Part shown: positions 1-64,000 of the stretch, piece by piece
How the letters are laid out: every line of letters begins with the position of its first letter
How positions within the stretch are numbered: the stretch's first letter is position 1
Assembly (NCBI RefSeq): GCF_013004105.1
Contig: NZ_CP053085.1
Location: 2,480,001-2,544,000, forward strand
Length of the DNA: 64,000 nucleotides
DNA from: Gemmatimonas groenlandica
GTDB lineage: Bacteria > Gemmatimonadota > Gemmatimonadetes > Gemmatimonadales > Gemmatimonadaceae
Direction: 5' to 3'
Position numbers and translations under genes: made by a program
The notes under the pieces: model-generated
Databases searched by the model: none
What the model was told of the DNA's origin: nothing
The model's input: the letters and a program-made list of their open reading frames with translations, nothing else

Positions 1-615
1 GTGCGACTGCAACTCATGCTCCGAGTTGCCGACTTCGCCGATCGTCGCGGTGCAGTTACCGTGCACCAGGCGCATTTCGGTGCTGCTCAGACGGAGCGTC
101 ACGTACTCGCCTTCCTTCGCCACGACCTGGGCAAAGGTGCCGGCCGAGCGCGCCATCTGACCGCCCTTGCCGATCTTCAGCTCGATGTTGTGCACCTGCG
201 TACCGAGCGGCACTTCCTTCAGGGGCATCGCGTTGCCGACGCGGAAATCGCTTCCCGGGCCCGCCACGATCGTATCACCCTGCTTGAGTCCCTTCGGGTG
301 CAGAATGTAGCGCTTCTCGCCGTCCGTGTACTCGACCAGCGCGATACGCGCCGAGCGATTCGGATCGTACTCGATCTCCTTCACAACCGCCGGCATGCCG
401 TGCTTGTTGCGCTTGAAATCGATGAGGCGGTACATCCGCTTGTGTCCACCGCCGATGCGGCGCATGGAGATGTGACCGTGATTGTCGCGGCCACCCGACT
501 TCTTGAGAGGCTCGACCAGCGACTTCTCGGGCGTCGAACGCGTGATCTCGGCGAAATCCGACACCGAGCGGAAGCGCGAACCCTTGCTGACCGGCTTGAA
601 CTGACGAATACCCAT
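1..615 (-). CDS. rplB: 50S ribosomal protein L2 (C-terminus beyond window)
   Basis: L2 is a core large-subunit protein next to the peptidyl-transferase centre. Reading leftwards from the ATG at 615, the protein begins [15 protein letters not shown] and continues through [17 protein letters not shown] and [11 protein letters not shown], all typical L2 segments. The gene leaves the window before the C-terminal domain, so about 205 of the usual ~275 residues are visible. It follows rplW after 5 nt in the S10 operon order rpsJ-rplC-rplD-rplW-rplB. The start is the first ATG after rplW and gives the standard family N-terminus. Confidence 0.97.
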
Positions 616-620
616 GCGAA

Positions 621-908
621 TCAGCCCTCGAAGATCGCGATGGTGTCGCCGTCACGCAGCTTCACTATCGCCTTCTTGGTATGTGGACGGCGACCGATCG
701 ACTGGCCGACGCGACGCGACTTACCACGCGCATTCGACGTCCAGACACCAGTCACCTTCACGCCGAACAGCTGCTCGACGGCCGCCTTGATGGAATACTT
801 ATTGGCGTCGGGCGCCACTTCGAACGTGTACTCGCCACGATCCTGGTACGCAGCCGAGCTGCGCTCCGTGATGATCGGGCGCATGATAGTGCGATGAATA
901 GTCGCCAT
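621..908 (-). CDS. rplW: 50S ribosomal protein L23
   Basis: L23 sits at the polypeptide exit tunnel and is the docking site for trigger factor and SRP. The 95-residue protein has the family pattern: IIRPIITE-like N-terminus ([11 protein letters not shown]), the [19 protein letters not shown] helix region and the basic [14 protein letters not shown] loop. Length is normal. It starts 3 nt after the rplD stop and is followed closely by rplB, so it is translated as part of the S10 operon. Confidence 0.97.
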
Positions 909-911
909 CGG

Positions 912-1553
912 TTACGCCTCCGCCGAAGTCTGGGTGAGTGCCGACGACTCGATCACCACGACATCCGACCACAGGATGTGATAGGTGCTCACATCGCTGA
1001 ACGGCATCACGTGCGCGTGGGCGACGTTGCGGGCGCTCAGGTACACGTTCGGCTTCACACCGTCCGTGAGGAGCAGCACCTTCTTCCCGGCCACACCAAG
1101 CGACTCGAACAGGCTGAGTATCGACTTCGTCTTGGGAGCGCTGTAGGTCAGCGCATCCACCAGCATGACCGCGTTCTCGCGGGCACGGGCATTCAGCGCG
1201 CTCTTCCGCGCCAAGGCACGAACCTGCTTCGGCACGATCTGCGTGTACTTGCGCGGGATCGGACCAAACACCGTACCACCACCCGGCCAGTTCGGCGCGC
1301 GAATCGAGCCCTGACGGGCGCGACCGGTGCCCTTCTGCTTCCACGGCTTCTGGTTGCCGCCGGTCACTTCACCGCGCGTCTTGGTCTTGGCCGTGCCCTG
1401 GCGGCGGTTGGCGAGGAACGCCTTCACCGCCTGGTGCATGACCGGCACATTCACCGTGCCGTCGAACATGCCTTCGGGCAGCTGGCGGGTACCGCCCTGC
1501 TTGCCCTGCGCCGAGAACACAGGCGCCTGAAAGGTCTGAGTTTCCGTGGTCAT
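912..1553 (-). CDS. rplD: 50S ribosomal protein L4
   Basis: L4 lines the exit tunnel and in some bacteria autoregulates the S10 operon. The 213-residue protein has the expected extended loop with [21 protein letters not shown] (about residues 58-78) and the [15 protein letters not shown] segment that contacts 23S rRNA. Macrolide-binding loop residues look conventional. It starts 2 nt downstream of the rplC stop and ends 3 nt before rplW. Confidence 0.97.
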
Positions 1554-1555
1554 GA

Positions 1556-2239
1556 TCAGCTCTGCTTCCGCACGAAGACGATGCCGTTCGTCGGCCCCGC
1601 CACGCTGCCGCGCAGATAAATAAGGTTGCGCTCAGCATCGATCTTCTCGATGCGAATGCCGATGGCCGTGTGACGGACGTTGCCGTACTGGCCCGGCATC
1701 TTCTTGCCCTTGATAACGCGCGACGGATCCGTGCCCGCGCCGATCGAGCCAGGCTTGCGGTGCTTCGTGTTACCGTGCGTGTTCGGTCCGCCGTGGAAGC
1801 CATAACGCTTCACGACGCCTTGGAAGCCACGGCCCTTCGAGGTGCCTTCGACCTTGACCTTTTCGCCAGGCGCGAAGATACCGACCGTGATCGTATCGCC
1901 CACCGTGTACGTCGGAGCCTCGGCGTTCTTGCCCGGGGCATCGTCGAGACGGAAGCTGCGGAGTACGGTTGGCGGGGCGTCGAGCCCGGCCTTCTTCGCA
2001 TGTCCGACTTCCGCCTGCGTCGCGCGACGTCCGCGCGGCGTGCGCTCACCCTTCTTATTCTCTCGCGCGAGCTTCTGCGCGCCGTATCCGAGCTCCACCG
2101 CGGCAAACCCCGCCTTCTCCTGCGTCATCACCTTCACGACGGGATTGGGCGTGGCCTCCACCACGGTGCAGGGCACTTGTTGCCCCTGCTCGTTGAACAG
2201 CTGGGTCATCCCCAGCTTCTTGCCGATAATGCCGATCAT
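1556..2239 (-). CDS. rplC: 50S ribosomal protein L3
   Basis: L3 is an early assembly protein near the peptidyl-transferase centre. I chose the ATG at 2239 because it gives the canonical N-terminus MIGIIGKKLGMTQLF (227 residues). An upstream in-frame ATG at 2305 would add 22 non-conserved residues. A GGAG-like element lies about 10 nt before the chosen start. Conserved features include KGRGFQGVVKRYGFHGGP (about residues 124-141) and MPGQYGNVR. The gene is second in the S10 operon after rpsJ. Confidence 0.96.
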   Translation of the reverse strand: MIGIIGKKLGMTQLFNEQGQQVPCTVVEATPNPVVKVMTQEKAGFAAVELGYGAQKLARENKKGERTPRGRRATQAEVGHAKKAGLDAPPTVLRSFRLDDAPGKNAEAPTYTVGDTITVGIFAPGEKVKVEGTSKGRGFQGVVKRYGFHGGPNTHGNTKHRKPGSIGAGTDPSRVIKGKKMPGQYGNVRHTAIGIRIEKIDAERNLIYLRGSVAGPTNGIVFVRKQS

Positions 2240-2368
2240 GAAAAGTCTACTCCGTACGAGTCGCGGGGGATCGTGCGATCCACACCGTTGGACTGAGGAG
2301 GACAACGCCCTATGCGATGCCCTCTGTACTCACCCTGCAGCTGCACCTGCACCCTGCTCCTACTACTA

Positions 2369-2677
2369 CTACTCGACCTTGATTTCGACGTCGACACCAG
2401 CCGGGAGATCGAGCTTCGTGAGCGCGTCTACCGTGCCGGGACGCGAATCGAGAATATCGATCACGCGCTTGTGTGTCTTCAGTTCGAACTGCTCGCGTGA
2501 CTTCTTGTCCACGTGCGGCGAGCGGAGCACCGTCCAACGCTGCGTCTTCGTGGGAAGAGGAATCGGTCCCGACACCGACGCTCCCGTCTTTTCAGCGGTG
2601 CGAACGATATCGGCCGACGCCTGGTCGATCACGGCGTGGTCAAAAGCCTTGAGGCGAATACGAATGCGGCCAGCCAT
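2369..2677 (-). CDS. rpsJ: 30S ribosomal protein S10 (NusE)
   Basis: S10 is a small-subunit head protein and the NusE antitermination factor. The 102-residue protein has [15 protein letters not shown] at the N-terminus, SGPIPLPT in the loop and [16 protein letters not shown], all standard. It lies 79 nt downstream of tuf and 129 nt upstream of rplC. The stop is unusual: four consecutive in-frame TAG codons occupy 2360-2371, produced by a CTA trinucleotide run on the plus strand. Confidence 0.97.
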
Positions 2678-2756
2678 CTGAATTCCTGGTAGAGAACCAC
2701 CCGGTACACAGTGGCCGATTCATACGAACCGGCCACTGCCCACCCGATGTTTCTGA

Positions 2757-3956
<1,200 letters not shown>

Positions 3957-3998
3957 GGTTCGGTTCTTGTAATTGGGTAGTGAATGAGTGGGTGAGGC

Positions 3999-6119
3999 TT
4001 ACGCCTTCACCTTGCTGATGATCTCTTCGGCCTTCGACTTCGGCACTTCCTCGTAGAGCGCAAACTCCATCGAGTAGACCGCTCGCCCCTGCGACATGCT
4101 GCGCAGCTTGGTCGAGTAACCGAACATCTCGGAAAGAGGGACACTTGCCGAGATCACCTGTGCCTCGCCGCGCTGCGTCATACCGCCGATCTTGCCGCGA
4201 CGCGAGGACAGGTCACCGAGGACGTCGCCCATGTACGCTTCCGGGCACACGACCTCGACCTTCATCACCGGCTCAAGGAGACACGGATTCGCGAGACGCG
4301 CCGCTTCCTTGAATGCCATCGAGCCAGCGATTTTGAACGCCATTTCGGACGAGTCGACGTCGTGGTACGAGCCGTACACCAGCTGCACCTTGATGTCCAC
4401 CACCGGGTAGCCCGCGAGCACACCCGTATCCAGCGCTTCCTTGATACCCGCTTCGGTCGGGCCGATGAACTCACGGGGAATCACACCACCGACGACCTTG
4501 TCTTCGAACACGAAGCCCTGACCGGGCTCGCTCGGCTCCATGTTGATGACCACATGGCCGTACTGACCCTTACCACCCGACTGGCGGATGAACTTGCCTT
4601 CGATCTTCTCGACGCGCTTCTTGATCGTTTCGCGGTAGGCCACCTGCGGGCGACCCACGTTCGCGTCGACCTTGAACTCGCGCTGCATACGATCGACGAT
4701 GATCTCGAGGTGCAGCTCGCCCATGCCGGCGATGATCGTCTGGCCCGTTTCCGGGTCGGAGCGCACGCGGAACGTCGGATCTTCTTCGGCCAGTTTCTGC
4801 AGAGCGATCGCCAGCTTGTCCTGATCCGCCTTCGTCTTCGGCTCGATCGCGACGTCGATGACGGGGGCCGGGAACTTCATCGCTTCGAGGATGATCGGCG
4901 CGTCTTCCGTGCACATCGTGTCGCCGGTCCGCGTGTCCTTCAGGCCGATCGCCGCGGCGATGTCGCCACAACGCACTTCCGGAATTTCTTCACGCTTGTT
5001 GGCATGCATCTGCAGCAGACGACCGACACGCTCACGCTTGTCCTTCGTGCTGTTGTAGACGTACGAGCCGGACGTGAGCACGCCCGAGTAGCAACGGAAG
5101 AACGTCAGCTTTCCGACGAACGGGTCGGTGGCAATCTTGAACGCGAGGCCGGCAAACGGCGCGTCGTCCGTGACCGGGCACTCGACGAACGTTTCGTCCT
5201 GGTGCGGCAGATGCCCCTTGATGGCGGGCACGTCGAGCGGCGCCGGCAAGTAGTCGATGACGGCATCGAGCAGCGCCTGCACACCCTTGTTCTTGAACGA
5301 GGCGCCGCACAGGATCGGAATGAACTTGCCAGCGCACGTCGCGATGCGGATCGCCTTGCGGATCTCCGGCACGGACAGCTCTTCACCGGCGAGGTACTTC
5401 TCCATCAACGCTTCGTCGTATTCGACTACCGTGTCGATGAGCTTGTGACGGGCTTCTTCCACGGCGTCATGAAACTCGGCCGGGATATCGGTCACCGTGA
5501 ACGTCTTGCCGAGCGTCTGCTCGTCGAAGATGTACTGCTTGCGTTCGATGACGTCGAGGTGACCGGTGAACAGCTCGCCCGAACCAACGGGCAGCTGGAG
5601 CGGCTGAGCGCTCTTGGACAACCGGTCGTGAATCATCGCGACGCAACGTTCGAAGTTGGCACCAACGCGATCCATCTTGTTCGCGAAGATCATGCGCGGT
5701 ACGGCATAGCCGTCAGCCTGGCGCCAGACCGTTTCCGTCTGCGGCTCTACGCCGGCAACGGAGTCGAGCAGCGTGACGGCGCCGTCGAGCACGCGCAAGG
5801 AGCGCTGCACTTCGACGGTGAAGTCCACGTGGCCCGGCGTGTCGATGATGTTGATGCGATACTCGGGGCCATCGCCCTTCGTGTCGCTCTGCCCATGGCG
5901 CTGCCAGAAGCAGGTCGTCGCGGCCGACGTGATCGTGATGCCGCGCTCCTGTTCCTGCTCCATCCAGTCCATGGTGGCTGCGCCGTCATGGACTTCACCG
6001 ATCTTGTGCGACTTCCCCGTGTAGTAGAGGATGCGCTCAGTGGTCGTGGTCTTACCGGCATCGATGTGGGCCATGATGCCGATGTTGCGATAGTGCTCGA
6101 GCGGGGTCGTACGCGGCAT
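3999..6119 (-). CDS. fusA: Elongation factor G
   Basis: EF-G drives ribosomal translocation. The start at 6119 gives [22 protein letters not shown]; a longer in-frame reading from 6275 adds 52 unconserved residues. At 706 residues it is standard length. G1 [15 protein letters not shown]3 DTPGHVDF and G4 NKMD are intact, and domain IV carries [13 protein letters not shown]. It normally follows rpsG directly. Here rpsG lies 7 kb upstream, beyond a glycan cassette, so fusA needs its own promoter (see 6537-6565). Confidence 0.98.
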
Positions 6120-6426
6120 AGTTTTCGGCGGCGACTCGCTTACGCGGCGCCAATCTTTGACGAAAAGTGGACCAGCAAAAAAACGGCTGGACCTGTCGCC
6201 TCGCCTTTGCGCGAGACCGGTATCCATCCGCTGCCGCCGGGTGCGCTCGCCGCTGGTGCGCGAGTGGGGACCCAAGCGCGCCGGTTACAGAGAACAGCTG
6301 ACTCCGTGACCGACGTTAAATTGGCTGCGTTGCTTTTCGGGAGCTTCGAATCGTCTCAGACGCCGAAGCCGGTACAGCGTGCGCTCAGTCCCGGGCCGCA
6401 GTGTTCGCGCCCTTTGCTTCGCGCCC

Positions 6427-6442
6427 CCACCTCGAAAGGTGG
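6427..6442. other. Hairpin in fusA leader
   Basis: A perfect 6-bp stem (CCACCT/AGGTGG) closed by the tetraloop CGAA lies within the proposed leader of fusA. It lacks a following T tract on either strand, so it is more likely leader structure than a terminator. Confidence 0.35.
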
Positions 6443-6536
6443 CCCATAGGGCTCTCGGCCGCAGATCGCCGAGATAGTGGTGCGGTACTGCTTACTGCTG
6501 CGGGCGCCTGTTGAGGGCGTTTCGCGACAGACACCT

Positions 6537-6565
6537 AACATGGTGGACTCTGGCGGGGATGTCAA
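6537..6565 (-). promoter_or_regulatory. Putative sigma-70 promoter for fusA-tuf-S10 transcription
   Basis: On the minus strand a perfect TTGACA (6560-6565) is followed after 17 bp by CATGTT (6537-6542), a moderate -10 match. It faces fusA, about 420 nt from its start codon. Because rpsL-rpsG end in a strong terminator 7 kb away, fusA and the genes after it require an independent promoter, and this is the best candidate. The assignment rests on sequence match only. Confidence 0.4.
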
Positions 6566-6695
6566 CCCGCCTTTGGCAGCGGAAATACTGGTGCGCGCGG
6601 TACTTATCCGTCGACGCCTGCTGGCCGCACCCCAGAGGCACGGCGCGCCGCCCGGAGTGCCGAGCGGCGTGCGTGGTCAGCTGGAGCGACGGGTC

Positions 6696-7559
6696 TCAGC
6701 TCTTCCGGCGACGGCGGGCCGCGAAGGCCAGTCCGGCGAGGCCGGTTGCCATGAGTGCCCAGGTGCTGGGCTCGGGCACGGTCGACGTCTGAATGTTGAT
6801 GTTGTCGATCCAGAAGGTGCGGTAGGGATCGGGATTCATTCGCTTGTCGCCGTAGCCACGGAGTTCGTCCACGGAGCCATATGGGTCGTACGTGCCGAGT
6901 GCAGTCGAGTACGTCGCGTTGAAACGGACCTCGTTGATGAGGCCAAGTTTCGCCATCATCGACGAGAAGCCGCCGCCGATTCCGAGAAAATTGAAATCCT
7001 GCGACCAGACTTCGTTTCCGTTGTTCAGGCCCGTCACGCGAAGATTCGCGACGTTGCCCCAACCGCCACCGAGCTGCATCGACTTGAGCTCGAACAGCGA
7101 CGAGCTCGAGAAACTGGCACCGTTCGGCCCCTGTGCACCGGAGACCGCGACGACCTGCGTCGCGTTGGGGTTATAGCCTGAGTATTTCTGCTGGTAGCCC
7201 GTCAGGATCTGATTGTTCTGAATGGCATAGAGCGAACCCTGACGTCCGTTGACAAAGCACCGGCCATAGGCTTGCTGACCGTCCGAATACAGATAGTCCT
7301 GAAGGTCGAGAGCCCCGAAGCCACTCCAATTGAAACCGGAGAAGCCATTCTGAACCGTCTGGCCGTTCCAGTTGCAGTTGTAATTATTGCTGTTCGTCTG
7401 GCTGCCAGCCAGGTAATTGGAATTGACCTGGCTGTTGTAGCCAAGCTCTTCAAACGTGACCGGCGTGATCGGCTGCGCCGACAGCGGCGCGCTCACGAGC
7501 AGCGTTCCCACGGCGAGCGTAGGGAGCAGGGAGCGGCGGATAGTCTCAAGAACGCGCAT
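6696..7559 (-). CDS. PEP-CTERM sorting-domain surface protein
   Basis: This is a 287-residue secreted protein. A signal peptide (about residues 1-28, ending LSAQ) precedes an Asn/Gln/Tyr/Gly-rich body. The C-terminus is a textbook PEP-CTERM signal: VPEPSTW at about 261-267, a hydrophobic helix (ALMATGLAGLAFAA), then RRRRKS. By family knowledge such proteins are processed by an exosortase (EpsH/XrtA) and usually accompany exopolysaccharide loci. No exosortase is in this window. The body resembles the Ala/Gly-rich beta-sandwich PEP-CTERM proteins, but I cannot assign a specific function. It lies downstream of nfrA-nfrB-wecB behind its own sigma-54-type promoter, suggesting a separately switched surface component of the same system. 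Confidence 0.9.
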   Translation of the reverse strand: MRVLETIRRSLLPTLAVGTLLVSAPLSAQPITPVTFEELGYNSQVNSNYLAGSQTNSNNYNCNWNGQTVQNGFSGFNWSGFGALDLQDYLYSDGQQAYGRCFVNGRQGSLYAIQNNQILTGYQQKYSGYNPNATQVVAVSGAQGPNGASFSSSSLFELKSMQLGGGWGNVANLRVTGLNNGNEVWSQDFNFLGIGGGFSSMMAKLGLINEVRFNATYSTALGTYDPYGSVDELRGYGDKRMNPDPYRTFWIDNINIQTSTVPEPSTWALMATGLAGLAFAARRRRKS

Positions 7560-7610
7560 GGGACACTCTCAAATTTGGGACGGTTACGACTTCTTCCTGC
7601 ACCAGACCGG

Positions 7611-7626
7611 AGCATAAGGCGTGCCA
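7611..7626 (-). promoter_or_regulatory. Sigma-54 (-24/-12) promoter of the PEP-CTERM gene
   Basis: Reading on the minus strand, the sequence is TGGCACGCCTTATGCT. It matches the sigma-54 consensus TGGCACG-N4-TTGCT at all but one fixed base, with the obligatory GG-N10-GC spacing. Transcription would start near 7600, giving a leader of about 40 nt to the ATG at 7559. PEP-CTERM genes in other bacteria are known to be driven by sigma-54 with the PrsK/PrsR two-component pair. No PrsR-like regulator with a receiver and HTH is in this window. Confidence 0.75.
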
Positions 7627-7802
7627 TATGGCGAGCTGGACCATAAAAAGGCAGTTTTCGGCCCTAAACCCCGCTTTCACGCCCTCAATCGGGAATGTTA
7701 CGCCGACCGATTGGTGACGGATGTGGCAAGAACACTACAACAAACCTGCCGCTGCTGCCACTCCGCCACAACAGTGTCCGCAGCGAACTCAACCATTCGT
7801 CC

Positions 7803-9005
7803 CTAGATCACCATCTCCACCGGCGAGCTGTCGTGCTCTTCGATCAGCGCTGACTCGAGGATCTCCGAGATGTGCTGGCCGGCCCGCCCGTCGCCGAACG
7901 GGTTCGGCCCCGACACCATTCGCTGATAGACCACCGGGTCGCAGAGGATGCTCAGCGCCTCCTTCACGATCAGATCCGGGTCCGTGCCCACGAGAATCCC
8001 CGCCCCCACCTGCACCACCTCCGGGCGTTCCGTCCGCTCGCGCAGAATCAGGATCGGGCGCCCCATCGACGGCGCTTCTTCCTGCAAGCCACCGGAGTCG
8101 GACAGGATCAGCGTACTGCGGTGCATCAATTTGAGCAGATCGCGATAGGCCAGCGGCTCCGTGAGCAGCACGCGCGGCGTCGTACCGAGTGTCTCGATGA
8201 ACATGCCACGCACGTTCGGATTCGGGTGCAGCGGAAACACCACCTGTAAGTCAGGCACCGCATCGATCAGCCGACGCACCGCCCGGGCCACGTCGCGCAT
8301 CGCCGCCCCGTGATTCTCGCGACGGTGCGCCGTGACCAGCGCCACACGCCCTTCACCCAGCGCGGCCAATGCCGGATTTTCGTACGGATGCGACAGATCC
8401 ATCTGTCGCACGGCATCGACGATGGTGTTGCCCGTGACGAAGATGCGATGCATCGGCACGCCTTCGCGGAGCAGATTGTCGCGGCTTTCCGGCGTCGGGG
8501 TGAAATGCCACTGGGAGGCGACCCCCACCACGCGACGATGGAATTCCTCGGGGAACGGCTCCTGGAAGTTGAAGGAGCGCAGCCCCGCTTCGACATGCCC
8601 CACCGGAATCGACCGCCACGTCGCCGCCATCGCGCCGGCAATCGCGCTGCTGGTGTCACCCTGCACCAGCACCACACTCGCCTTCGCCTGCACCATTACC
8701 TCGTCCAGTGCCGTGATACACCGCGATACGAACTCGCTCGGCGTCTGATTCGTCGTCATCAGCGTCAAGGCGATATCGGGCTGAATACCGACATCGTCGA
8801 AGGCGCGCGTGAGCAGTTCGCGATGCTGACCCGTGGACACCAGCGTGACGCGCATGCGCCCGCGTTCGCGGATCGCCCGTACCACCGGCGCCATCTTGAT
8901 CACCTCGGGGCGCGTGCCCACGACCGCCAGCACGTGAGGCGGTTCGTTGGGTTCGATCGCGCGCATCCCGCCACGCATCGGAGTCAGCCAGCGCGATGTA
9001 TTCAT
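7803..9005 (-). CDS. wecB: UDP-N-acetylglucosamine 2-epimerase (non-hydrolysing)
   Basis: This enzyme interconverts UDP-GlcNAc and UDP-ManNAc in the cytoplasm, supplying ManNAc for surface polysaccharides. The 400-residue protein has the GT-B fold signatures: GTRPEVIKMAPV near the N-terminus, QGDTSS, HVEAGLRS, TAHRRENHG (about residues 223-231), HPNPNVR and SDSGGLQEEAPSMG. Length is typical apart from an extra ~25 N-terminal residues. Its ATG overlaps the nfrB stop by 4 nt, so the two are translationally coupled. The E. coli Nfr glycan also depends on WecB, which supports a shared pathway here. Confidence 0.93.
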   Translation of the reverse strand: MNTSRWLTPMRGGMRAIEPNEPPHVLAVVGTRPEVIKMAPVVRAIRERGRMRVTLVSTGQHRELLTRAFDDVGIQPDIALTLMTTNQTPSEFVSRCITALDEVMVQAKASVVLVQGDTSSAIAGAMAATWRSIPVGHVEAGLRSFNFQEPFPEEFHRRVVGVASQWHFTPTPESRDNLLREGVPMHRIFVTGNTIVDAVRQMDLSHPYENPALAALGEGRVALVTAHRRENHGAAMRDVARAVRRLIDAVPDLQVVFPLHPNPNVRGMFIETLGTTPRVLLTEPLAYRDLLKLMHRSTLILSDSGGLQEEAPSMGRPILILRERTERPEVVQVGAGILVGTDPDLIVKEALSILCDPVVYQRMVSGPNPFGDGRAGQHISEILESALIEEHDSSPVEMVI

Positions 9006-10546
9006 GATTTCGTGGTCTTGACGATGATCTCGATGTCGTCACGCGAGACGACACCTTGATTCACCAGAATGGCGCCCAGCTGACCGCCGTGCTCGCGCTG
9101 CTGCTTGAGCGCCAGCACCAGCTGCTGCGTGGTGAGCTTGCGCTCCTCGATCAGACGCTCGCCCAGTCGCATCTGCGCACCGACCTGCGGCGGCAGTGAG
9201 TGCTCGGTCTTGTCCCAGCTCATCGGAATACCGGTGCGCCGCGAACGCGTGTACTGCAATGCGGCGCGCATCGTCGCCACCAGGTTCACGATGTTGCTGA
9301 ACGGTGTCCGGAAAATCGCCAACATCGCCTGCCAGAAACCGTACAGTCGTCCGGTCGCGAGCGCACGCTGCAGCAACCGATTCAGCATGAACAGGAAGCC
9401 GATCCAGAAGAGCCACTGGAACCACGGGCTCTGCACGAGATCGGGCAGCTCCGGCCGACTGAAGGTCTTGATCCACTGATACCCGGCGTAGTACACGACC
9501 AGGATGTAGCCCGCGAGCACCACGAGATATCCCAGCGGACCGCGGCGATCGTGCGCCAGGATCCAGTTCAATCCCGTGGGCCAGCCCCAGTGCTCCCACC
9601 CCTGAAACACGATACCGGCCATCCAGCGCGTGCGCTGACGCACAGCCGTCTTGAACGTCTGCGGGAACGGTGCCCACGTGGCCACCAGCTCCTCAGGCGC
9701 ACTCGGCTCTTCGCTCGACTTCACGTATTGGTGCAGATAGCGCGTCGGGCGCCCCTGCACCGTCAGACCGAGTCCGAGGTCGTAGTCTTCGGTGAGCGAG
9801 TTGGTGGCGAAGGGCACGCCGTTTCGCTCTTCCATCAGCTGATCGATCACGCTGCGGCGCACACACGTTGCCACACCCGCCGACGGCACGAAGCCCCACA
9901 CCTTCTCGCGCACGAACATGTTCTTCGTGTACTGCTCGGCGAATTCATCGATGTACGTGCCGGCCACGAAGTCGTACCAGTACGGCGGCGTGGAGAGCAC
10001 CGGCAGCTGCACGAAATCCGCACCTTCACCACGGAAATACCAGTTGAGCAGCCGCAGCTCCTGCGGATGGATCAGGTCTTCGACATCGTGGAAGATGATG
10101 AGGTCGTAGCGGAGTCCCGCCCGCTCTTCGTGCTCGGCGATCGCCGCGAGCACCGCGTTCACGCAATCGGCTTTCGACGTCGGCCCATCGTTGTCGGTGA
10201 CGACCTTGCGCACGTTCGGATAGACCGAGCGTACCTTGTCGACTTCGCGACGCGTATCAGGGTCGTTCTTGTATGTGCCGATCCAGTAGTCGTATCGCTG
10301 GTAGTCGATGCGCGGCAGGTTGTACATCAGCATGCGCGCGATGACGTCCTGTTCCTTCCATGCCGGCGTCACGATCGCGATACGCCACTCGCTGACGTCC
10401 TTCAGCTCCTTGGTCGTGACGACGGGCCGCTCCCACCAATTGAACATGCGGCCAAGCCAATACACGCAGTCGAAGAACAAGTCATCGAGTGCGAAGATCA
10501 GATAGAACACGGCGATGATAGCGATCGCCATTTCATAATTCGTCAC
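9002..10546 (-). CDS. nfrB: NfrB-like processive glycosyltransferase with C-terminal MshEN c-di-GMP domain
   Basis: This 514-residue inner-membrane protein starts at a GTG that overlaps the nfrA stop. A TM helix (~5-25) leads into a GT2 domain. The DxD-type HDVED is at 153-157, the catalytic TED at 252-254 and the processive-synthase motif QRTRW at 304-308. Further TM segments lie at about 338-358 and 376-396. The C-terminal ~55 residues form an MshEN domain: RLGERLIEERKL starts at 460, the Gln pair is at 482-483, and the second half is LGAILVNQG at 490-498. MshEN (GSPII_E_N) domains are established c-di-GMP binders. In E. coli NfrB, the phage N4 adsorption protein B, the same GT2-MshEN layout makes a c-di-GMP-dependent surface glycan. 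I infer that this enzyme polymerises a ManNAc-containing polysaccharide when c-di-GMP is high. Confidence 0.9.
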   Translation of the reverse strand: MTNYEMAIAIIAVFYLIFALDDLFFDCVYWLGRMFNWWERPVVTTKELKDVSEWRIAIVTPAWKEQDVIARMLMYNLPRIDYQRYDYWIGTYKNDPDTRREVDKVRSVYPNVRKVVTDNDGPTSKADCVNAVLAAIAEHEERAGLRYDLIIFHDVEDLIHPQELRLLNWYFRGEGADFVQLPVLSTPPYWYDFVAGTYIDEFAEQYTKNMFVREKVWGFVPSAGVATCVRRSVIDQLMEERNGVPFATNSLTEDYDLGLGLTVQGRPTRYLHQYVKSSEEPSAPEELVATWAPFPQTFKTAVRQRTRWMAGIVFQGWEHWGWPTGLNWILAHDRRGPLGYLVVLAGYILVVYYAGYQWIKTFSRPELPDLVQSPWFQWLFWIGFLFMLNRLLQRALATGRLYGFWQAMLAIFRTPFSNIVNLVATMRAALQYTRSRRTGIPMSWDKTEHSLPPQVGAQMRLGERLIEERKLTTQQLVLALKQQREHGGQLGAILVNQGVVSRDDIEIIVKTTKS

Positions 10547-11880
10547 TTGCGGTCTCCCATCGTCGGGTCATGCAGCGGCTTGAGCTTGCGCCAACCATAG
10601 ACCGCCGTGAATCGCCAGTCCTGATACCGCCGGTTCGTGGCGGCAGGGGGCTCCATGATGTAGCGACCGGCGATGCCTTCGGCGAGGAAGACGAATCCGT
10701 GACCCGGCCGCAGCGCGACGCCACCACCGATTTCAGCCGCGCGATTGAAAAAATCCGCCCGACTGTCGTACCCCACCCAACCGCGGGCGAAGAAATCGAC
10801 GGCCTTGGTGGCGAGCGATCCTACGCGGAATCCTTCTCGCAGCTGCATGTACCCGATCACGTTCTTGTCGAAACGCTCGTACCAGCTCACGTCGCCCGAA
10901 AGATCGGTGAGCAGACGCACGTTGGCGCCGTCACCAAGCTGCAGTTCGTGCGCGAGGATCACGTACGCGCCCGCACGGATGTCGCGCGTCCACGAATTCT
11001 CGGCGCCGGAGAGCAGCGATCGCGCGCCGCCCGCTTCGGCGTAGAACCAGATCGGACCGCGCGCCGGTCGCACGCGCACGCCGCCGGCGAGGATCGCGGC
11101 ATTGTCGCTGAGTACCCGCGACTGAAGGCCGCCCGACGATTTCGAATCACGTGTCACGCGGAGCGACGTATACAGCGCTTGGCCCCAGGAACTGCCGCTC
11201 TCGATCCCGAGCCGCGTGAACCCGGTGGCAATCGTGTTCTTGAATCGCGTCTGATAGAACGGCGCGATGTAGCCTTCGGAAAAATACGACGTGCCGGGGC
11301 CCTGCTTGACGCGCAACGCGCGCTGCGCCGGCATCGAGACGACGGTGTCTTCGGCCAGCGACGCCGCCTTGAACGCGGCGAGCGCACTCTTTTCGCGACC
11401 GACGTCGTCGTACAGATAGCCGAGCGCCAGATGGTCGACCGGCGTGAGTCCGCTGGTCGTCTTCGCGATGCCCTCGAACGCCGTGATGGCTTCGCGCGTG
11501 CGCTTGAGACTGATCAGCACGTAGCCAAGCTGTCGATGGACTTCGGGGCGCGACGCGTCGCGATCGACGCCTTGACGCAGATAGTCGGCCGCGCGCGGTC
11601 GATCACCACCGGCGAGCGCGAGATAGCCGAGTTCGATTCGCGGCAGCGCCTGACTCGTGTCGGCGGCAATCGCCTGCTCGAAACTCAGTCGGGCGGCGGC
11701 CGTGTCGCCGCGCGCTTTGGCGGCGTAGCCCACATTCAGGGCAGCAGTGTAGCGCTCAGCAGGAGTGCCCTGAGCACGAGCCGGTGCCGCAGCCAGACAG
11801 ACGAGTGCGACCGCAAGGGTCACTCTCGATGCCCGAACGCGACGGCGCGACGGCTCCGGAGAGTCGGAGAGGAGCGGCAA
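10543..11880 (-). CDS. nfrA: NfrA-like TPR/outer-membrane beta-barrel protein
   Basis: This 445-residue exported protein has an Arg-rich n-region, a hydrophobic segment and an ALA-type signal-peptidase site (APARA/QG, ~36-37). TPR-like helical repeats cover about 40-190 (for example GYAAKARGDTAAARLSFEQA). The rest, with alternating aromatic/polar strands and a terminal aromatic-basic stretch, fits an outer-membrane barrel, as in the NfrA C-terminal domain. E. coli NfrA is about twice as long because it has more TPRs. By analogy it would export the NfrB-made glycan through the outer membrane. The start is uncertain: the first codon is TTG at 11880 and a GTG alternative lies about 20 codons in. 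It overlaps nfrB by 4 nt. Confidence 0.78.
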   Translation of the reverse strand: MPLLSDSPEPSRRRVRASRVTLAVALVCLAAAPARAQGTPAERYTAALNVGYAAKARGDTAAARLSFEQAIAADTSQALPRIELGYLALAGGDRPRAADYLRQGVDRDASRPEVHRQLGYVLISLKRTREAITAFEGIAKTTSGLTPVDHLALGYLYDDVGREKSALAAFKAASLAEDTVVSMPAQRALRVKQGPGTSYFSEGYIAPFYQTRFKNTIATGFTRLGIESGSSWGQALYTSLRVTRDSKSSGGLQSRVLSDNAAILAGGVRVRPARGPIWFYAEAGGARSLLSGAENSWTRDIRAGAYVILAHELQLGDGANVRLLTDLSGDVSWYERFDKNVIGYMQLREGFRVGSLATKAVDFFARGWVGYDSRADFFNRAAEIGGGVALRPGHGFVFLAEGIAGRYIMEPPAATNRRYQDWRFTAVYGWRKLKPLHDPTMGDRK

Positions 11881-11991
11881 TGGAACAGGGGACAGGGACT
11901 ACCCGCGAACCGAATCCTACTGGTCGGATTGAGCGGTCCCTGGCTGGGCCCGCCGATTCTCGGGATGTTGACTGGATGACAATACCAGCAG

Positions 11992-12017
11992 TGTGACGTT
12001 CTGCGATAGACGTCACA
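11992..12017. promoter_or_regulatory. Perfect 8-bp inverted repeat upstream of nfrA
   Basis: TGTGACGT (11992-11999) and ACGTCACA (12010-12017) form a perfect inverted repeat with a 10-bp spacer, about 110 bp upstream of the nfrA start. The symmetry and spacing suggest an operator for a dimeric regulator. The spacing between the TGTGA and TCACA cores is 16 bp, not the 6 bp of a CRP/FNR site, so I do not name the regulator. Confidence 0.45.
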
Positions 12018-12100
12018 ACGTCAGGCAAGGTCACCGTCAGCAGATTTCCTGTCCCAGCACACATGCGGGCTAGCCCACACCTACCGCGCAGTGTGATAGC

Positions 12101-12116
12101 GCCATCATGTGATGGC
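12101..12116. other. Short palindrome after the lipoprotein gene
   Basis: GCCATCATGTGATGGC forms a 6-bp stem with loop ATGT, starting 20 nt after the lipoprotein stop. No T tract follows on the minus strand, so it is a weak terminator at best. Read-through from the riboswitch-led transcript into nfrA therefore remains possible. Confidence 0.35.
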
Positions 12117-12135
12117 CCTCACCAGCGGTTTCGCG

Positions 12136-12936
12136 CTAGAGCGCCCGCACGGAATGCACCTTCACCGTCGCATCCTCGGCATAGATGCCGATGCGCCCCT
12201 GCCGATACGGGCTCTCCTGATCACGGAGCCGTATGATCTCATGGCCATCGACGAACACCGCGATCGCTTCATCGACCTGAACGATCGTGACATCATAGGT
12301 TCGGCCGATCGGGAAGGTCTGCTCCGAGCCCGAGCCCAGGAACCGCTGGCCACCCGGGTAGGCCGGATCGCGCTTGCCGAGTTCCCACCCGTTGGGCTTC
12401 GGGATGAAGTAGTAGAACCGCTGATCGTCGGTATACTGCCAGATGACCCACCCGACTTCCCAGGGGTTCGGGGTGCCGTTTCGCAACTGTGCCGTCGTCT
12501 CGAGGCGGGTATGCATCACCAGGCGACTGCCGTACTGCGGACCGAGCACCATCGGCGCGTGGGTCATATAGTCCTTCTGCGCCGCCTTTGGGCCCATCGC
12601 GAGCGACGCCTGCCGTCCTTCGCCGTCTACGGCCACACAACCGTATCCATCGAAGCGCACGGTCCACGACCCGAAGTCTTCGCCTTGCGTCAGGCACTCC
12701 GGGCGGACGGTCGGGAAGTCGATGCGGGGGAGGCGATTGGCGTAGCGGAGCACGGCCAGCTGCGACGCCGCGTCGTTACGCATCGATGGTCCGGAGACCA
12801 TCGCATCCAGGGACACCTGACTGCCACCGCTGGGGTCCAGCGCCGTCGTCGGGTTGGCCGACCGGCAGGATGCCAGCAACAGCATCGCCCCAGCGAGCGC
12901 GATGAGTCGGGTGTGCGACATCGCACGATTGAGCAC
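12136..12936 (-). CDS. Riboswitch-controlled lipoprotein with jelly-roll/LamG-like domain
   Basis: I prefer the GTG at 12936 (266 residues) because GGAG at 12942-12945 sits 5 nt before it; the ATG at 12921 has no good Shine-Dalgarno. Either start gives a lipoprotein signal, RLIALAGAMLLLASC, with the lipobox Cys at about residue 25. The mature part (~100-266) resembles a concanavalin/laminin-G-type beta-sandwich of the 3-keto-disaccharide-hydrolase (DUF1080) style: FGSWTVRFDGYGC, EVGWVIWQYTDDQRFYYFIP, TYDVTIVQVDEAIAVFVDG and GRIGIYAEDA. Such folds bind or cleave glycans. I see no catalytic signature and call it a probable glycan-binding partner of the NfrAB system. A c-di-GMP-I aptamer lies in its 5' leader. 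Confidence 0.8.
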   Translation of the reverse strand: MLNRAMSHTRLIALAGAMLLLASCRSANPTTALDPSGGSQVSLDAMVSGPSMRNDAASQLAVLRYANRLPRIDFPTVRPECLTQGEDFGSWTVRFDGYGCVAVDGEGRQASLAMGPKAAQKDYMTHAPMVLGPQYGSRLVMHTRLETTAQLRNGTPNPWEVGWVIWQYTDDQRFYYFIPKPNGWELGKRDPAYPGGQRFLGSGSEQTFPIGRTYDVTIVQVDEAIAVFVDGHEIIRLRDQESPYRQGRIGIYAEDATVKVHSVRAL

Positions 12937-12941
12937 TGCAA

Positions 12942-12945
12942 CTCC
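12942..12945 (-). promoter_or_regulatory. Shine-Dalgarno that sets the GTG start of the lipoprotein
   Basis: GGAG on the minus strand, 5 nt before GTG 12936. It lies about 14 nt past the end of the riboswitch aptamer, within the short self-complementary CCGCTCGCGG run. Its accessibility is a plausible output of the switch (inference). Confidence 0.55.
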
Positions 12946-12958
12946 GCGAGCGGGTTCG

Positions 12959-13044
12959 TTCGGTAACTCGGCCGGCTGACGTGGCGGACCACGTGTAAGC
13001 CCCGGAGCTTTGCGTCCCCGACTTCCGTCGGGTTTGCCGTTTCG
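12959..13044 (-). promoter_or_regulatory. Cyclic di-GMP-I (GEMM) riboswitch aptamer
   Basis: Read on the minus strand, this has every conserved block of the GEMM-I aptamer. ACGGCAAACC is followed by a 6-bp stem CCCGAC/GTCGGG capped by a GNRA loop (GGAA). Then comes GGGGACGCAAAGC, then a second stem (CCGGGGC... ACGTGG-TCCG-CCACGT ...GCCGG), and finally GAGTTACCGAAC. The ligand-contacting bases map as G20 at 13037, A47 at 13010 and C92 at 12963. G at position 20 favours c-di-GMP; the cGAMP-preferring GEMM-Ib class usually has A. The aptamer ends about 22 nt before the lipoprotein GTG start, and no T-tract terminator intervenes, so control of translation initiation is likely. It begins downstream of the rpsLG terminator. 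Confidence 0.9.
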
Positions 13045-13166
13045 CGACCTCGGTAGTGAGGCAGCGCACCACATCAAGTTGACGCGGCCATTTCAGGCGG
13101 GCAACGCTTCATGCCGTGCGTAAAACAACGCGGCCGAACCTGTGACGATGCCCACCCTGAAACGAC

Positions 13167-13194
13167 AACTGCCTCGGGATATCCCGAGGCAGTT
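13167..13194 (-). terminator. Terminator of the rpsL-rpsG operon
   Basis: A perfect 12-bp stem (AACTGCCTCGGG/CCCGAGGCAGTT) with loop ATAT starts 25 nt after the rpsG stop. On the minus strand it is followed by GTCGTTT, a weak U-rich tail. It separates ribosomal transcription from the riboswitch-led glycan cassette. Confidence 0.8.
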
Positions 13195-13218
13195 GAAATA
13201 ATCGTGCCGGCTGTGTGA

Positions 13219-13685
13219 CTACCAGCGATAGTGCGCGAACGCCTTGTTGGCTTCGGCCATGCGATGCGTGTCTTCTTTCTTCTTGATCGCATTGCCTTCG
13301 CCACGGCTCGCGGCGAGTACTTCGGCGGCCAGCTTCTCGGCCATCGACTTCTCGTTACGGTCGCGCGAATACCCGATGAGCCAACGCATGGCGAGGGCGG
13401 ACCGGCGATCCTGACGGACTTCGACCGGCACCTGGTACGTGGCGCCACCAACACGGCGGCTCTTCACTTCGACCACCGGCTTGAGGTTGTTCAACGCCTG
13501 CTTGAACACGCCCACGCCCGGCTGGCTGGTCTTGGCCTCAACAATGTCCATCGCGCCATAGAAGATGCCTTCGGCGGTGGACTTCTTACCCTGAATCATC
13601 AGGTTGTTGATGAACTTCGAGACGGTCTGGCTGTCGTAGCGTGCGTCAGGAAGGATGGTGCGCTTTACTGCACTTTTGCGGCGGC

Positions 13686-13689
<4 letters not shown>
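13219..13689 (-). CDS. rpsG: 30S ribosomal protein S7
   Basis: S7 nucleates the 30S head and contacts E-site tRNA. The 156-residue protein begins [20 protein letters not shown] and has the S7 signature region [22 protein letters not shown] plus [14 protein letters not shown]. Its ATG overlaps the rpsL stop by 4 nt. Unlike the usual str operon, fusA does not follow: a terminator ends transcription 25 nt downstream. Confidence 0.98.
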
Positions 13690-14102
<413 letters not shown>

Positions 14103-14215
14103 TCTAGGATGGTTGCCCGGACGGCCTGGCCGGCCGGGTGTTCGAACTCCGACATCTACGTGGATCGCCGCAGCCAGAGGTACTGGAGGCCACGGCGGCA
14201 CGGAACAGAACCCTA

Positions 14216-14244
14216 AGCTTAGTCCGGGTCGGCGGGTGGGTCAA
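14216..14244 (-). promoter_or_regulatory. Putative promoter of rpsL-rpsG
   Basis: On the minus strand TTGACC (14239-14244) is separated by 17 bp from TAAGCT (14216-14221), about 115 nt upstream of the rpsL ATG. The -35 match is strong and the -10 moderate. It is the only well-spaced sigma-70-type pair I see in the gap between rpsL and the upstream lipoprotein gene. Confidence 0.5.
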
Positions 14245-14277
14245 CCGGGTCCGGCAAGCTCCCGCGAGCCGGGCGGA

Positions 14278-14898
14278 CTACTTGGCGGCGACTTTGGCCT
14301 TGACCAGGTCGGCGATCTTCTTTTCCAAGGCGCCCATCGACGAGCAGCGCACGTCGCTGCTGGCGGCCGTGGTGGCGTTCTTCCCTGTTCCCTCGAGCGT
14401 GGTTTGGACGACACTCCCGCCGGCGTCGTTCGGGATGATGCGCGACTTCACCGTCAGCAGGAGCTGGTAGGTTTCCGCGTTCGGCATGCCCGAGTCCCCG
14501 CCGCAGTCCAGCGCCCGCATCGTCGGCACATCGCCGATCCGGCGGCGCACCCGGTACGCGTTGTTTCCGATCGTCCGCGTCTGCTGGTTCAACTCGGTGA
14601 CCGGAATCGTGAGCGAGGCATAGGCTTCCTGCAGCGCCGCCCAGGCTTTCTCGACGGGCGCGTTGATCAGGACGCTATTGACCTCCGTGGTCGAGACCAT
14701 GTTGATCCCGGTGGCGGAGCCTTGCGCGTTCTGAATGACCGCCGTCTGCACGCTACTGGTTCCGAAGTCCCCGCTCTTGCTGGCGGACTTGCTTGCGCAG
14801 CCCGTCATCGCGGCGAGCAACACAGCCGCGGAAAGCACCACCGAGACACGACGCCCGGCATCGCGGTGAATCGCCAGCAGACGTTTCGACGTAATCAT
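14278..14898 (-). CDS. Lipoprotein of unknown function
   Basis: This is a 206-residue protein starting at ATG 14898, with GGAG about 8 nt upstream; an in-frame extension to 15051 lacks homology-like features. The N-terminus is a lipoprotein signal with lipobox LAAMTGC (Cys at about residue 33). The mature part includes a START/Bet v1-like stretch (INAPVEKAWAALQEAYASL) that often marks ligand-binding or membrane-stress proteins, but I cannot assign a function. It is divergent from the Ser/Thr kinase at 15072, with a 173-nt shared upstream region, and lies between rpoC and rpsL. Confidence 0.75.
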   Translation of the reverse strand: MITSKRLLAIHRDAGRRVSVVLSAAVLLAAMTGCASKSASKSGDFGTSSVQTAVIQNAQGSATGINMVSTTEVNSVLINAPVEKAWAALQEAYASLTIPVTELNQQTRTIGNNAYRVRRRIGDVPTMRALDCGGDSGMPNAETYQLLLTVKSRIIPNDAGGSVVQTTLEGTGKNATTAASSDVRCSSMGALEKKIADLVKAKVAAK

Positions 14899-15071
14899 TG
14901 GGGACTCCGCGGCATCGCTGCCGGCTCCTTCGGGTGTCTTAACAGCGGGACTGGGGTAACGTACCTGAGGGTAGGAAGGTGCGCTAATCAGGTCCCGAGT
15001 CACCTCCGGTGGTAGACTGGAGGGTGACGCGCAGTGACCACACCGGACCATTGGTTTTCCGTGAGAATGCC

Positions 15072-17006
<1,935 letters not shown>

Positions 17007-17019
17007 CTCGATACTGACA

Positions 17020-17061
17020 ACTCGCGACTCGCGACTCACGACTCACGACTCACGACTCACG
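17020..17061. repeat. Tandem 7-bp repeat (ACTCRCG x6)
   Basis: Six contiguous 7-bp units: two ACTCGCG, then four ACTCACG, starting 14 bp after the kinase stop and followed by ACTCAGTACTCAGT. It lies just outside the left arm of the inverted-repeat element. The unit and the following AGTACT-rich run recur in inverted form on the right side (AGTACTGAGTACT at about 17673-17687), so the outer flanks may be part of the element's footprint. Confidence 0.85.
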
Positions 17062-17087
17062 ACTCAGTACTCAGTGTTCAGAGTTCT

Positions 17088-17150
17088 GGCGTCAGACTGG
17101 GTATAGTGGTCAGCTTTCAGCAACGACAGTCCACAGTGCCGAGCGGGTTT
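17088..17150 (+). repeat. Left 63-bp inverted-repeat arm
   Basis: Begins GGCGTCAGACTGGGTATAGT and ends GCCGAGCGGGTTT. It matches the reverse complement of 17595-17657 at 61 of 63 positions; the mismatches are at arm positions 28 and 40. Confidence 0.95.
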
Positions 17151-17224
17151 AATGGGGCGTGGCGAGGGTATCGTGTGCGTACGAATGGTCACGCAGTGGC
17201 TGGCGAGGATGGTATGCTCGCTCT

Positions 17225-17593
17225 ATGCCGAACAATCCGAACAACCTCCTCGTGCTCGCGCGGGCGCGCGCGCTTGCGGTCGACCTCCATCGCGCGGTGG
17301 AGCGGCGGGAGCGGCTGATCGGCAGAGCGTCGCCTGGCCTGCGCAATCAGATGCTCCGCGCATCGATGTCGATTCCGCTCAACATCGCCGAGGGCGCGGG
17401 GAAGGATACGCGCGCCGAGTTCGCGCAATTCGTGGGTCACGCCATTGGGTCCGCCAATGAAGTCGAGCAGCAGATGCTCCTCGCCTAGGCGTTGGCGCTG
17501 TTCGACGTCGAGATCGACCCACTCCTCGATGAGTGTCGCGAAATCCGCATGATGCTGTACGGATTGCGCAAACGTCTGCAGAGTATCGACTAG
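17225..17593 (+). pseudogene. Four-helix-bundle protein (23S rRNA IVS family), interrupted by an in-frame TAG
   Basis: The ORF begins MPNNPNNLLVLARARALAVD and shows the family pattern: paired helices, a conserved RASMSIPLNIAEGAG turn, then RAEFAQFVGHAIGSANEVEQQ. An in-frame TAG (17486-17488) stops it after 87 residues. The same frame then continues for a further ~34 residues of good family-like sequence (ALFDVEIDPLLDECREIR... RLQSID) to a TAG at 17591-17593. Without the internal stop the product would be about 122 residues, the normal family length. It is either a recent nonsense mutation or, less likely, a recoded stop. The family is related to the Avd accessory proteins of diversity-generating retroelements. 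Confidence 0.8.
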
Positions 17594-17594
17594 G

Positions 17595-17657
17595 AAACCC
17601 GCTCGGCACTGTGGACTTTCGTTGCTGAACGCTGACCACTATACCCAGTCTGACGCC
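17595..17657 (-). repeat. Right 63-bp inverted-repeat arm
   Basis: Inverted copy of 17088-17150 (61/63 identity). It starts 1 nt after the final TAG of the four-helix-bundle ORF. Confidence 0.95.
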
Positions 17658-17708
17658 TGAATTCAGACCAGAGAGTACTGAGTACTGGGTTTTGAGTTTT
17701 CAGTTTTG

Positions 17709-17743
17709 AGTTGCCAGTTGCCAGTTGCCAGTTGCCAGTTGCC
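17709..17743. repeat. Tandem 7-bp repeat (AGTTGCC x5)
   Basis: Five perfect contiguous copies of AGTTGCC, preceded by looser TTTTGAGTTTTCAG units, between the inverted-repeat element and the rpoC terminator. Same period as the tandem repeat on the left flank (17020-17061), with a different unit. Confidence 0.9.
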
Positions 17744-17750
17744 AGACGCA

Positions 17751-17780
17751 AAAAGGGCGGCCCTTGCGGGCCGCCCTTTT
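17751..17780 (-). terminator. Strong intrinsic terminator downstream of rpoC
   Basis: AAAAGGGCGGCCC and GGGCCGCCCTTTT pair perfectly (13 bp) around loop TTGC. The A and T runs make it effective in both directions. It begins 17 nt after the rpoC stop and ends the long rpmG-to-rpoC transcription unit. Confidence 0.92.
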
Positions 17781-17797
17781 CTATCCGTCGTCAGCGA

Positions 17798-22129
<4,332 letters not shown>

Positions 22130-22131
22130 GA

Positions 22132-26694
<4,563 letters not shown>

Positions 26695-26757
26695 ATCCTT
26701 AGGGGCTCACCCGCGTACGGGGCGCACCGAATCCGGCGAGACCGGAGGCGCAAAGCG

Positions 26758-26794
26758 CTCCGTCCCCGACGGAGCCGGTCACTTTTCGGTGACC
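26758..26794 (-). other. Paired hairpins in the rplL-rpoB gap
   Basis: Two perfect stems lie side by side in the 165-nt gap: CTCCGTC/GACGGAG (26758-26774, loop CCC) and GGTCAC/GTGACC (26777-26794, loop TTTTCG). A third GC-rich CTCCCC/GGGGAG pairing follows. The rplL-rpoB gap carries an attenuator and an RNase III site in E. coli, so this is a plausible partial terminator or processing site. Confidence 0.5.
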
Positions 26795-26859
26795 AGCTCC
26801 CCCGGGGAGGAGCGTTACAACGACGGAACTGCAGTTAAAACGGCGATCGGTCGACAGCC

Positions 26860-27243
26860 TTACTTGACTTCGACGGTCGCGCCCTCGGCCTCGAGCTTGG
26901 CCTTGATCGCGGCAGCTTCGTCCTTCGTGACGTTTTCCTTCACGGCCTTCGGCGCGCCGTCCACCAGGTCCTTGGCTTCCTTCAGGCCCAGGCCGGTCAG
27001 CTCGCGCACGACCTTGATGACCTGGATCTTCTTGCCGCCGGCTTCCTTGAGGATGACCGCGAACTCCGTCTGCTCTTCCACTGCGGCCGCCGGGGCCGCC
27101 GCGCCGCCGCCGCCCGCCGCAACTGCGGCGATCGTGACGTTGAACTTCGTCTTGAACGCTTCGATGAGCTCCGACAGATCGATGACGCTCATCGCGCCGA
27201 TCGCGTCGAGGATCTCGTCCTTGCTCAGGGTCGTGTTAGCCAT
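26860..27243 (-). CDS. rplL: 50S ribosomal protein L7/L12
   Basis: L7/L12 forms the ribosomal stalk that recruits translational GTPases. The 127-residue protein has an N-terminal dimerisation helix ([20 protein letters not shown]), an Ala/Gly-rich hinge (about residues 38-52) and the C-terminal domain with [20 protein letters not shown]. It lies 66 nt downstream of rplJ. Confidence 0.98.
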
Positions 27244-27309
27244 GGTCGTACTCTCCGTAAATGCCCCCCAGGGAGCCTGGGGCGTGTGATCAGGCGAACG
27301 CCTGGGGAC

Positions 27310-27813
27310 TTAGTTGGAGCCTTCGAGCTGCGTCTTGCGGGCGTCGAGGGCGAGGGCAAACATCATCGGGATGCTGTTGAGGTAGCCAGCGAAGATCGAC
27401 AGAGCTTCGTCGCGCGTCGGGAGCGAGGCCAACTTCTTGACCATCGCTTCGTCTACGGCGTTGCCCTCATAGATCCCGCCCTTCACGGACGGCCGCTGAT
27501 CGTTCTCCTTGGCAAAATCGGAGAGGACCTTGGCCGCAGTGATGCCATCCTTGGCCACCACCACCCCCGTCGGGCCCTTCAGACGCTGGGACACCAGCCC
27601 GCTCTCGTTAACCGCACGGAGCGCCAGCGTGTTCTTGATCACGACGTACTCGACACCGGCCTTCTTCAGGCGGCGTCGGAGATCCGTCATGCGCTTCACG
27701 TTCAAACCGGTGAAGTCGGTGTAAAACAGTGCCTGCGCCGATCCAAGCTTCGCGCTCAAACCGTCGACGAGGAGCTGCTTATCGCTCTTCTTGGCCTTGG
27801 CCTTTGCTTTCAT
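27310..27813 (-). CDS. rplJ: 50S ribosomal protein L10
   Basis: L10 anchors the L7/L12 dimers on the ribosome. The 167-residue protein shows ALFYTDFTGLNVKRMTDLR, VIKNTLALRAVNESG and the C-terminal helix that binds L12. It begins with a Lys/Ala-rich MKAKAKAKKSD. It starts 15 nt after rplA, leaving no room for the long L10 leader of enterobacteria, so autoregulation would have to act within rplA or elsewhere. Confidence 0.97.
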   Translation of the reverse strand: MKAKAKAKKSDKQLLVDGLSAKLGSAQALFYTDFTGLNVKRMTDLRRRLKKAGVEYVVIKNTLALRAVNESGLVSQRLKGPTGVVVAKDGITAAKVLSDFAKENDQRPSVKGGIYEGNAVDEAMVKKLASLPTRDEALSIFAGYLNSIPMMFALALDARKTQLEGSN

Positions 27814-27828
27814 GGTTGCGTCTCCCTC

Positions 27829-28527
27829 TTACCGGTACGGCGTGGTGTCGATGGTGACGCCAGGTCCCATGGAGCTCGAGATCGCGACGTTCCGAATGTA
27901 CACGCCCTTCGCCGCGGACGGCTTCGAGCGAACGATGGTATCCATCAGCGCGGCGAGGTTGGTCGCGAGCTGCTCCGGTCCGAACGAGACCTTGCCGATC
28001 GGGGCGTGCACATTGCCACCCTTGTCGACGCGGAATTCGATCTTACCGCCCTTCGATTCCTTGACGGCCTTCGCCACGTCGAACGTGACGGTGCCCGCCT
28101 TCGGATTCGGCATCAGGCCGCGAGGACCAAGGACGCGGCCGAGCTGGCCGAGCTGTCCCATCTGGTCCGGCGTGGCGATCAGCACGTCGAAGTCCAACCA
28201 GCCTTCCTTGATCTTGGCGAGGTATTCGGTGCCGACGTAATCGGCGCCCGCGTCCTGCGCTTCCTGCACCTTGGCACCAGCCGCGATGACGAGGACACGC
28301 ATCGTCTTACCCGTTCCTTCGGGCAGCACGACGGTGCCACGCACCACCTGATCGGCATGGCGGGGATCGACGCCAAGACGGATCGCGACTTCAACCGTCT
28401 CGTCGAACTTCGCGAAGCTCATCTGCTTCACGAGGTCGATCGCCTTGCTGGCCTCATAGGGCTTTCCGAGTTCGCGGCGCTCGCTCGCGCTGCGGTACTT
28501 CTTCCCGTTCTGTGCCATGAGACTCAA
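27829..28527 (-). CDS. rplA: 50S ribosomal protein L1
   Basis: L1 forms the mobile stalk that helps release E-site tRNA. The 232-residue protein carries the family signature: [20 protein letters not shown] followed by [14 protein letters not shown] (about residues 115-148). Its start overlaps the rplK stop by 4 nt. Confidence 0.98.
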
Positions 28528-28946
28528 TCCTTGACCACAATGCCCATGGAGCGCGCGGCACCCGCCATCATGGCGATTGCGCTCTCCATCGAATCGCAGT
28601 TCAGATCCGGCATCTTCACGGTGGCGAGCTTTTCGAGCTGCGCCTTCGTGATCGTACCGACCTTCACCTTATTCGGCTGACCCGAGCCCTTTGCAACGCC
28701 GAGCTCCTTCTTGATGAGTTCCGCCGCCGGCGGAGTCTTCAAAATGAAGGTGAACGACTTGTCGCCGTAGATCGTGACCTCGACCGGGATGATCATATCA
28801 CCGCCCTGCGTCCGAGCATTAAACTCTTTGCAGAAGCCCATGATGTTGATACCCTGCGGACCGAGGGCCGTACCTACTGGGGGCGCCGGGTTCGCCTTGC
28901 CTGCAGGAATCTGCAGCTTGACGAATCCAGTGACCTTCTTGGCCAT
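28524..28946 (-). CDS. rplK: 50S ribosomal protein L11
   Basis: L11 is part of the GTPase-associated centre and the site of thiostrepton action. The 140-residue protein starts [20 protein letters not shown] and has [22 protein letters not shown], with the thiostrepton-contacting prolines intact. It follows nusG after 100 nt and overlaps rplA. Confidence 0.98.
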
Positions 28947-29046
28947 GCGTCTTCCTCATCGCAAGTTCCGCGGCCGGACCATCCGGCGCTGCGGTCGTGC
29001 TACCACGGTGTTTTGCGTCGAGTGGTGGCGACGTCCGGCGAAGAAC

Positions 29047-29604
29047 TCAGTACCCGCGTAACTGCAGGTAGTCGAGCTCCACACTGGTCGGCCGGCCGAA
29101 CAGGCTGACCGATACCCTGACCTTGCCCTTGTCGGACAGGATCTCTTCGACGGTCCCGTTGAAGTCGGCGAACGGACCTTCCGTGATCGCCACCGCCTGA
29201 CCGATGAGGAACGGAATCTCCTCACGTGTCGGCGCTTCCTCGGTCGGATCCGCCTGCCCCAGCAAACGACGGACTTCGTCGTCACGCAGCGGCGTCGGCT
29301 CCTTTTCCTTCCCAACAAACTTGATCACGCCCTGAATGGCGTTGACCTCGTGCAAGGTGTCCTGGCTGGCGACCATCTCCACGAGCACGTAGCCCGGGAA
29401 GATCTTCCGCTCGACCGTTACCTTCTTGCCGTTCTTGATTTCCACGACTTCCTGTGTGGGCACGAGCGCCTGACGAATCAGGCGATCTTCGGGCGTAGCC
29501 GGATCCATGTCGATCTTTCGCTGGATCAAGCGCTGCACCTTGTTCTCGTGGCCAGACGTGGTCTGGACCGTGTACCACCGGTGCTCGAGCATCGACAAGG
29601 ACAT
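29047..29604 (-). CDS. nusG: Transcription termination/antitermination factor NusG
   Basis: NusG bridges RNA polymerase with Rho or the ribosome. The ATG at 29604 gives 185 residues (MSLSMLEHRWYTVQTTSGHE); ATG 29592 is an equally plausible start, 4 codons in. The NGN domain includes KIFPGYVLVEM and the C-terminal KOW domain has EGPFADFNGTVEEI and VSLFGRPTSVELDYLQL. It starts 8 nt after the secE stop. Confidence 0.97.
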   Translation of the reverse strand: MSLSMLEHRWYTVQTTSGHENKVQRLIQRKIDMDPATPEDRLIRQALVPTQEVVEIKNGKKVTVERKIFPGYVLVEMVASQDTLHEVNAIQGVIKFVGKEKEPTPLRDDEVRRLLGQADPTEEAPTREEIPFLIGQAVAITEGPFADFNGTVEEILSDKGKVRVSVSLFGRPTSVELDYLQLRGY

Positions 29605-29612
29605 ATGCGGGG

Positions 29613-29846
29613 TCAGCGGCCGAGCAACATCGCGGGCAGGCGCACGAGCAGCGCCTGCAACGCAACATCGACCAGGGCGATCACCGCACCAAGGAGCAGC
29701 ACGAAGATGATGATCTGGATCGTCGCCTGCTGGAGCTGCGGGCGATCGGGCCACGTCACCTTCTTCATCTCGGCGATCACGTCATGATAGAACGTGACCA
29801 ACCGCGTGCCGAGTCCCGGACGGGAAACCTCGACGGGAGCCGTCAT
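29613..29846 (-). CDS. secE: Preprotein translocase subunit SecE
   Basis: SecE stabilises SecY in the membrane. This is the short single-TM form (77 residues): an amphipathic segment FYHDVIAEMKKVTWPDRPQL followed by one TM helix (about residues 43-68, IQIIIFVLLLGAVIALVDVA). It starts 2 nt after the rpmG stop and precedes nusG, the standard order. Confidence 0.97.
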   Translation of the reverse strand: MTAPVEVSRPGLGTRLVTFYHDVIAEMKKVTWPDRPQLQQATIQIIIFVLLLGAVIALVDVALQALLVRLPAMLLGR

Positions 29847-29848
29847 CT

Positions 29849-30001
29849 CTACTTCGTTTCCTTATGCGTTTTGTGCCCGTTGCAGCGCGGGCAATACTTC
29901 TTCCACTCCACCCGCTCGGGGTGAAGACGCTTGTTCTTCATCACGAAGTAGTTGCGGTTTTTGCACTCGGTGCAACCGAGAATGATCTTTTCGCGCGCCA
30001 T
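29849..30001 (-). CDS. rpmG: 50S ribosomal protein L33
   Basis: This 50-residue protein reads [20 protein letters not shown] at its N-terminus and ends [15 protein letters not shown]. Two CxxC pairs (residues ~10/13 and ~37/40) make it the zinc-binding (C+) form of L33. It is first in the rpmG-secE-nusG-rplKAJL-rpoBC series and ends 2 nt before secE. No tRNA-Trp is found in front of it, unlike in many bacteria. Confidence 0.95.
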
Positions 30002-30126
30002 GTTCCGGCTCCGTGCTACAGCACACAGACGTCTTCTGCACCGGGTGCGCCGCCTGCATTCGCTGGGCGCGCTTAGCCATTTTCAGGCTCCCCGATGGAT
30101 CTCCCCCCGAATGGGGTGAGCCTTGC

Positions 30127-30155
30127 AACGTAGTGTGACCCGGACGCGCTCGCAA
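30127..30155 (-). promoter_or_regulatory. Putative promoter for the rpmG-to-rpoC unit
   Basis: On the minus strand TTGCGA (30150-30155) and TACGTT (30127-30132) are 17 bp apart, about 125 nt upstream of rpmG. Both hexamers are only moderate matches, so this is tentative. It lies just beyond the hairpin that probably ends the amidohydrolase transcript. Confidence 0.3.
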
Positions 30156-30172
30156 GTCGCGTGCTGAGAGCA

Positions 30173-30200
30173 GGTTGCACCGACGCCTCGAATTGCAACC
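30173..30200 (-). terminator. Hairpin after the amidohydrolase gene
   Basis: A perfect 7-bp inverted repeat (GGTTGCA/TGCAACC) with a 14-nt loop, 28 nt downstream of the amidohydrolase stop. No strong T tract follows, so it may be a weak or Rho-assisted terminator. Confidence 0.35.
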
Positions 30201-30228
30201 CGAATAAACCACGAAACCAGAGCGGCGG

Positions 30229-31551
30229 TCAGCGCTTGTCGACGACGACCCGGCCGTCCTTCATGACCCACCGCACGCCGTTCAGGATCACATTGATGCT
30301 GCGCAGCGGGTCGCCCTCTACCGCCACGATGTCGGCGTAGAAGCCCGGTGCGATGCGTCCGAGCTTGGTGGGCTGCCCCAGCAGCAGCGCACCATTCGTG
30401 GTCGCGGTGGCCAGCGCCTGAGCCGGCGTCATGCCAGCCTTCACGAACCACCCGAGTTCGCGGGTGTTCTCGCCGAACATCCAGTACACGGCGTCCGATC
30501 CCATGGCGAATCGCACGCCGGCTCGGTGCGCCCGACGGGCCGTTTCGAGATTGAGCAGGCGGAAGGAATCGAGACCGGCCACCTGTTCGCGCGAGTAGCC
30601 CAACAGTGCGGCATTCTCGGCGTAGAAGCGATTGTGATCGATGGTTGGCACGTACATGGTGCCGCGTTTCGCCCACTCGGCCAGCGTCGCATCATCGAAT
30701 CCAGCCGGATGCTCGACCGATTCGGCGCCGGCACGTAGCGCGGCACGGCCGCCAGAATCACCGTAGGAATGGATCGCGATCGGGCGCTTGAGGCGGTGCG
30801 CCGTTTCGGCGGCGACGCGCATCTCCACATCGGTAAACGTCTGCACGCCAGTGACGTTGGCATAGGTGCCGGTGGATCCGTACATCTTGATCCAATCGGC
30901 ACCGGCGTCGACCTGCGCCTGAATTGCTTCTTTGATCTCCAGTGTATCGCGCACACGGCCGCGTGACGCGAGCGACGGCTGACCCGCCACCGCCGGCGTG
31001 GTGACTGGAGTGGTGACTGGCGTGGTGACGTTGGAGAGACCGTAGCCGGCCACGAACATGCGCGGCCCGATCATCGCGCCGCTGTTCACGGCGTCGCGGA
31101 TGCCGATGTCCGCGTAGTTGCTGGCCCCGAGATCGCGCACGGTCGTCACGCCCGTTTCCAAGGTGCGCCGCAAATTGGTGGCGGCCGCGGCAATGACGGA
31201 GTCTCGCGAGCGCGCGCTGTTCACCAACGGGTTGGCCTTGTCGCGCACGAATGTCATGTGCGTGTGCACATCGATGAGGCCGGGAATTGCCGTGTAGCGC
31301 CGCAGATCGATGATCGTCGCGCCCTTCGGAATCATGGCGGTGCCGGTACCGACACGCAGCACCGTATCGGCGTGCACGAGAATCGTGACGTTCTTCGTGG
31401 TGCGCCCGGATGGATCGGCCATCGCGCCGAAGCGCAGGGCGGTGACCGGTGACTGCGCGCGAGCCAACGTGGGCGTGGCGACGAAGGTCGCGCACAGCGT
31501 GGCCGCGCGTATCGCGCCGACGATGCGGCGAGGCATAGTCACGTTCATCAC
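30229..31551 (-). CDS. Exported metal-dependent amidohydrolase (imidazolonepropionase-like)
   Basis: This 440-residue secreted hydrolase has a signal peptide to about residue 33 (ATPTLARAQ). The amidohydrolase metal ligands are in order: HTH in LIDVHTHM (about 96-98), the lysine in DWIKMYGS (~222), His in AIHSYGDSGG, His in SVEHPAGF and Asp in FAMGSDAVY. A TTPVTTPVTTP repeat lies between the first two sites and is encoded by a short DNA repeat. The substrate is not predictable; relatives include peptidases and imidazolonepropionases. Its start overlaps the stop of the CsoR-like gene by 4 nt, an unusual partner for such a repressor. Confidence 0.88.
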   Translation of the reverse strand: MMNVTMPRRIVGAIRAATLCATFVATPTLARAQSPVTALRFGAMADPSGRTTKNVTILVHADTVLRVGTGTAMIPKGATIIDLRRYTAIPGLIDVHTHMTFVRDKANPLVNSARSRDSVIAAAATNLRRTLETGVTTVRDLGASNYADIGIRDAVNSGAMIGPRMFVAGYGLSNVTTPVTTPVTTPAVAGQPSLASRGRVRDTLEIKEAIQAQVDAGADWIKMYGSTGTYANVTGVQTFTDVEMRVAAETAHRLKRPIAIHSYGDSGGRAALRAGAESVEHPAGFDDATLAEWAKRGTMYVPTIDHNRFYAENAALLGYSREQVAGLDSFRLLNLETARRAHRAGVRFAMGSDAVYWMFGENTRELGWFVKAGMTPAQALATATTNGALLLGQPTKLGRIAPGFYADIVAVEGDPLRSINVILNGVRWVMKDGRVVVDKR

Positions 31552-31955
31552 CGGCTGTGCTTGTACATCATGTCCACCAGCTCGTCGTACATGGCGTCGC
31601 GCTCGGCGCCACCGGCGGCGATGGCCGACGCGGCGCAGTGCTTGAGGTGATTGCGCATGAGCTCACGCCCGACGGCGCGTAGTGCTTCATGCGCGGACGA
31701 GATCTGCGTCAGGATATCGGCGCAGTAGCGATCGTCCTCGACCATCTTCTGCAATCCGCGGATCTGTCCTTCAATGCGCCGCAATCGCTTGAGATTGCGG
31801 GTTTTGGTGTCGGGGTCGACGGCGACGGCCTTGCGGCCGGTTTCGTCGTGCGTGCCACAGCCGCAGCCGGGCGCGGCCAACGCATCGTGCGGCGCCCTCT
31901 CGTCGGGCGGCTCGAACGCCGGCTGATTGGCGGTCGGACTCGATGTAGCGGTCAT
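31548..31955 (-). CDS. CsoR/RcnR-family metal-sensing repressor
   Basis: This is a 135-residue DUF156 repressor. The all-helical core begins LKRLRRIEGQIRGLQKMV. The metal-ligand positions are Cys in RYCADIL, then His and Cys in NHLKHCAA, matching the Cys-His-Cys Cu(I) set of CsoR. A ~45-residue N-terminal extension contains GCGCGTHDE, an additional potential metal-binding cluster not usual in the family. It overlaps the amidohydrolase gene and probably represses its own promoter, where a G-tract operator lies between the -35 and -10 (32002-32034). I expect copper, but the sequence alone does not settle the metal. Confidence 0.87.
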   Translation of the reverse strand: MTATSSPTANQPAFEPPDERAPHDALAAPGCGCGTHDETGRKAVAVDPDTKTRNLKRLRRIEGQIRGLQKMVEDDRYCADILTQISSAHEALRAVGRELMRNHLKHCAASAIAAGGAERDAMYDELVDMMYKHSR

Positions 31956-32001
31956 CCGTATGGTTCCGGAAATACGTGGACCGGCGCGAGGGCGCCGTAC
32001 A

Positions 32002-32034
32002 TTTATATTGAGATACCCCGGACCCCTATGTCAA
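32002..32034 (-). promoter_or_regulatory. Promoter with CsoR-type G-tract operator
   Basis: On the minus strand a perfect TTGACA (32029-32034) is followed directly by ATAGGGGTCCGGGGTAT (32013-32029), then an AT-rich stretch containing TATAAA (32002-32007). Tandem G tracts flanked by AT are typical of CsoR-family operators, and this one occupies the promoter spacer. The -35 to TATAAA spacing is 21 bp; a poorer hexamer fits 17 bp. Autoregulation of the csoR-like/amidohydrolase pair is inferred. Confidence 0.5.
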
Positions 32035-32183
32035 TGCATGAGTCGTGAAGCGATGCGGCTGCGAGCCGGCCGCAGCCTCCATGACCCTTTGCTGGTTGAG
32101 ATTCGCTGTCGGCGGCGCAATCTTTTGGTCAACGCGTAGCACAGCGGGCATCCGCGACGTCGGGCTCAATCCTCCGAGCATCA

Positions 32184-33833
32184 ATGAACGATCAAGAGAT
32201 CGCATTTGCCCAACTCACGCCAAGCCAAATCACGGCGCTGCGTGCTTGGGGGACCGAACGCCCCACCGTCGCCGGCGATGTATTGTTTGCCGAAGGGGCC
32301 ACGCACTATCCGTTTTCGGTGGTGCTCGACGGGACGGTGGAGATTCTGAGCGGGTATCCCGACCGGATCCAGATGGTCACGGTGCATCAACCCGGTGAGT
32401 TCGTTGGTGATGCGGATCTGCTGACGGGGCGGGCCAGTCTGGTGACCGCGCGCGTGGGGGCCAGCGGTCGCATTCTGGAAATTGCGCCGGACAACTTCCG
32501 CCGCGTGATTGCCGAACTGCCTGACGTCAGCGAGACGCTGCTCAGCGCATTCCTCATGCGGCGGGCGATTCTGGTGGGTGAGGGTTACTCCGGTATCAAG
32601 ATTGTCGGGTCGCGTTTCTCCCCGGCCGCCCATGCGCTCCGCGAGTTTTCGATGCGTAACTCCATTCCGTTCACGTGGCTGGACGTGGAGTCCGACACTC
32701 AGGCGGAGGTGTTGTTGCGGGAGCTCGGCGTGGCGCCGGCCGACACCCCGTTGGTGATCGGACGAGGCGGTCAGTTCAAGCGAAACCCAAGCGTGGCCGA
32801 ATTCGCACGCTACATGGGGCTCGACGGTGGGCTCGCCACCGATACGGTGCACGACCTCGTCGTAGTGGGCGCCGGTCCTGCCGGATTGGGCACAGCCGTG
32901 TACGGCGCGTCCGAAGGGCTCTCAACGCTGCTCCTGGACGAGATTGCGCCGGGCGGACAGGCGGCGACCAGCTCCAAAATTGAGAATTACCTTGGCTTCG
33001 CCACTGGCATTTCTGGCGCCGACCTCGCCCGGCAGGCGCTGCTGCAAGCGCAGAAGTTTGGTGCGCAGCTGGGTGTACCGCAGACGGCGGTCAGTTTGAA
33101 ACTGGACGGCGGACAACAGTGTGTGTTGTTGAGCGATGGATCACTTATTCGTGCACGAACGGTGGTGGTGGCTACCGGCGTGGAGTACCGACGATTGGAG
33201 ATCGCGCGTCTGCAGGAGTTCGAAGGCGCCGGTGTGTACTACGCGGCCGGCGAAATGGAGGCGAGGCTGTGCGGCGGCGATGAAGTCATCGTGGTGGGCG
33301 GCGGAAATTCCGCGGGACAGGCGGCCGTGTTCCTTGCGCGCCACGCGCGACGCGTGCACATCGTGATCCGCGGTGATGACCTCGGCAAAAGTATGTCGCG
33401 ATATCTCGTGGAGCGGCTCGCCAGACTGGAAAACGTCACCGTGCATCCGTTCACCGAAATCGACGCGCTCGAGGGTACTGACCGACTCGCCGGCGTGACC
33501 ATGCGCCGGCTCTCCGGTCAGCGGACCCACATCGCCGCCCGCGCGCTGTTCATCTTTATCGGCGCGGTGCCGCATACAGCCTGGCTCACCGACTGTGTGG
33601 AGCTCGATCGCGCCGGGTTTGTCGTGACCGGCCCGGCGCTTTCCGCCTCCTCGCTGGATACGGACGCCTGGCGCCGCGTGCGTCGCGCGCCGCACTTTTT
33701 GGAAACGAGCATTCCCGGCGTCTTCGCGGTGGGTGACGTGCGCAGTGGCTCCGTGAAACGTGTCGCCTCAGCCGTCGGTGAAGGCGCGATGGCTGTCTCA
33801 TTTGTCCACGCGCATCTGGGTCCTCTGCGGTGA
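32184..33833 (+). CDS. Cyclic-nucleotide-domain/TrxB-like FAD oxidoreductase without CxxC
   Basis: The 549-residue protein fuses two modules. Residues ~1-135 form a cNMP-binding beta-roll (GDVLFAEGATHYPFSVVLDG, PGEFVGDADLLTG). After a linker resembling a thioredoxin-like half-domain, residues ~230-549 form a thioredoxin-reductase-type flavoprotein: FAD-binding VVVGAGPAGLGTA, APGGQAATSSKIENYLGF, NADPH-binding VVGGGNSAGQAA, and FAVGDVRSG near the C-terminus. Where TrxB has its CATC dithiol, this protein reads VYYAAGEMEARLC, so the classical disulfide exchange is impossible. Electrons would go elsewhere, perhaps to a partner. The UBP zinc-finger gene follows after 28 nt. Confidence 0.88.
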   Translation: MNDQEIAFAQLTPSQITALRAWGTERPTVAGDVLFAEGATHYPFSVVLDGTVEILSGYPDRIQMVTVHQPGEFVGDADLLTGRASLVTARVGASGRILEIAPDNFRRVIAELPDVSETLLSAFLMRRAILVGEGYSGIKIVGSRFSPAAHALREFSMRNSIPFTWLDVESDTQAEVLLRELGVAPADTPLVIGRGGQFKRNPSVAEFARYMGLDGGLATDTVHDLVVVGAGPAGLGTAVYGASEGLSTLLLDEIAPGGQAATSSKIENYLGFATGISGADLARQALLQAQKFGAQLGVPQTAVSLKLDGGQQCVLLSDGSLIRARTVVVATGVEYRRLEIARLQEFEGAGVYYAAGEMEARLCGGDEVIVVGGGNSAGQAAVFLARHARRVHIVIRGDDLGKSMSRYLVERLARLENVTVHPFTEIDALEGTDRLAGVTMRRLSGQRTHIAARALFIFIGAVPHTAWLTDCVELDRAGFVVTGPALSASSLDTDAWRRVRRAPHFLETSIPGVFAVGDVRSGSVKRVASAVGEGAMAVSFVHAHLGPLR

Positions 33834-33861
33834 CTCGGATGCGGCTTCCCTGGAGTACCAC

Positions 33862-34146
33862 ATGACGCGTTCCACGTGCACACATCTTGGTCAGCTGCAG
33901 CCGGTGTCCCCCGGTACGCCCAACGGATGCGCCGAGTGCTTGGCGACTGGTGGCCGTTGGGTGCACTTGCGGATGTGTTTGCTGTGTGGGCACGTGGGGT
34001 GCTGTGATCAGTCTCCAGGACAACACGCCACCAAGCATTTTCACGAGACGTCGCACGCGGTCATGCGGAGCTTTGAGCGCGGCGAAGACTGGGGGTGGTG
34101 TTACGTCGACGAGTTATTCATCGAACCGGCGCCGCGCCCGCACTGA
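33862..34146 (+). CDS. UBP-type zinc-finger protein
   Basis: This 94-residue protein starts at ATG 33862, preceded by GGAG. It consists almost entirely of a ZnF-UBP domain: STCTHL, GCAECLATG, HLRMCLLCGHVGCCDQS, then HATKHFHETSHAVM, with the Cys/His ligands in the usual order. In eukaryotes this fold binds the ubiquitin C-terminus. Bacterial stand-alone copies are known next to cNMP/TrxB-like flavoproteins, as here, but their role is not established. It is likely co-transcribed with the flavoprotein upstream. Confidence 0.88.
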   Translation: MTRSTCTHLGQLQPVSPGTPNGCAECLATGGRWVHLRMCLLCGHVGCCDQSPGQHATKHFHETSHAVMRSFERGEDWGWCYVDELFIEPAPRPH

Positions 34147-34195
34147 GGCTACCGCAACTCGCAGTTTCCTTCTATCCCACGCCCCAACCTTTGCC

Positions 34196-35695
34196 ATGAG
34201 CTCGCCGCCTTCCGCTTCCCGGACCGCCGCGCTCACGTGGGCGCTCGACTCGAGTCCGAACCAAGTGTACGCCGCTGGCGCCGACGGCCGCATCACCTAC
34301 GTCAATGCCGCAGGCCGCGCGCGCTGGGGCGAAGCGGCCACGGTGGGCGCGTCGGCCGCCGGGCTCTTCGCTGGTGAGACGAGGGGGCACCTCGTCTCCC
34401 TTTCGGCGCAGGTCCTCGCCATTGGAGAGGCCGCCACCTTTGACTCCGGTGAGCACGGTGTAAGCGGCGTGCGGGCGTGGGAGACCTACACGGTTTCGCC
34501 GCTGCGAGAAGGCGACACCATCATCGGCTATCTCTGCATCGGCACTGACATCACGGCGCTCAAGCGCGCCGAGCTCCGCCTCCGGCGCAGCGAACAGCTG
34601 ATGGTCGATACCCAAGGCGTCGCGCACCTAGGCACGTGGGAATGGGACATCAGCGAGCCGACCGCCGAGTGGTCGGACGAGCTCTATCAGATCTACGGGC
34701 TGACGCGCGCGCAGTACACCCCAAGCTACGACGCCTACCTCGCCATGGTGCACCCGGACGATCGGCAGCGGGTGATCGACGCGACCAACCGGGTCTTCCA
34801 CGAGCACGTGGCTTACTCGCACGACGAGCGGATCTTCCGCCCCGATGGATCGCTGCGGTATCTGCATACGTGGGCGCATCCCGTGCTCGACGACGACGGC
34901 GCCCTCACGCGCCTCGTCGGCGTCTGTCAGGACATCACGGACCGGAAGCTCGCCGAGGAGGAAGTGCGGCAGCTCAACGCCGCGCTCGAACTCCGCGTGG
35001 CCGAGCGCACCCGCACCATCGAAGCTTCATTGCGTGACGTCGAGGCCTTCAACGCCACCGTGAGCCACGACTTGCGCGCGCCCCTCTCAGTGATCTCGCT
35101 GAACTGCGCGGCCATCTCGAAGAGCGCGGGCGACGATCTGCCGCAGCCAGTCGTGGACAGCCTGGCCCGCATCCAGCGCTCGGTGTCGTACATGACCCAG
35201 CTCGTCAACGACTTGTTGGCGCTTGCGCAGGTGGGCAATGCGCCGCTCGAACGCGCCGAGATCGACCTGTCGCAGCTGTGCGAGGAAATCGTGGCGAACC
35301 TGCGTCTCGCGTCCCCGGAACGTCAGGTGAAGGTCGAGGTCGCGCCCGGACTACGCTGCAACGTTGATGTCAGCCTGATGCGCGCCGCCATGGAAAACCT
35401 GATCGGCAACGCGTGGAAATACTCGGCGCGGGCTGCGCACGCACGCATCAAGATCGGCACGATGGCCGTCGATGGCCGAGACGTCTTCTTCGTGCGCGAC
35501 AACGGCGCTGGCTTCGACATGACACAGGCGCATCGCCTCTTTGCGCCGTTCCAGCGGCTTCATGCGGCGCACGAGTTCGACGGGACAGGAGTGGGCCTCG
35601 CCGCCGTGCAACGCATCATCGAGCGCCACGGCGGCCACATCTGGGCCGAGGGCGCGACGGGGCACGGCGCCACGTTCTTCTTCACGATGACGTAG
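34196..35695 (+). CDS. Cytoplasmic PAS-PAS sensor histidine kinase
   Basis: This 499-residue kinase starts at ATG 34196; an open frame further upstream overlaps the zinc-finger gene and is not used. It has no TM helices. PAS1 spans about 14-125 and PAS2 with its PAC about 135-255 (RIFRPDGSLRYLHTWAHPVLD). A coiled coil follows, then HisKA with phospho-acceptor His291 in VSHDLRAPLS. The ATPase domain has ENLIGNAWKYSA, DNGAGFD and GTGVGLAAVQRI. It lies 49 nt downstream of the zinc-finger gene, so it may share a transcript. No response regulator is adjacent. Confidence 0.9.
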   Translation: MSSPPSASRTAALTWALDSSPNQVYAAGADGRITYVNAAGRARWGEAATVGASAAGLFAGETRGHLVSLSAQVLAIGEAATFDSGEHGVSGVRAWETYTVSPLREGDTIIGYLCIGTDITALKRAELRLRRSEQLMVDTQGVAHLGTWEWDISEPTAEWSDELYQIYGLTRAQYTPSYDAYLAMVHPDDRQRVIDATNRVFHEHVAYSHDERIFRPDGSLRYLHTWAHPVLDDDGALTRLVGVCQDITDRKLAEEEVRQLNAALELRVAERTRTIEASLRDVEAFNATVSHDLRAPLSVISLNCAAISKSAGDDLPQPVVDSLARIQRSVSYMTQLVNDLLALAQVGNAPLERAEIDLSQLCEEIVANLRLASPERQVKVEVAPGLRCNVDVSLMRAAMENLIGNAWKYSARAAHARIKIGTMAVDGRDVFFVRDNGAGFDMTQAHRLFAPFQRLHAAHEFDGTGVGLAAVQRIIERHGGHIWAEGATGHGATFFFTMT

Positions 35696-35803
35696 CGGCG
35701 CGGCCGGCGCAGCCTGATCCCGCGCTGATCCGACGATAGAGCGGCAGATTCGGGTCTCTGTTAGAGGCCACCAGAAGCAAATCGCCGTGAGCCCCGGGTA
35801 CTT

Positions 35804-35847
35804 CCAAAAACAATAACCCCATAAACCAGAACGGTTTACGGGGTTAT
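35804..35847 (-). terminator. Intrinsic terminator of tRNA-Thr
   Basis: On the minus strand ATAACCCC-GTAAACC pairs with GGTTTAT-GGGGTTAT (one internal mismatch pair) around a short loop, followed by TTGTTTTTGG. It begins 9 nt after the tRNA 3' end. Confidence 0.85.
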
Positions 35848-35855
35848 GTCTAGAG

Positions 35856-35928
35856 AGCTCACAACCGGGATCGAACCGGTGACCTCATCCTTACCAAGGA
35901 TGTGCTCTGCCGACTGAGCTATGTGAGC
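35856..35928 (-). tRNA. tRNA-Thr (anticodon GGT)
   Basis: The 73-nt cloverleaf is complete on the minus strand. It has acceptor GCTCACA/TGTGAGC, D arm GCTC-GAGC, and anticodon stem CATCC/GGATG around loop TTGGTAA (anticodon GGT at 35893-35895). The T arm is ACCGG-TTCGATC-CCGGT. The discriminator base is U; CCA is not encoded. Confidence 0.96.
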
Positions 35929-36280
35929 GGCAACGACTTAGCGACGTCCAACCGGCGAGTGGACGAGCATTGCACGAACAACCCTCTCCGGTATTGTTGC
36001 AACCTACTGCCCTGCTGCGGACGGATCAAGGCACGCACCGGCGGTCTCGGATATCTGGAACGTCGCCCGAGGAACCCATGTATCCAGCTCGACGTACCAA
36101 GCGAGCCTCCTCGCTCGGGCGAAGAATCGCGCCGCCGCTCATGGAAAGGGCCTCCAGAGCACCGCACCAGCAGATTTCCCCTACATTCCGGCGTCTGTCG
36201 AAATCGCGTCGCCTCGCCCGACATAGTCACGGGTGAGGCATCGGGCCGAACCCGCAGACTTTCTTACCACGGGGTTTCCA
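35929..36280. other. Gap between tRNA-Thr and the DGPF gene
   Basis: About 350 nt that must hold the tRNA promoter (minus strand) and the promoter of the DGPF-ECF pair (plus strand). I see no convincing coding region, repeat or well-spaced promoter pair. Confidence 0.5.
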
Positions 36281-36634
36281 ATGAAGTACATGATGCTGTT
36301 CGCCGAGCCCGAGCACCACATTTTGCAGCGAACGTCAGCCGACGCGCCGGCGTACTGGGCGGCGTGGAGCGCCTTTGCGAAGTCGATCAACGAGAGCGGT
36401 CTGGTGATCGAAGGAAACGCGCTGCAAGACAAAACGACGGCGACGACGGTACGATTCACGAACGGCAAGCGCGTCGTGCAGGACGGTCCGTTCGCCGACG
36501 CCAAGGAGCAGCTCGCCGGCTACTTCATCCTCGAGGTGACGAGCATCGATCCGGTCCTTGAGTGGGCAGCGAAGGTTCCGGGCGTCGACAGCGGCACGGT
36601 CGTCGAGATTCGCCCGATCATGTCGGTGCAGTAA
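36281..36634 (+). CDS. DGPF/YCII-domain protein partner of an ECF42 sigma factor
   Basis: This is a 117-residue cytoplasmic protein starting at ATG 36281 (MKYMMLFAEPEHH). It has the family hallmark VQDGPFADAKEQLAGYFILEV at about residues 64-84, the DGPFAET-type motif of YCII-related proteins. These small dimeric alpha+beta proteins are typically encoded directly before ECF42 sigma factors, exactly as here (38 nt apart), and belong to the regulon. No enzymatic role is established. Confidence 0.9.
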   Translation: MKYMMLFAEPEHHILQRTSADAPAYWAAWSAFAKSINESGLVIEGNALQDKTTATTVRFTNGKRVVQDGPFADAKEQLAGYFILEVTSIDPVLEWAAKVPGVDSGTVVEIRPIMSVQ

Positions 36635-36671
36635 GTCGTCGGCCGGGAATCGTGCCGGAGCGGGTCGCACC

Positions 36672-37901
36672 ATGACGGACACCGTGCAGACCGTCGAGCA
36701 GGTCGCTCGCAATTCGTACGGACGTCTCGTCGCCTTCCTCGCGGTCCGCTCCCGCGATCTCGCCGCCGCCGAAGACGCACTTGGCGACGCCTTTCTCGCG
36801 GCGCTCGATCAGTGGCCGCGCGATGGCGTGCCGCAAAAGCCCGAAGCCTGGCTCCTCACGGCGGCACGCCGTCGAATGATCGACGCGTCGCGCCGAAGCG
36901 CCACGGCCGACGCGGCATTCCCGGCACTCGAATTTGCCGCGCTCGATGCCCAACGCGAGGCCGATGCCGTGCGAGACTTTCCCGACGAGCGACTCGGTTT
37001 GCTGTTCTGCTGCGCGCATCCCGCGATCGACGAGGCCGCCCGTACGCCCCTCATGCTGCAAACGGTGCTCGGGCTCGACGCGACGCGCATTGCGGGGGCA
37101 TTCCTCGTCGCGCCGGCGGCGATGTCGCAGCGTCTGGTCCGAGCGAAAACGAAGATCCGTGATGCCGGCGTGCCGTTCGATATTCCGTCGGCCCGCGAAC
37201 TTCCGGAACGCGTTGAAGCGGTGATGGAGGCGATCTACGCGGCATACGGAACGGCGTGGGATGACGCCTTTGGCGTCGATGCGAAGCGGCGCGGCCTGGC
37301 CGAAGAAGCGATTTGGCTCGCCCGCGTACTCACCGAAACCATGCCCGAGAACGCCGAGGCGCACGGCCTGCTGGCACTGATGCTCTTTTGCGAATCGCGC
37401 CGCGCCGCGCGACGTTCGTCGTCGGGTGCGTTCGTACCGCTCGATCAGCAGGATGTTTCGCTCTGGTCCGCGCCGATGATCGCCGAGGCCGAGCGTGCGC
37501 TACGGACGGCGAGCGCGTTGACTGCGCCGGGGCGCTTTCAAATCGAGGCAGCGATTCAAAGCGTCCATGCGCAACGACTGTTCGGCGCGCCCGTCCGCTG
37601 GGATGCGGTAGCGATGTTTTACGGCTCGTTGGTCGCGATCGCTCCGACGGTCGGCGCCTATGTTGGGATGGCCGCCGCGCTCGGCGAAGCGCGCGGGCCG
37701 GACATTGGACTTACGGTGCTCAACGGCCTGAATGACGCCGACATCACCGACTACCAGCCGTACTGGGCCGTTCGAGGTCACCTGCTTGCCCACGCCGGTC
37801 GGGCGCCTGAAGCGCACATCGCGTACAATCGTGCGATCCACCTCAGTGACGAGGTCGCGGTGCGAAGTTTTCTTCTCGCACGAGCAGCGTCGGTGTCTTA
37901 G
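36672..37901 (+). CDS. ECF42-type RNA polymerase sigma factor with TPR-like C-terminal extension
   Basis: This 409-residue protein starts at ATG 36672. The N-terminal ~170 residues contain sigma region 2 (LVAFLAVRSRDLAAAEDALGDAF) and region 4 (LDATRIAGAFLVAPAAMSQRL). The remaining ~230 residues form a helical extension (MFYGSLVAIAPTVGAYVGMA... YNRAIHLSDEVA) characteristic of ECF42 and required for its activity in studied members. There is no anti-sigma gene; the DGPF protein upstream is the usual genomic partner. It probably directs transcription of the pair itself. Confidence 0.9.
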   Translation: MTDTVQTVEQVARNSYGRLVAFLAVRSRDLAAAEDALGDAFLAALDQWPRDGVPQKPEAWLLTAARRRMIDASRRSATADAAFPALEFAALDAQREADAVRDFPDERLGLLFCCAHPAIDEAARTPLMLQTVLGLDATRIAGAFLVAPAAMSQRLVRAKTKIRDAGVPFDIPSARELPERVEAVMEAIYAAYGTAWDDAFGVDAKRRGLAEEAIWLARVLTETMPENAEAHGLLALMLFCESRRAARRSSSGAFVPLDQQDVSLWSAPMIAEAERALRTASALTAPGRFQIEAAIQSVHAQRLFGAPVRWDAVAMFYGSLVAIAPTVGAYVGMAAALGEARGPDIGLTVLNGLNDADITDYQPYWAVRGHLLAHAGRAPEAHIAYNRAIHLSDEVAVRSFLLARAASVS

Positions 37902-38193
37902 CCAGCAACGCGCATCACTGGTCCGACACGAGCAGATGGCTCTGTTCGCCGCGCGAGATCTGCATCCCGTGGTCCGCCAACATACACGCAAGCTGTTCGT
38001 GCAAGGCCACTACTTTCACGCGGACGCTCAAGGTGACGCTAATGTCGCGGGCAGCATGCTCACGCGCTCACTCATCGGATATTCGCCGTGCCATGACGCG
38101 CGTTCTGACTAAAAAGTCGGTGCCTAGAGTGCGCCGGGCTTACTTCGAAGCAGGATCCGCAACACGAATCCGAGGTCATCGGCAACCCCTTGC

Positions 38194-40842
38194 TTACGGC
38201 TTTGGTGGCGCGTTGGCCTCCCACTCCCGGGTCCACTTGGCGGCTTCGGTGGTTCGCCCCAGTGCCGTGAGCGCTTCGGCGATGTCCTTGCGCGCCGCCT
38301 GCAGGAAACTCACGCCGGGTTCGGCCTGTCGCGCCACGATCGCATAACCGGCTTCCGACTCGGCGGCGCCTGCGGCCCAGCGCCTCTGTCGCACCAGCGA
38401 GCGTCCGAGTTTGATGCGGGCGATACCGGTGTTCATGTGCGCGGCGCCCTGCGCCTTCGCAAAGCGCGTGACCACCTCGCGATAGATCGCCTCGGCACGT
38501 GCATACTGCTGCTGCTCGTTGAAGACCGTCGCGCGGTTGGACAGGGCCACGGCCACCGTGAAATGCGCGTCGCCATTCGCGGCGCCATAGACGTTCGCCA
38601 TGCGGGTGAAGTACGCGTCGGCGCTGTCGAACGCCCGATGCTTCAGGGCCACATTGCCGAGGTCATTGAGCACACTGGCGACGCGGGGATGGGCGCTGCC
38701 GAAGGTTGCCTGCTGAATGGCGAGCGCTCGCCGCAAGACGCCGGTGGCATCGTCGTAGCGATCCTGTGACACGAGCGCGCGCCCCAGCATCGAGAGGTGC
38801 GCCGCCGTTCGAAAGTGCGCGACGCCGTAGTACGCCGAATCGATGTCGATGGCCTTGCGGTACCAGCGCTCGGCCTCGGTGAATCGCCCGCGTTCGAACT
38901 CGGTGGCGCCAAGGTTGATGTACACCTCCGCCACCGCCGGATGACGCTCGCCCGAACGAGTGAGCTGCGCGGCGAGGACGAGCCGATTGAGTGAATCGCT
39001 CTCGGCGTAGCGGCCAGCGTAGAAGTGGACGTTGGCCAGCTCGCCCAGTAGTGACGCGCGCTCCAGGGGATCGGGATCGCTGGCGGGATAGCGAGCCACC
39101 GCCTGCTGCAGCGTAACCGTGGCCGAATCGTAGAGCCCCTGCTCTTCCTGTCGTCTTCCCACAGTGCCGCGAATTCGCGCGTCCAGTAGCGCCGTGTTGT
39201 CATCCGGCGCCACGGCGGCCGTGGTAAGCAGAGCGGCCGCTTGCGTGAGGGCGCTGTCGGCGCCGAGGTACTGCGCCTGATCGATGCGCAAATCCCCGAG
39301 GGTGAGCAAAACGGCCGCTCGCGACATGGCGTCGTGATTCCCGGCCCGATCGTGCGCCGTCAACGCGGCCTGCAGCATAGTGTCGGCCCGCTCGAAGCGA
39401 CCGAGTTTCTGGTACACGCTACCCAGTGTGGCGTAGAGGTCGGCCTGCCCTGCGGCGTCGCCATCCAGCATACGCGCTTCCTGCACGCCCCGATCAACGA
39501 GGGTGACCACGCGCAGGCTATCGGCAGGTCCAGCCTCGTCGCCACCGGTGAACAGCGCGAGCATGAACTGCTGTAAACGAGTGCGACGCTCGGCTTCCCG
39601 CACCGCGGCATCACGGGCGCGGCCGAGTCGCACGGTGTAGCTCGTGGCCGCGCCGGCCACGAGTACGAAGAGTGTGGCCGCGAGCGCCGTTTCCTTCCAG
39701 CGCCGGCGCAGGAAGCGGCTGGCGCGATACGAATACGCGTCCGGGTGCGCGTCGAGCGGCTCGCGCGCAGTGAAGTGGTCGACGTCGCGCAGCAGCGCAT
39801 CGACCGAGCGGTAGCGTCGCGCGGGATCCTTGTGCATCGCGGTGAGGCACAACACATCGAGGTCGTTCCACTCGCTGCGTTTCAGGGCGTTCGCACTGGC
39901 CGCTCCCTGCGCACGGGCCGCCTTCGACGCCGGCAGCGGTTCCGTGTCGAGAATCATCGCCTCGACCTGACCCGGCGTGCGCGCCGACAAATCGAGCGGC
40001 AGTCGCTCGGCGAGCAGTTCGTACAGCACGACACCGAGTGCGTAGACGTCGGTGAACACACCGATGCGTTCGCCGCGTACCTGCTCGGGCGCCGCGTACG
40101 CCGGCGTCATCATGCGCAGCCCGGTGTGCGTACGCTCGCTGTCACGATGCTCTTCGCCGAGCTGCTTGGCGATGCCAAAATCGAGCAGCTTTACCGTACC
40201 ATCGGCAGTGACCAGGATGTTCGACGGCTTGATGTCGCGATGAATGATCGCCTGATCGTGCGCATGTTGGACGGCGCTGCACACCGCGCGAAACAGCTGT
40301 AGACGTTGCGCCACCGTGCACCGGTTCTCATCGCAATAGCGACGCAACGGCACGCCGTCGACGTACTCCATCACGAACCACGGCGTGCCGTTGGCAAGCG
40401 TACCAGCGTCGTACAGTCGCGCGATGTTCGGATGATCCAACTGCGCCAACGCCCGCTGCTCGGTGCTGAAGCGGGCTCGGCGCGCCGGCGAGAGCCACGC
40501 GTCGCGCAACAACTTCACCGCGACCTGCCGCTGCACGTCGACGCGTTCGCCCAGATACACGACACCCATACCGCCTTCGCCGAGCAATCGGAGCAGGCGA
40601 TACGGTCCGAATTGCGGCAGTTCGTCTGCTGGCCAGGGAGCGTCAGTCAGCAATGCCGATGCCCATTCGGCGTTGCTGCGGTCGAGGAGCGGCAGGTGCA
40701 CCGCATCGGCCGTAAGCAGTTCGCGAAGCTCACGTTCGAATTCAGCGTCGCCGGCCGCGGCGCTGCGCACCATCGCGTCGCGCTGCGATGGCAGCGCGTC
40801 GATGATGTCATCAAACGCAGCCTGCAGTCTCTCCCAGCTCAT
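38194..40842 (-). CDS. Ser/Thr protein kinase with TM helix and TPR sensor region
   Basis: This 882-residue protein has its ATG at 40842 overlapping the sigma-factor stop by 4 nt. The kinase domain (about residues 70-340) has GEGGMGVVYLG, VAVKLL, HRDIKPSNILV and LLDFGIAKQL. One TM helix at about 390-410 (TALAATLFVLVAGAATSYTV) is followed by roughly 450 residues of tetratricopeptide-like repeats (for example RYDDATGVLRRALAIQQATFG). Kinase-TM-TPR proteins coupled to ECF sigma factors form a known acidobacterial/planctomycete/gemmatimonad signalling type, in which the kinase probably controls the sigma factor by phosphorylation. Confidence 0.92.
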   Translation of the reverse strand: MSWERLQAAFDDIIDALPSQRDAMVRSAAAGDAEFERELRELLTADAVHLPLLDRSNAEWASALLTDAPWPADELPQFGPYRLLRLLGEGGMGVVYLGERVDVQRQVAVKLLRDAWLSPARRARFSTEQRALAQLDHPNIARLYDAGTLANGTPWFVMEYVDGVPLRRYCDENRCTVAQRLQLFRAVCSAVQHAHDQAIIHRDIKPSNILVTADGTVKLLDFGIAKQLGEEHRDSERTHTGLRMMTPAYAAPEQVRGERIGVFTDVYALGVVLYELLAERLPLDLSARTPGQVEAMILDTEPLPASKAARAQGAASANALKRSEWNDLDVLCLTAMHKDPARRYRSVDALLRDVDHFTAREPLDAHPDAYSYRASRFLRRRWKETALAATLFVLVAGAATSYTVRLGRARDAAVREAERRTRLQQFMLALFTGGDEAGPADSLRVVTLVDRGVQEARMLDGDAAGQADLYATLGSVYQKLGRFERADTMLQAALTAHDRAGNHDAMSRAAVLLTLGDLRIDQAQYLGADSALTQAAALLTTAAVAPDDNTALLDARIRGTVGRRQEEQGLYDSATVTLQQAVARYPASDPDPLERASLLGELANVHFYAGRYAESDSLNRLVLAAQLTRSGERHPAVAEVYINLGATEFERGRFTEAERWYRKAIDIDSAYYGVAHFRTAAHLSMLGRALVSQDRYDDATGVLRRALAIQQATFGSAHPRVASVLNDLGNVALKHRAFDSADAYFTRMANVYGAANGDAHFTVAVALSNRATVFNEQQQYARAEAIYREVVTRFAKAQGAAHMNTGIARIKLGRSLVRQRRWAAGAAESEAGYAIVARQAEPGVSFLQAARKDIAEALTALGRTTEAAKWTREWEANAPPKP

Positions 40843-41369
40843 GCCTCGACGGCCAGTTCCCGGGCGAGCCATGCGCGAGCGAGGCGCCACTCACGCAGTA
40901 CGGTGGATTCACTGACGTCGAGCAGGGCGGCCGTGTCCGGAACGCTGAGCCCACCGAAGAAGCGGCTCTCCACCAGCAACGCCTGTCGTGGCGCCTGCGC
41001 CGCCAACCTCGTGAGTGCGTCATCGAGGGCGAGCAGCCCCTCGGCATCGGTCGCGACGGCGTTCACGGCATCATCAAAGGTGACGTGGAGTTCGTCGGCG
41101 CCGCGCTTGCCGGCCTGGCGACGCCGCGCGGCCTCGATGAGCACCTGCCGCATGGCGCGCGCGGCGATGCGCTTGAAATGCATGGGCGAGGTGTGCGCGA
41201 CCTCGGGCGAACCGGCCAGCTTGAGCCACGCCTCGTTCACCAGCGCCGTGGGGGTAATCGACGCGCGCGGATCGCTTCGGCGCACGCTGGACGCCAGACG
41301 ACGCAGCTCTTCGTAGGTGACACTGAAGAGATGGTCGAGCTCGGCGCGAAGCACGTCCGAATGAGTCAT
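40839..41369 (-). CDS. ECF sigma factor coupled to a Ser/Thr kinase
   Basis: This 176-residue sigma-70 family protein is of the TIGR02999-like type. Region 2 contains YEELRRLASSVRRSDP and TALVNEAWLKL, and region 4 contains RFFGGLSVPDTAALLDVSESTVLREWRLARAWL. No anti-sigma gene is adjacent; instead it overlaps the TPR Ser/Thr kinase gene by 4 nt, which suggests regulation by phosphorylation. It is divergent from the lipoprotein at 41486, sharing a ~115-nt upstream region. Confidence 0.92.
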   Translation of the reverse strand: MTHSDVLRAELDHLFSVTYEELRRLASSVRRSDPRASITPTALVNEAWLKLAGSPEVAHTSPMHFKRIAARAMRQVLIEAARRRQAGKRGADELHVTFDDAVNAVATDAEGLLALDDALTRLAAQAPRQALLVESRFFGGLSVPDTAALLDVSESTVLREWRLARAWLARELAVEA

Positions 41370-41485
41370 GCGAACCGGATGACGGGGTTTGAGCCAATCC
41401 TACGCAATGCGGTGCGGAGACGCGTGTACGCGCCAGCGCGCTCCGGCTGCTCTCAGCCTCGACGGCGCCGACACGGGCGAATCGC

Positions 41486-43111
41486 ATGCAGAGGCTATCA
41501 CCACGTTCGGGGAGGTCGCAACCACTCGGGCGCAACGCGCTCCTTATGCTCGGGCTCGCTTTCTCATTTCTGGAAGGATGCCGCGGCGATGGCGCAGCCG
41601 GTGGACGCGCGGCGACCGCACTTCCCGACAATGGCGTCGTCTGGACGATCTCGAGTCCGGAGAATCGCGCCAGCGCGGCCGCGGCGCTCGAGGCGATGGT
41701 GTACGGCGCTCACATACTGCTTACCGACGGCGACGATGCGTACGCGGGCTCCGCGCGTAGCGCGCTGGCAAAGCAGCCCGATGGCACGTGGTCATTGACG
41801 CTACCCGGCGGCGCTCGTGCCGCGCTGGACAGGAGCGACAGTGCACTCGTGTTGCACTTACCGAGTGGCGCGACCCTGCCGCTCGTGAGACAGGCGGGCA
41901 CCGGTGCGGCGGCTGGGCCGCGACGGGTCGTCGCACACTGGGCGGGCTACCCATCCTTCGGCGACGGGTCGTCATCGTGGCAGGCGCCGCCGGAGCTCGA
42001 CGACGAGGCGGTCGCGCTGACGTGGCACAAGGTGGCGCGCGTGCCATTCGACGCCGCTGCGGTGACCTCGCGCAACAAGTCGCTGCAGCAGCTGCCCGCG
42101 TTCGACCGCCCCGACTCGGCGCGCGTGTGGGCACAACAGCTCGACGCGCGACTCACCACGTTGCCGACCGACGCCACATTTCGCGTGCGCGTGAACGATA
42201 ACGTTTCGGAGTACGACCACGCGCAGCAGCGTTTCTCGGTGCACTTCTTCGAGCCGGGCACGTATCTGCCGCTGCAGGTCTTCGGCGAGGAATATCGCGT
42301 CGTGTTCTCCAACGCCGACGCGGCGCGCTTCATCAACATGTCCAAGGATGCGGCGCGACCATTCGACGAATCGCTGCGGGCGCAGGGGCGCGGCGTACTC
42401 ACCGACATCACGTTCCGCGTCACGGGCCAAGGTGATCCGGCTGGCGCCGTGACCGGCGCGCGCGTTGTTCGCGCCGAGCTGGTGGAGGTGCACGTGCGCG
42501 ATCGTCAAGAAGTGGAGCTCTTCTCGCCAGCGTTGTCGGCGTCACCGACGGCACAGAATAACCCAACGGCATTCGACCTCGCCGCAGCCGATGTGGCCGG
42601 CCTTCGCGTGGGCACCGCCGGCGATCTGTTCGAGCGTTCGGCGTCGCGCTTGTATGGTAAGACCGAGCGTCGCGCCAACAAGGGCAGCGGCTACGCAGGA
42701 TTCACGAGCATCATTGCCGTCAACGAGATGGGATGCTCGTCGATCCCGGGTCGCGGACGCGTGAAGTCCGGCGCGGTGTGTGCCACCGCGTTCCTCGACG
42801 GCGACGACATCGTGCGCTCGATCCGCATCGAACGGGTCTTTCCGTTCATCGACGGCGAAGCGTTCCGGAAGGTATTGGTGCAGCGCTACGGGCCTGTAGC
42901 CGACGCCGCGCAGCGTACTGGCTATACGCTGGCGTGGGGTCCCGTCACCGACAGCACGACAGCCTACCTCCGCAGCGGCCCGCACAATGCGCTCACCGCC
43001 ACGTGGAGCGAAGACGAGGACATGATGTCACGGAGCCTCAACGCCGCCCCACGCATTCGTGTGACGCTGCAACTGACCGACGCCACTTGGATCGCCGCAC
43101 AGTCGCGCTAG
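41486..43111 (+). CDS. Large predicted lipoprotein of unknown function
   Basis: The 541-residue protein has a lipoprotein-like signal NALLMLGLAFSFLEGC (Cys at about residue 32; the lipobox is somewhat atypical). The mature region is Ala/Arg/Asp-rich. It includes DATFRVRVNDNVSEYDHAQQ and FFEPGTYLPLQVFGEEYRVVF, which look like a beta-rich domain, and three late cysteines (GCSSIPGRGRVKSGAVC). I do not recognise a characterised family. It is followed 40 nt later by another exported protein, with which it probably forms an operon. Confidence 0.8.
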   Translation: MQRLSPRSGRSQPLGRNALLMLGLAFSFLEGCRGDGAAGGRAATALPDNGVVWTISSPENRASAAAALEAMVYGAHILLTDGDDAYAGSARSALAKQPDGTWSLTLPGGARAALDRSDSALVLHLPSGATLPLVRQAGTGAAAGPRRVVAHWAGYPSFGDGSSSWQAPPELDDEAVALTWHKVARVPFDAAAVTSRNKSLQQLPAFDRPDSARVWAQQLDARLTTLPTDATFRVRVNDNVSEYDHAQQRFSVHFFEPGTYLPLQVFGEEYRVVFSNADAARFINMSKDAARPFDESLRAQGRGVLTDITFRVTGQGDPAGAVTGARVVRAELVEVHVRDRQEVELFSPALSASPTAQNNPTAFDLAAADVAGLRVGTAGDLFERSASRLYGKTERRANKGSGYAGFTSIIAVNEMGCSSIPGRGRVKSGAVCATAFLDGDDIVRSIRIERVFPFIDGEAFRKVLVQRYGPVADAAQRTGYTLAWGPVTDSTTAYLRSGPHNALTATWSEDEDMMSRSLNAAPRIRVTLQLTDATWIAAQSR

Positions 43112-43151
43112 CCGACTGCCTACTTACTGTCACGACTTCGAGGACTGAACG

Positions 43152-44366
43152 ATGCGACATCAGCTATTCACGGCGGCCGCGTTCGTCGCTATCGCCGCCG
43201 CATTACCGCTCAGCGCGCAGAGCGCGGGATGCGCCGGCCAAGCCAGCTGCTACGAGACCACGAATTTGACGGCCGTTGTCTCTGATCTCCGGTCGAGTGT
43301 ATCGGGCGCGAATCGCGTGATCACCGCCACGATCCGCATTCAGAATCGCACACCGCGACCCCTGACGCTCGGCTATCTATCGGGATCCGGCGTCGTGACC
43401 GACGACCAAGGCAACCGCTACGAAGTGGCCAGCCCGGAATCCGTTCGCGGCATCGGATTGATCACCAGCAACAGTTTCGACGCGAAGTTTCAGCTGCAAC
43501 CCGGCGAGCGCGCCGATGCGCGCGTGGAGTTCCTGTTCCGTCCGGCGTCGCGCAACGTCATTCTGGGAACGACGTATGCCATGGACATTGCGTTACGCGA
43601 GATCAATCCGATTGCGGGTAATCAATGGCGACTAGGGCGTGAACACGCGCTGCGGTTTACCGGCTTCGACGGTAAAGGCGTGACGGCGCAGATGGCCACT
43701 GGCAACGCGGCGGCGGCGACAGCAGCGACCTCGTCAACGCCGAGCAGCACCGCGATGGCGGGCGCCGCACAGGTGGCGATGGCTGATGAGATCAATGTCT
43801 GCGCGGGAGTCGAGCGGTGCTACGCCAGTGGACCCGTGCGCGTAGACATCGTGCAGATGAGCGCCGGCGATATTGGTAACGGGCGCTATCACGGCGTTCG
43901 CTTGAATGTCCGTGTGCGCAACATGTCGAACGAGCCCATCATCATTGGCTACAAGGGCACGTCGAGCGGCGCGATCGACAACCTCGGCAACCGCTACTAC
44001 TTCGGCCGCCCCGGGACGCACGACGTGAGCGCGAGCGGTATCGGAGTGGTCACGGGCCAGGCAGCCGACCCACAGTTCGCGCTGCGTCCCGGCGAATCAC
44101 GCAACGCGACGTTCAATGTGACACGGTTTGATGCCGGGCGAGCCGAGCGCGGCACGTCGTTCACGTGGAACGCCACGCTGGTTCAGCTCGAAATCACCCC
44201 CAGCCGGCAGATCCGCACCGGGCGCGAGTTCGCGGTGCAGGTCGCCGACGTAACACCCTCAGCCGGCGATGCGGTGAAGGCCGCCGGCAGCGACGCCGCG
44301 AACAAGGCGGCCAAGGGGATTCTCGACGCGCTGTCGGGAAAGAAGAAGAAGCCACCGGTCCGCTAG
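43152..44366 (+). CDS. Exported protein with two tandem copies of a beta-sandwich domain
   Basis: This 404-residue protein has a signal peptide (cleavage near LSAQ, ~residue 24). It contains an internal duplication. Copy 1 (about 30-175) begins CAGQASCYETTNLTAV; copy 2 (about 215-375) begins CAGVERCYASGPVRVD. Each continues with an inner R(V/N)-rich strand, LGYLSGSG/IGYKGTSSG, a GNRY motif, a glycine-rich GIGxxT loop and LQPGERA/LRPGESR. The pattern resembles DUF4352-type immunoglobulin-like domains. Each copy has a Cys pair that could form a disulfide. The C-terminus is Lys-rich (KKKKPPVR). Function is unknown. Confidence 0.82.
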   Translation: MRHQLFTAAAFVAIAAALPLSAQSAGCAGQASCYETTNLTAVVSDLRSSVSGANRVITATIRIQNRTPRPLTLGYLSGSGVVTDDQGNRYEVASPESVRGIGLITSNSFDAKFQLQPGERADARVEFLFRPASRNVILGTTYAMDIALREINPIAGNQWRLGREHALRFTGFDGKGVTAQMATGNAAAATAATSSTPSSTAMAGAAQVAMADEINVCAGVERCYASGPVRVDIVQMSAGDIGNGRYHGVRLNVRVRNMSNEPIIIGYKGTSSGAIDNLGNRYYFGRPGTHDVSASGIGVVTGQAADPQFALRPGESRNATFNVTRFDAGRAERGTSFTWNATLVQLEITPSRQIRTGREFAVQVADVTPSAGDAVKAAGSDAANKAAKGILDALSGKKKKPPVR

Positions 44367-44473
44367 CAGAAAGGCCGCGAGCGAGCGGTCGGAGCGCGGC
44401 ATGAACGCTTCGTCCCTAACTTCTATCTCTCAGGTGTAATTGCGCGCTGGTCCCTGGCCCTCATGTTTCGTGC

Positions 44474-44905
44474 GTGAATGCGCGGGACAGCCGAGATCGC
44501 ACGATCCTGATCGTGGAGGACAACGAGGACAATCGCGCCATCTATGGCACGATGCTTCGGGCGCGCGGGTACGCGGTGCTCGAATCGACCGACGGCGAGA
44601 GCGGCGTTGCGACCGCGCGTCGTGAATGCCCCGACCTCGTCCTCATGGATATCGGGCTGCCAATAATGGATGGGTTGGATGCCACGCGCCTGCTCAAGTC
44701 TGATCCGACGACGGCGACGATTCCAATCGTGGTGCTGACGGCCCACGCACTCCGCGATGAACGGCAGCGCGCCCAACTGGCGGGCGTGACCGGCTATCTC
44801 GTCAAGCCCGTGTCGAGTGACGAGCTCGTCGCGGCCGTCGAGCGTGCGCTCGGCGGAGACAGGTCGTCACCGCCGCCGCCCGACGGCCCGCAACCGCGAG
44901 GTTAA
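44474..44905 (+). CDS. Single-domain response regulator (CheY/DivK-like)
   Basis: This 143-residue receiver has the acidic pair ED in ILIVEDNEDNR, phospho-acceptor Asp59 (LVLMDIGLP), Thr in VVLTAHAL and Lys in YLVKPVS. It has no output domain; a Pro-rich tail follows. It ends 7 nt before the histidine kinase at 44913, so the two form an operon and probably a cognate pair. Confidence 0.93.
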   Translation: MNARDSRDRTILIVEDNEDNRAIYGTMLRARGYAVLESTDGESGVATARRECPDLVLMDIGLPIMDGLDATRLLKSDPTTATIPIVVLTAHALRDERQRAQLAGVTGYLVKPVSSDELVAAVERALGGDRSSPPPPDGPQPRG

Positions 44906-44912
44906 CAAGAAC

Positions 44913-46943
44913 GTGCCGTTCACGCAGACCGCCCCGCTGCCCGACGCGCCCGTGCGTCCTGCGCGCTCACTGGACCGACGTCTTCCGCTGATGATCTCGG
45001 TGCTCCTCGCGCTGACACTTGGCGCGTTCGGGCTGCTTGCCTTCACGACCGTATTACGCACGGCGACCACGGCAGCGGCCGCTCAGCTCCGCACCGTGAT
45101 CGCCCAGACCGCTGAATCCTCCAATCGATCGGGAGCAGCGCGACTCGATTTCATCAAATCCATCGCGTCAGACTCGATCGTGGCGCGAATTGCCAGCGCT
45201 GGTAACGACGCGCGCTCCGTAGCCGGCGACAGCGCTCGCATGGCGGCGATGCTCCAGCGTCGGCGTCTCTCCAACGACAGTGTCACGCAGGTCACCCAGC
45301 TCGTGCTTCGCCGCGACGGCGGGACACAGGTGCTCCGTGGTTCGACGCCAAGCGCGACCGATCGGGCGTGGCTCGACGTTACAGCCCGTCTCGCCGCAGA
45401 ACGAAACGAAGCGCAGGTGAGTCCGCTCTTCCGCGATGGAGCGGAGCACCACTACTGGCTGCTGACGCCGGTTCAGGCTGGCGGCGAACGCATCGGATTT
45501 TACGCCGAATCGCGGCGGGTGATCGCCTCGCCTGCCGTCGAGCAACAAGTGCGGGCACTGACCGGCTACGCATTCTCCGTGTTCTTCACGAACGCGCCGG
45601 GCGTGGATTCGCGCGAGCAGTCTCCCCTCGCCTCGGCGACCGACACCACGCCCGTCTGGATTGATCTATCAGGGCGTAACGTGCCAGCGGGATTCGCCGT
45701 GCCGACCGCGGGAGCGGAGTTCCGCGTGACGACTGCGGATGGTCAACGCCTGATGGGGCACCAATCGCCAGTCCGAGGCACGCCGTGGCGCATGGTCTTC
45801 GTCGTGTCGGAAGCGTCGGTACAGAAGCCCGCGATGGCATTTCTGCGACAGATGATCGTCGTCGCTGTACTGCTGCTGCTCATCGGGACCATCGGTGCGT
45901 GGTTGGTGAGCCGGCGCGTGACGCGTCCGCTCATGTCTCTCGCCGACGGCGCACTCACGATCGCCCGCGGCGATTTCACGCCACGCGCTCACGCGAATGG
46001 CAATGAAGACAATGAGTTCGGCGTGCTCGCTGCCGCGTTCAATCGTATGGCGGTGCAGACGGGTCACTCCTATGAATTGCTCGCGACGCGAATGCGTGAA
46101 TCCGAGGCGCTCGCCGCCGAGCTACGCACGCGGAATCACTTACTACAAGTCGCCGAGCAGTTGGCCACGGACGCTCGCGTGGCCAGCGATGCGTCGCGCG
46201 CCGAGGCGCAGCGCGCGAACGCCGCCAAGTCGGACTTTCTCGCGATGATGAGTCATGAGTTGCGCACACCGCTGAGCGCCATTGCCGGATACGCCGAAAT
46301 TCTGCAGCTCGGTGTGCGCGGCGACCTCAACCCCGCCCAGCGCGCGGATCTCGCCCGCATTCAGGCGAATCAGACGCACCTGCTGCATATCATCAACGAC
46401 ATGCTTGATCTCACGCAGGTCGAGTCGGGGCAACTGGTGATGACCCTCGAGCCGCTTCCACTCCCCGACGTGATCGCGAGTCTCGAACCCATCGTTCGTA
46501 CGCTCGTGGACGAGCGGCAGATCGAGTTTCGAATTCATCCAGCCGTGCTGGAGGCCTGCGCGATCGCCGACCACGAACGCTTGCTGCAGGTACTGGTCAA
46601 CCTTGTCGCGAATGCGGTGCGGTATACCGATACCGGCGGCTCCGTACAGATCGGCGCCCGGCTTTCCTCCGCGCATGTCTCGATTGACGTCATCGACTCG
46701 GGCATCGGCATACCGCAGGACAAACAGGAGCTGGTGTTCGAACCGTTCGTTCAAGTAGACGGTGGCATGGCGCGTCGCACCCAAGGCACGGGACTCGGAC
46801 TGGCGATCAGTCGCCGCTTCTGCGAAGCCATGGGCGGCACGCTGACGTTGGCCAGCGAACCCGGCATCGGCTCGACCTTCACCGTCACCCTGGCGCGCGG
46901 CGTGGTCGCGATTCCGATGAGCCGCGCTGGTACGTCCGCCTGA
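44913..46943 (+). CDS. Membrane sensor histidine kinase with HAMP domain
   Basis: I chose the GTG at 44913, 7 nt after the receiver gene, giving 676 residues; the open frame extends upstream inside the receiver gene. TM1 lies at about 24-48 and a ~260-residue periplasmic sensor domain follows. TM2 is at about 313-333, HAMP at about 333-386 and a coiled coil precedes HisKA. Phospho-acceptor His448 is in MMSHELRTPLSAIAGY. The ATPase motifs are NLVANAVRYTD, DSGIGIP and GTGLGLAISRRF. The sensor domain has no recognisable ligand motif. Confidence 0.9.
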   Translation: MPFTQTAPLPDAPVRPARSLDRRLPLMISVLLALTLGAFGLLAFTTVLRTATTAAAAQLRTVIAQTAESSNRSGAARLDFIKSIASDSIVARIASAGNDARSVAGDSARMAAMLQRRRLSNDSVTQVTQLVLRRDGGTQVLRGSTPSATDRAWLDVTARLAAERNEAQVSPLFRDGAEHHYWLLTPVQAGGERIGFYAESRRVIASPAVEQQVRALTGYAFSVFFTNAPGVDSREQSPLASATDTTPVWIDLSGRNVPAGFAVPTAGAEFRVTTADGQRLMGHQSPVRGTPWRMVFVVSEASVQKPAMAFLRQMIVVAVLLLLIGTIGAWLVSRRVTRPLMSLADGALTIARGDFTPRAHANGNEDNEFGVLAAAFNRMAVQTGHSYELLATRMRESEALAAELRTRNHLLQVAEQLATDARVASDASRAEAQRANAAKSDFLAMMSHELRTPLSAIAGYAEILQLGVRGDLNPAQRADLARIQANQTHLLHIINDMLDLTQVESGQLVMTLEPLPLPDVIASLEPIVRTLVDERQIEFRIHPAVLEACAIADHERLLQVLVNLVANAVRYTDTGGSVQIGARLSSAHVSIDVIDSGIGIPQDKQELVFEPFVQVDGGMARRTQGTGLGLAISRRFCEAMGGTLTLASEPGIGSTFTVTLARGVVAIPMSRAGTSA

Positions 46944-46945
46944 CG

Positions 46946-47368
46946 CTATTCAGCGACCGGCGGAGCGAGCTCGACAGGAAATTCACTGAGCAGGGCCTCT
47001 AGTCGCGGCAGATCCACCGGCTTCACGACATGTCGGTCGAAGCCAGCAGCCGCGGCACGGGCACGATCAGCGTCGCGGCCCCATCCGGTGACGGCGATCA
47101 GCACCGCCTGTCGCGGCGCCGCGCCGGCGCGTACGCGTCGTGCGAGCTCGTACCCAGACATTCCTGGCATGCCGACATCGATCAGCGCGATGTGTGGCTG
47201 CCAATTCGCTATCACCTCGAGCGCATCTTCGCCGCTCGAGGCCGTCATCACCTCGTGTCCGAGCAAACGCAACACCAGCGACATGCTCTCAAGCATGTCC
47301 AAGCTGTCATCGACGACGAGAACTCGATGCGCCGTGGCGAGGCGTGCGGTCGGCGGAGGGCCGCTCAT
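46946..47368 (-). CDS. Single-domain response regulator
   Basis: This 140-residue receiver has VLVVDDSLDML, phospho-acceptor Asp64 (ALIDVGMPGMSG), Thr in AVTGWG and Lys in HVVKPVDL. It is convergent with the HAMP kinase (gap 2 nt) and close in sequence to the C-terminal receiver of the hybrid kinase at 52421 and to the receiver at 49111. No output domain. Confidence 0.92.
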   Translation of the reverse strand: MSGPPPTARLATAHRVLVVDDSLDMLESMSLVLRLLGHEVMTASSGEDALEVIANWQPHIALIDVGMPGMSGYELARRVRAGAAPRQAVLIAVTGWGRDADRARAAAAGFDRHVVKPVDLPRLEALLSEFPVELAPPVAE

Positions 47369-47571
47369 GGGGTGACACTCGTGCGGCGAAAGAAGATCAT
47401 GGCTCCGGCGGGCGTATCCACACCGTACGCGCTACCCACAAAGGAATAGCCAAGAATGAGCCTCTCGGCAACTTCTCCCGCGGCGTGCGCGTAGTAGTTA
47501 TTCGTCACGATCGACCGTCACGAGCGACTGCCGTGTCCCAACTTCGTTCGTGCCCTTCGTCAGGATACGTC

Positions 47572-48195
47572 ATGCCGCGTCCGGAACGAGCCAGCTCGCC
47601 AACGCCTGCGTCAACGCCTCCGCCAACGGGCGACCACGCGTCGGACCGCGTCGGCGCGCGGACCGTTGCCCAGATGACCATCGCGGACGAAGGACTCGGC
47701 CACGAACTCCGCAATCTCGTGATGCCGATCCTGCTGCGTCTCGACGTGTTGCGGGCCACGGAGCCGCTCTCGCCCAAGGCACAAGTGGACATCGGCGTTA
47801 TTCGCGACATGGTGCTGCGACTCGAGCGTCTGGCGGCGGGATTGGACGGGCCCGAGAGTCAGATGGCGCCGTTGGACAATATGACCGCGTCGGTGCCGGG
47901 GGTTCGCGTGCGCCTGCTGATGGACGATCCTCGTCAGGTGGCGGTAGCGCGCATGCTCCTGTCGCAGTGGGGGTGGAGCGAAACTGAACCGTCAGAAGCA
48001 GCAGGCGCGGACCTATTGCTGTGCGATGCGGAACACTTCGACGGGCAGTCCGAGCAGGCCACCTGGCTTCGGTCGTTGGAGACGGCAGGCTGCCGCGTGG
48101 TCGTGCTCGGCAGCAGCGATGGTCAGCCCGCGCGCGCCAATGTCAGTTGGCTGGAGTCGCGCGACCTGCCGAAGCTTGGCGCGCTGCTGCGATGA
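47572..48195 (+). CDS. Truncated kinase-like protein: H-box helix plus degenerate receiver-like domain
   Basis: The 207-residue protein starts at ATG 47572. After a Pro-rich leader it has an H-box-like helix GLGHELRNLVMPILLRLDVL with His44, followed by a second helix (AQVDIGVIRDMVLRLERLAAGL). That is the shape of a histidine-kinase dimerisation domain. No ATPase motifs follow. Instead the C-terminal half (VRVRLLMDDPRQVAVARMLL... ADLLLCDAEHFDG... CRVVVLGSSDG) looks like a receiver fold in which the phospho-acceptor region is altered. It may be a phosphotransfer-type protein. Its stop overlaps the start of the next receiver gene. Confidence 0.65.
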   Translation: MPRPERASSPTPASTPPPTGDHASDRVGARTVAQMTIADEGLGHELRNLVMPILLRLDVLRATEPLSPKAQVDIGVIRDMVLRLERLAAGLDGPESQMAPLDNMTASVPGVRVRLLMDDPRQVAVARMLLSQWGWSETEPSEAAGADLLLCDAEHFDGQSEQATWLRSLETAGCRVVVLGSSDGQPARANVSWLESRDLPKLGALLR

Positions 48196-48635
48196 TGCCT
48201 CGCCCGCAATCAGGAGCGCCTGGCCACCTCGATGCCCATCCACCCTTCGATCTCATGTGCATCGACGACAATGTTGCATTGGTCGATGCATTGGAGCGGC
48301 GGTTGATGCTGGAGCCTGGATTCACGCAACTTCATCGACTGATCGACTTCGACGACGCAATTGGCTCGGTGGCGAGAGCGCATCCCAGTATCGTGGTACT
48401 CGACATCGACCTGCCGAATGGGATGGACGCCCTCAGCATATTGGGCGACATCGTCGCGCAGGTCCCGGAATCGCGCGTGATCATCCTCACGGGTCACCCG
48501 ACCGCGGCACTCGTCGCTCAATCGATGTCCATCGGCGCCTGGGGTTTTGTGAGCAAGGGTGTGCGCGCCGATCGTCTGATCGAGTCCATCCACCGCGTGC
48601 TACGCGGCGAAGCCGTCATCGAGTTGCACGACTAG
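48192..48635 (+). CDS. Single-domain response regulator coupled to the H-box protein
   Basis: This 147-residue receiver begins at the ATGATG that overlaps the preceding stop. It has acidic residues in MCIDDN, phospho-acceptor Asp71 (VVLDIDLPNGMDAL), Thr in ILTGHP and Lys in FVSKGVRA, all present. Translational coupling to the H-box protein suggests a pair in which that protein transfers phosphate to or from this receiver. No output domain. Confidence 0.88.
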   Translation: MMPRPQSGAPGHLDAHPPFDLMCIDDNVALVDALERRLMLEPGFTQLHRLIDFDDAIGSVARAHPSIVVLDIDLPNGMDALSILGDIVAQVPESRVIILTGHPTAALVAQSMSIGAWGFVSKGVRADRLIESIHRVLRGEAVIELHD

Positions 48636-49110
48636 CGGGCCAGCTTGCCCCTCCGAACCACGTCGCGCGAGCGCTCAGACGAGACGCAAGTGCCTCGCTT
48701 TCGCCGTCGGTGCAGCCGACGCGGACCCGGCACGCACGGCGAGCCCGGCGACGGGCATCGAACGTTCCCGGCACGGAGCGATCTGGAGTACACGATCGTA
48801 AGCAACGACACCGACCGTCACCGCTTCGAGGAACCCCACCATATCCAGTGCCCATTGACACACATCGGCACTCCCGTTCGAACCATGGCAGGACGCGGGG
48901 CAACGTGCCGATTGACGGCGGGCAACACAGTATGAACTGATCATTCGAGTGGCCTCGTTCATGGGGCGAAGACGATGTTGGGTGATCGCACAGTGTGCGA
49001 CCGATCGACTTCGCGCACCATCGTCCTCGAGAGCACAATTGCCTTGCTCTCCAGGAGGGTCGCAGCGTTTCTCGTAGGGATCAGACGCGCGTGCGACGCG
49101 CATCACGCAA
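48636..49110. other. Intergenic stretch without recognised genes
   Basis: About 475 nt between two receiver genes on opposite strands. Long open frames exist on both strands, as expected at this G+C, but none shows family-like sequence, a sensible start or a ribosome-binding site. I see no repeat or RNA element. Confidence 0.5.
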
Positions 49111-49515
49111 TCACGAGCGACTTTGCTCCGGTCGACGTTCGATCGCGTGCAGGAGTACTTCGTGAGGCACCGGCTTCACCAAGTGCGCATCGAAACCGGC
49201 GTCACGCGACCGCTCTCGATCGCTCGTCTGTCCCCAGCCCGTCAGAGCAACCATCAAGACACGGTCGCCGTCCGGCAGCGCGCGAATGGCACTGCAGGCC
49301 TCGTGACCGCTGAGCCTCGGCATTCCGACGTCGAGGATCATGACATCGGGCCGGTCGTTCGTGAACGCGGCGATGGCTGCGTCACCATCGTTGACCGTAA
49401 CCACTGCGTGCCCGCGCAACTCGAGCAAGAGCGCGAGTGTTTCTGCAGCGTCTCGATTGTCGTCGGCCACGACAATGCGTAAACGGGTGGCAATCGATGA
49501 TGTCTGATACGGCAC
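49111..49515 (-). CDS. Single-domain response regulator
   Basis: This 134-residue receiver has IVVADDNRDAAE, phospho-acceptor Asp62 (MILDVGMPRLSGHEA), Thr in ALTGWGQ and Lys in AHLVKPVP. It closely resembles the receiver domains fused to the hybrid kinases at 52421 and 57599, suggesting descent from or shuffling with them. Orphan: no kinase is immediately adjacent. Confidence 0.92.
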   Translation of the reverse strand: MPYQTSSIATRLRIVVADDNRDAAETLALLLELRGHAVVTVNDGDAAIAAFTNDRPDVMILDVGMPRLSGHEACSAIRALPDGDRVLMVALTGWGQTSDRERSRDAGFDAHLVKPVPHEVLLHAIERRPEQSRS

Positions 49516-49749
49516 TGGCTGCGCTCCCCGGCGAGGTTCGACTGCCTAGCAGTGCCTGAAGGTGAAAAGGTCATGTATCGTGCCCTGCCGGTGCAGGTCG
49601 AATCGGCGAAGGTGTCTCAGATCGCAGTTGCTTCGTGAGAGCCGCGGCGTAAAGTCTGTCGCACCCACTTGCCGGCATGGTCGTCGCGATGAATTGTATG
49701 CAGGCGCGACTTCCTCCTGACGCACCCCAATCGCTTGTCACTGCTCCGC

Positions 49750-50436
49750 ATGCCGGCTCCCCGAACGCGCGAACTCGCCACCGTATCTGCCGCGCCGTCG
49801 GCGGAACTCGCACGGCTACACCGTCACGCTATGCTGGCCATTACGCACGACGCCGTCGGCATCGCTGCGGCACTCGAACTTCGCGCTGAGTCGCTGGCCA
49901 CTGGAGCCGGCCCGTCGGACACGGCTGCACTCGGTTCACTCGCCGTGCAGCTGCGAGACGTGACACGCATGACGCGCTTGCTCAAGGGTCCTGATGCCGA
50001 CGATGCCCTGATGCCAGGCCGCGTGCTGCCAGCCGCCGACTGGTGGCGGCTCACGGCCCGCTTGGCCTCGGCGATCGTACCGCGCGGAACGCGCGTCGCC
50101 ACCGATATCGCGAGCACGGAATTTTCACCGCGAGCAGCGCATGTTCTCTGTGTCTTATGGCTGCTCGCCTGCGAGGAGCTGCGGGACGCGGGGGTCACGC
50201 GACCGACTGTTCTCTTGTCCATCCGGCATCGAGCCGAGGACGACTTCCGCGAAGTCGAAGCGATCATTCCAGCGGAGCAGTGGCTCCCCGTCAGCGGCAG
50301 GGCGAGCCGCTGGCAGCGATACGCGTCAGGCGTCGCAGCAAAACATCACGCCACGCTCGCCTGGTGGACATCCGAGGAGTCGGGCGCTCGCTGGCGGTGC
50401 GCCATTGGAGCGGACAAACCGGCGGATCGCGCTTAG
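49750..50436 (+). CDS. Uncharacterised protein, possibly a degenerate histidine kinase
   Basis: The ATG at 49750 gives 228 residues; a TTG lies 5 codons earlier. It is helical, with no TM or signal. The N-terminal part (LARLHRHAMLAITHDAVGIAAALELRAE) has the look of a dimerisation helix. The middle (AHVLCVLWLLACEELRDAG) could be a remnant of an ATPase N-box helix, but no Asn or glycine-rich motifs are present. It overlaps the convergent sigma-54 activator by 4 nt. The assignment is weak; only the coding status is reasonably clear. Confidence 0.55.
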   Translation: MPAPRTRELATVSAAPSAELARLHRHAMLAITHDAVGIAAALELRAESLATGAGPSDTAALGSLAVQLRDVTRMTRLLKGPDADDALMPGRVLPAADWWRLTARLASAIVPRGTRVATDIASTEFSPRAAHVLCVLWLLACEELRDAGVTRPTVLLSIRHRAEDDFREVEAIIPAEQWLPVSGRASRWQRYASGVAAKHHATLAWWTSEESGARWRCAIGADKPADRA

Positions 50437-51392
50437 ACTGCCGCGGCCATCTTTCGCCGCTCCGGATACATCACGCGACCAACGGTGGCGCGCCCAGCCG
50501 AGGACGATGTGCGACCGACGTTGTCCGGCTCAGAATGACCACGAGCGCCGGCCCGTACGCCGTCCGGCAAATCGTACGGCGTGATGAACGCCCCATCGGC
50601 CATCACGAGCGCATGTTCCATCGCGTTACGGAGTTCCCGTACGTTGCCAGGCCACCGGTGCGCCAGTACCATGGCGAGCGCCTCCGGCGAGAGCGTGCGT
50701 GGTGCAAGACGGTGACGCGCACTGAAGCGGCCAAGAAAGAGGTCCGCCAGCATCGCGATGTCCTCGACCCGTTCGCGCAGCGCGGGAAGTTCCAAGGGAA
50801 CGACCTTCAGCCGATACATGAGGTCTTCACGGAAGCGCTGCTGCGCCACCATTTGCTCGAGGGGGCGATTGGTGGCCGCGATCACACGAACGTTGACGTG
50901 AATTCGCCGCGTACCGCCGACGGGTGAGATCTCGCCGCTCTCGAGAGCGCGGAGCACTTTGGCCTGCGCCGCCTGACTCAAGTCGCCGATTTCGTCGAGG
51001 AAGAGCGTGCCGCCGTGCGCCGCTTCGAAGTAACCGGTGTGATCTTTGACCGCGCCCGTGAACGCGCCACGCACGTGGCCGAACAGTTCACTCTCCACGA
51101 GCTGCTCCGGCAACGCCGAACAGTTGATGGCGATGAAGGGCTTCTTCGCGCGCGCGCTTTCCTCGTGCAACGCGCGCGCGACAAGCTCCTTTCCCGTCCC
51201 ACTTTCGCCCGTCACCAGCACCGTGATGTCGTTGCTTCCGGCGCGGCGTACCGTGCTGAAGCATCGACGCATGACGGGGCTGGTGGCGTACATGCCGTGA
51301 AATGCTTCCGGCTGCTGACGACCGGGCGCGTCAACGAACTCACGCGCGGGAAGAACCACGTCGACGTGCTGGGAGGCGACCGCGACAGTCAT
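50433..51392 (-). CDS. Sigma-54 activator AAA+ protein lacking receiver and HTH
   Basis: This is a 319-residue form starting at ATG 51392; an in-frame ATG at 51413 and a longer frame to 51521 are alternatives. It is essentially a bare AAA+ domain: Walker A GESGTGKE (about 62-69), the sigma-54-contacting GAFTGA (109-114), Walker B FLDEIGD (~131-137), the second glycine/arginine region FREDLMYRLKVVPLELP and RWPGNVREL. Only about 35 residues precede the AAA+ core, and the C-terminal ~50 residues contain no Fis-type helix-turn-helix. It would therefore act without sequence-specific DNA binding, as FlgR-type and a few other activators do, or is a truncated gene. It is a candidate activator for the sigma-54 promoter at 7611. 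Confidence 0.85.
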   Translation of the reverse strand: MTVAVASQHVDVVLPAREFVDAPGRQQPEAFHGMYATSPVMRRCFSTVRRAGSNDITVLVTGESGTGKELVARALHEESARAKKPFIAINCSALPEQLVESELFGHVRGAFTGAVKDHTGYFEAAHGGTLFLDEIGDLSQAAQAKVLRALESGEISPVGGTRRIHVNVRVIAATNRPLEQMVAQQRFREDLMYRLKVVPLELPALRERVEDIAMLADLFLGRFSARHRLAPRTLSPEALAMVLAHRWPGNVRELRNAMEHALVMADGAFITPYDLPDGVRAGARGHSEPDNVGRTSSSAGRATVGRVMYPERRKMAAAV

Positions 51393-51554
51393 GGCAGGAA
51401 CCCGATGGAACATGGGGAAACGTTGGGCCTCTTGTACGACCGCACGATACGATGCGCTCGCCCAAAATGATCGTCCCCGGCGGTTCAGACTTTGCCTACC
51501 CCTTTTAGGGGATACCTGCATCCCCCTGGTCGTAGCTCGGTCGCCTTGTCGGCT

Positions 51555-52226
51555 TCACAACGTGCGAACGAGACCGCGCCTGATCGCAATGGTGATGGCC
51601 TGCGTGCGATCGCGCGCCTCCAGCTTCTTCAGTATCGCCTTCACATGTGCTTTGACCGTACCCTCGCTGATATAAAGCGTGTTGGCGATCTCCAGATTCG
51701 ACTTACCTTGCGCGACACAGAGCAGCACTTCCTGTTGGCGTCCGGTCAGCGCATCCGAGGCGACATGATCCGCCAGCTTCGCCGCGATCTCAGGTGAAAT
51801 CGCCTTTCTGCCAGCGTGGACGGCGTGAATGGTGTCGATGAGCTGCGCGGTACCAACGTCCTTGAGCAAGTAGCTCGCGGCTCCCGCACGCAGGCCACGA
51901 AACACTTCGTCGTCGGTGTCATACGTCGTCAGCAGGACGACGCGCGCATTGGGATTCATCTCACGCATGGCCTCCGTGATCTCGGCTCCATCCATTGGCT
52001 CCATACGCAAATCGACGATCGCGAGGTCGGGCTGAAGCGTACGGAAGAGCTCGAGCGCCTCCTCCCCATTCGAGGCCTGTCCGACGACCTCAAGCCCAGG
52101 CTTCTGACTGAGCAGCGCAGCAAGACCCTCGCGCATGATGCAGTGGTCGTCGACAAGCAACAGGCGGATGGGCTTGCTTACCGCCGGGCTGCCGCCCTCC
52201 ACGCTCGTCATTCCCCCACTCTCCAT
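51555..52226 (-). CDS. NarL/FixJ-type response regulator
   Basis: From the ATG at 52226 (223 residues; 52211 and 52262 are alternatives), a receiver domain with LLLVDDHCIMREGL and phospho-acceptor Asp72 (AIVDLRMEPMDG) is followed by a LuxR-type HTH. The HTH reads LTGRQQEVLLCVAQGKSNLEIA, then ISEGTVKAHVKAILKKL. It probably activates or represses transcription when phosphorylated by one of the neighbouring kinases; the hybrid kinase upstream on the same strand (195 nt) is the nearest. It precedes the sigma-54 activator on the same strand. Confidence 0.93.
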   Translation of the reverse strand: MESGGMTSVEGGSPAVSKPIRLLLVDDHCIMREGLAALLSQKPGLEVVGQASNGEEALELFRTLQPDLAIVDLRMEPMDGAEITEAMREMNPNARVVLLTTYDTDDEVFRGLRAGAASYLLKDVGTAQLIDTIHAVHAGRKAISPEIAAKLADHVASDALTGRQQEVLLCVAQGKSNLEIANTLYISEGTVKAHVKAILKKLEARDRTQAITIAIRRGLVRTL

Positions 52227-52420
52227 CACGGTACGTCCTCGGTGAACGGTCTGCGTCGGCACGAGCAGCGAAGGGACGATTCGCTTTGCGCGGCATGAAC
52301 CGCCGGCGGACGAATCGAGGCGTTGGCGAATGTCGAATTATACGGGCTTGCGCGGCGAGACGTGAGCTTGCCGTTGCGGGCCGTCGGCAACCGTCTCGAG
52401 CGCGTTCGCCGAGCGCACGA

Positions 52421-55400
52421 TCATCCAGCCGACGAGATCAACCCTGACAACAGTGCATTGAGCGCGTCGCCCTCGACGGGCTTGACCAGATGATGATCGA
52501 ATCCGGCGGTCGCGCTCCGCTGCAGGTTGTTATCCTGACTCCACCCGCTGAGTGCGACCAGCACAATGTGTTTACCCCACGGCTCAGCGCGGATGTGGCG
52601 GGCCGTATCGTATCCGTTCACCTTCGGCATCGCGATGTCGCACAGCACGACGCTGGGTCGGAACTCTTCAGCTGCCCGAATGCCCTCCTCCCCGTCGTAC
52701 GCGGTACGAACCTCGTGACCCATCAGCCTGAGGACTTGTCCGAGTGAGTCGGCCGAGTCGACGTTATCGTCCACGACCAGGATTCGGCGAGGGTCGACCA
52801 TGTGCGCTACCTCGCGCCGCGGTACCGTTTCAGCCGACGCCGCTTTGGCCAAGGGCAGGCGCACCACGAACTCGCTGCCGTGGCCTTCCCCCGCGCTTCG
52901 GGCTTCGATACTGCCGCCATGCATTTCAACCAACCCCTTCACCAACGCCAACCCGATACCGAGCCCACCGGTCGTCTTTTCGAGCGTACGATCGACTTGC
53001 GTGAACATGCCAAACACGGCGTCGAGCATATCCTCCGGAATACCGATCCCGTCGTCCGCCACGGATACGATGCCCATCTGATTGTCGCGCGCAACGGACA
53101 ATCGGATGTGCCCACCGCGATTGGTGTATTTAGCGGAGTTCGTGAGCAGGTTGGACACAATCTGCGCGAGGCGCACGGGATCGCCGTCCACGAACACTGG
53201 CTCATCTGGCAGATCCACGACCAGATAGTGTGCTCCCTGGTCTATGAGAGGCCGACTCGTCTCCAGAGCGGCAGCGATCACGGTCCGCAGCTCGAGCCGC
53301 TCACGACGGAGTTCCAGCATCCCCGTCGTCACTCGGCTCACATCCAGCAGGTCATCCACCAGGCGGGTCATTTGCGTCAACTGGCGCTCCATCATCGAAC
53401 GCGCCTGCTCGACGAGACCCTCAGCGCCCGCCAATCGGATCACCTGCAGGCCATTGTATAGCGGCGCCAGTGGATTCCGGAGTTCGTGAGCCAAGGTGGC
53501 CAGAAACTCGTCCTTCCGCTTGTCCCGATCTTTCAGCTGATGCACCAGCGCTTCACGCTCGGCCTCCGCCAACTTGCGGCGACTGATGTCGTTGAAGAGG
53601 ATAGCAACCTTGTTGCTCCCGGGCCCGCCAAGCCTGAACGCGGACACGTCGAACCATCGGCCGTCCATGGGTGCTGCATTGTGAACGAACTCGGCTGGAA
53701 TGCCGGTTGTCGCCACCCTTCCGTACGTCTCGTACCAAAACTCCTCGAGCGTCGGTAGTGCTTCCCGCACCGACTTGCCCACCAATCCGCTCATGCCGGT
53801 GTGCTTCTCGAACGCCGCGTTCATCACCTCGATGCGGTAATCGATCGCTCGGCCGTCCTGATCAAACACCATCTCAACGACGCAGAATCCTTCGTCCATC
53901 GTGCTGAACAGGGTGCGGAATCGCTGCTCACTCTCGCGTAACGCCACTTCGACCCGTGCTCGTTCGACGGCAGCCCACGTCCTTTCGGCGGTGTCCTCGA
54001 TGATGGCGACCTCCTGCGCGGTCCACTCGCGCGCCTCCACCATTTGAACTGCCATCCCGGCCACGAACCGGCCGCCTTTGACCAGCGGCACGTCCACATG
54101 GCCTCGCACCTGTATCGCCGCGAACGCGGCCCGCTCATCGGCCGACCGCCCCGGCGCGATGGTCGCGTCCGTCTCGACGACGGTGTGGCCTGTCAGCAAG
54201 GTGTCGTGCAGCGTCGGGCCGAATGACGATACCGGATAGGTACCAGCAAGTGTCGCCACATCGGCCGTATAGTCCCGCTCAATCACGTAGTGCTCGCCGC
54301 GGATCTCGAAATACGCCACGCGGTTCGCACCCAGCCGCTCTCCCAGCACTCTGGCGGCCTCTGACTGTACGGCCGCGGGGTCGGCCAATGGCCGCAGCGC
54401 GTCGGCCAGATTCACGAGGAACGTTTGCCGGTCCTCGCTCTCCCTGAGCCGTTGCTCCGCCTGCAAGCGATCGGTAATGTCGCGCGTGGTGCCCGCCACC
54501 GCTTCCACTTCGCCATCCGCATCGAGGACGGGGACGAAGATGTACTCGTATTGCCGACGTCCGTGCGTTCCGTTGAACGGGACCTCGCCGCGAATTGGCT
54601 GTCGCGTGGCGCGCACCTGATCGATCTCGCGGTGGTGCATGTCCGCGTGCCATGACTCGTACCCGATCTCGAGAAAGGTCTTGCCGATCGCCCCCTCTCG
54701 CCCTCTCCCCCACATCTGAATCAGGGCGTCGTTGGCATAGACCACCTTGTGATCGAGACTGAACACGTAGACGAAGTCGGGCGTGTTCGTGAGCACGGTC
54801 TCGTACAATCGGCGCTGCTGTTCCGACTCGGCGGCAAGTCGCTCCACCTCGTGCTCGGTTTGCAGCATGCGGGTGACGTCGAGGTTGATCCCGGCCCAAC
54901 CCAGCACGTCGCCGTCTGCACTCCTCAAGGGGACGCCTCTGGCCAACACCGAATACCAACGGCCGTCCGCGCCGCGGAACCGGTGCACGCGGTCCCACGT
55001 GCCCTGCGTTTGCACACACGTCTGCCACGCGGCAATGGTCTCCGCGGCGTCGTCGGGGTGCAACACGTCTCCCCAGCCGAAGTCGGAGCACTGCTGCTGG
55101 GTCAGTCCGACCATGCGAAGGAACGACTCGCTCGCATACGTGTTCCGGCCGGTGGCGTCGCACACCCACACACCGAAGTCGATGGACTCGCCGATGGCGC
55201 GGTAGCGCGCCTCGCTCTCCGCGAGTTGCTGCTCGACGCGCTTCTGGTCGTGGATGTCGGTCGACGTACCGAACCACTTGACGATCTGACCCGATGCATC
55301 GCGCACCGGCACGCTTCGTGTGAGAAACCAGCGGTACTCACCGTCCGCCGCCCGCTGCAGCCGGAATTCCGCCTGCAGCGCCGTTCCGGTGCTCTTCGCC

Positions 55401-56755
55401 GAATCCCAGTGCCGCAGCATGTCGGTCAGATCGTCGGGATGCACCACGGACGATAGATCCGCCGTTTGCGCGTCGGCTTGTCCGGTGTACTCCAGCCATT
55501 GGCGATTGGCGAAGTCGACCCGTCCGTCCGCGCCGTTCGTGTAGACGATCTGCGGCATGGCGTCGGCGAGTTCGCGAAATCGAGTCTCGCTTGCCTCCAG
55601 CGCATCTCGCTGCGCCTTCTGCTCGGTGATGTCGCGAATGAACGTCGTGATCCCGCCGTCGGGCATCGGGTACGCTTTCAGCGCATACCACCGTCCCCAC
55701 GGCTCGTAGCGGTTCTCGAATTCGACGGTGACGCGCTCCTCCATGGCTCGCCGAAGCTCACGGTCCAACGTCGTGCCGACCACTGCGGGGAACAACTCCC
55801 AGAGTATGCCGCCAAGCATCTGCGTACGATCGAGTCGGTTGATGCGTTCGGCCTCGGCGTTGACATATACCATTCTCCACGCGCGGTCATAGCGAATGAA
55901 GCCATCGGTTACGCTTTCTAGTGTGGCCGCGATCTGTTCCTGCGCGTCGCGGCGCGCAGCCTCGATCGCGTGTCGTTCGGAGATGTCCCGGAACACCAGC
56001 ACGCAGCCAACGATCGCGCCGTCCTTACCGCGGATCGGTGCCGCGCTGTCGTCGATCGGTCGCTCCGTACCATCCTTGGCGATCAACACCGTGTGATTCG
56101 CGAGGCCAACAACAACCCCCTCATTCAGCGCTCTCATCGCCGGGCTTTCGACCGGCAGACGAGTCTCCTCATTGACGATCTGGAAGACCCGCGAAAGCGG
56201 CACGCCGGCGGCTTCCGCGTTCGTCCAACCGGTCAAGTGCTCGGCGACGGCGTTCAGCAGCGTGACGCGGCCCTCGGCATCGGTCGTGACGACGGCATCG
56301 CCAATACTGGCGAGCGTGGTGCTCAGTTTCTCGCGCTGCTCCGTCTCGGCCACCGCGAGTCGCCGCATCTCGTCTTCGCGTTGGACGGATTGATCAAGCA
56401 GGTCTTCGCAGCGTACGCGTTCGCGTCGCAGCGCGTGACTCATCGCCACGATCACGGAGGCCGACATGAGAAACAGCCCCGTTCCCAGCCACCTGCTGGC
56501 ATCCTGCGGAGCGAATAGCGTTGTGGAGAGTACTGCACCCACAGCGAGTGTGAGCACGGCGGACGCCGTGCGTCCAAGCCAAGCAACCAGCGCAACGGCC
56601 CCAAAGTACGTGAGGTACGGGTAGTTGCTTTCCAAGACGGGATCGACAGCGAATCGCACCATGGTAGCGACAGCAACAGCACCCGCGGCGGTCGCGGCGT
56701 CGATCCACCAGGCGCGCATCCGACGCAGTGATTTTGCTGATAATGCTTCGTTCAT
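52421..56755 (-). CDS. Giant membrane hybrid histidine kinase (DUF4118-like, six PAS, GAF, HisKA, receiver)
   Basis: The ATG at 56755 gives 1444 residues; the frame upstream to 56923 is not conserved. The N-terminus is a DUF4118-like four-helix membrane module (about 15-115, YPYLTYFGAVALVAWLG). Five PAS domains follow, then a GAF domain (about 770-915), a sixth PAS, and HisKA with His1090 (LATLAHELRNPLAP). The ATPase motifs are NLLTNSAKYT, DDGIGIP and TGGLGIGLALV. A C-terminal receiver has Asp1373 (VVLCDIAMPKVNG). The fifth PAS and the GAF are close paralogues of those in the kinase at 57599. A direct output domain is missing, so it must pass phosphate to another regulator. Confidence 0.93.
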   Translation of the reverse strand: MNEALSAKSLRRMRAWWIDAATAAGAVAVATMVRFAVDPVLESNYPYLTYFGAVALVAWLGRTASAVLTLAVGAVLSTTLFAPQDASRWLGTGLFLMSASVIVAMSHALRRERVRCEDLLDQSVQREDEMRRLAVAETEQREKLSTTLASIGDAVVTTDAEGRVTLLNAVAEHLTGWTNAEAAGVPLSRVFQIVNEETRLPVESPAMRALNEGVVVGLANHTVLIAKDGTERPIDDSAAPIRGKDGAIVGCVLVFRDISERHAIEAARRDAQEQIAATLESVTDGFIRYDRAWRMVYVNAEAERINRLDRTQMLGGILWELFPAVVGTTLDRELRRAMEERVTVEFENRYEPWGRWYALKAYPMPDGGITTFIRDITEQKAQRDALEASETRFRELADAMPQIVYTNGADGRVDFANRQWLEYTGQADAQTADLSSVVHPDDLTDMLRHWDSAKSTGTALQAEFRLQRAADGEYRWFLTRSVPVRDASGQIVKWFGTSTDIHDQKRVEQQLAESEARYRAIGESIDFGVWVCDATGRNTYASESFLRMVGLTQQQCSDFGWGDVLHPDDAAETIAAWQTCVQTQGTWDRVHRFRGADGRWYSVLARGVPLRSADGDVLGWAGINLDVTRMLQTEHEVERLAAESEQQRRLYETVLTNTPDFVYVFSLDHKVVYANDALIQMWGRGREGAIGKTFLEIGYESWHADMHHREIDQVRATRQPIRGEVPFNGTHGRRQYEYIFVPVLDADGEVEAVAGTTRDITDRLQAEQRLRESEDRQTFLVNLADALRPLADPAAVQSEAARVLGERLGANRVAYFEIRGEHYVIERDYTADVATLAGTYPVSSFGPTLHDTLLTGHTVVETDATIAPGRSADERAAFAAIQVRGHVDVPLVKGGRFVAGMAVQMVEAREWTAQEVAIIEDTAERTWAAVERARVEVALRESEQRFRTLFSTMDEGFCVVEMVFDQDGRAIDYRIEVMNAAFEKHTGMSGLVGKSVREALPTLEEFWYETYGRVATTGIPAEFVHNAAPMDGRWFDVSAFRLGGPGSNKVAILFNDISRRKLAEAEREALVHQLKDRDKRKDEFLATLAHELRNPLAPLYNGLQVIRLAGAEGLVEQARSMMERQLTQMTRLVDDLLDVSRVTTGMLELRRERLELRTVIAAALETSRPLIDQGAHYLVVDLPDEPVFVDGDPVRLAQIVSNLLTNSAKYTNRGGHIRLSVARDNQMGIVSVADDGIGIPEDMLDAVFGMFTQVDRTLEKTTGGLGIGLALVKGLVEMHGGSIEARSAGEGHGSEFVVRLPLAKAASAETVPRREVAHMVDPRRILVVDDNVDSADSLGQVLRLMGHEVRTAYDGEEGIRAAEEFRPSVVLCDIAMPKVNGYDTARHIRAEPWGKHIVLVALSGWSQDNNLQRSATAGFDHHLVKPVEGDALNALLSGLISSAG

Positions 56756-57078
56756 CGACCCGTGCTCCGCGCCAATCACTATGCGCTCCCTCGACCCATT
56801 TCGCGTTTGACTTTCCTGAGGGATATCGCCCGAACAGCGACTCGCCTTGGACATCCATATAGGACTTATGCATTCGGAATCGCAAATATGTTGCCGCCAG
56901 TGTGACGGCGCTGTGTTTCCCACAAACTGGAATCGACGCGCTTCCGCTGGGCTTCGGACATGGCCACGCGGCCTTTATCGAGCACGGAACTTGAAGAGCG
57001 TGGTGTGCGCGTCGACCACACACGGCCGAATGCCGGCCGCAAAGCCTGGCGCACAACGCACTGCATGGAGCACGACAC
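56756..57078. other. Divergent intergenic region
   Basis: About 320 nt between the divergent hybrid kinase and the PPOX gene. It presumably carries both promoters, but I find no well-spaced sigma-70 or sigma-54 match, no riboswitch-like block and no plausible small gene. Confidence 0.5.
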
Positions 57079-57510
57079 ATGAGCGACGAACGGCAGGCGA
57101 TGATCACGCAGGTAGCCGACATGATGCGGGACCTCGACTTCTGCCTGATGACCACGCAGGACTTACACGGTGCCCTGCGCTCGCGTCCGATGTCGAACAA
57201 CGGCGAGGTGGAGTTCGACGGCGACGTGTGGTTCTTCAGCGGGGCGGCGACGCGCAAAGTCGCCGACATCGAGGCGACACCCGAGGTGGTGCTGAACTAC
57301 GCACAGGTGGAGGACTTCACCTTCATCGCGATGTCGGGCACGGCGCATATCGTACGCGACGCCGCGAAGAAGCGCGAGCTGTGGCAGAAGGAGCTCGAAC
57401 GCTGGTTCACCGACGGACCCGACAGCGACGATGTGGTGCTGATCAAGGTGACGCCGACGAAGGTCGCGTACTGGATGGGCGACGAAGACGGCGAACTCGA
57501 GCTCGCCTGA
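57079..57510 (+). CDS. Pyridoxamine 5'-phosphate oxidase-family (general stress protein 26-like) flavoprotein
   Basis: This 143-residue FMN-binding split-barrel protein has FCLMTTQDLHGALRSRPMSN, VWFFSGAATRKVADIEATPEVVLNY and the C-terminal KVAYWMGDEDG, matching the GS26/YdaG-type PPOX branch. Length is typical. Relatives bind FMN or FAD and are implicated in stress responses; the substrate is unknown. It is monocistronic or precedes the hybrid kinase at 57599 (gap 88 nt). Confidence 0.9.
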   Translation: MSDERQAMITQVADMMRDLDFCLMTTQDLHGALRSRPMSNNGEVEFDGDVWFFSGAATRKVADIEATPEVVLNYAQVEDFTFIAMSGTAHIVRDAAKKRELWQKELERWFTDGPDSDDVVLIKVTPTKVAYWMGDEDGELELA

Positions 57511-57598
57511 ACATCGGTCCAGACTAGCGCTCGAACAAAGGCAGGCCGTAGAATTGCCCGCTGCAAGATTTCCACACTGCCATCACCGCCTTTATCTC

Positions 57599-60500
57599 AT
57601 GACGAACACGGAGAGCCCGGCGTCTGACGCGCATGAGCGCGATGGGTCTCCGGTCGACGAGATGGATATCATCGCGGCGACACAGATCGCGACGGTGTTC
57701 TTGGATCGCGAGTTGCGGATCACGCGCTTCACCCCGTCGGCCAAGGCACTCTTCAGCATCATCGCCTCCGATGTCGGCCGCCCGCTTGCCGACCTGAACC
57801 GGGAACTTGCGTATCCGGAGCTGGTGGCGGATGCGGAGCAGGCGTTGCGGCAGCTGCAGCCCACGCAGCGCGAGGTCAGCGCCGGCGAGCGATGGTTCGT
57901 CGCACGTGCGCTACCGTACCTCACGGCGGATGATCACATCGCCGGCGTGGTGTTCACATTCCTCGACATCACCGAACAAAAGCGGGCCGAGCGGCGCATC
58001 AGCGTGCTTGCCGCCGACGCGGAGGGGAAGCGGCAGGAGTACGAGACAATCCTCAACAGCACCCTCGATCTCGTATCCGTGTTCAGCCTCGACCACCGCG
58101 TGCTCTACGCGAATGAGGCGCAGCTCAGGATGTGGGGGCGCGTCCGCGACGACGTGATCGGGAAGACGCTGCTCGAGATCGGGTATGGGCCGTCGCGCGC
58201 GCCGAGACATGAACAAGCGATCGATCAGGTCAGCGCCACGCGGCAGCCGATCCGCGGCGTAGTGTCGCTCGCCGGGACGAGCGGGCGACGAGAGTACGAA
58301 TACGTCTTCGTGCCCGTGCTCGGGGCGAATGGCGAGGTCACGACCGTGGCCTGTACCTCCCGTGACGTCACGGAGCAGCACGAGAATCAGGGCCGCCAGC
58401 TGTTTCTGGCCACGCTCGCCGACACCTTACGGCCGCTGTCCGAGCCGTCCGTCGTGCAGGCGTCGGCCAGCCGGTCGCTCTGTGAGTGGCTCGGTGCAAA
58501 ACGATGCGCGTACTTCGAGGTCGCGGGCGACGACTTCGTGATCGAGCAGGATCACGCGGACGCGGTGCCGTCAATCGCCGGTCGCCACGCCATCGCGTCG
58601 TTCGGACTGGATCAACTCGCCGCGTTCTACGCCGGACGCACGATGGTGGAAACGGATGTGGACGCCGTGCCTTCCCGCTCACGCTCCGAAAAGGAGGCGT
58701 ACGCTGCGCTCGGCGTCCGCTCCTGGGCTGCCGTGCCGCTGGTGAAGAACGGCGTCTTCGTCGCCGGCCTCGTAGTCCACTCGGCCGACGTGCGGATGTG
58801 GACGGCGACGGAGATCGCGACCATCGAGGAGACGGCGGAGCGGACATGGGCGTCGGTCGAACGGGTGCGCGCAGAGGCCGCGCTGCGACGGAGCGAGGAG
58901 CGTGCGGCGTTCGTGCGGCAAAGCAGCGGCGTCGGGTTCTGGTACTGCGACCTGCCGTTCGACGTCCTCGAATGGGACGACTTGGTGAAGGCGCATTTCC
59001 ATTTGCCGCCCGACGCGACCGTTACGATCCACACGTTCTACGACCGACTCCATCCGGACGACCGCGAGCCGACACGCCTCGCCATCGCACAGTCCATCGA
59101 GAGACACACTCCCTACAAGATCGACTACCGCACCGTGCACCCGACGACCGGCGTCATCACGTGGCTTCGCGCCATCGGGCGGACATTCTACGCGCCGGAC
59201 GGTACGCCACTGCGCTTCGACGGCGTGACCATGGACGTCACGGACCAGAAGCGGTTCGACGCCGCCTTGCGCGAGAGCGAGCAGCGCTTCCGCGTGGTGG
59301 CCGACGCGGCCCCGGTGCTGATCTGGCTGAGCGGCACGGACAAGCTGTGCAACTGGTTCAACCAGCCGTGGCTGGCCTTCACGGGCCGGTCGATGGCACA
59401 CGAAGTCGGCAACGGATGGGTGGAAAGAGTTCACCCGGATGACGTCGACCTCTGCCTTCGCGTCTACACGTCAGCCTTCGACGCGCGCGTGCCGTTCTCA
59501 ATGGAGTACCGGCTCCAGCGGCACGATGGTGAGTATCGTTGGCTGATCGACCATGGCGTGCCGCGATACGGCACCGACGGTATGTTCGATGGGTACATCG
59601 GGTCGTGCATCGACGTGACCGAGTACAAGAACGCCGAGTCCGCGTTGCGGGATGCCGACCGGCGGAAGGACGAGTTCCTGGCGACGCTGGCGCACGAGTT
59701 GCGCAATCCCCTGGCTCCGATCCGTAATGGCCTTCAGGTGATCCGGATGATCGCCCCGGACGGGACCATTGATCAGACCCGGGCGATCATGGAGCGACAG
59801 GTTACTCAGCTGGTCCGGCTGGTCGATGATCTTCTCGACATCAGCCGCATCACGAGCGACAAGCTAGAGCTTCGTAGAGACACAGTCGAGATACGGGCCG
59901 TGATCGACGCGGCGCTGGAGGCGAGCCGTCACATCATCGACGAGGCGGCGCACGAGCTCACGGCCACCCTGCCGGATGAGCCGATCTGGCTGTACGGCGA
60001 CACCACGCGTCTGGCGCAAGCGCTTTCCAACCTGCTCAACAACAGCGCGAAGTACATGCAACGAGGGGGGCACGTGCGTCTGTCCGTCGTCCGTGAAGAC
60101 GACATGGCCGTGGTATCCGTGGCGGACGACGGCACCGGCATCCCTGCCGCCATGCTCGACAAGGTCTTCGACATGTTCACCCAGGTGGACCGGTCGCTGG
60201 AGCGGACGACGGGTGGGCTCGGCATCGGATTGTCACTGGTGAAGCGATTGGTCGAATTGCACGGCGGCACCATCGAGGCGCGCAGCGAGGGTGAAGGTCG
60301 TGGCAGCGAGTTCGTGATGCGATTGCCGGTGCTGCCTCTGGGCGACCGACACGCGTTGTCGATGACCGTGGAACCGCCGGTGACCACGTCCAGCAGCCTC
60401 CGCATCCTGGTCGCGGACGACAATGTGGATGCCGTCGAGACGCTCGCACGCGTACTCGGGCTGCTCGGGCACAACGTGCGCACCGCCAACGATGGCCTGC

Positions 60501-60766
60501 AGGCGGTGCAGACCGCCGAGGCGTTCCGCCCCAACGTCATCCTGCTCGACATCAGCATGCCGACCTTGAACGGATACGACGCCGCGAGACGTATCCGTGA
60601 CCACGCGTGGGGAAGCGACGTGCTGCTGATCGCGCTGACCGGATTGGGTCAGGAGCAGAACCGCACACAGAGTGCGGACGCCGGATTCAATCATCACCTC
60701 GTGAAGCCCGTCGAGATCAATCAGCTCATCGAGTTGCTGACGAGCGTGCGAGCGACGGCGACGTGA
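57599..60766 (+). CDS. Cytoplasmic hybrid histidine kinase with CheR-type PAS, further PAS, GAF and receiver
   Basis: The ATG at 57599 gives 1055 residues. The first domain (about 20-130: ATQIATVFLDRELRITRFTP... DITEQKR) is the PAS type found at the end of CheB-CheR fusion proteins, here without the CheB/CheR parts. Next come a PAS (about 140-265), a GAF (about 265-420) and two more PAS domains. HisKA has a LATLAHELRNPLAPIRNG His near residue 700; the ATPase motifs are NLLNNSAKYM, DDGTGIP and TGGLGIGLSLV. A C-terminal receiver follows (VILLDISMPTLNGYDA). No TM helices. The second PAS, the GAF and the kinase-receiver end are paralogous to the kinase at 52421. Confidence 0.92.
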   Translation: MTNTESPASDAHERDGSPVDEMDIIAATQIATVFLDRELRITRFTPSAKALFSIIASDVGRPLADLNRELAYPELVADAEQALRQLQPTQREVSAGERWFVARALPYLTADDHIAGVVFTFLDITEQKRAERRISVLAADAEGKRQEYETILNSTLDLVSVFSLDHRVLYANEAQLRMWGRVRDDVIGKTLLEIGYGPSRAPRHEQAIDQVSATRQPIRGVVSLAGTSGRREYEYVFVPVLGANGEVTTVACTSRDVTEQHENQGRQLFLATLADTLRPLSEPSVVQASASRSLCEWLGAKRCAYFEVAGDDFVIEQDHADAVPSIAGRHAIASFGLDQLAAFYAGRTMVETDVDAVPSRSRSEKEAYAALGVRSWAAVPLVKNGVFVAGLVVHSADVRMWTATEIATIEETAERTWASVERVRAEAALRRSEERAAFVRQSSGVGFWYCDLPFDVLEWDDLVKAHFHLPPDATVTIHTFYDRLHPDDREPTRLAIAQSIERHTPYKIDYRTVHPTTGVITWLRAIGRTFYAPDGTPLRFDGVTMDVTDQKRFDAALRESEQRFRVVADAAPVLIWLSGTDKLCNWFNQPWLAFTGRSMAHEVGNGWVERVHPDDVDLCLRVYTSAFDARVPFSMEYRLQRHDGEYRWLIDHGVPRYGTDGMFDGYIGSCIDVTEYKNAESALRDADRRKDEFLATLAHELRNPLAPIRNGLQVIRMIAPDGTIDQTRAIMERQVTQLVRLVDDLLDISRITSDKLELRRDTVEIRAVIDAALEASRHIIDEAAHELTATLPDEPIWLYGDTTRLAQALSNLLNNSAKYMQRGGHVRLSVVREDDMAVVSVADDGTGIPAAMLDKVFDMFTQVDRSLERTTGGLGIGLSLVKRLVELHGGTIEARSEGEGRGSEFVMRLPVLPLGDRHALSMTVEPPVTTSSSLRILVADDNVDAVETLARVLGLLGHNVRTANDGLQAVQTAEAFRPNVILLDISMPTLNGYDAARRIRDHAWGSDVLLIALTGLGQEQNRTQSADAGFNHHLVKPVEINQLIELLTSVRATAT

Positions 60767-60882
60767 TACGTCGTACCGCTGGCGATCAGCCTACCAGCGC
60801 GGATGACCGGAATGCACTTGCCTTACCGTGGCCCCGTGATGTGCACGGGTGCCGCGGCGCAGAATAGCCGGGGGCCACCCAC

Positions 60883-61060
60883 GATGTGGCGAAAGCGGAA
60901 CTGGTGATCAGCGCGCTGCCGAGTGCAGAGCGATTCACTGTGGAGAACGACGAACCGGGCGTACGTACGCTGGCGCAGCGCATCGCCGAGAGCCGTCCGC
61001 CGTTGATCGTACTGGAAGCCACGGGCGTGTACGAGCTATTTGACGTGGCCGCTCTCGCGG
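60883..61060 (+). pseudogene. IS110-family transposase N-terminal fragment
   Basis: The frame DVAKAELVISALPSAERF, then ENDEPGVRTLAQRI and PPLIVLEATGVYE, matches the start of IS110 DEDD transposases (the DVAKA.. strand with the first catalytic Asp, and the VLEATGGYE strand with the catalytic Glu). Similarity fades after about 60 residues and the rest of the transposase is absent. It is an old remnant beside other decayed genes. Confidence 0.7.
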
Positions 61061-61739
61061 AGCCGAGCCGAGCTTTCGCGGCAGCGCCGAGCAAATCGAC
61101 CACGGAGCGCGGCGACCTGTTCGCACAATGCGGCGTGAACTACGGCCCATACTCCAGTGCACGCACGGATTCATCCGGCGACACCTCACGATACCGGTCG
61201 CGGCCCTTCTCCCTGGCCTCATACAAGCCTCGATCGGCCTGATCGATCATCCTTTCCAGATTGACACGTCCGAAGTCAGCGCTGTGCGCAAGACCCGCGC
61301 TCTCGGTCACGCGAATGGGCTGATTGGCGATGATGATCGGGTGCTCGCGGATCGACTGAAGAATGCGGGTAGCAGTGATCTGAAGACCCTCGTGCGAGAC
61401 CTCGTCCAGACACACCAGAAATTCTTCACCACCGTAGCGACCGACTTCGTCACCTGCGCGCAGTACGGCTGCGATTCGTCGGGCCACCTCGCGAAGCACT
61501 TCGTCTCCAGCGGAATGACCAAGCGTGTCGTTGACGGCCTTGAAATGATCGATGTCGATGAGGATGAGGGCAGCCTCGCGAACGTGGCGCCGTCAGGGTT
61601 GTTGCATCTCGCCCGCTCTGCGCATGATGGCACGGCGATTCTTGATCCCGGTCAGGGCGTCGTTCGTGGCTTCGATGGCGAGTGCATCGCGCGCTGCTCG
61701 CAGCGCTTCGTTGGCTGACGAAAGCCGCTCATAGAGCAC

Positions 61740-61758
61740 ACCCTTTTCGATCGCGACC
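61740..61758. repeat. 19-bp direct repeat, copy 1
   Basis: ACCCTTTTCGATCGCGACC, identical to 62032-62050. It lies inside the GAF end (VAIEKG on the minus strand) of the broken cyclase. Confidence 0.9.
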
Positions 61759-62031
61759 GAGATGATTCCGGCCAGTTGCAGGAAGATCTCCGTGTGGATC
61801 GTTGCATACTGAGACGGTGTGCAACTGCTGAAAAAAGTATTCCGACCGGCTGACCCAACGCGATCAGGGGGCACGTCAGGCTACTTCGCACCCCTTCCTT
61901 GAGGAGCAACTCAGTCGCGGGTGACACTGGATGATCAGCGGTGGAATCCGAGAGGTCGTTGAGAATACGAGGACGACCCGATTCCATCACCGACGCCAGT
62001 GAGGTGTCGGCGAGTTTCGCGGCAAAACCCT

Positions 62032-62050
62032 ACCCTTTTCGATCGCGACC
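62032..62050. repeat. 19-bp direct repeat, copy 2
   Basis: ACCCTTTTCGATCGCGACC, identical to 61740-61758. It coincides with the upstream frameshift of the broken cyclase, suggesting a recombination or duplication junction. Confidence 0.9.
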
Positions 62051-62472
62051 CGTGATCGAGGATGTCCTCGACATAAAGACCCTGCACCGCCTGCTGACTG
62101 AAGGCGGCTACGATTGCATCCGCCTTCTGCCGTGTGGCCATCCGGTTGGCCAGATTGAGAAGGTACTCGTCCAGACGATCGATATCGGCATTGGTGCCAT
62201 CCGGCGACGGAATGGCAGTCCGACTCTCGGGGAGGTGCCGGATCACCTCGTTGAACTGTGCGAGCCGAGCGCAGGCCATTGCCGGGTCTGCAGAGGTGGG
62301 GTAGCAGTCATGAAGGGTGCCGGGCTATCGCGATCGATCGGATCGCGCGATCGCGTCCATTCGGGCGGGCGCCTCCGGACTTCGCGAGCGACAAGAGTCT
62401 GCTCAGTACACGCGTTGCGACGGCGACGGATACGGGGTGTTTCCCGGACGCACCGAGCCCACCTCAGCAAAC

Positions 62473-62494
62473 CGGCCCCCAACAGGGGGCCGGT
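62473..62494. terminator. GC-rich hairpin, possible terminator
   Basis: A perfect 9-bp stem (CCGGCCCCC/GGGGGCCGG) with loop AACA. On the minus strand it is followed by TTTGCTG, a weak U tail. It lies between the HD-GYP remnant and the broken cyclase and could end transcription coming leftwards from the GGDEF regulator. Confidence 0.5.
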
Positions 62495-62514
62495 GCTTGG
62501 AGGGCTTATAGCGG

Positions 62515-62641
62515 AGCCGCTTCGCGGATCAGCTGCACGACGTCGGAAAGGTCGGCATCCCGGATTCGATTTTCCTCAAGCGCGACTTCCGCACGCCGGA
62601 TGGGACGGCACTTCGATCCAGCCGTCGTTGCCGCATTTTGA
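62515..62641 (+). pseudogene. Remnant of an HD-GYP phosphodiesterase
   Basis: On the plus strand, FADQLHDVGKVGIPDSIFLK (from 62521) is the unmistakable HD-GYP segment around the second metal-binding HD. After RDFRTPDGT the frame shifts by +1 into GRHFDPAVVAAF, which matches the family's C-terminal segment (GTxFDPxVVxAF), then a stop at about 62641. The intervening ~100 residues that include the GYP motif are missing. It is an internally deleted c-di-GMP phosphodiesterase relic with no start codon. Confidence 0.72.
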
Positions 62642-62722
62642 ACGATTCTCGCGAGTGGTCTGCCTGCGCTCGCGTCCGAGCGGTAACGTTCCCACGATGG
62701 CCTGCCCGGAACGCCGGTGGTG

Positions 62723-63700
62723 CTAGGCGGCGCTTTCACTCGGCTGCGGGACCGGCGCTCGCGCGACCTCTCGCTGCCGACGCCGTGCCGACTTCTCTTC
62801 ATACATTCGCGCGTCGGCCTCGGCGACCAGCTCCGTCAGTGAAAGAGTCGACGACAAGACGTGCCGCACAAAGCCAAAACTGATCGACAGTTCAAACGCT
62901 GGCGTCCAAGCGAGATTTTGCGCAGCTAGATGATGCCGGATACGCCAGGCGATATCCCGTTCGGCGTGCAACGGCACGTCGACTGCCAGAACGACAAACT
63001 CGTCGCCGCCCAGACGCGCGATCACGTCCGACGCACGAAACGCGCGGCTGAGTACGCTGCCGACTGCCTGGATCGCGCGATCCCCTGCCTCGTGACCGAA
63101 TTGGTCATTGATCGACTTGAGCCCGTCAAGATCCGCATACATCAACAGCACCTGGGTGTCGGCCGGGTACTCGCGAATTCGCTGCGAGCCGAGGAGGTGA
63201 AACCCCCGTCGGTTCTTGAGGCCGGTGAGTTCGTCCGTCACCGAGAGGCGCCGAATTTCCTCGAGCAGTGCGGCCCGCTGCCGTGCGTAGCGCAGCGCCC
63301 GCTCCAGTACAGGACCCGTGATCTCCTGCTTCACGAGGTACTCGGCTGCGCCCGCCCGCAGGGCCGCGAGATCGGTGTCCCGGTCTTCGACACCGGTGAG
63401 GAGCAGGATGGGAGTGCGACATCCAAACTCGGCGGCGGCGGTGAGAAGCTCGAGGCCGGTGCGGGCGCCAAGCTGGCAATCGAGCAGGCAGACGTCATGT
63501 GCCTCACGACGGAGCGCCGCTAATCCAGTTTCGTAGCTATCGGTCCACTCGAGCGAGAACAAGGCGCCCGGCACACGGTCGAGCAGCGTCCACGTGAGCA
63601 AAAAGTCGTCGATATCATCTTCAATGAGGAGAACCCGAATGGGCCGATGGACGTCCTCACCGTCGTTCGAGACGACCTCCGGAGCCTCAGTAACCAGCAC
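62723..63700 (-). CDS. Receiver-GGDEF response regulator (diguanylate cyclase)
   Basis: The 325-residue protein has an N-terminal receiver (VLLIEDDIDDF, phospho-acceptor Asp in VCLLDCQLGARTG, YLVKQEI) and a GGDEF domain (about 150-310) with the active-site GGDEF in ARLGGDEFVVL. Five residues before it lies RASD, an intact RxxD inhibitory site. It should make c-di-GMP when phosphorylated and be product-inhibited. It overlaps the preceding Rcp1-like receiver gene by 14 nt. It is the only intact c-di-GMP synthase in the window and could feed the riboswitch/NfrB system, though the distance makes this only a possibility. Confidence 0.94.
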   Translation of the reverse strand: MLVTEAPEVVSNDGEDVHRPIRVLLIEDDIDDFLLTWTLLDRVPGALFSLEWTDSYETGLAALRREAHDVCLLDCQLGARTGLELLTAAAEFGCRTPILLLTGVEDRDTDLAALRAGAAEYLVKQEITGPVLERALRYARQRAALLEEIRRLSVTDELTGLKNRRGFHLLGSQRIREYPADTQVLLMYADLDGLKSINDQFGHEAGDRAIQAVGSVLSRAFRASDVIARLGGDEFVVLAVDVPLHAERDIAWRIRHHLAAQNLAWTPAFELSISFGFVRHVLSSTLSLTELVAEADARMYEEKSARRRQREVARAPVPQPSESAA

Positions 63701-64000
63701 GCGACCCCGCCCTGGTGGGAAGTTCGACCATCTGGAACCAGTAGCGATCCAAGACCTGCATCACGCCCACCAACCCATTGAACGACACCGGTTTCATGAT
63801 GAACGAGTTGGCGCCGAGCTCGTAGGTCCGCAAAATGTCCTCCTCGTCTTTCGATGTCGTCAGCACGACGACAGGAATGCTGCGCAGCGCCGGATCGGCC
63901 TTAATCTCGCGCAGCGCTTCGCGTCCGTCCTTGCGCGGCATATTAAGGTCGAGGAGGATGAGGCCGGGCCTCGGCGCGGAGCCATGCTCGGCGTATCGTC
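63687..64000 (-). CDS. Rcp1-like single-domain response regulator (N-terminus beyond window)
   Basis: The visible C-terminal ~104 residues include GLILLDLNMPRKDGREAL with the phospho-acceptor Asp, VVVLTTSKDEEDILRTYELG and SFIMKPVSFNGL, ending in a WFQMVELP tail. This is the pattern of Rcp1-type receivers that pair with phytochrome-like or PAS kinases. The reading frame runs off the right edge, so the first ~40 residues and the upstream kinase, if any, are outside. It is translationally coupled to the GGDEF regulator (14-nt overlap). Confidence 0.93.
   Translation of the reverse strand, partial: RYAEHGSAPRPGLILLDLNMPRKDGREALREIKADPALRSIPVVVLTTSKDEEDILRTYELGANSFIMKPVSFNGLVGVMQVLDRYWFQMVELPTRAGSRAGY

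Follow-up and report, generated by a model that had tools for sequence, protein, structure and literature searches.

A c-di-GMP-I riboswitch heading an Nfr-type exopolysaccharide cassette suggests two-level control of one locus in Gemmatimonas groenlandica

What is a riboswitch for the biofilm messenger c-di-GMP doing between rpsG and fusA, inside the str cluster of Gemmatimonas groenlandica, and which genes does it serve? The genome is a single contig of 5.18 Mb, and the window analysed here is a 64,000-nucleotide stretch of it in which rpoB, rpoC, rpsL and rpsG are followed by the aptamer, by five genes on the same strand and then by fusA, tuf and rplC. The reading we favour, and consider likely, is that a c-di-GMP class I riboswitch heads an Nfr-type exopolysaccharide cassette and alters translation initiation of its first gene, lipoA, and that the same messenger also switches the NfrB-type synthase encoded farther down the cassette.

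A cmscan search of the whole window places a match to the Rfam c-di-GMP-I family (RF01051) at 13048-12959 on the minus strand, with 66.9 bits (E 6.3e-11) against a gathering score of 35 and an untruncated alignment to model positions 1-87 of 87; the only other Rfam match in the window is a tRNA. The preliminary description had proposed a c-di-GMP-I riboswitch on this strand and had suggested a comparison with this covariance model, and the significant full-length match bears the proposal out. Together with the 3' strand of P1, which ends at 12954, the aptamer (GEMM-I) occupies 12954-13049 (-). The blocks named earlier, a GGAA-capped stem, GGGGACGCAAAGC and GAGTTACCGAAC, are present. As for the three ligand-contacting positions given there, C 12963 is right and G 13037 and A 13010 are each one base off: the equivalent of Vc2 G20 is 13038, the first G of GGC (in the Rfam alignment G11 is unpaired and G12-C13 paired), that of A47 is 13011, the first A of CAAAG, and that of C92 is 12963. 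The first two assignments follow from the Rfam structure and from the contacts of the cGAMP riboswitch, in which A14 comes before and A41 after the first P2 pair, C15-G40 (PMC6274999). Since the letters G, A and C are unchanged by this shift, the c-di-GMP-type core stands, and all three nucleotides are invariant across nine aligned orthologous aptamers.

In the same nine orthologues the RNA structure pairs 96% of cells, compared with 18-39% in slid controls. P2 and P3 contain six pairs altered on both sides, and P1 has 87% of its cells paired and no double change. The aptamer is nearly unchanged in four close relatives while the sequence upstream of it diverges, and matches to RF01051 or RF03167 lie at the same place in relatives. 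The folding energy is not below that of shuffles (z -0.54). The covariance-model match, the core nucleotides and the covariation together mark the aptamer as a genuine member of the c-di-GMP-I family, and on this sequence evidence it is predicted to bind the ligand.

The first gene of the cassette, lipoA (12136-12936, -), encodes a lipoprotein with the lipobox LLLASC and a lectin-like jelly-roll domain. Its AF2 model (pLDDT 80) finds the CBM66 structure 4b1m in Foldseek searches with an E value of about 1e-8 and a TM-target of 0.73-0.78, and the protein matches Pfam PF06439 weakly. Because the predicted fold is closest to CBM66, a glycan-binding role is likely. A relationship to YbcH was considered and rejected (hhalign probability 0.3%). 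Between lipoA and the next gene lies a gap of about 255 nt (71-310 nt in orthologues) that holds a block, CGTCTATCGC..GTCAC..GGTA, conserved in same-genus loci. Within this gap (11881-12135) the block forms a TGTGACGT-N10-ACGTCACA inverted repeat, a possible promoter or operator.

The three genes that follow the gap overlap by 4 nt each and correspond in kind to the components of the Nfr/NGR system. TPR matches and an AF2 model (pLDDT 83) indicate that the NfrA-like protein (10543-11880, -) is an outer-membrane exporter, with a TPR superhelix (helices 40-192) followed by a beta-barrel of about 12 strands (strands 198-435), which is the combination characteristic of NfrA. Its best Foldseek match is E. 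coli BcsC, a likeness of architecture only, since the TM-score is low, and its sequence does not resemble that of E. coli NfrA. The next product (9002-10546, -) is an NfrB-type family 2 glycosyltransferase that matches the NCBIfam profiles PRK15489 (441 bits) and NfrB (422 bits) and shares 37% identity with E. coli NfrB across aa 8-505. It keeps the catalytic TED and QxxRW motifs, and its C-terminal MshE-type c-di-GMP motif (aa 460-506; NF053729, 47.6 with a cut-off of 38) also matches the N-domains of MshE, PilB and PilF in the PDB and carries a Leu and a Gly equal to E. coli L490 and G491. We regard it as a homologue rather than the same equivalog, because its 422 bits compare with an NfrB equivalog cut-off of 1170; the last 200 or so residues of E. 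coli NfrB are absent. WecB (7803-9005, -), the UDP-GlcNAc 2-epimerase that would supply UDP-ManNAc, is the third component and is recognized by the equivalog TIGR00236 (415.6, cut-off 210). By analogy with E. coli, the polymer would be ManNAc-based. A PEP-CTERM surface protein (6696-7559, -; PF07589, TIGR02595) is the last gene before fusA. Taken together, the NfrB-like glycosyltransferase, the WecB equivalog, the TPR-barrel exporter and the PEP-CTERM protein agree with the earlier claim that the aptamer heads a surface-glycan cassette. Elsewhere in the cluster, a lipoprotein gene at 14278-15051 (-), between rpoC and rpsL, is conserved in relatives and has no Pfam match.

The association of aptamer and cassette is fixed wherever it could be followed. 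Full-length NfrB orthologues occur in 7 of 298 sampled Gemmatimonadota genomes, in two genera, and in all seven the aptamer lies 2.3-2.6 kb upstream on the same strand; when further loci are added, it is kept at 12 of 12 cassettes, three of which are incomplete. The position is always between rpsG and fusA wherever the contig allows a view, and the rpsG-to-fusA synteny is identical in the window's genus and a sister genus. Three Gemmatimonas loci that carry a different WecB cassette between these genes have no Rfam c-di-GMP-I match, which indicates that the riboswitch tracks the Nfr cassette and not the site. The nfrB regions of E. coli K-12 and of five proteobacterial plasmids likewise gave no c-di-GMP-I match in an Rfam search.

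Surface-glycan genes fill the rpsG-fusA interval also in Gemmatimonas genomes that lack the Nfr cassette. There they lie on the opposite strand and encode a GT2, a different WecB (about 46% identical) and, in the loci where it could be seen, a PEP-CTERM protein. The interval looks like a place within the str cluster where WecB-based cassettes are exchanged: it carries either the Nfr type or, in opposite orientation, one of GT2/bactofilin-like/PEP-CTERM type (loci L096 5014-16283, L097 4301-13960, L099 4696-10039 and L106 663-11875, to be compared with 13219-6122 of the window).

The leader of lipoA is short and simply built. The Shine-Dalgarno GGAG lies at 12945-12942 (-), 8 nt past the 3' strand of P1 and 5 nt before the GTG start at 12936; measured from 12959 it is 14 nt past the aptamer, as the preliminary description had it, and directly before the lipoprotein gene. 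Three close relatives conserve GCGGAG here, and relatives have ATG or GTG at the place of the start codon, which falls 17-23 nt past the Rfam match in nine of nine leaders. Upstream of the aptamer, a strong hairpin after rpsG (13160-13200, -), CTGCCTCGGGATATCCCGAGGCAG followed by TTGTCGTTT, is conserved in close relatives, and a 65-nt stretch around it folds at -30.1 kcal/mol. A simple terminator scan did not pick it up; from its sequence it is the probable rpsG terminator, parting the cassette from the upstream str genes. Between this hairpin and the aptamer, a block near-ungapped in nine same-genus leaders (GTTTT-N-GGC-N-GTTGC ... GCGTC, 13057-13125, -) is a candidate cassette promoter, and no sigma-70 consensus was found in this region. 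The block resembles a sigma-54 site with the spacing one base off.

These distances bear on the mode of control. A terminator scan and inspection of the leader found no intrinsic terminator between the aptamer and the start codon. Because the aptamer ends so close to the start, and because no terminator fits, translational control of lipoA is the best reading and the most likely mode on sequence grounds. The c-di-GMP-I switches of Vibrio cholerae likewise work without termination (PMC6366702). In the proposed mechanism, c-di-GMP binding would close the three-way junction and P1, and closure would change translation initiation of lipoA through the proximity of the P1 3' strand to the Shine-Dalgarno. 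The direction of the change is nearly balanced: we lean slightly to ON rather than OFF, because E. coli NfrB binds and requires c-di-GMP (PMC8669469, PMC8669472). ViennaRNA comparisons of the free and bound folds gave no consistent change in Shine-Dalgarno accessibility across 39 leaders of the phylum (p = 0.93) and no consistent direction in the nine orthologous leaders, and with P1 forced the mean change in the 39 was -0.06 (p = 0.016). Two specific switching elements were rejected, namely a pairing of P3 CUCCG with the Shine-Dalgarno CGGAG, which is present in the window and missing from more distant orthologues, and a P0 hairpin upstream of P1 with an anti-Shine-Dalgarno 5' arm, whose hairpin and duplex energies are like those of shuffles in most leaders.

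Farther down the cassette, c-di-GMP is also predicted to activate the NfrB-type synthase by way of the MshE-type motif, a gating that we infer for this species. With a riboswitch at the head of the cassette and this motif in the synthase, the system is probably controlled twice by one signal, at the level of the RNA and at that of the enzyme. A further step, which we put forward with considerable doubt, is a coherent feed-forward arrangement in which c-di-GMP would turn on both cassette translation and the finished synthase, so that glycan would be made only under sustained high c-di-GMP. The 17 GGDEF domains in the genome are a possible source of ligand. Within the window, the GGDEF domain at 61194-61667 (-) has an in-frame TGA inside the match and adjoins an intact one at 62777-63241 (-); it possibly belongs to a decaying diguanylate cyclase gene.

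How far down the cassette the riboswitch reaches is the point on which a rival reading has most to offer. The riboswitch might regulate lipoA only, with nfrA-nfrB-wecB transcribed from a separate promoter within the 255-nt gap, so that NfrB would be their only tie to c-di-GMP; the conserved block in the gap makes such a promoter conceivable. It would also fit the phylum, where the genes behind c-di-GMP-I are typically those of lipoproteins or secreted proteins, and one MAG that keeps the aptamer and lipoA although the nfrA-to-wecB piece is deleted, if that deletion is not an assembly fault. On the other hand, lipoA and nfrA lie on the same strand, the gap contains no terminator-like site and the gene order is fixed in two genera, and on balance we think this rival a serious one that is somewhat less probable than even. 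Control of transcription, by Rho or by an attenuator overlapping the aptamer, is unlikely: the 17-23 nt between aptamer and start are all that is available, and they hold no intrinsic terminator. Rho-dependent termination, however, would leave no sign in the sequence, and an untranslated lipoA could leave both the message and the 255-nt gap open to Rho.

That the RNA reads another ligand, either 3',3'-cGAMP (GEMM-Ib) or that of a c-di-GMP-I-GGC variant, is very improbable. When related families compete, RF03167 (c-di-GMP-I-GGC) takes three of the orthologues, but position 47 is A in all loci (GACGCAAAGC) and the G belongs to the RF03167 model consensus (GACGCGAAGC), from which it had been read, and the variant ligand was therefore rejected. 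Position 20 is G in all loci, where the cGAMP switch has A (for the role of this position see PMC6274999), and no locus carries that A. It is likewise very improbable that the aptamer is decayed and functionless. That no clear expression platform is visible would suit decay, but the aptamer is near-perfectly conserved in close relatives while its flanks diverge, it contains compensatory pairs and it is retained at every cassette. We return to a probable translational c-di-GMP-I switch on lipoA at the head of the cassette, with a synthase behind it that is predicted to respond to c-di-GMP.

The genome has a second c-di-GMP-I aptamer, at contig position 2898637-2898732 (8637-8732 of locus L073), which leads a Big_2 lipoprotein gene. 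The genome's single exosortase gene is 6.6 kb away, and the locus contains genes named by eye from their translations as glycosyltransferase-like and epimerase-like; with these neighbours, both riboswitches of the genome fall in surface-polysaccharide or PEP-CTERM loci. Across the phylum, c-di-GMP-I occurs in 150 of the 298 sampled genomes. In the 39 leaders the aptamers regularly abut the start codons of lipoproteins or secreted proteins, with the start 4-39 nt past P1 (median 17), and some are in tandem (L014, L024, L028). Such phylum-wide translational use seems not to have been described, and the present analysis offers a first reading of c-di-GMP-I leader roles in Gemmatimonadota, a phylum in which the aptamer is present in half of the genomes sampled.

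The aptamer family, the ligand type, the translational placement and the Nfr-type synthase are each of a known kind; what is new is the fixed link of a c-di-GMP-I riboswitch to an Nfr-type synthase that is predicted to be gated by c-di-GMP. The word riboswitch is absent from both E. coli Nfr papers (PMC8669469, PMC8669472), and no title or abstract joining a riboswitch and an Nfr-type synthase turned up when it was searched together with Gemmatimonas, MshEN or exopolysaccharide. The earlier statement that riboswitch control of an Nfr-linked lipoprotein is not known to be described thus holds for the open literature that was searched. In E. coli, c-di-GMP is known to control Nfr-type surface glycans by acting on the enzyme, and the glycan there is a phage receptor. 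If the two-level reading is true, a distant phylum would show that a messenger can act on a single output through an RNA receptor and a protein receptor at once, and the cassette is a compact system for testing why it does.

Among known systems, two place a c-di-GMP riboswitch, as here, on a surface adhesion structure: the class I Bc2 before cap in Bacillus thuringiensis and the class II Cdi-2-4 before pilA1 in C. difficile (PMC6366702). Unlike the arrangement in the window, these act through transcription termination or read-through. In neither case do we know of an operon that also encodes another c-di-GMP receptor. The 3',3'-cGAMP riboswitch of Geobacter (GEMM-Ib) shares the fold and the Rfam clan of the window's aptamer and differs by A in place of G at position 20. 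The protein side is closest to nfrB-nfrA-ybcH and wecB of E. coli (the N4 glycan receptor, NGR), which also combine an NfrB-type GT2 bearing an MshE-type motif, a TPR-barrel exporter and WecB; wecB adjoins nfrB-nfrA on Pseudomonas, Thalassospira and Nitratireductor plasmids. The E. coli system, however, has no riboswitch and an NfrB longer by 231 aa, whereas in the window the first gene encodes a lectin-like lipoprotein unrelated to YbcH and NfrA is dissimilar in sequence. On the RNA side the nearest relative is Vibrio cholerae Vc2 (RF01051), described as translational (PMC9262584, PMC6366702), with the same three-stem aptamer, tetraloop and G20/A47/C92 core. In contrast to Vc2, the aptamer of the window is followed by a ribosome binding site just 8 nt beyond P1, shows no distinct expression platform and stands at the head of an Nfr-type cassette.
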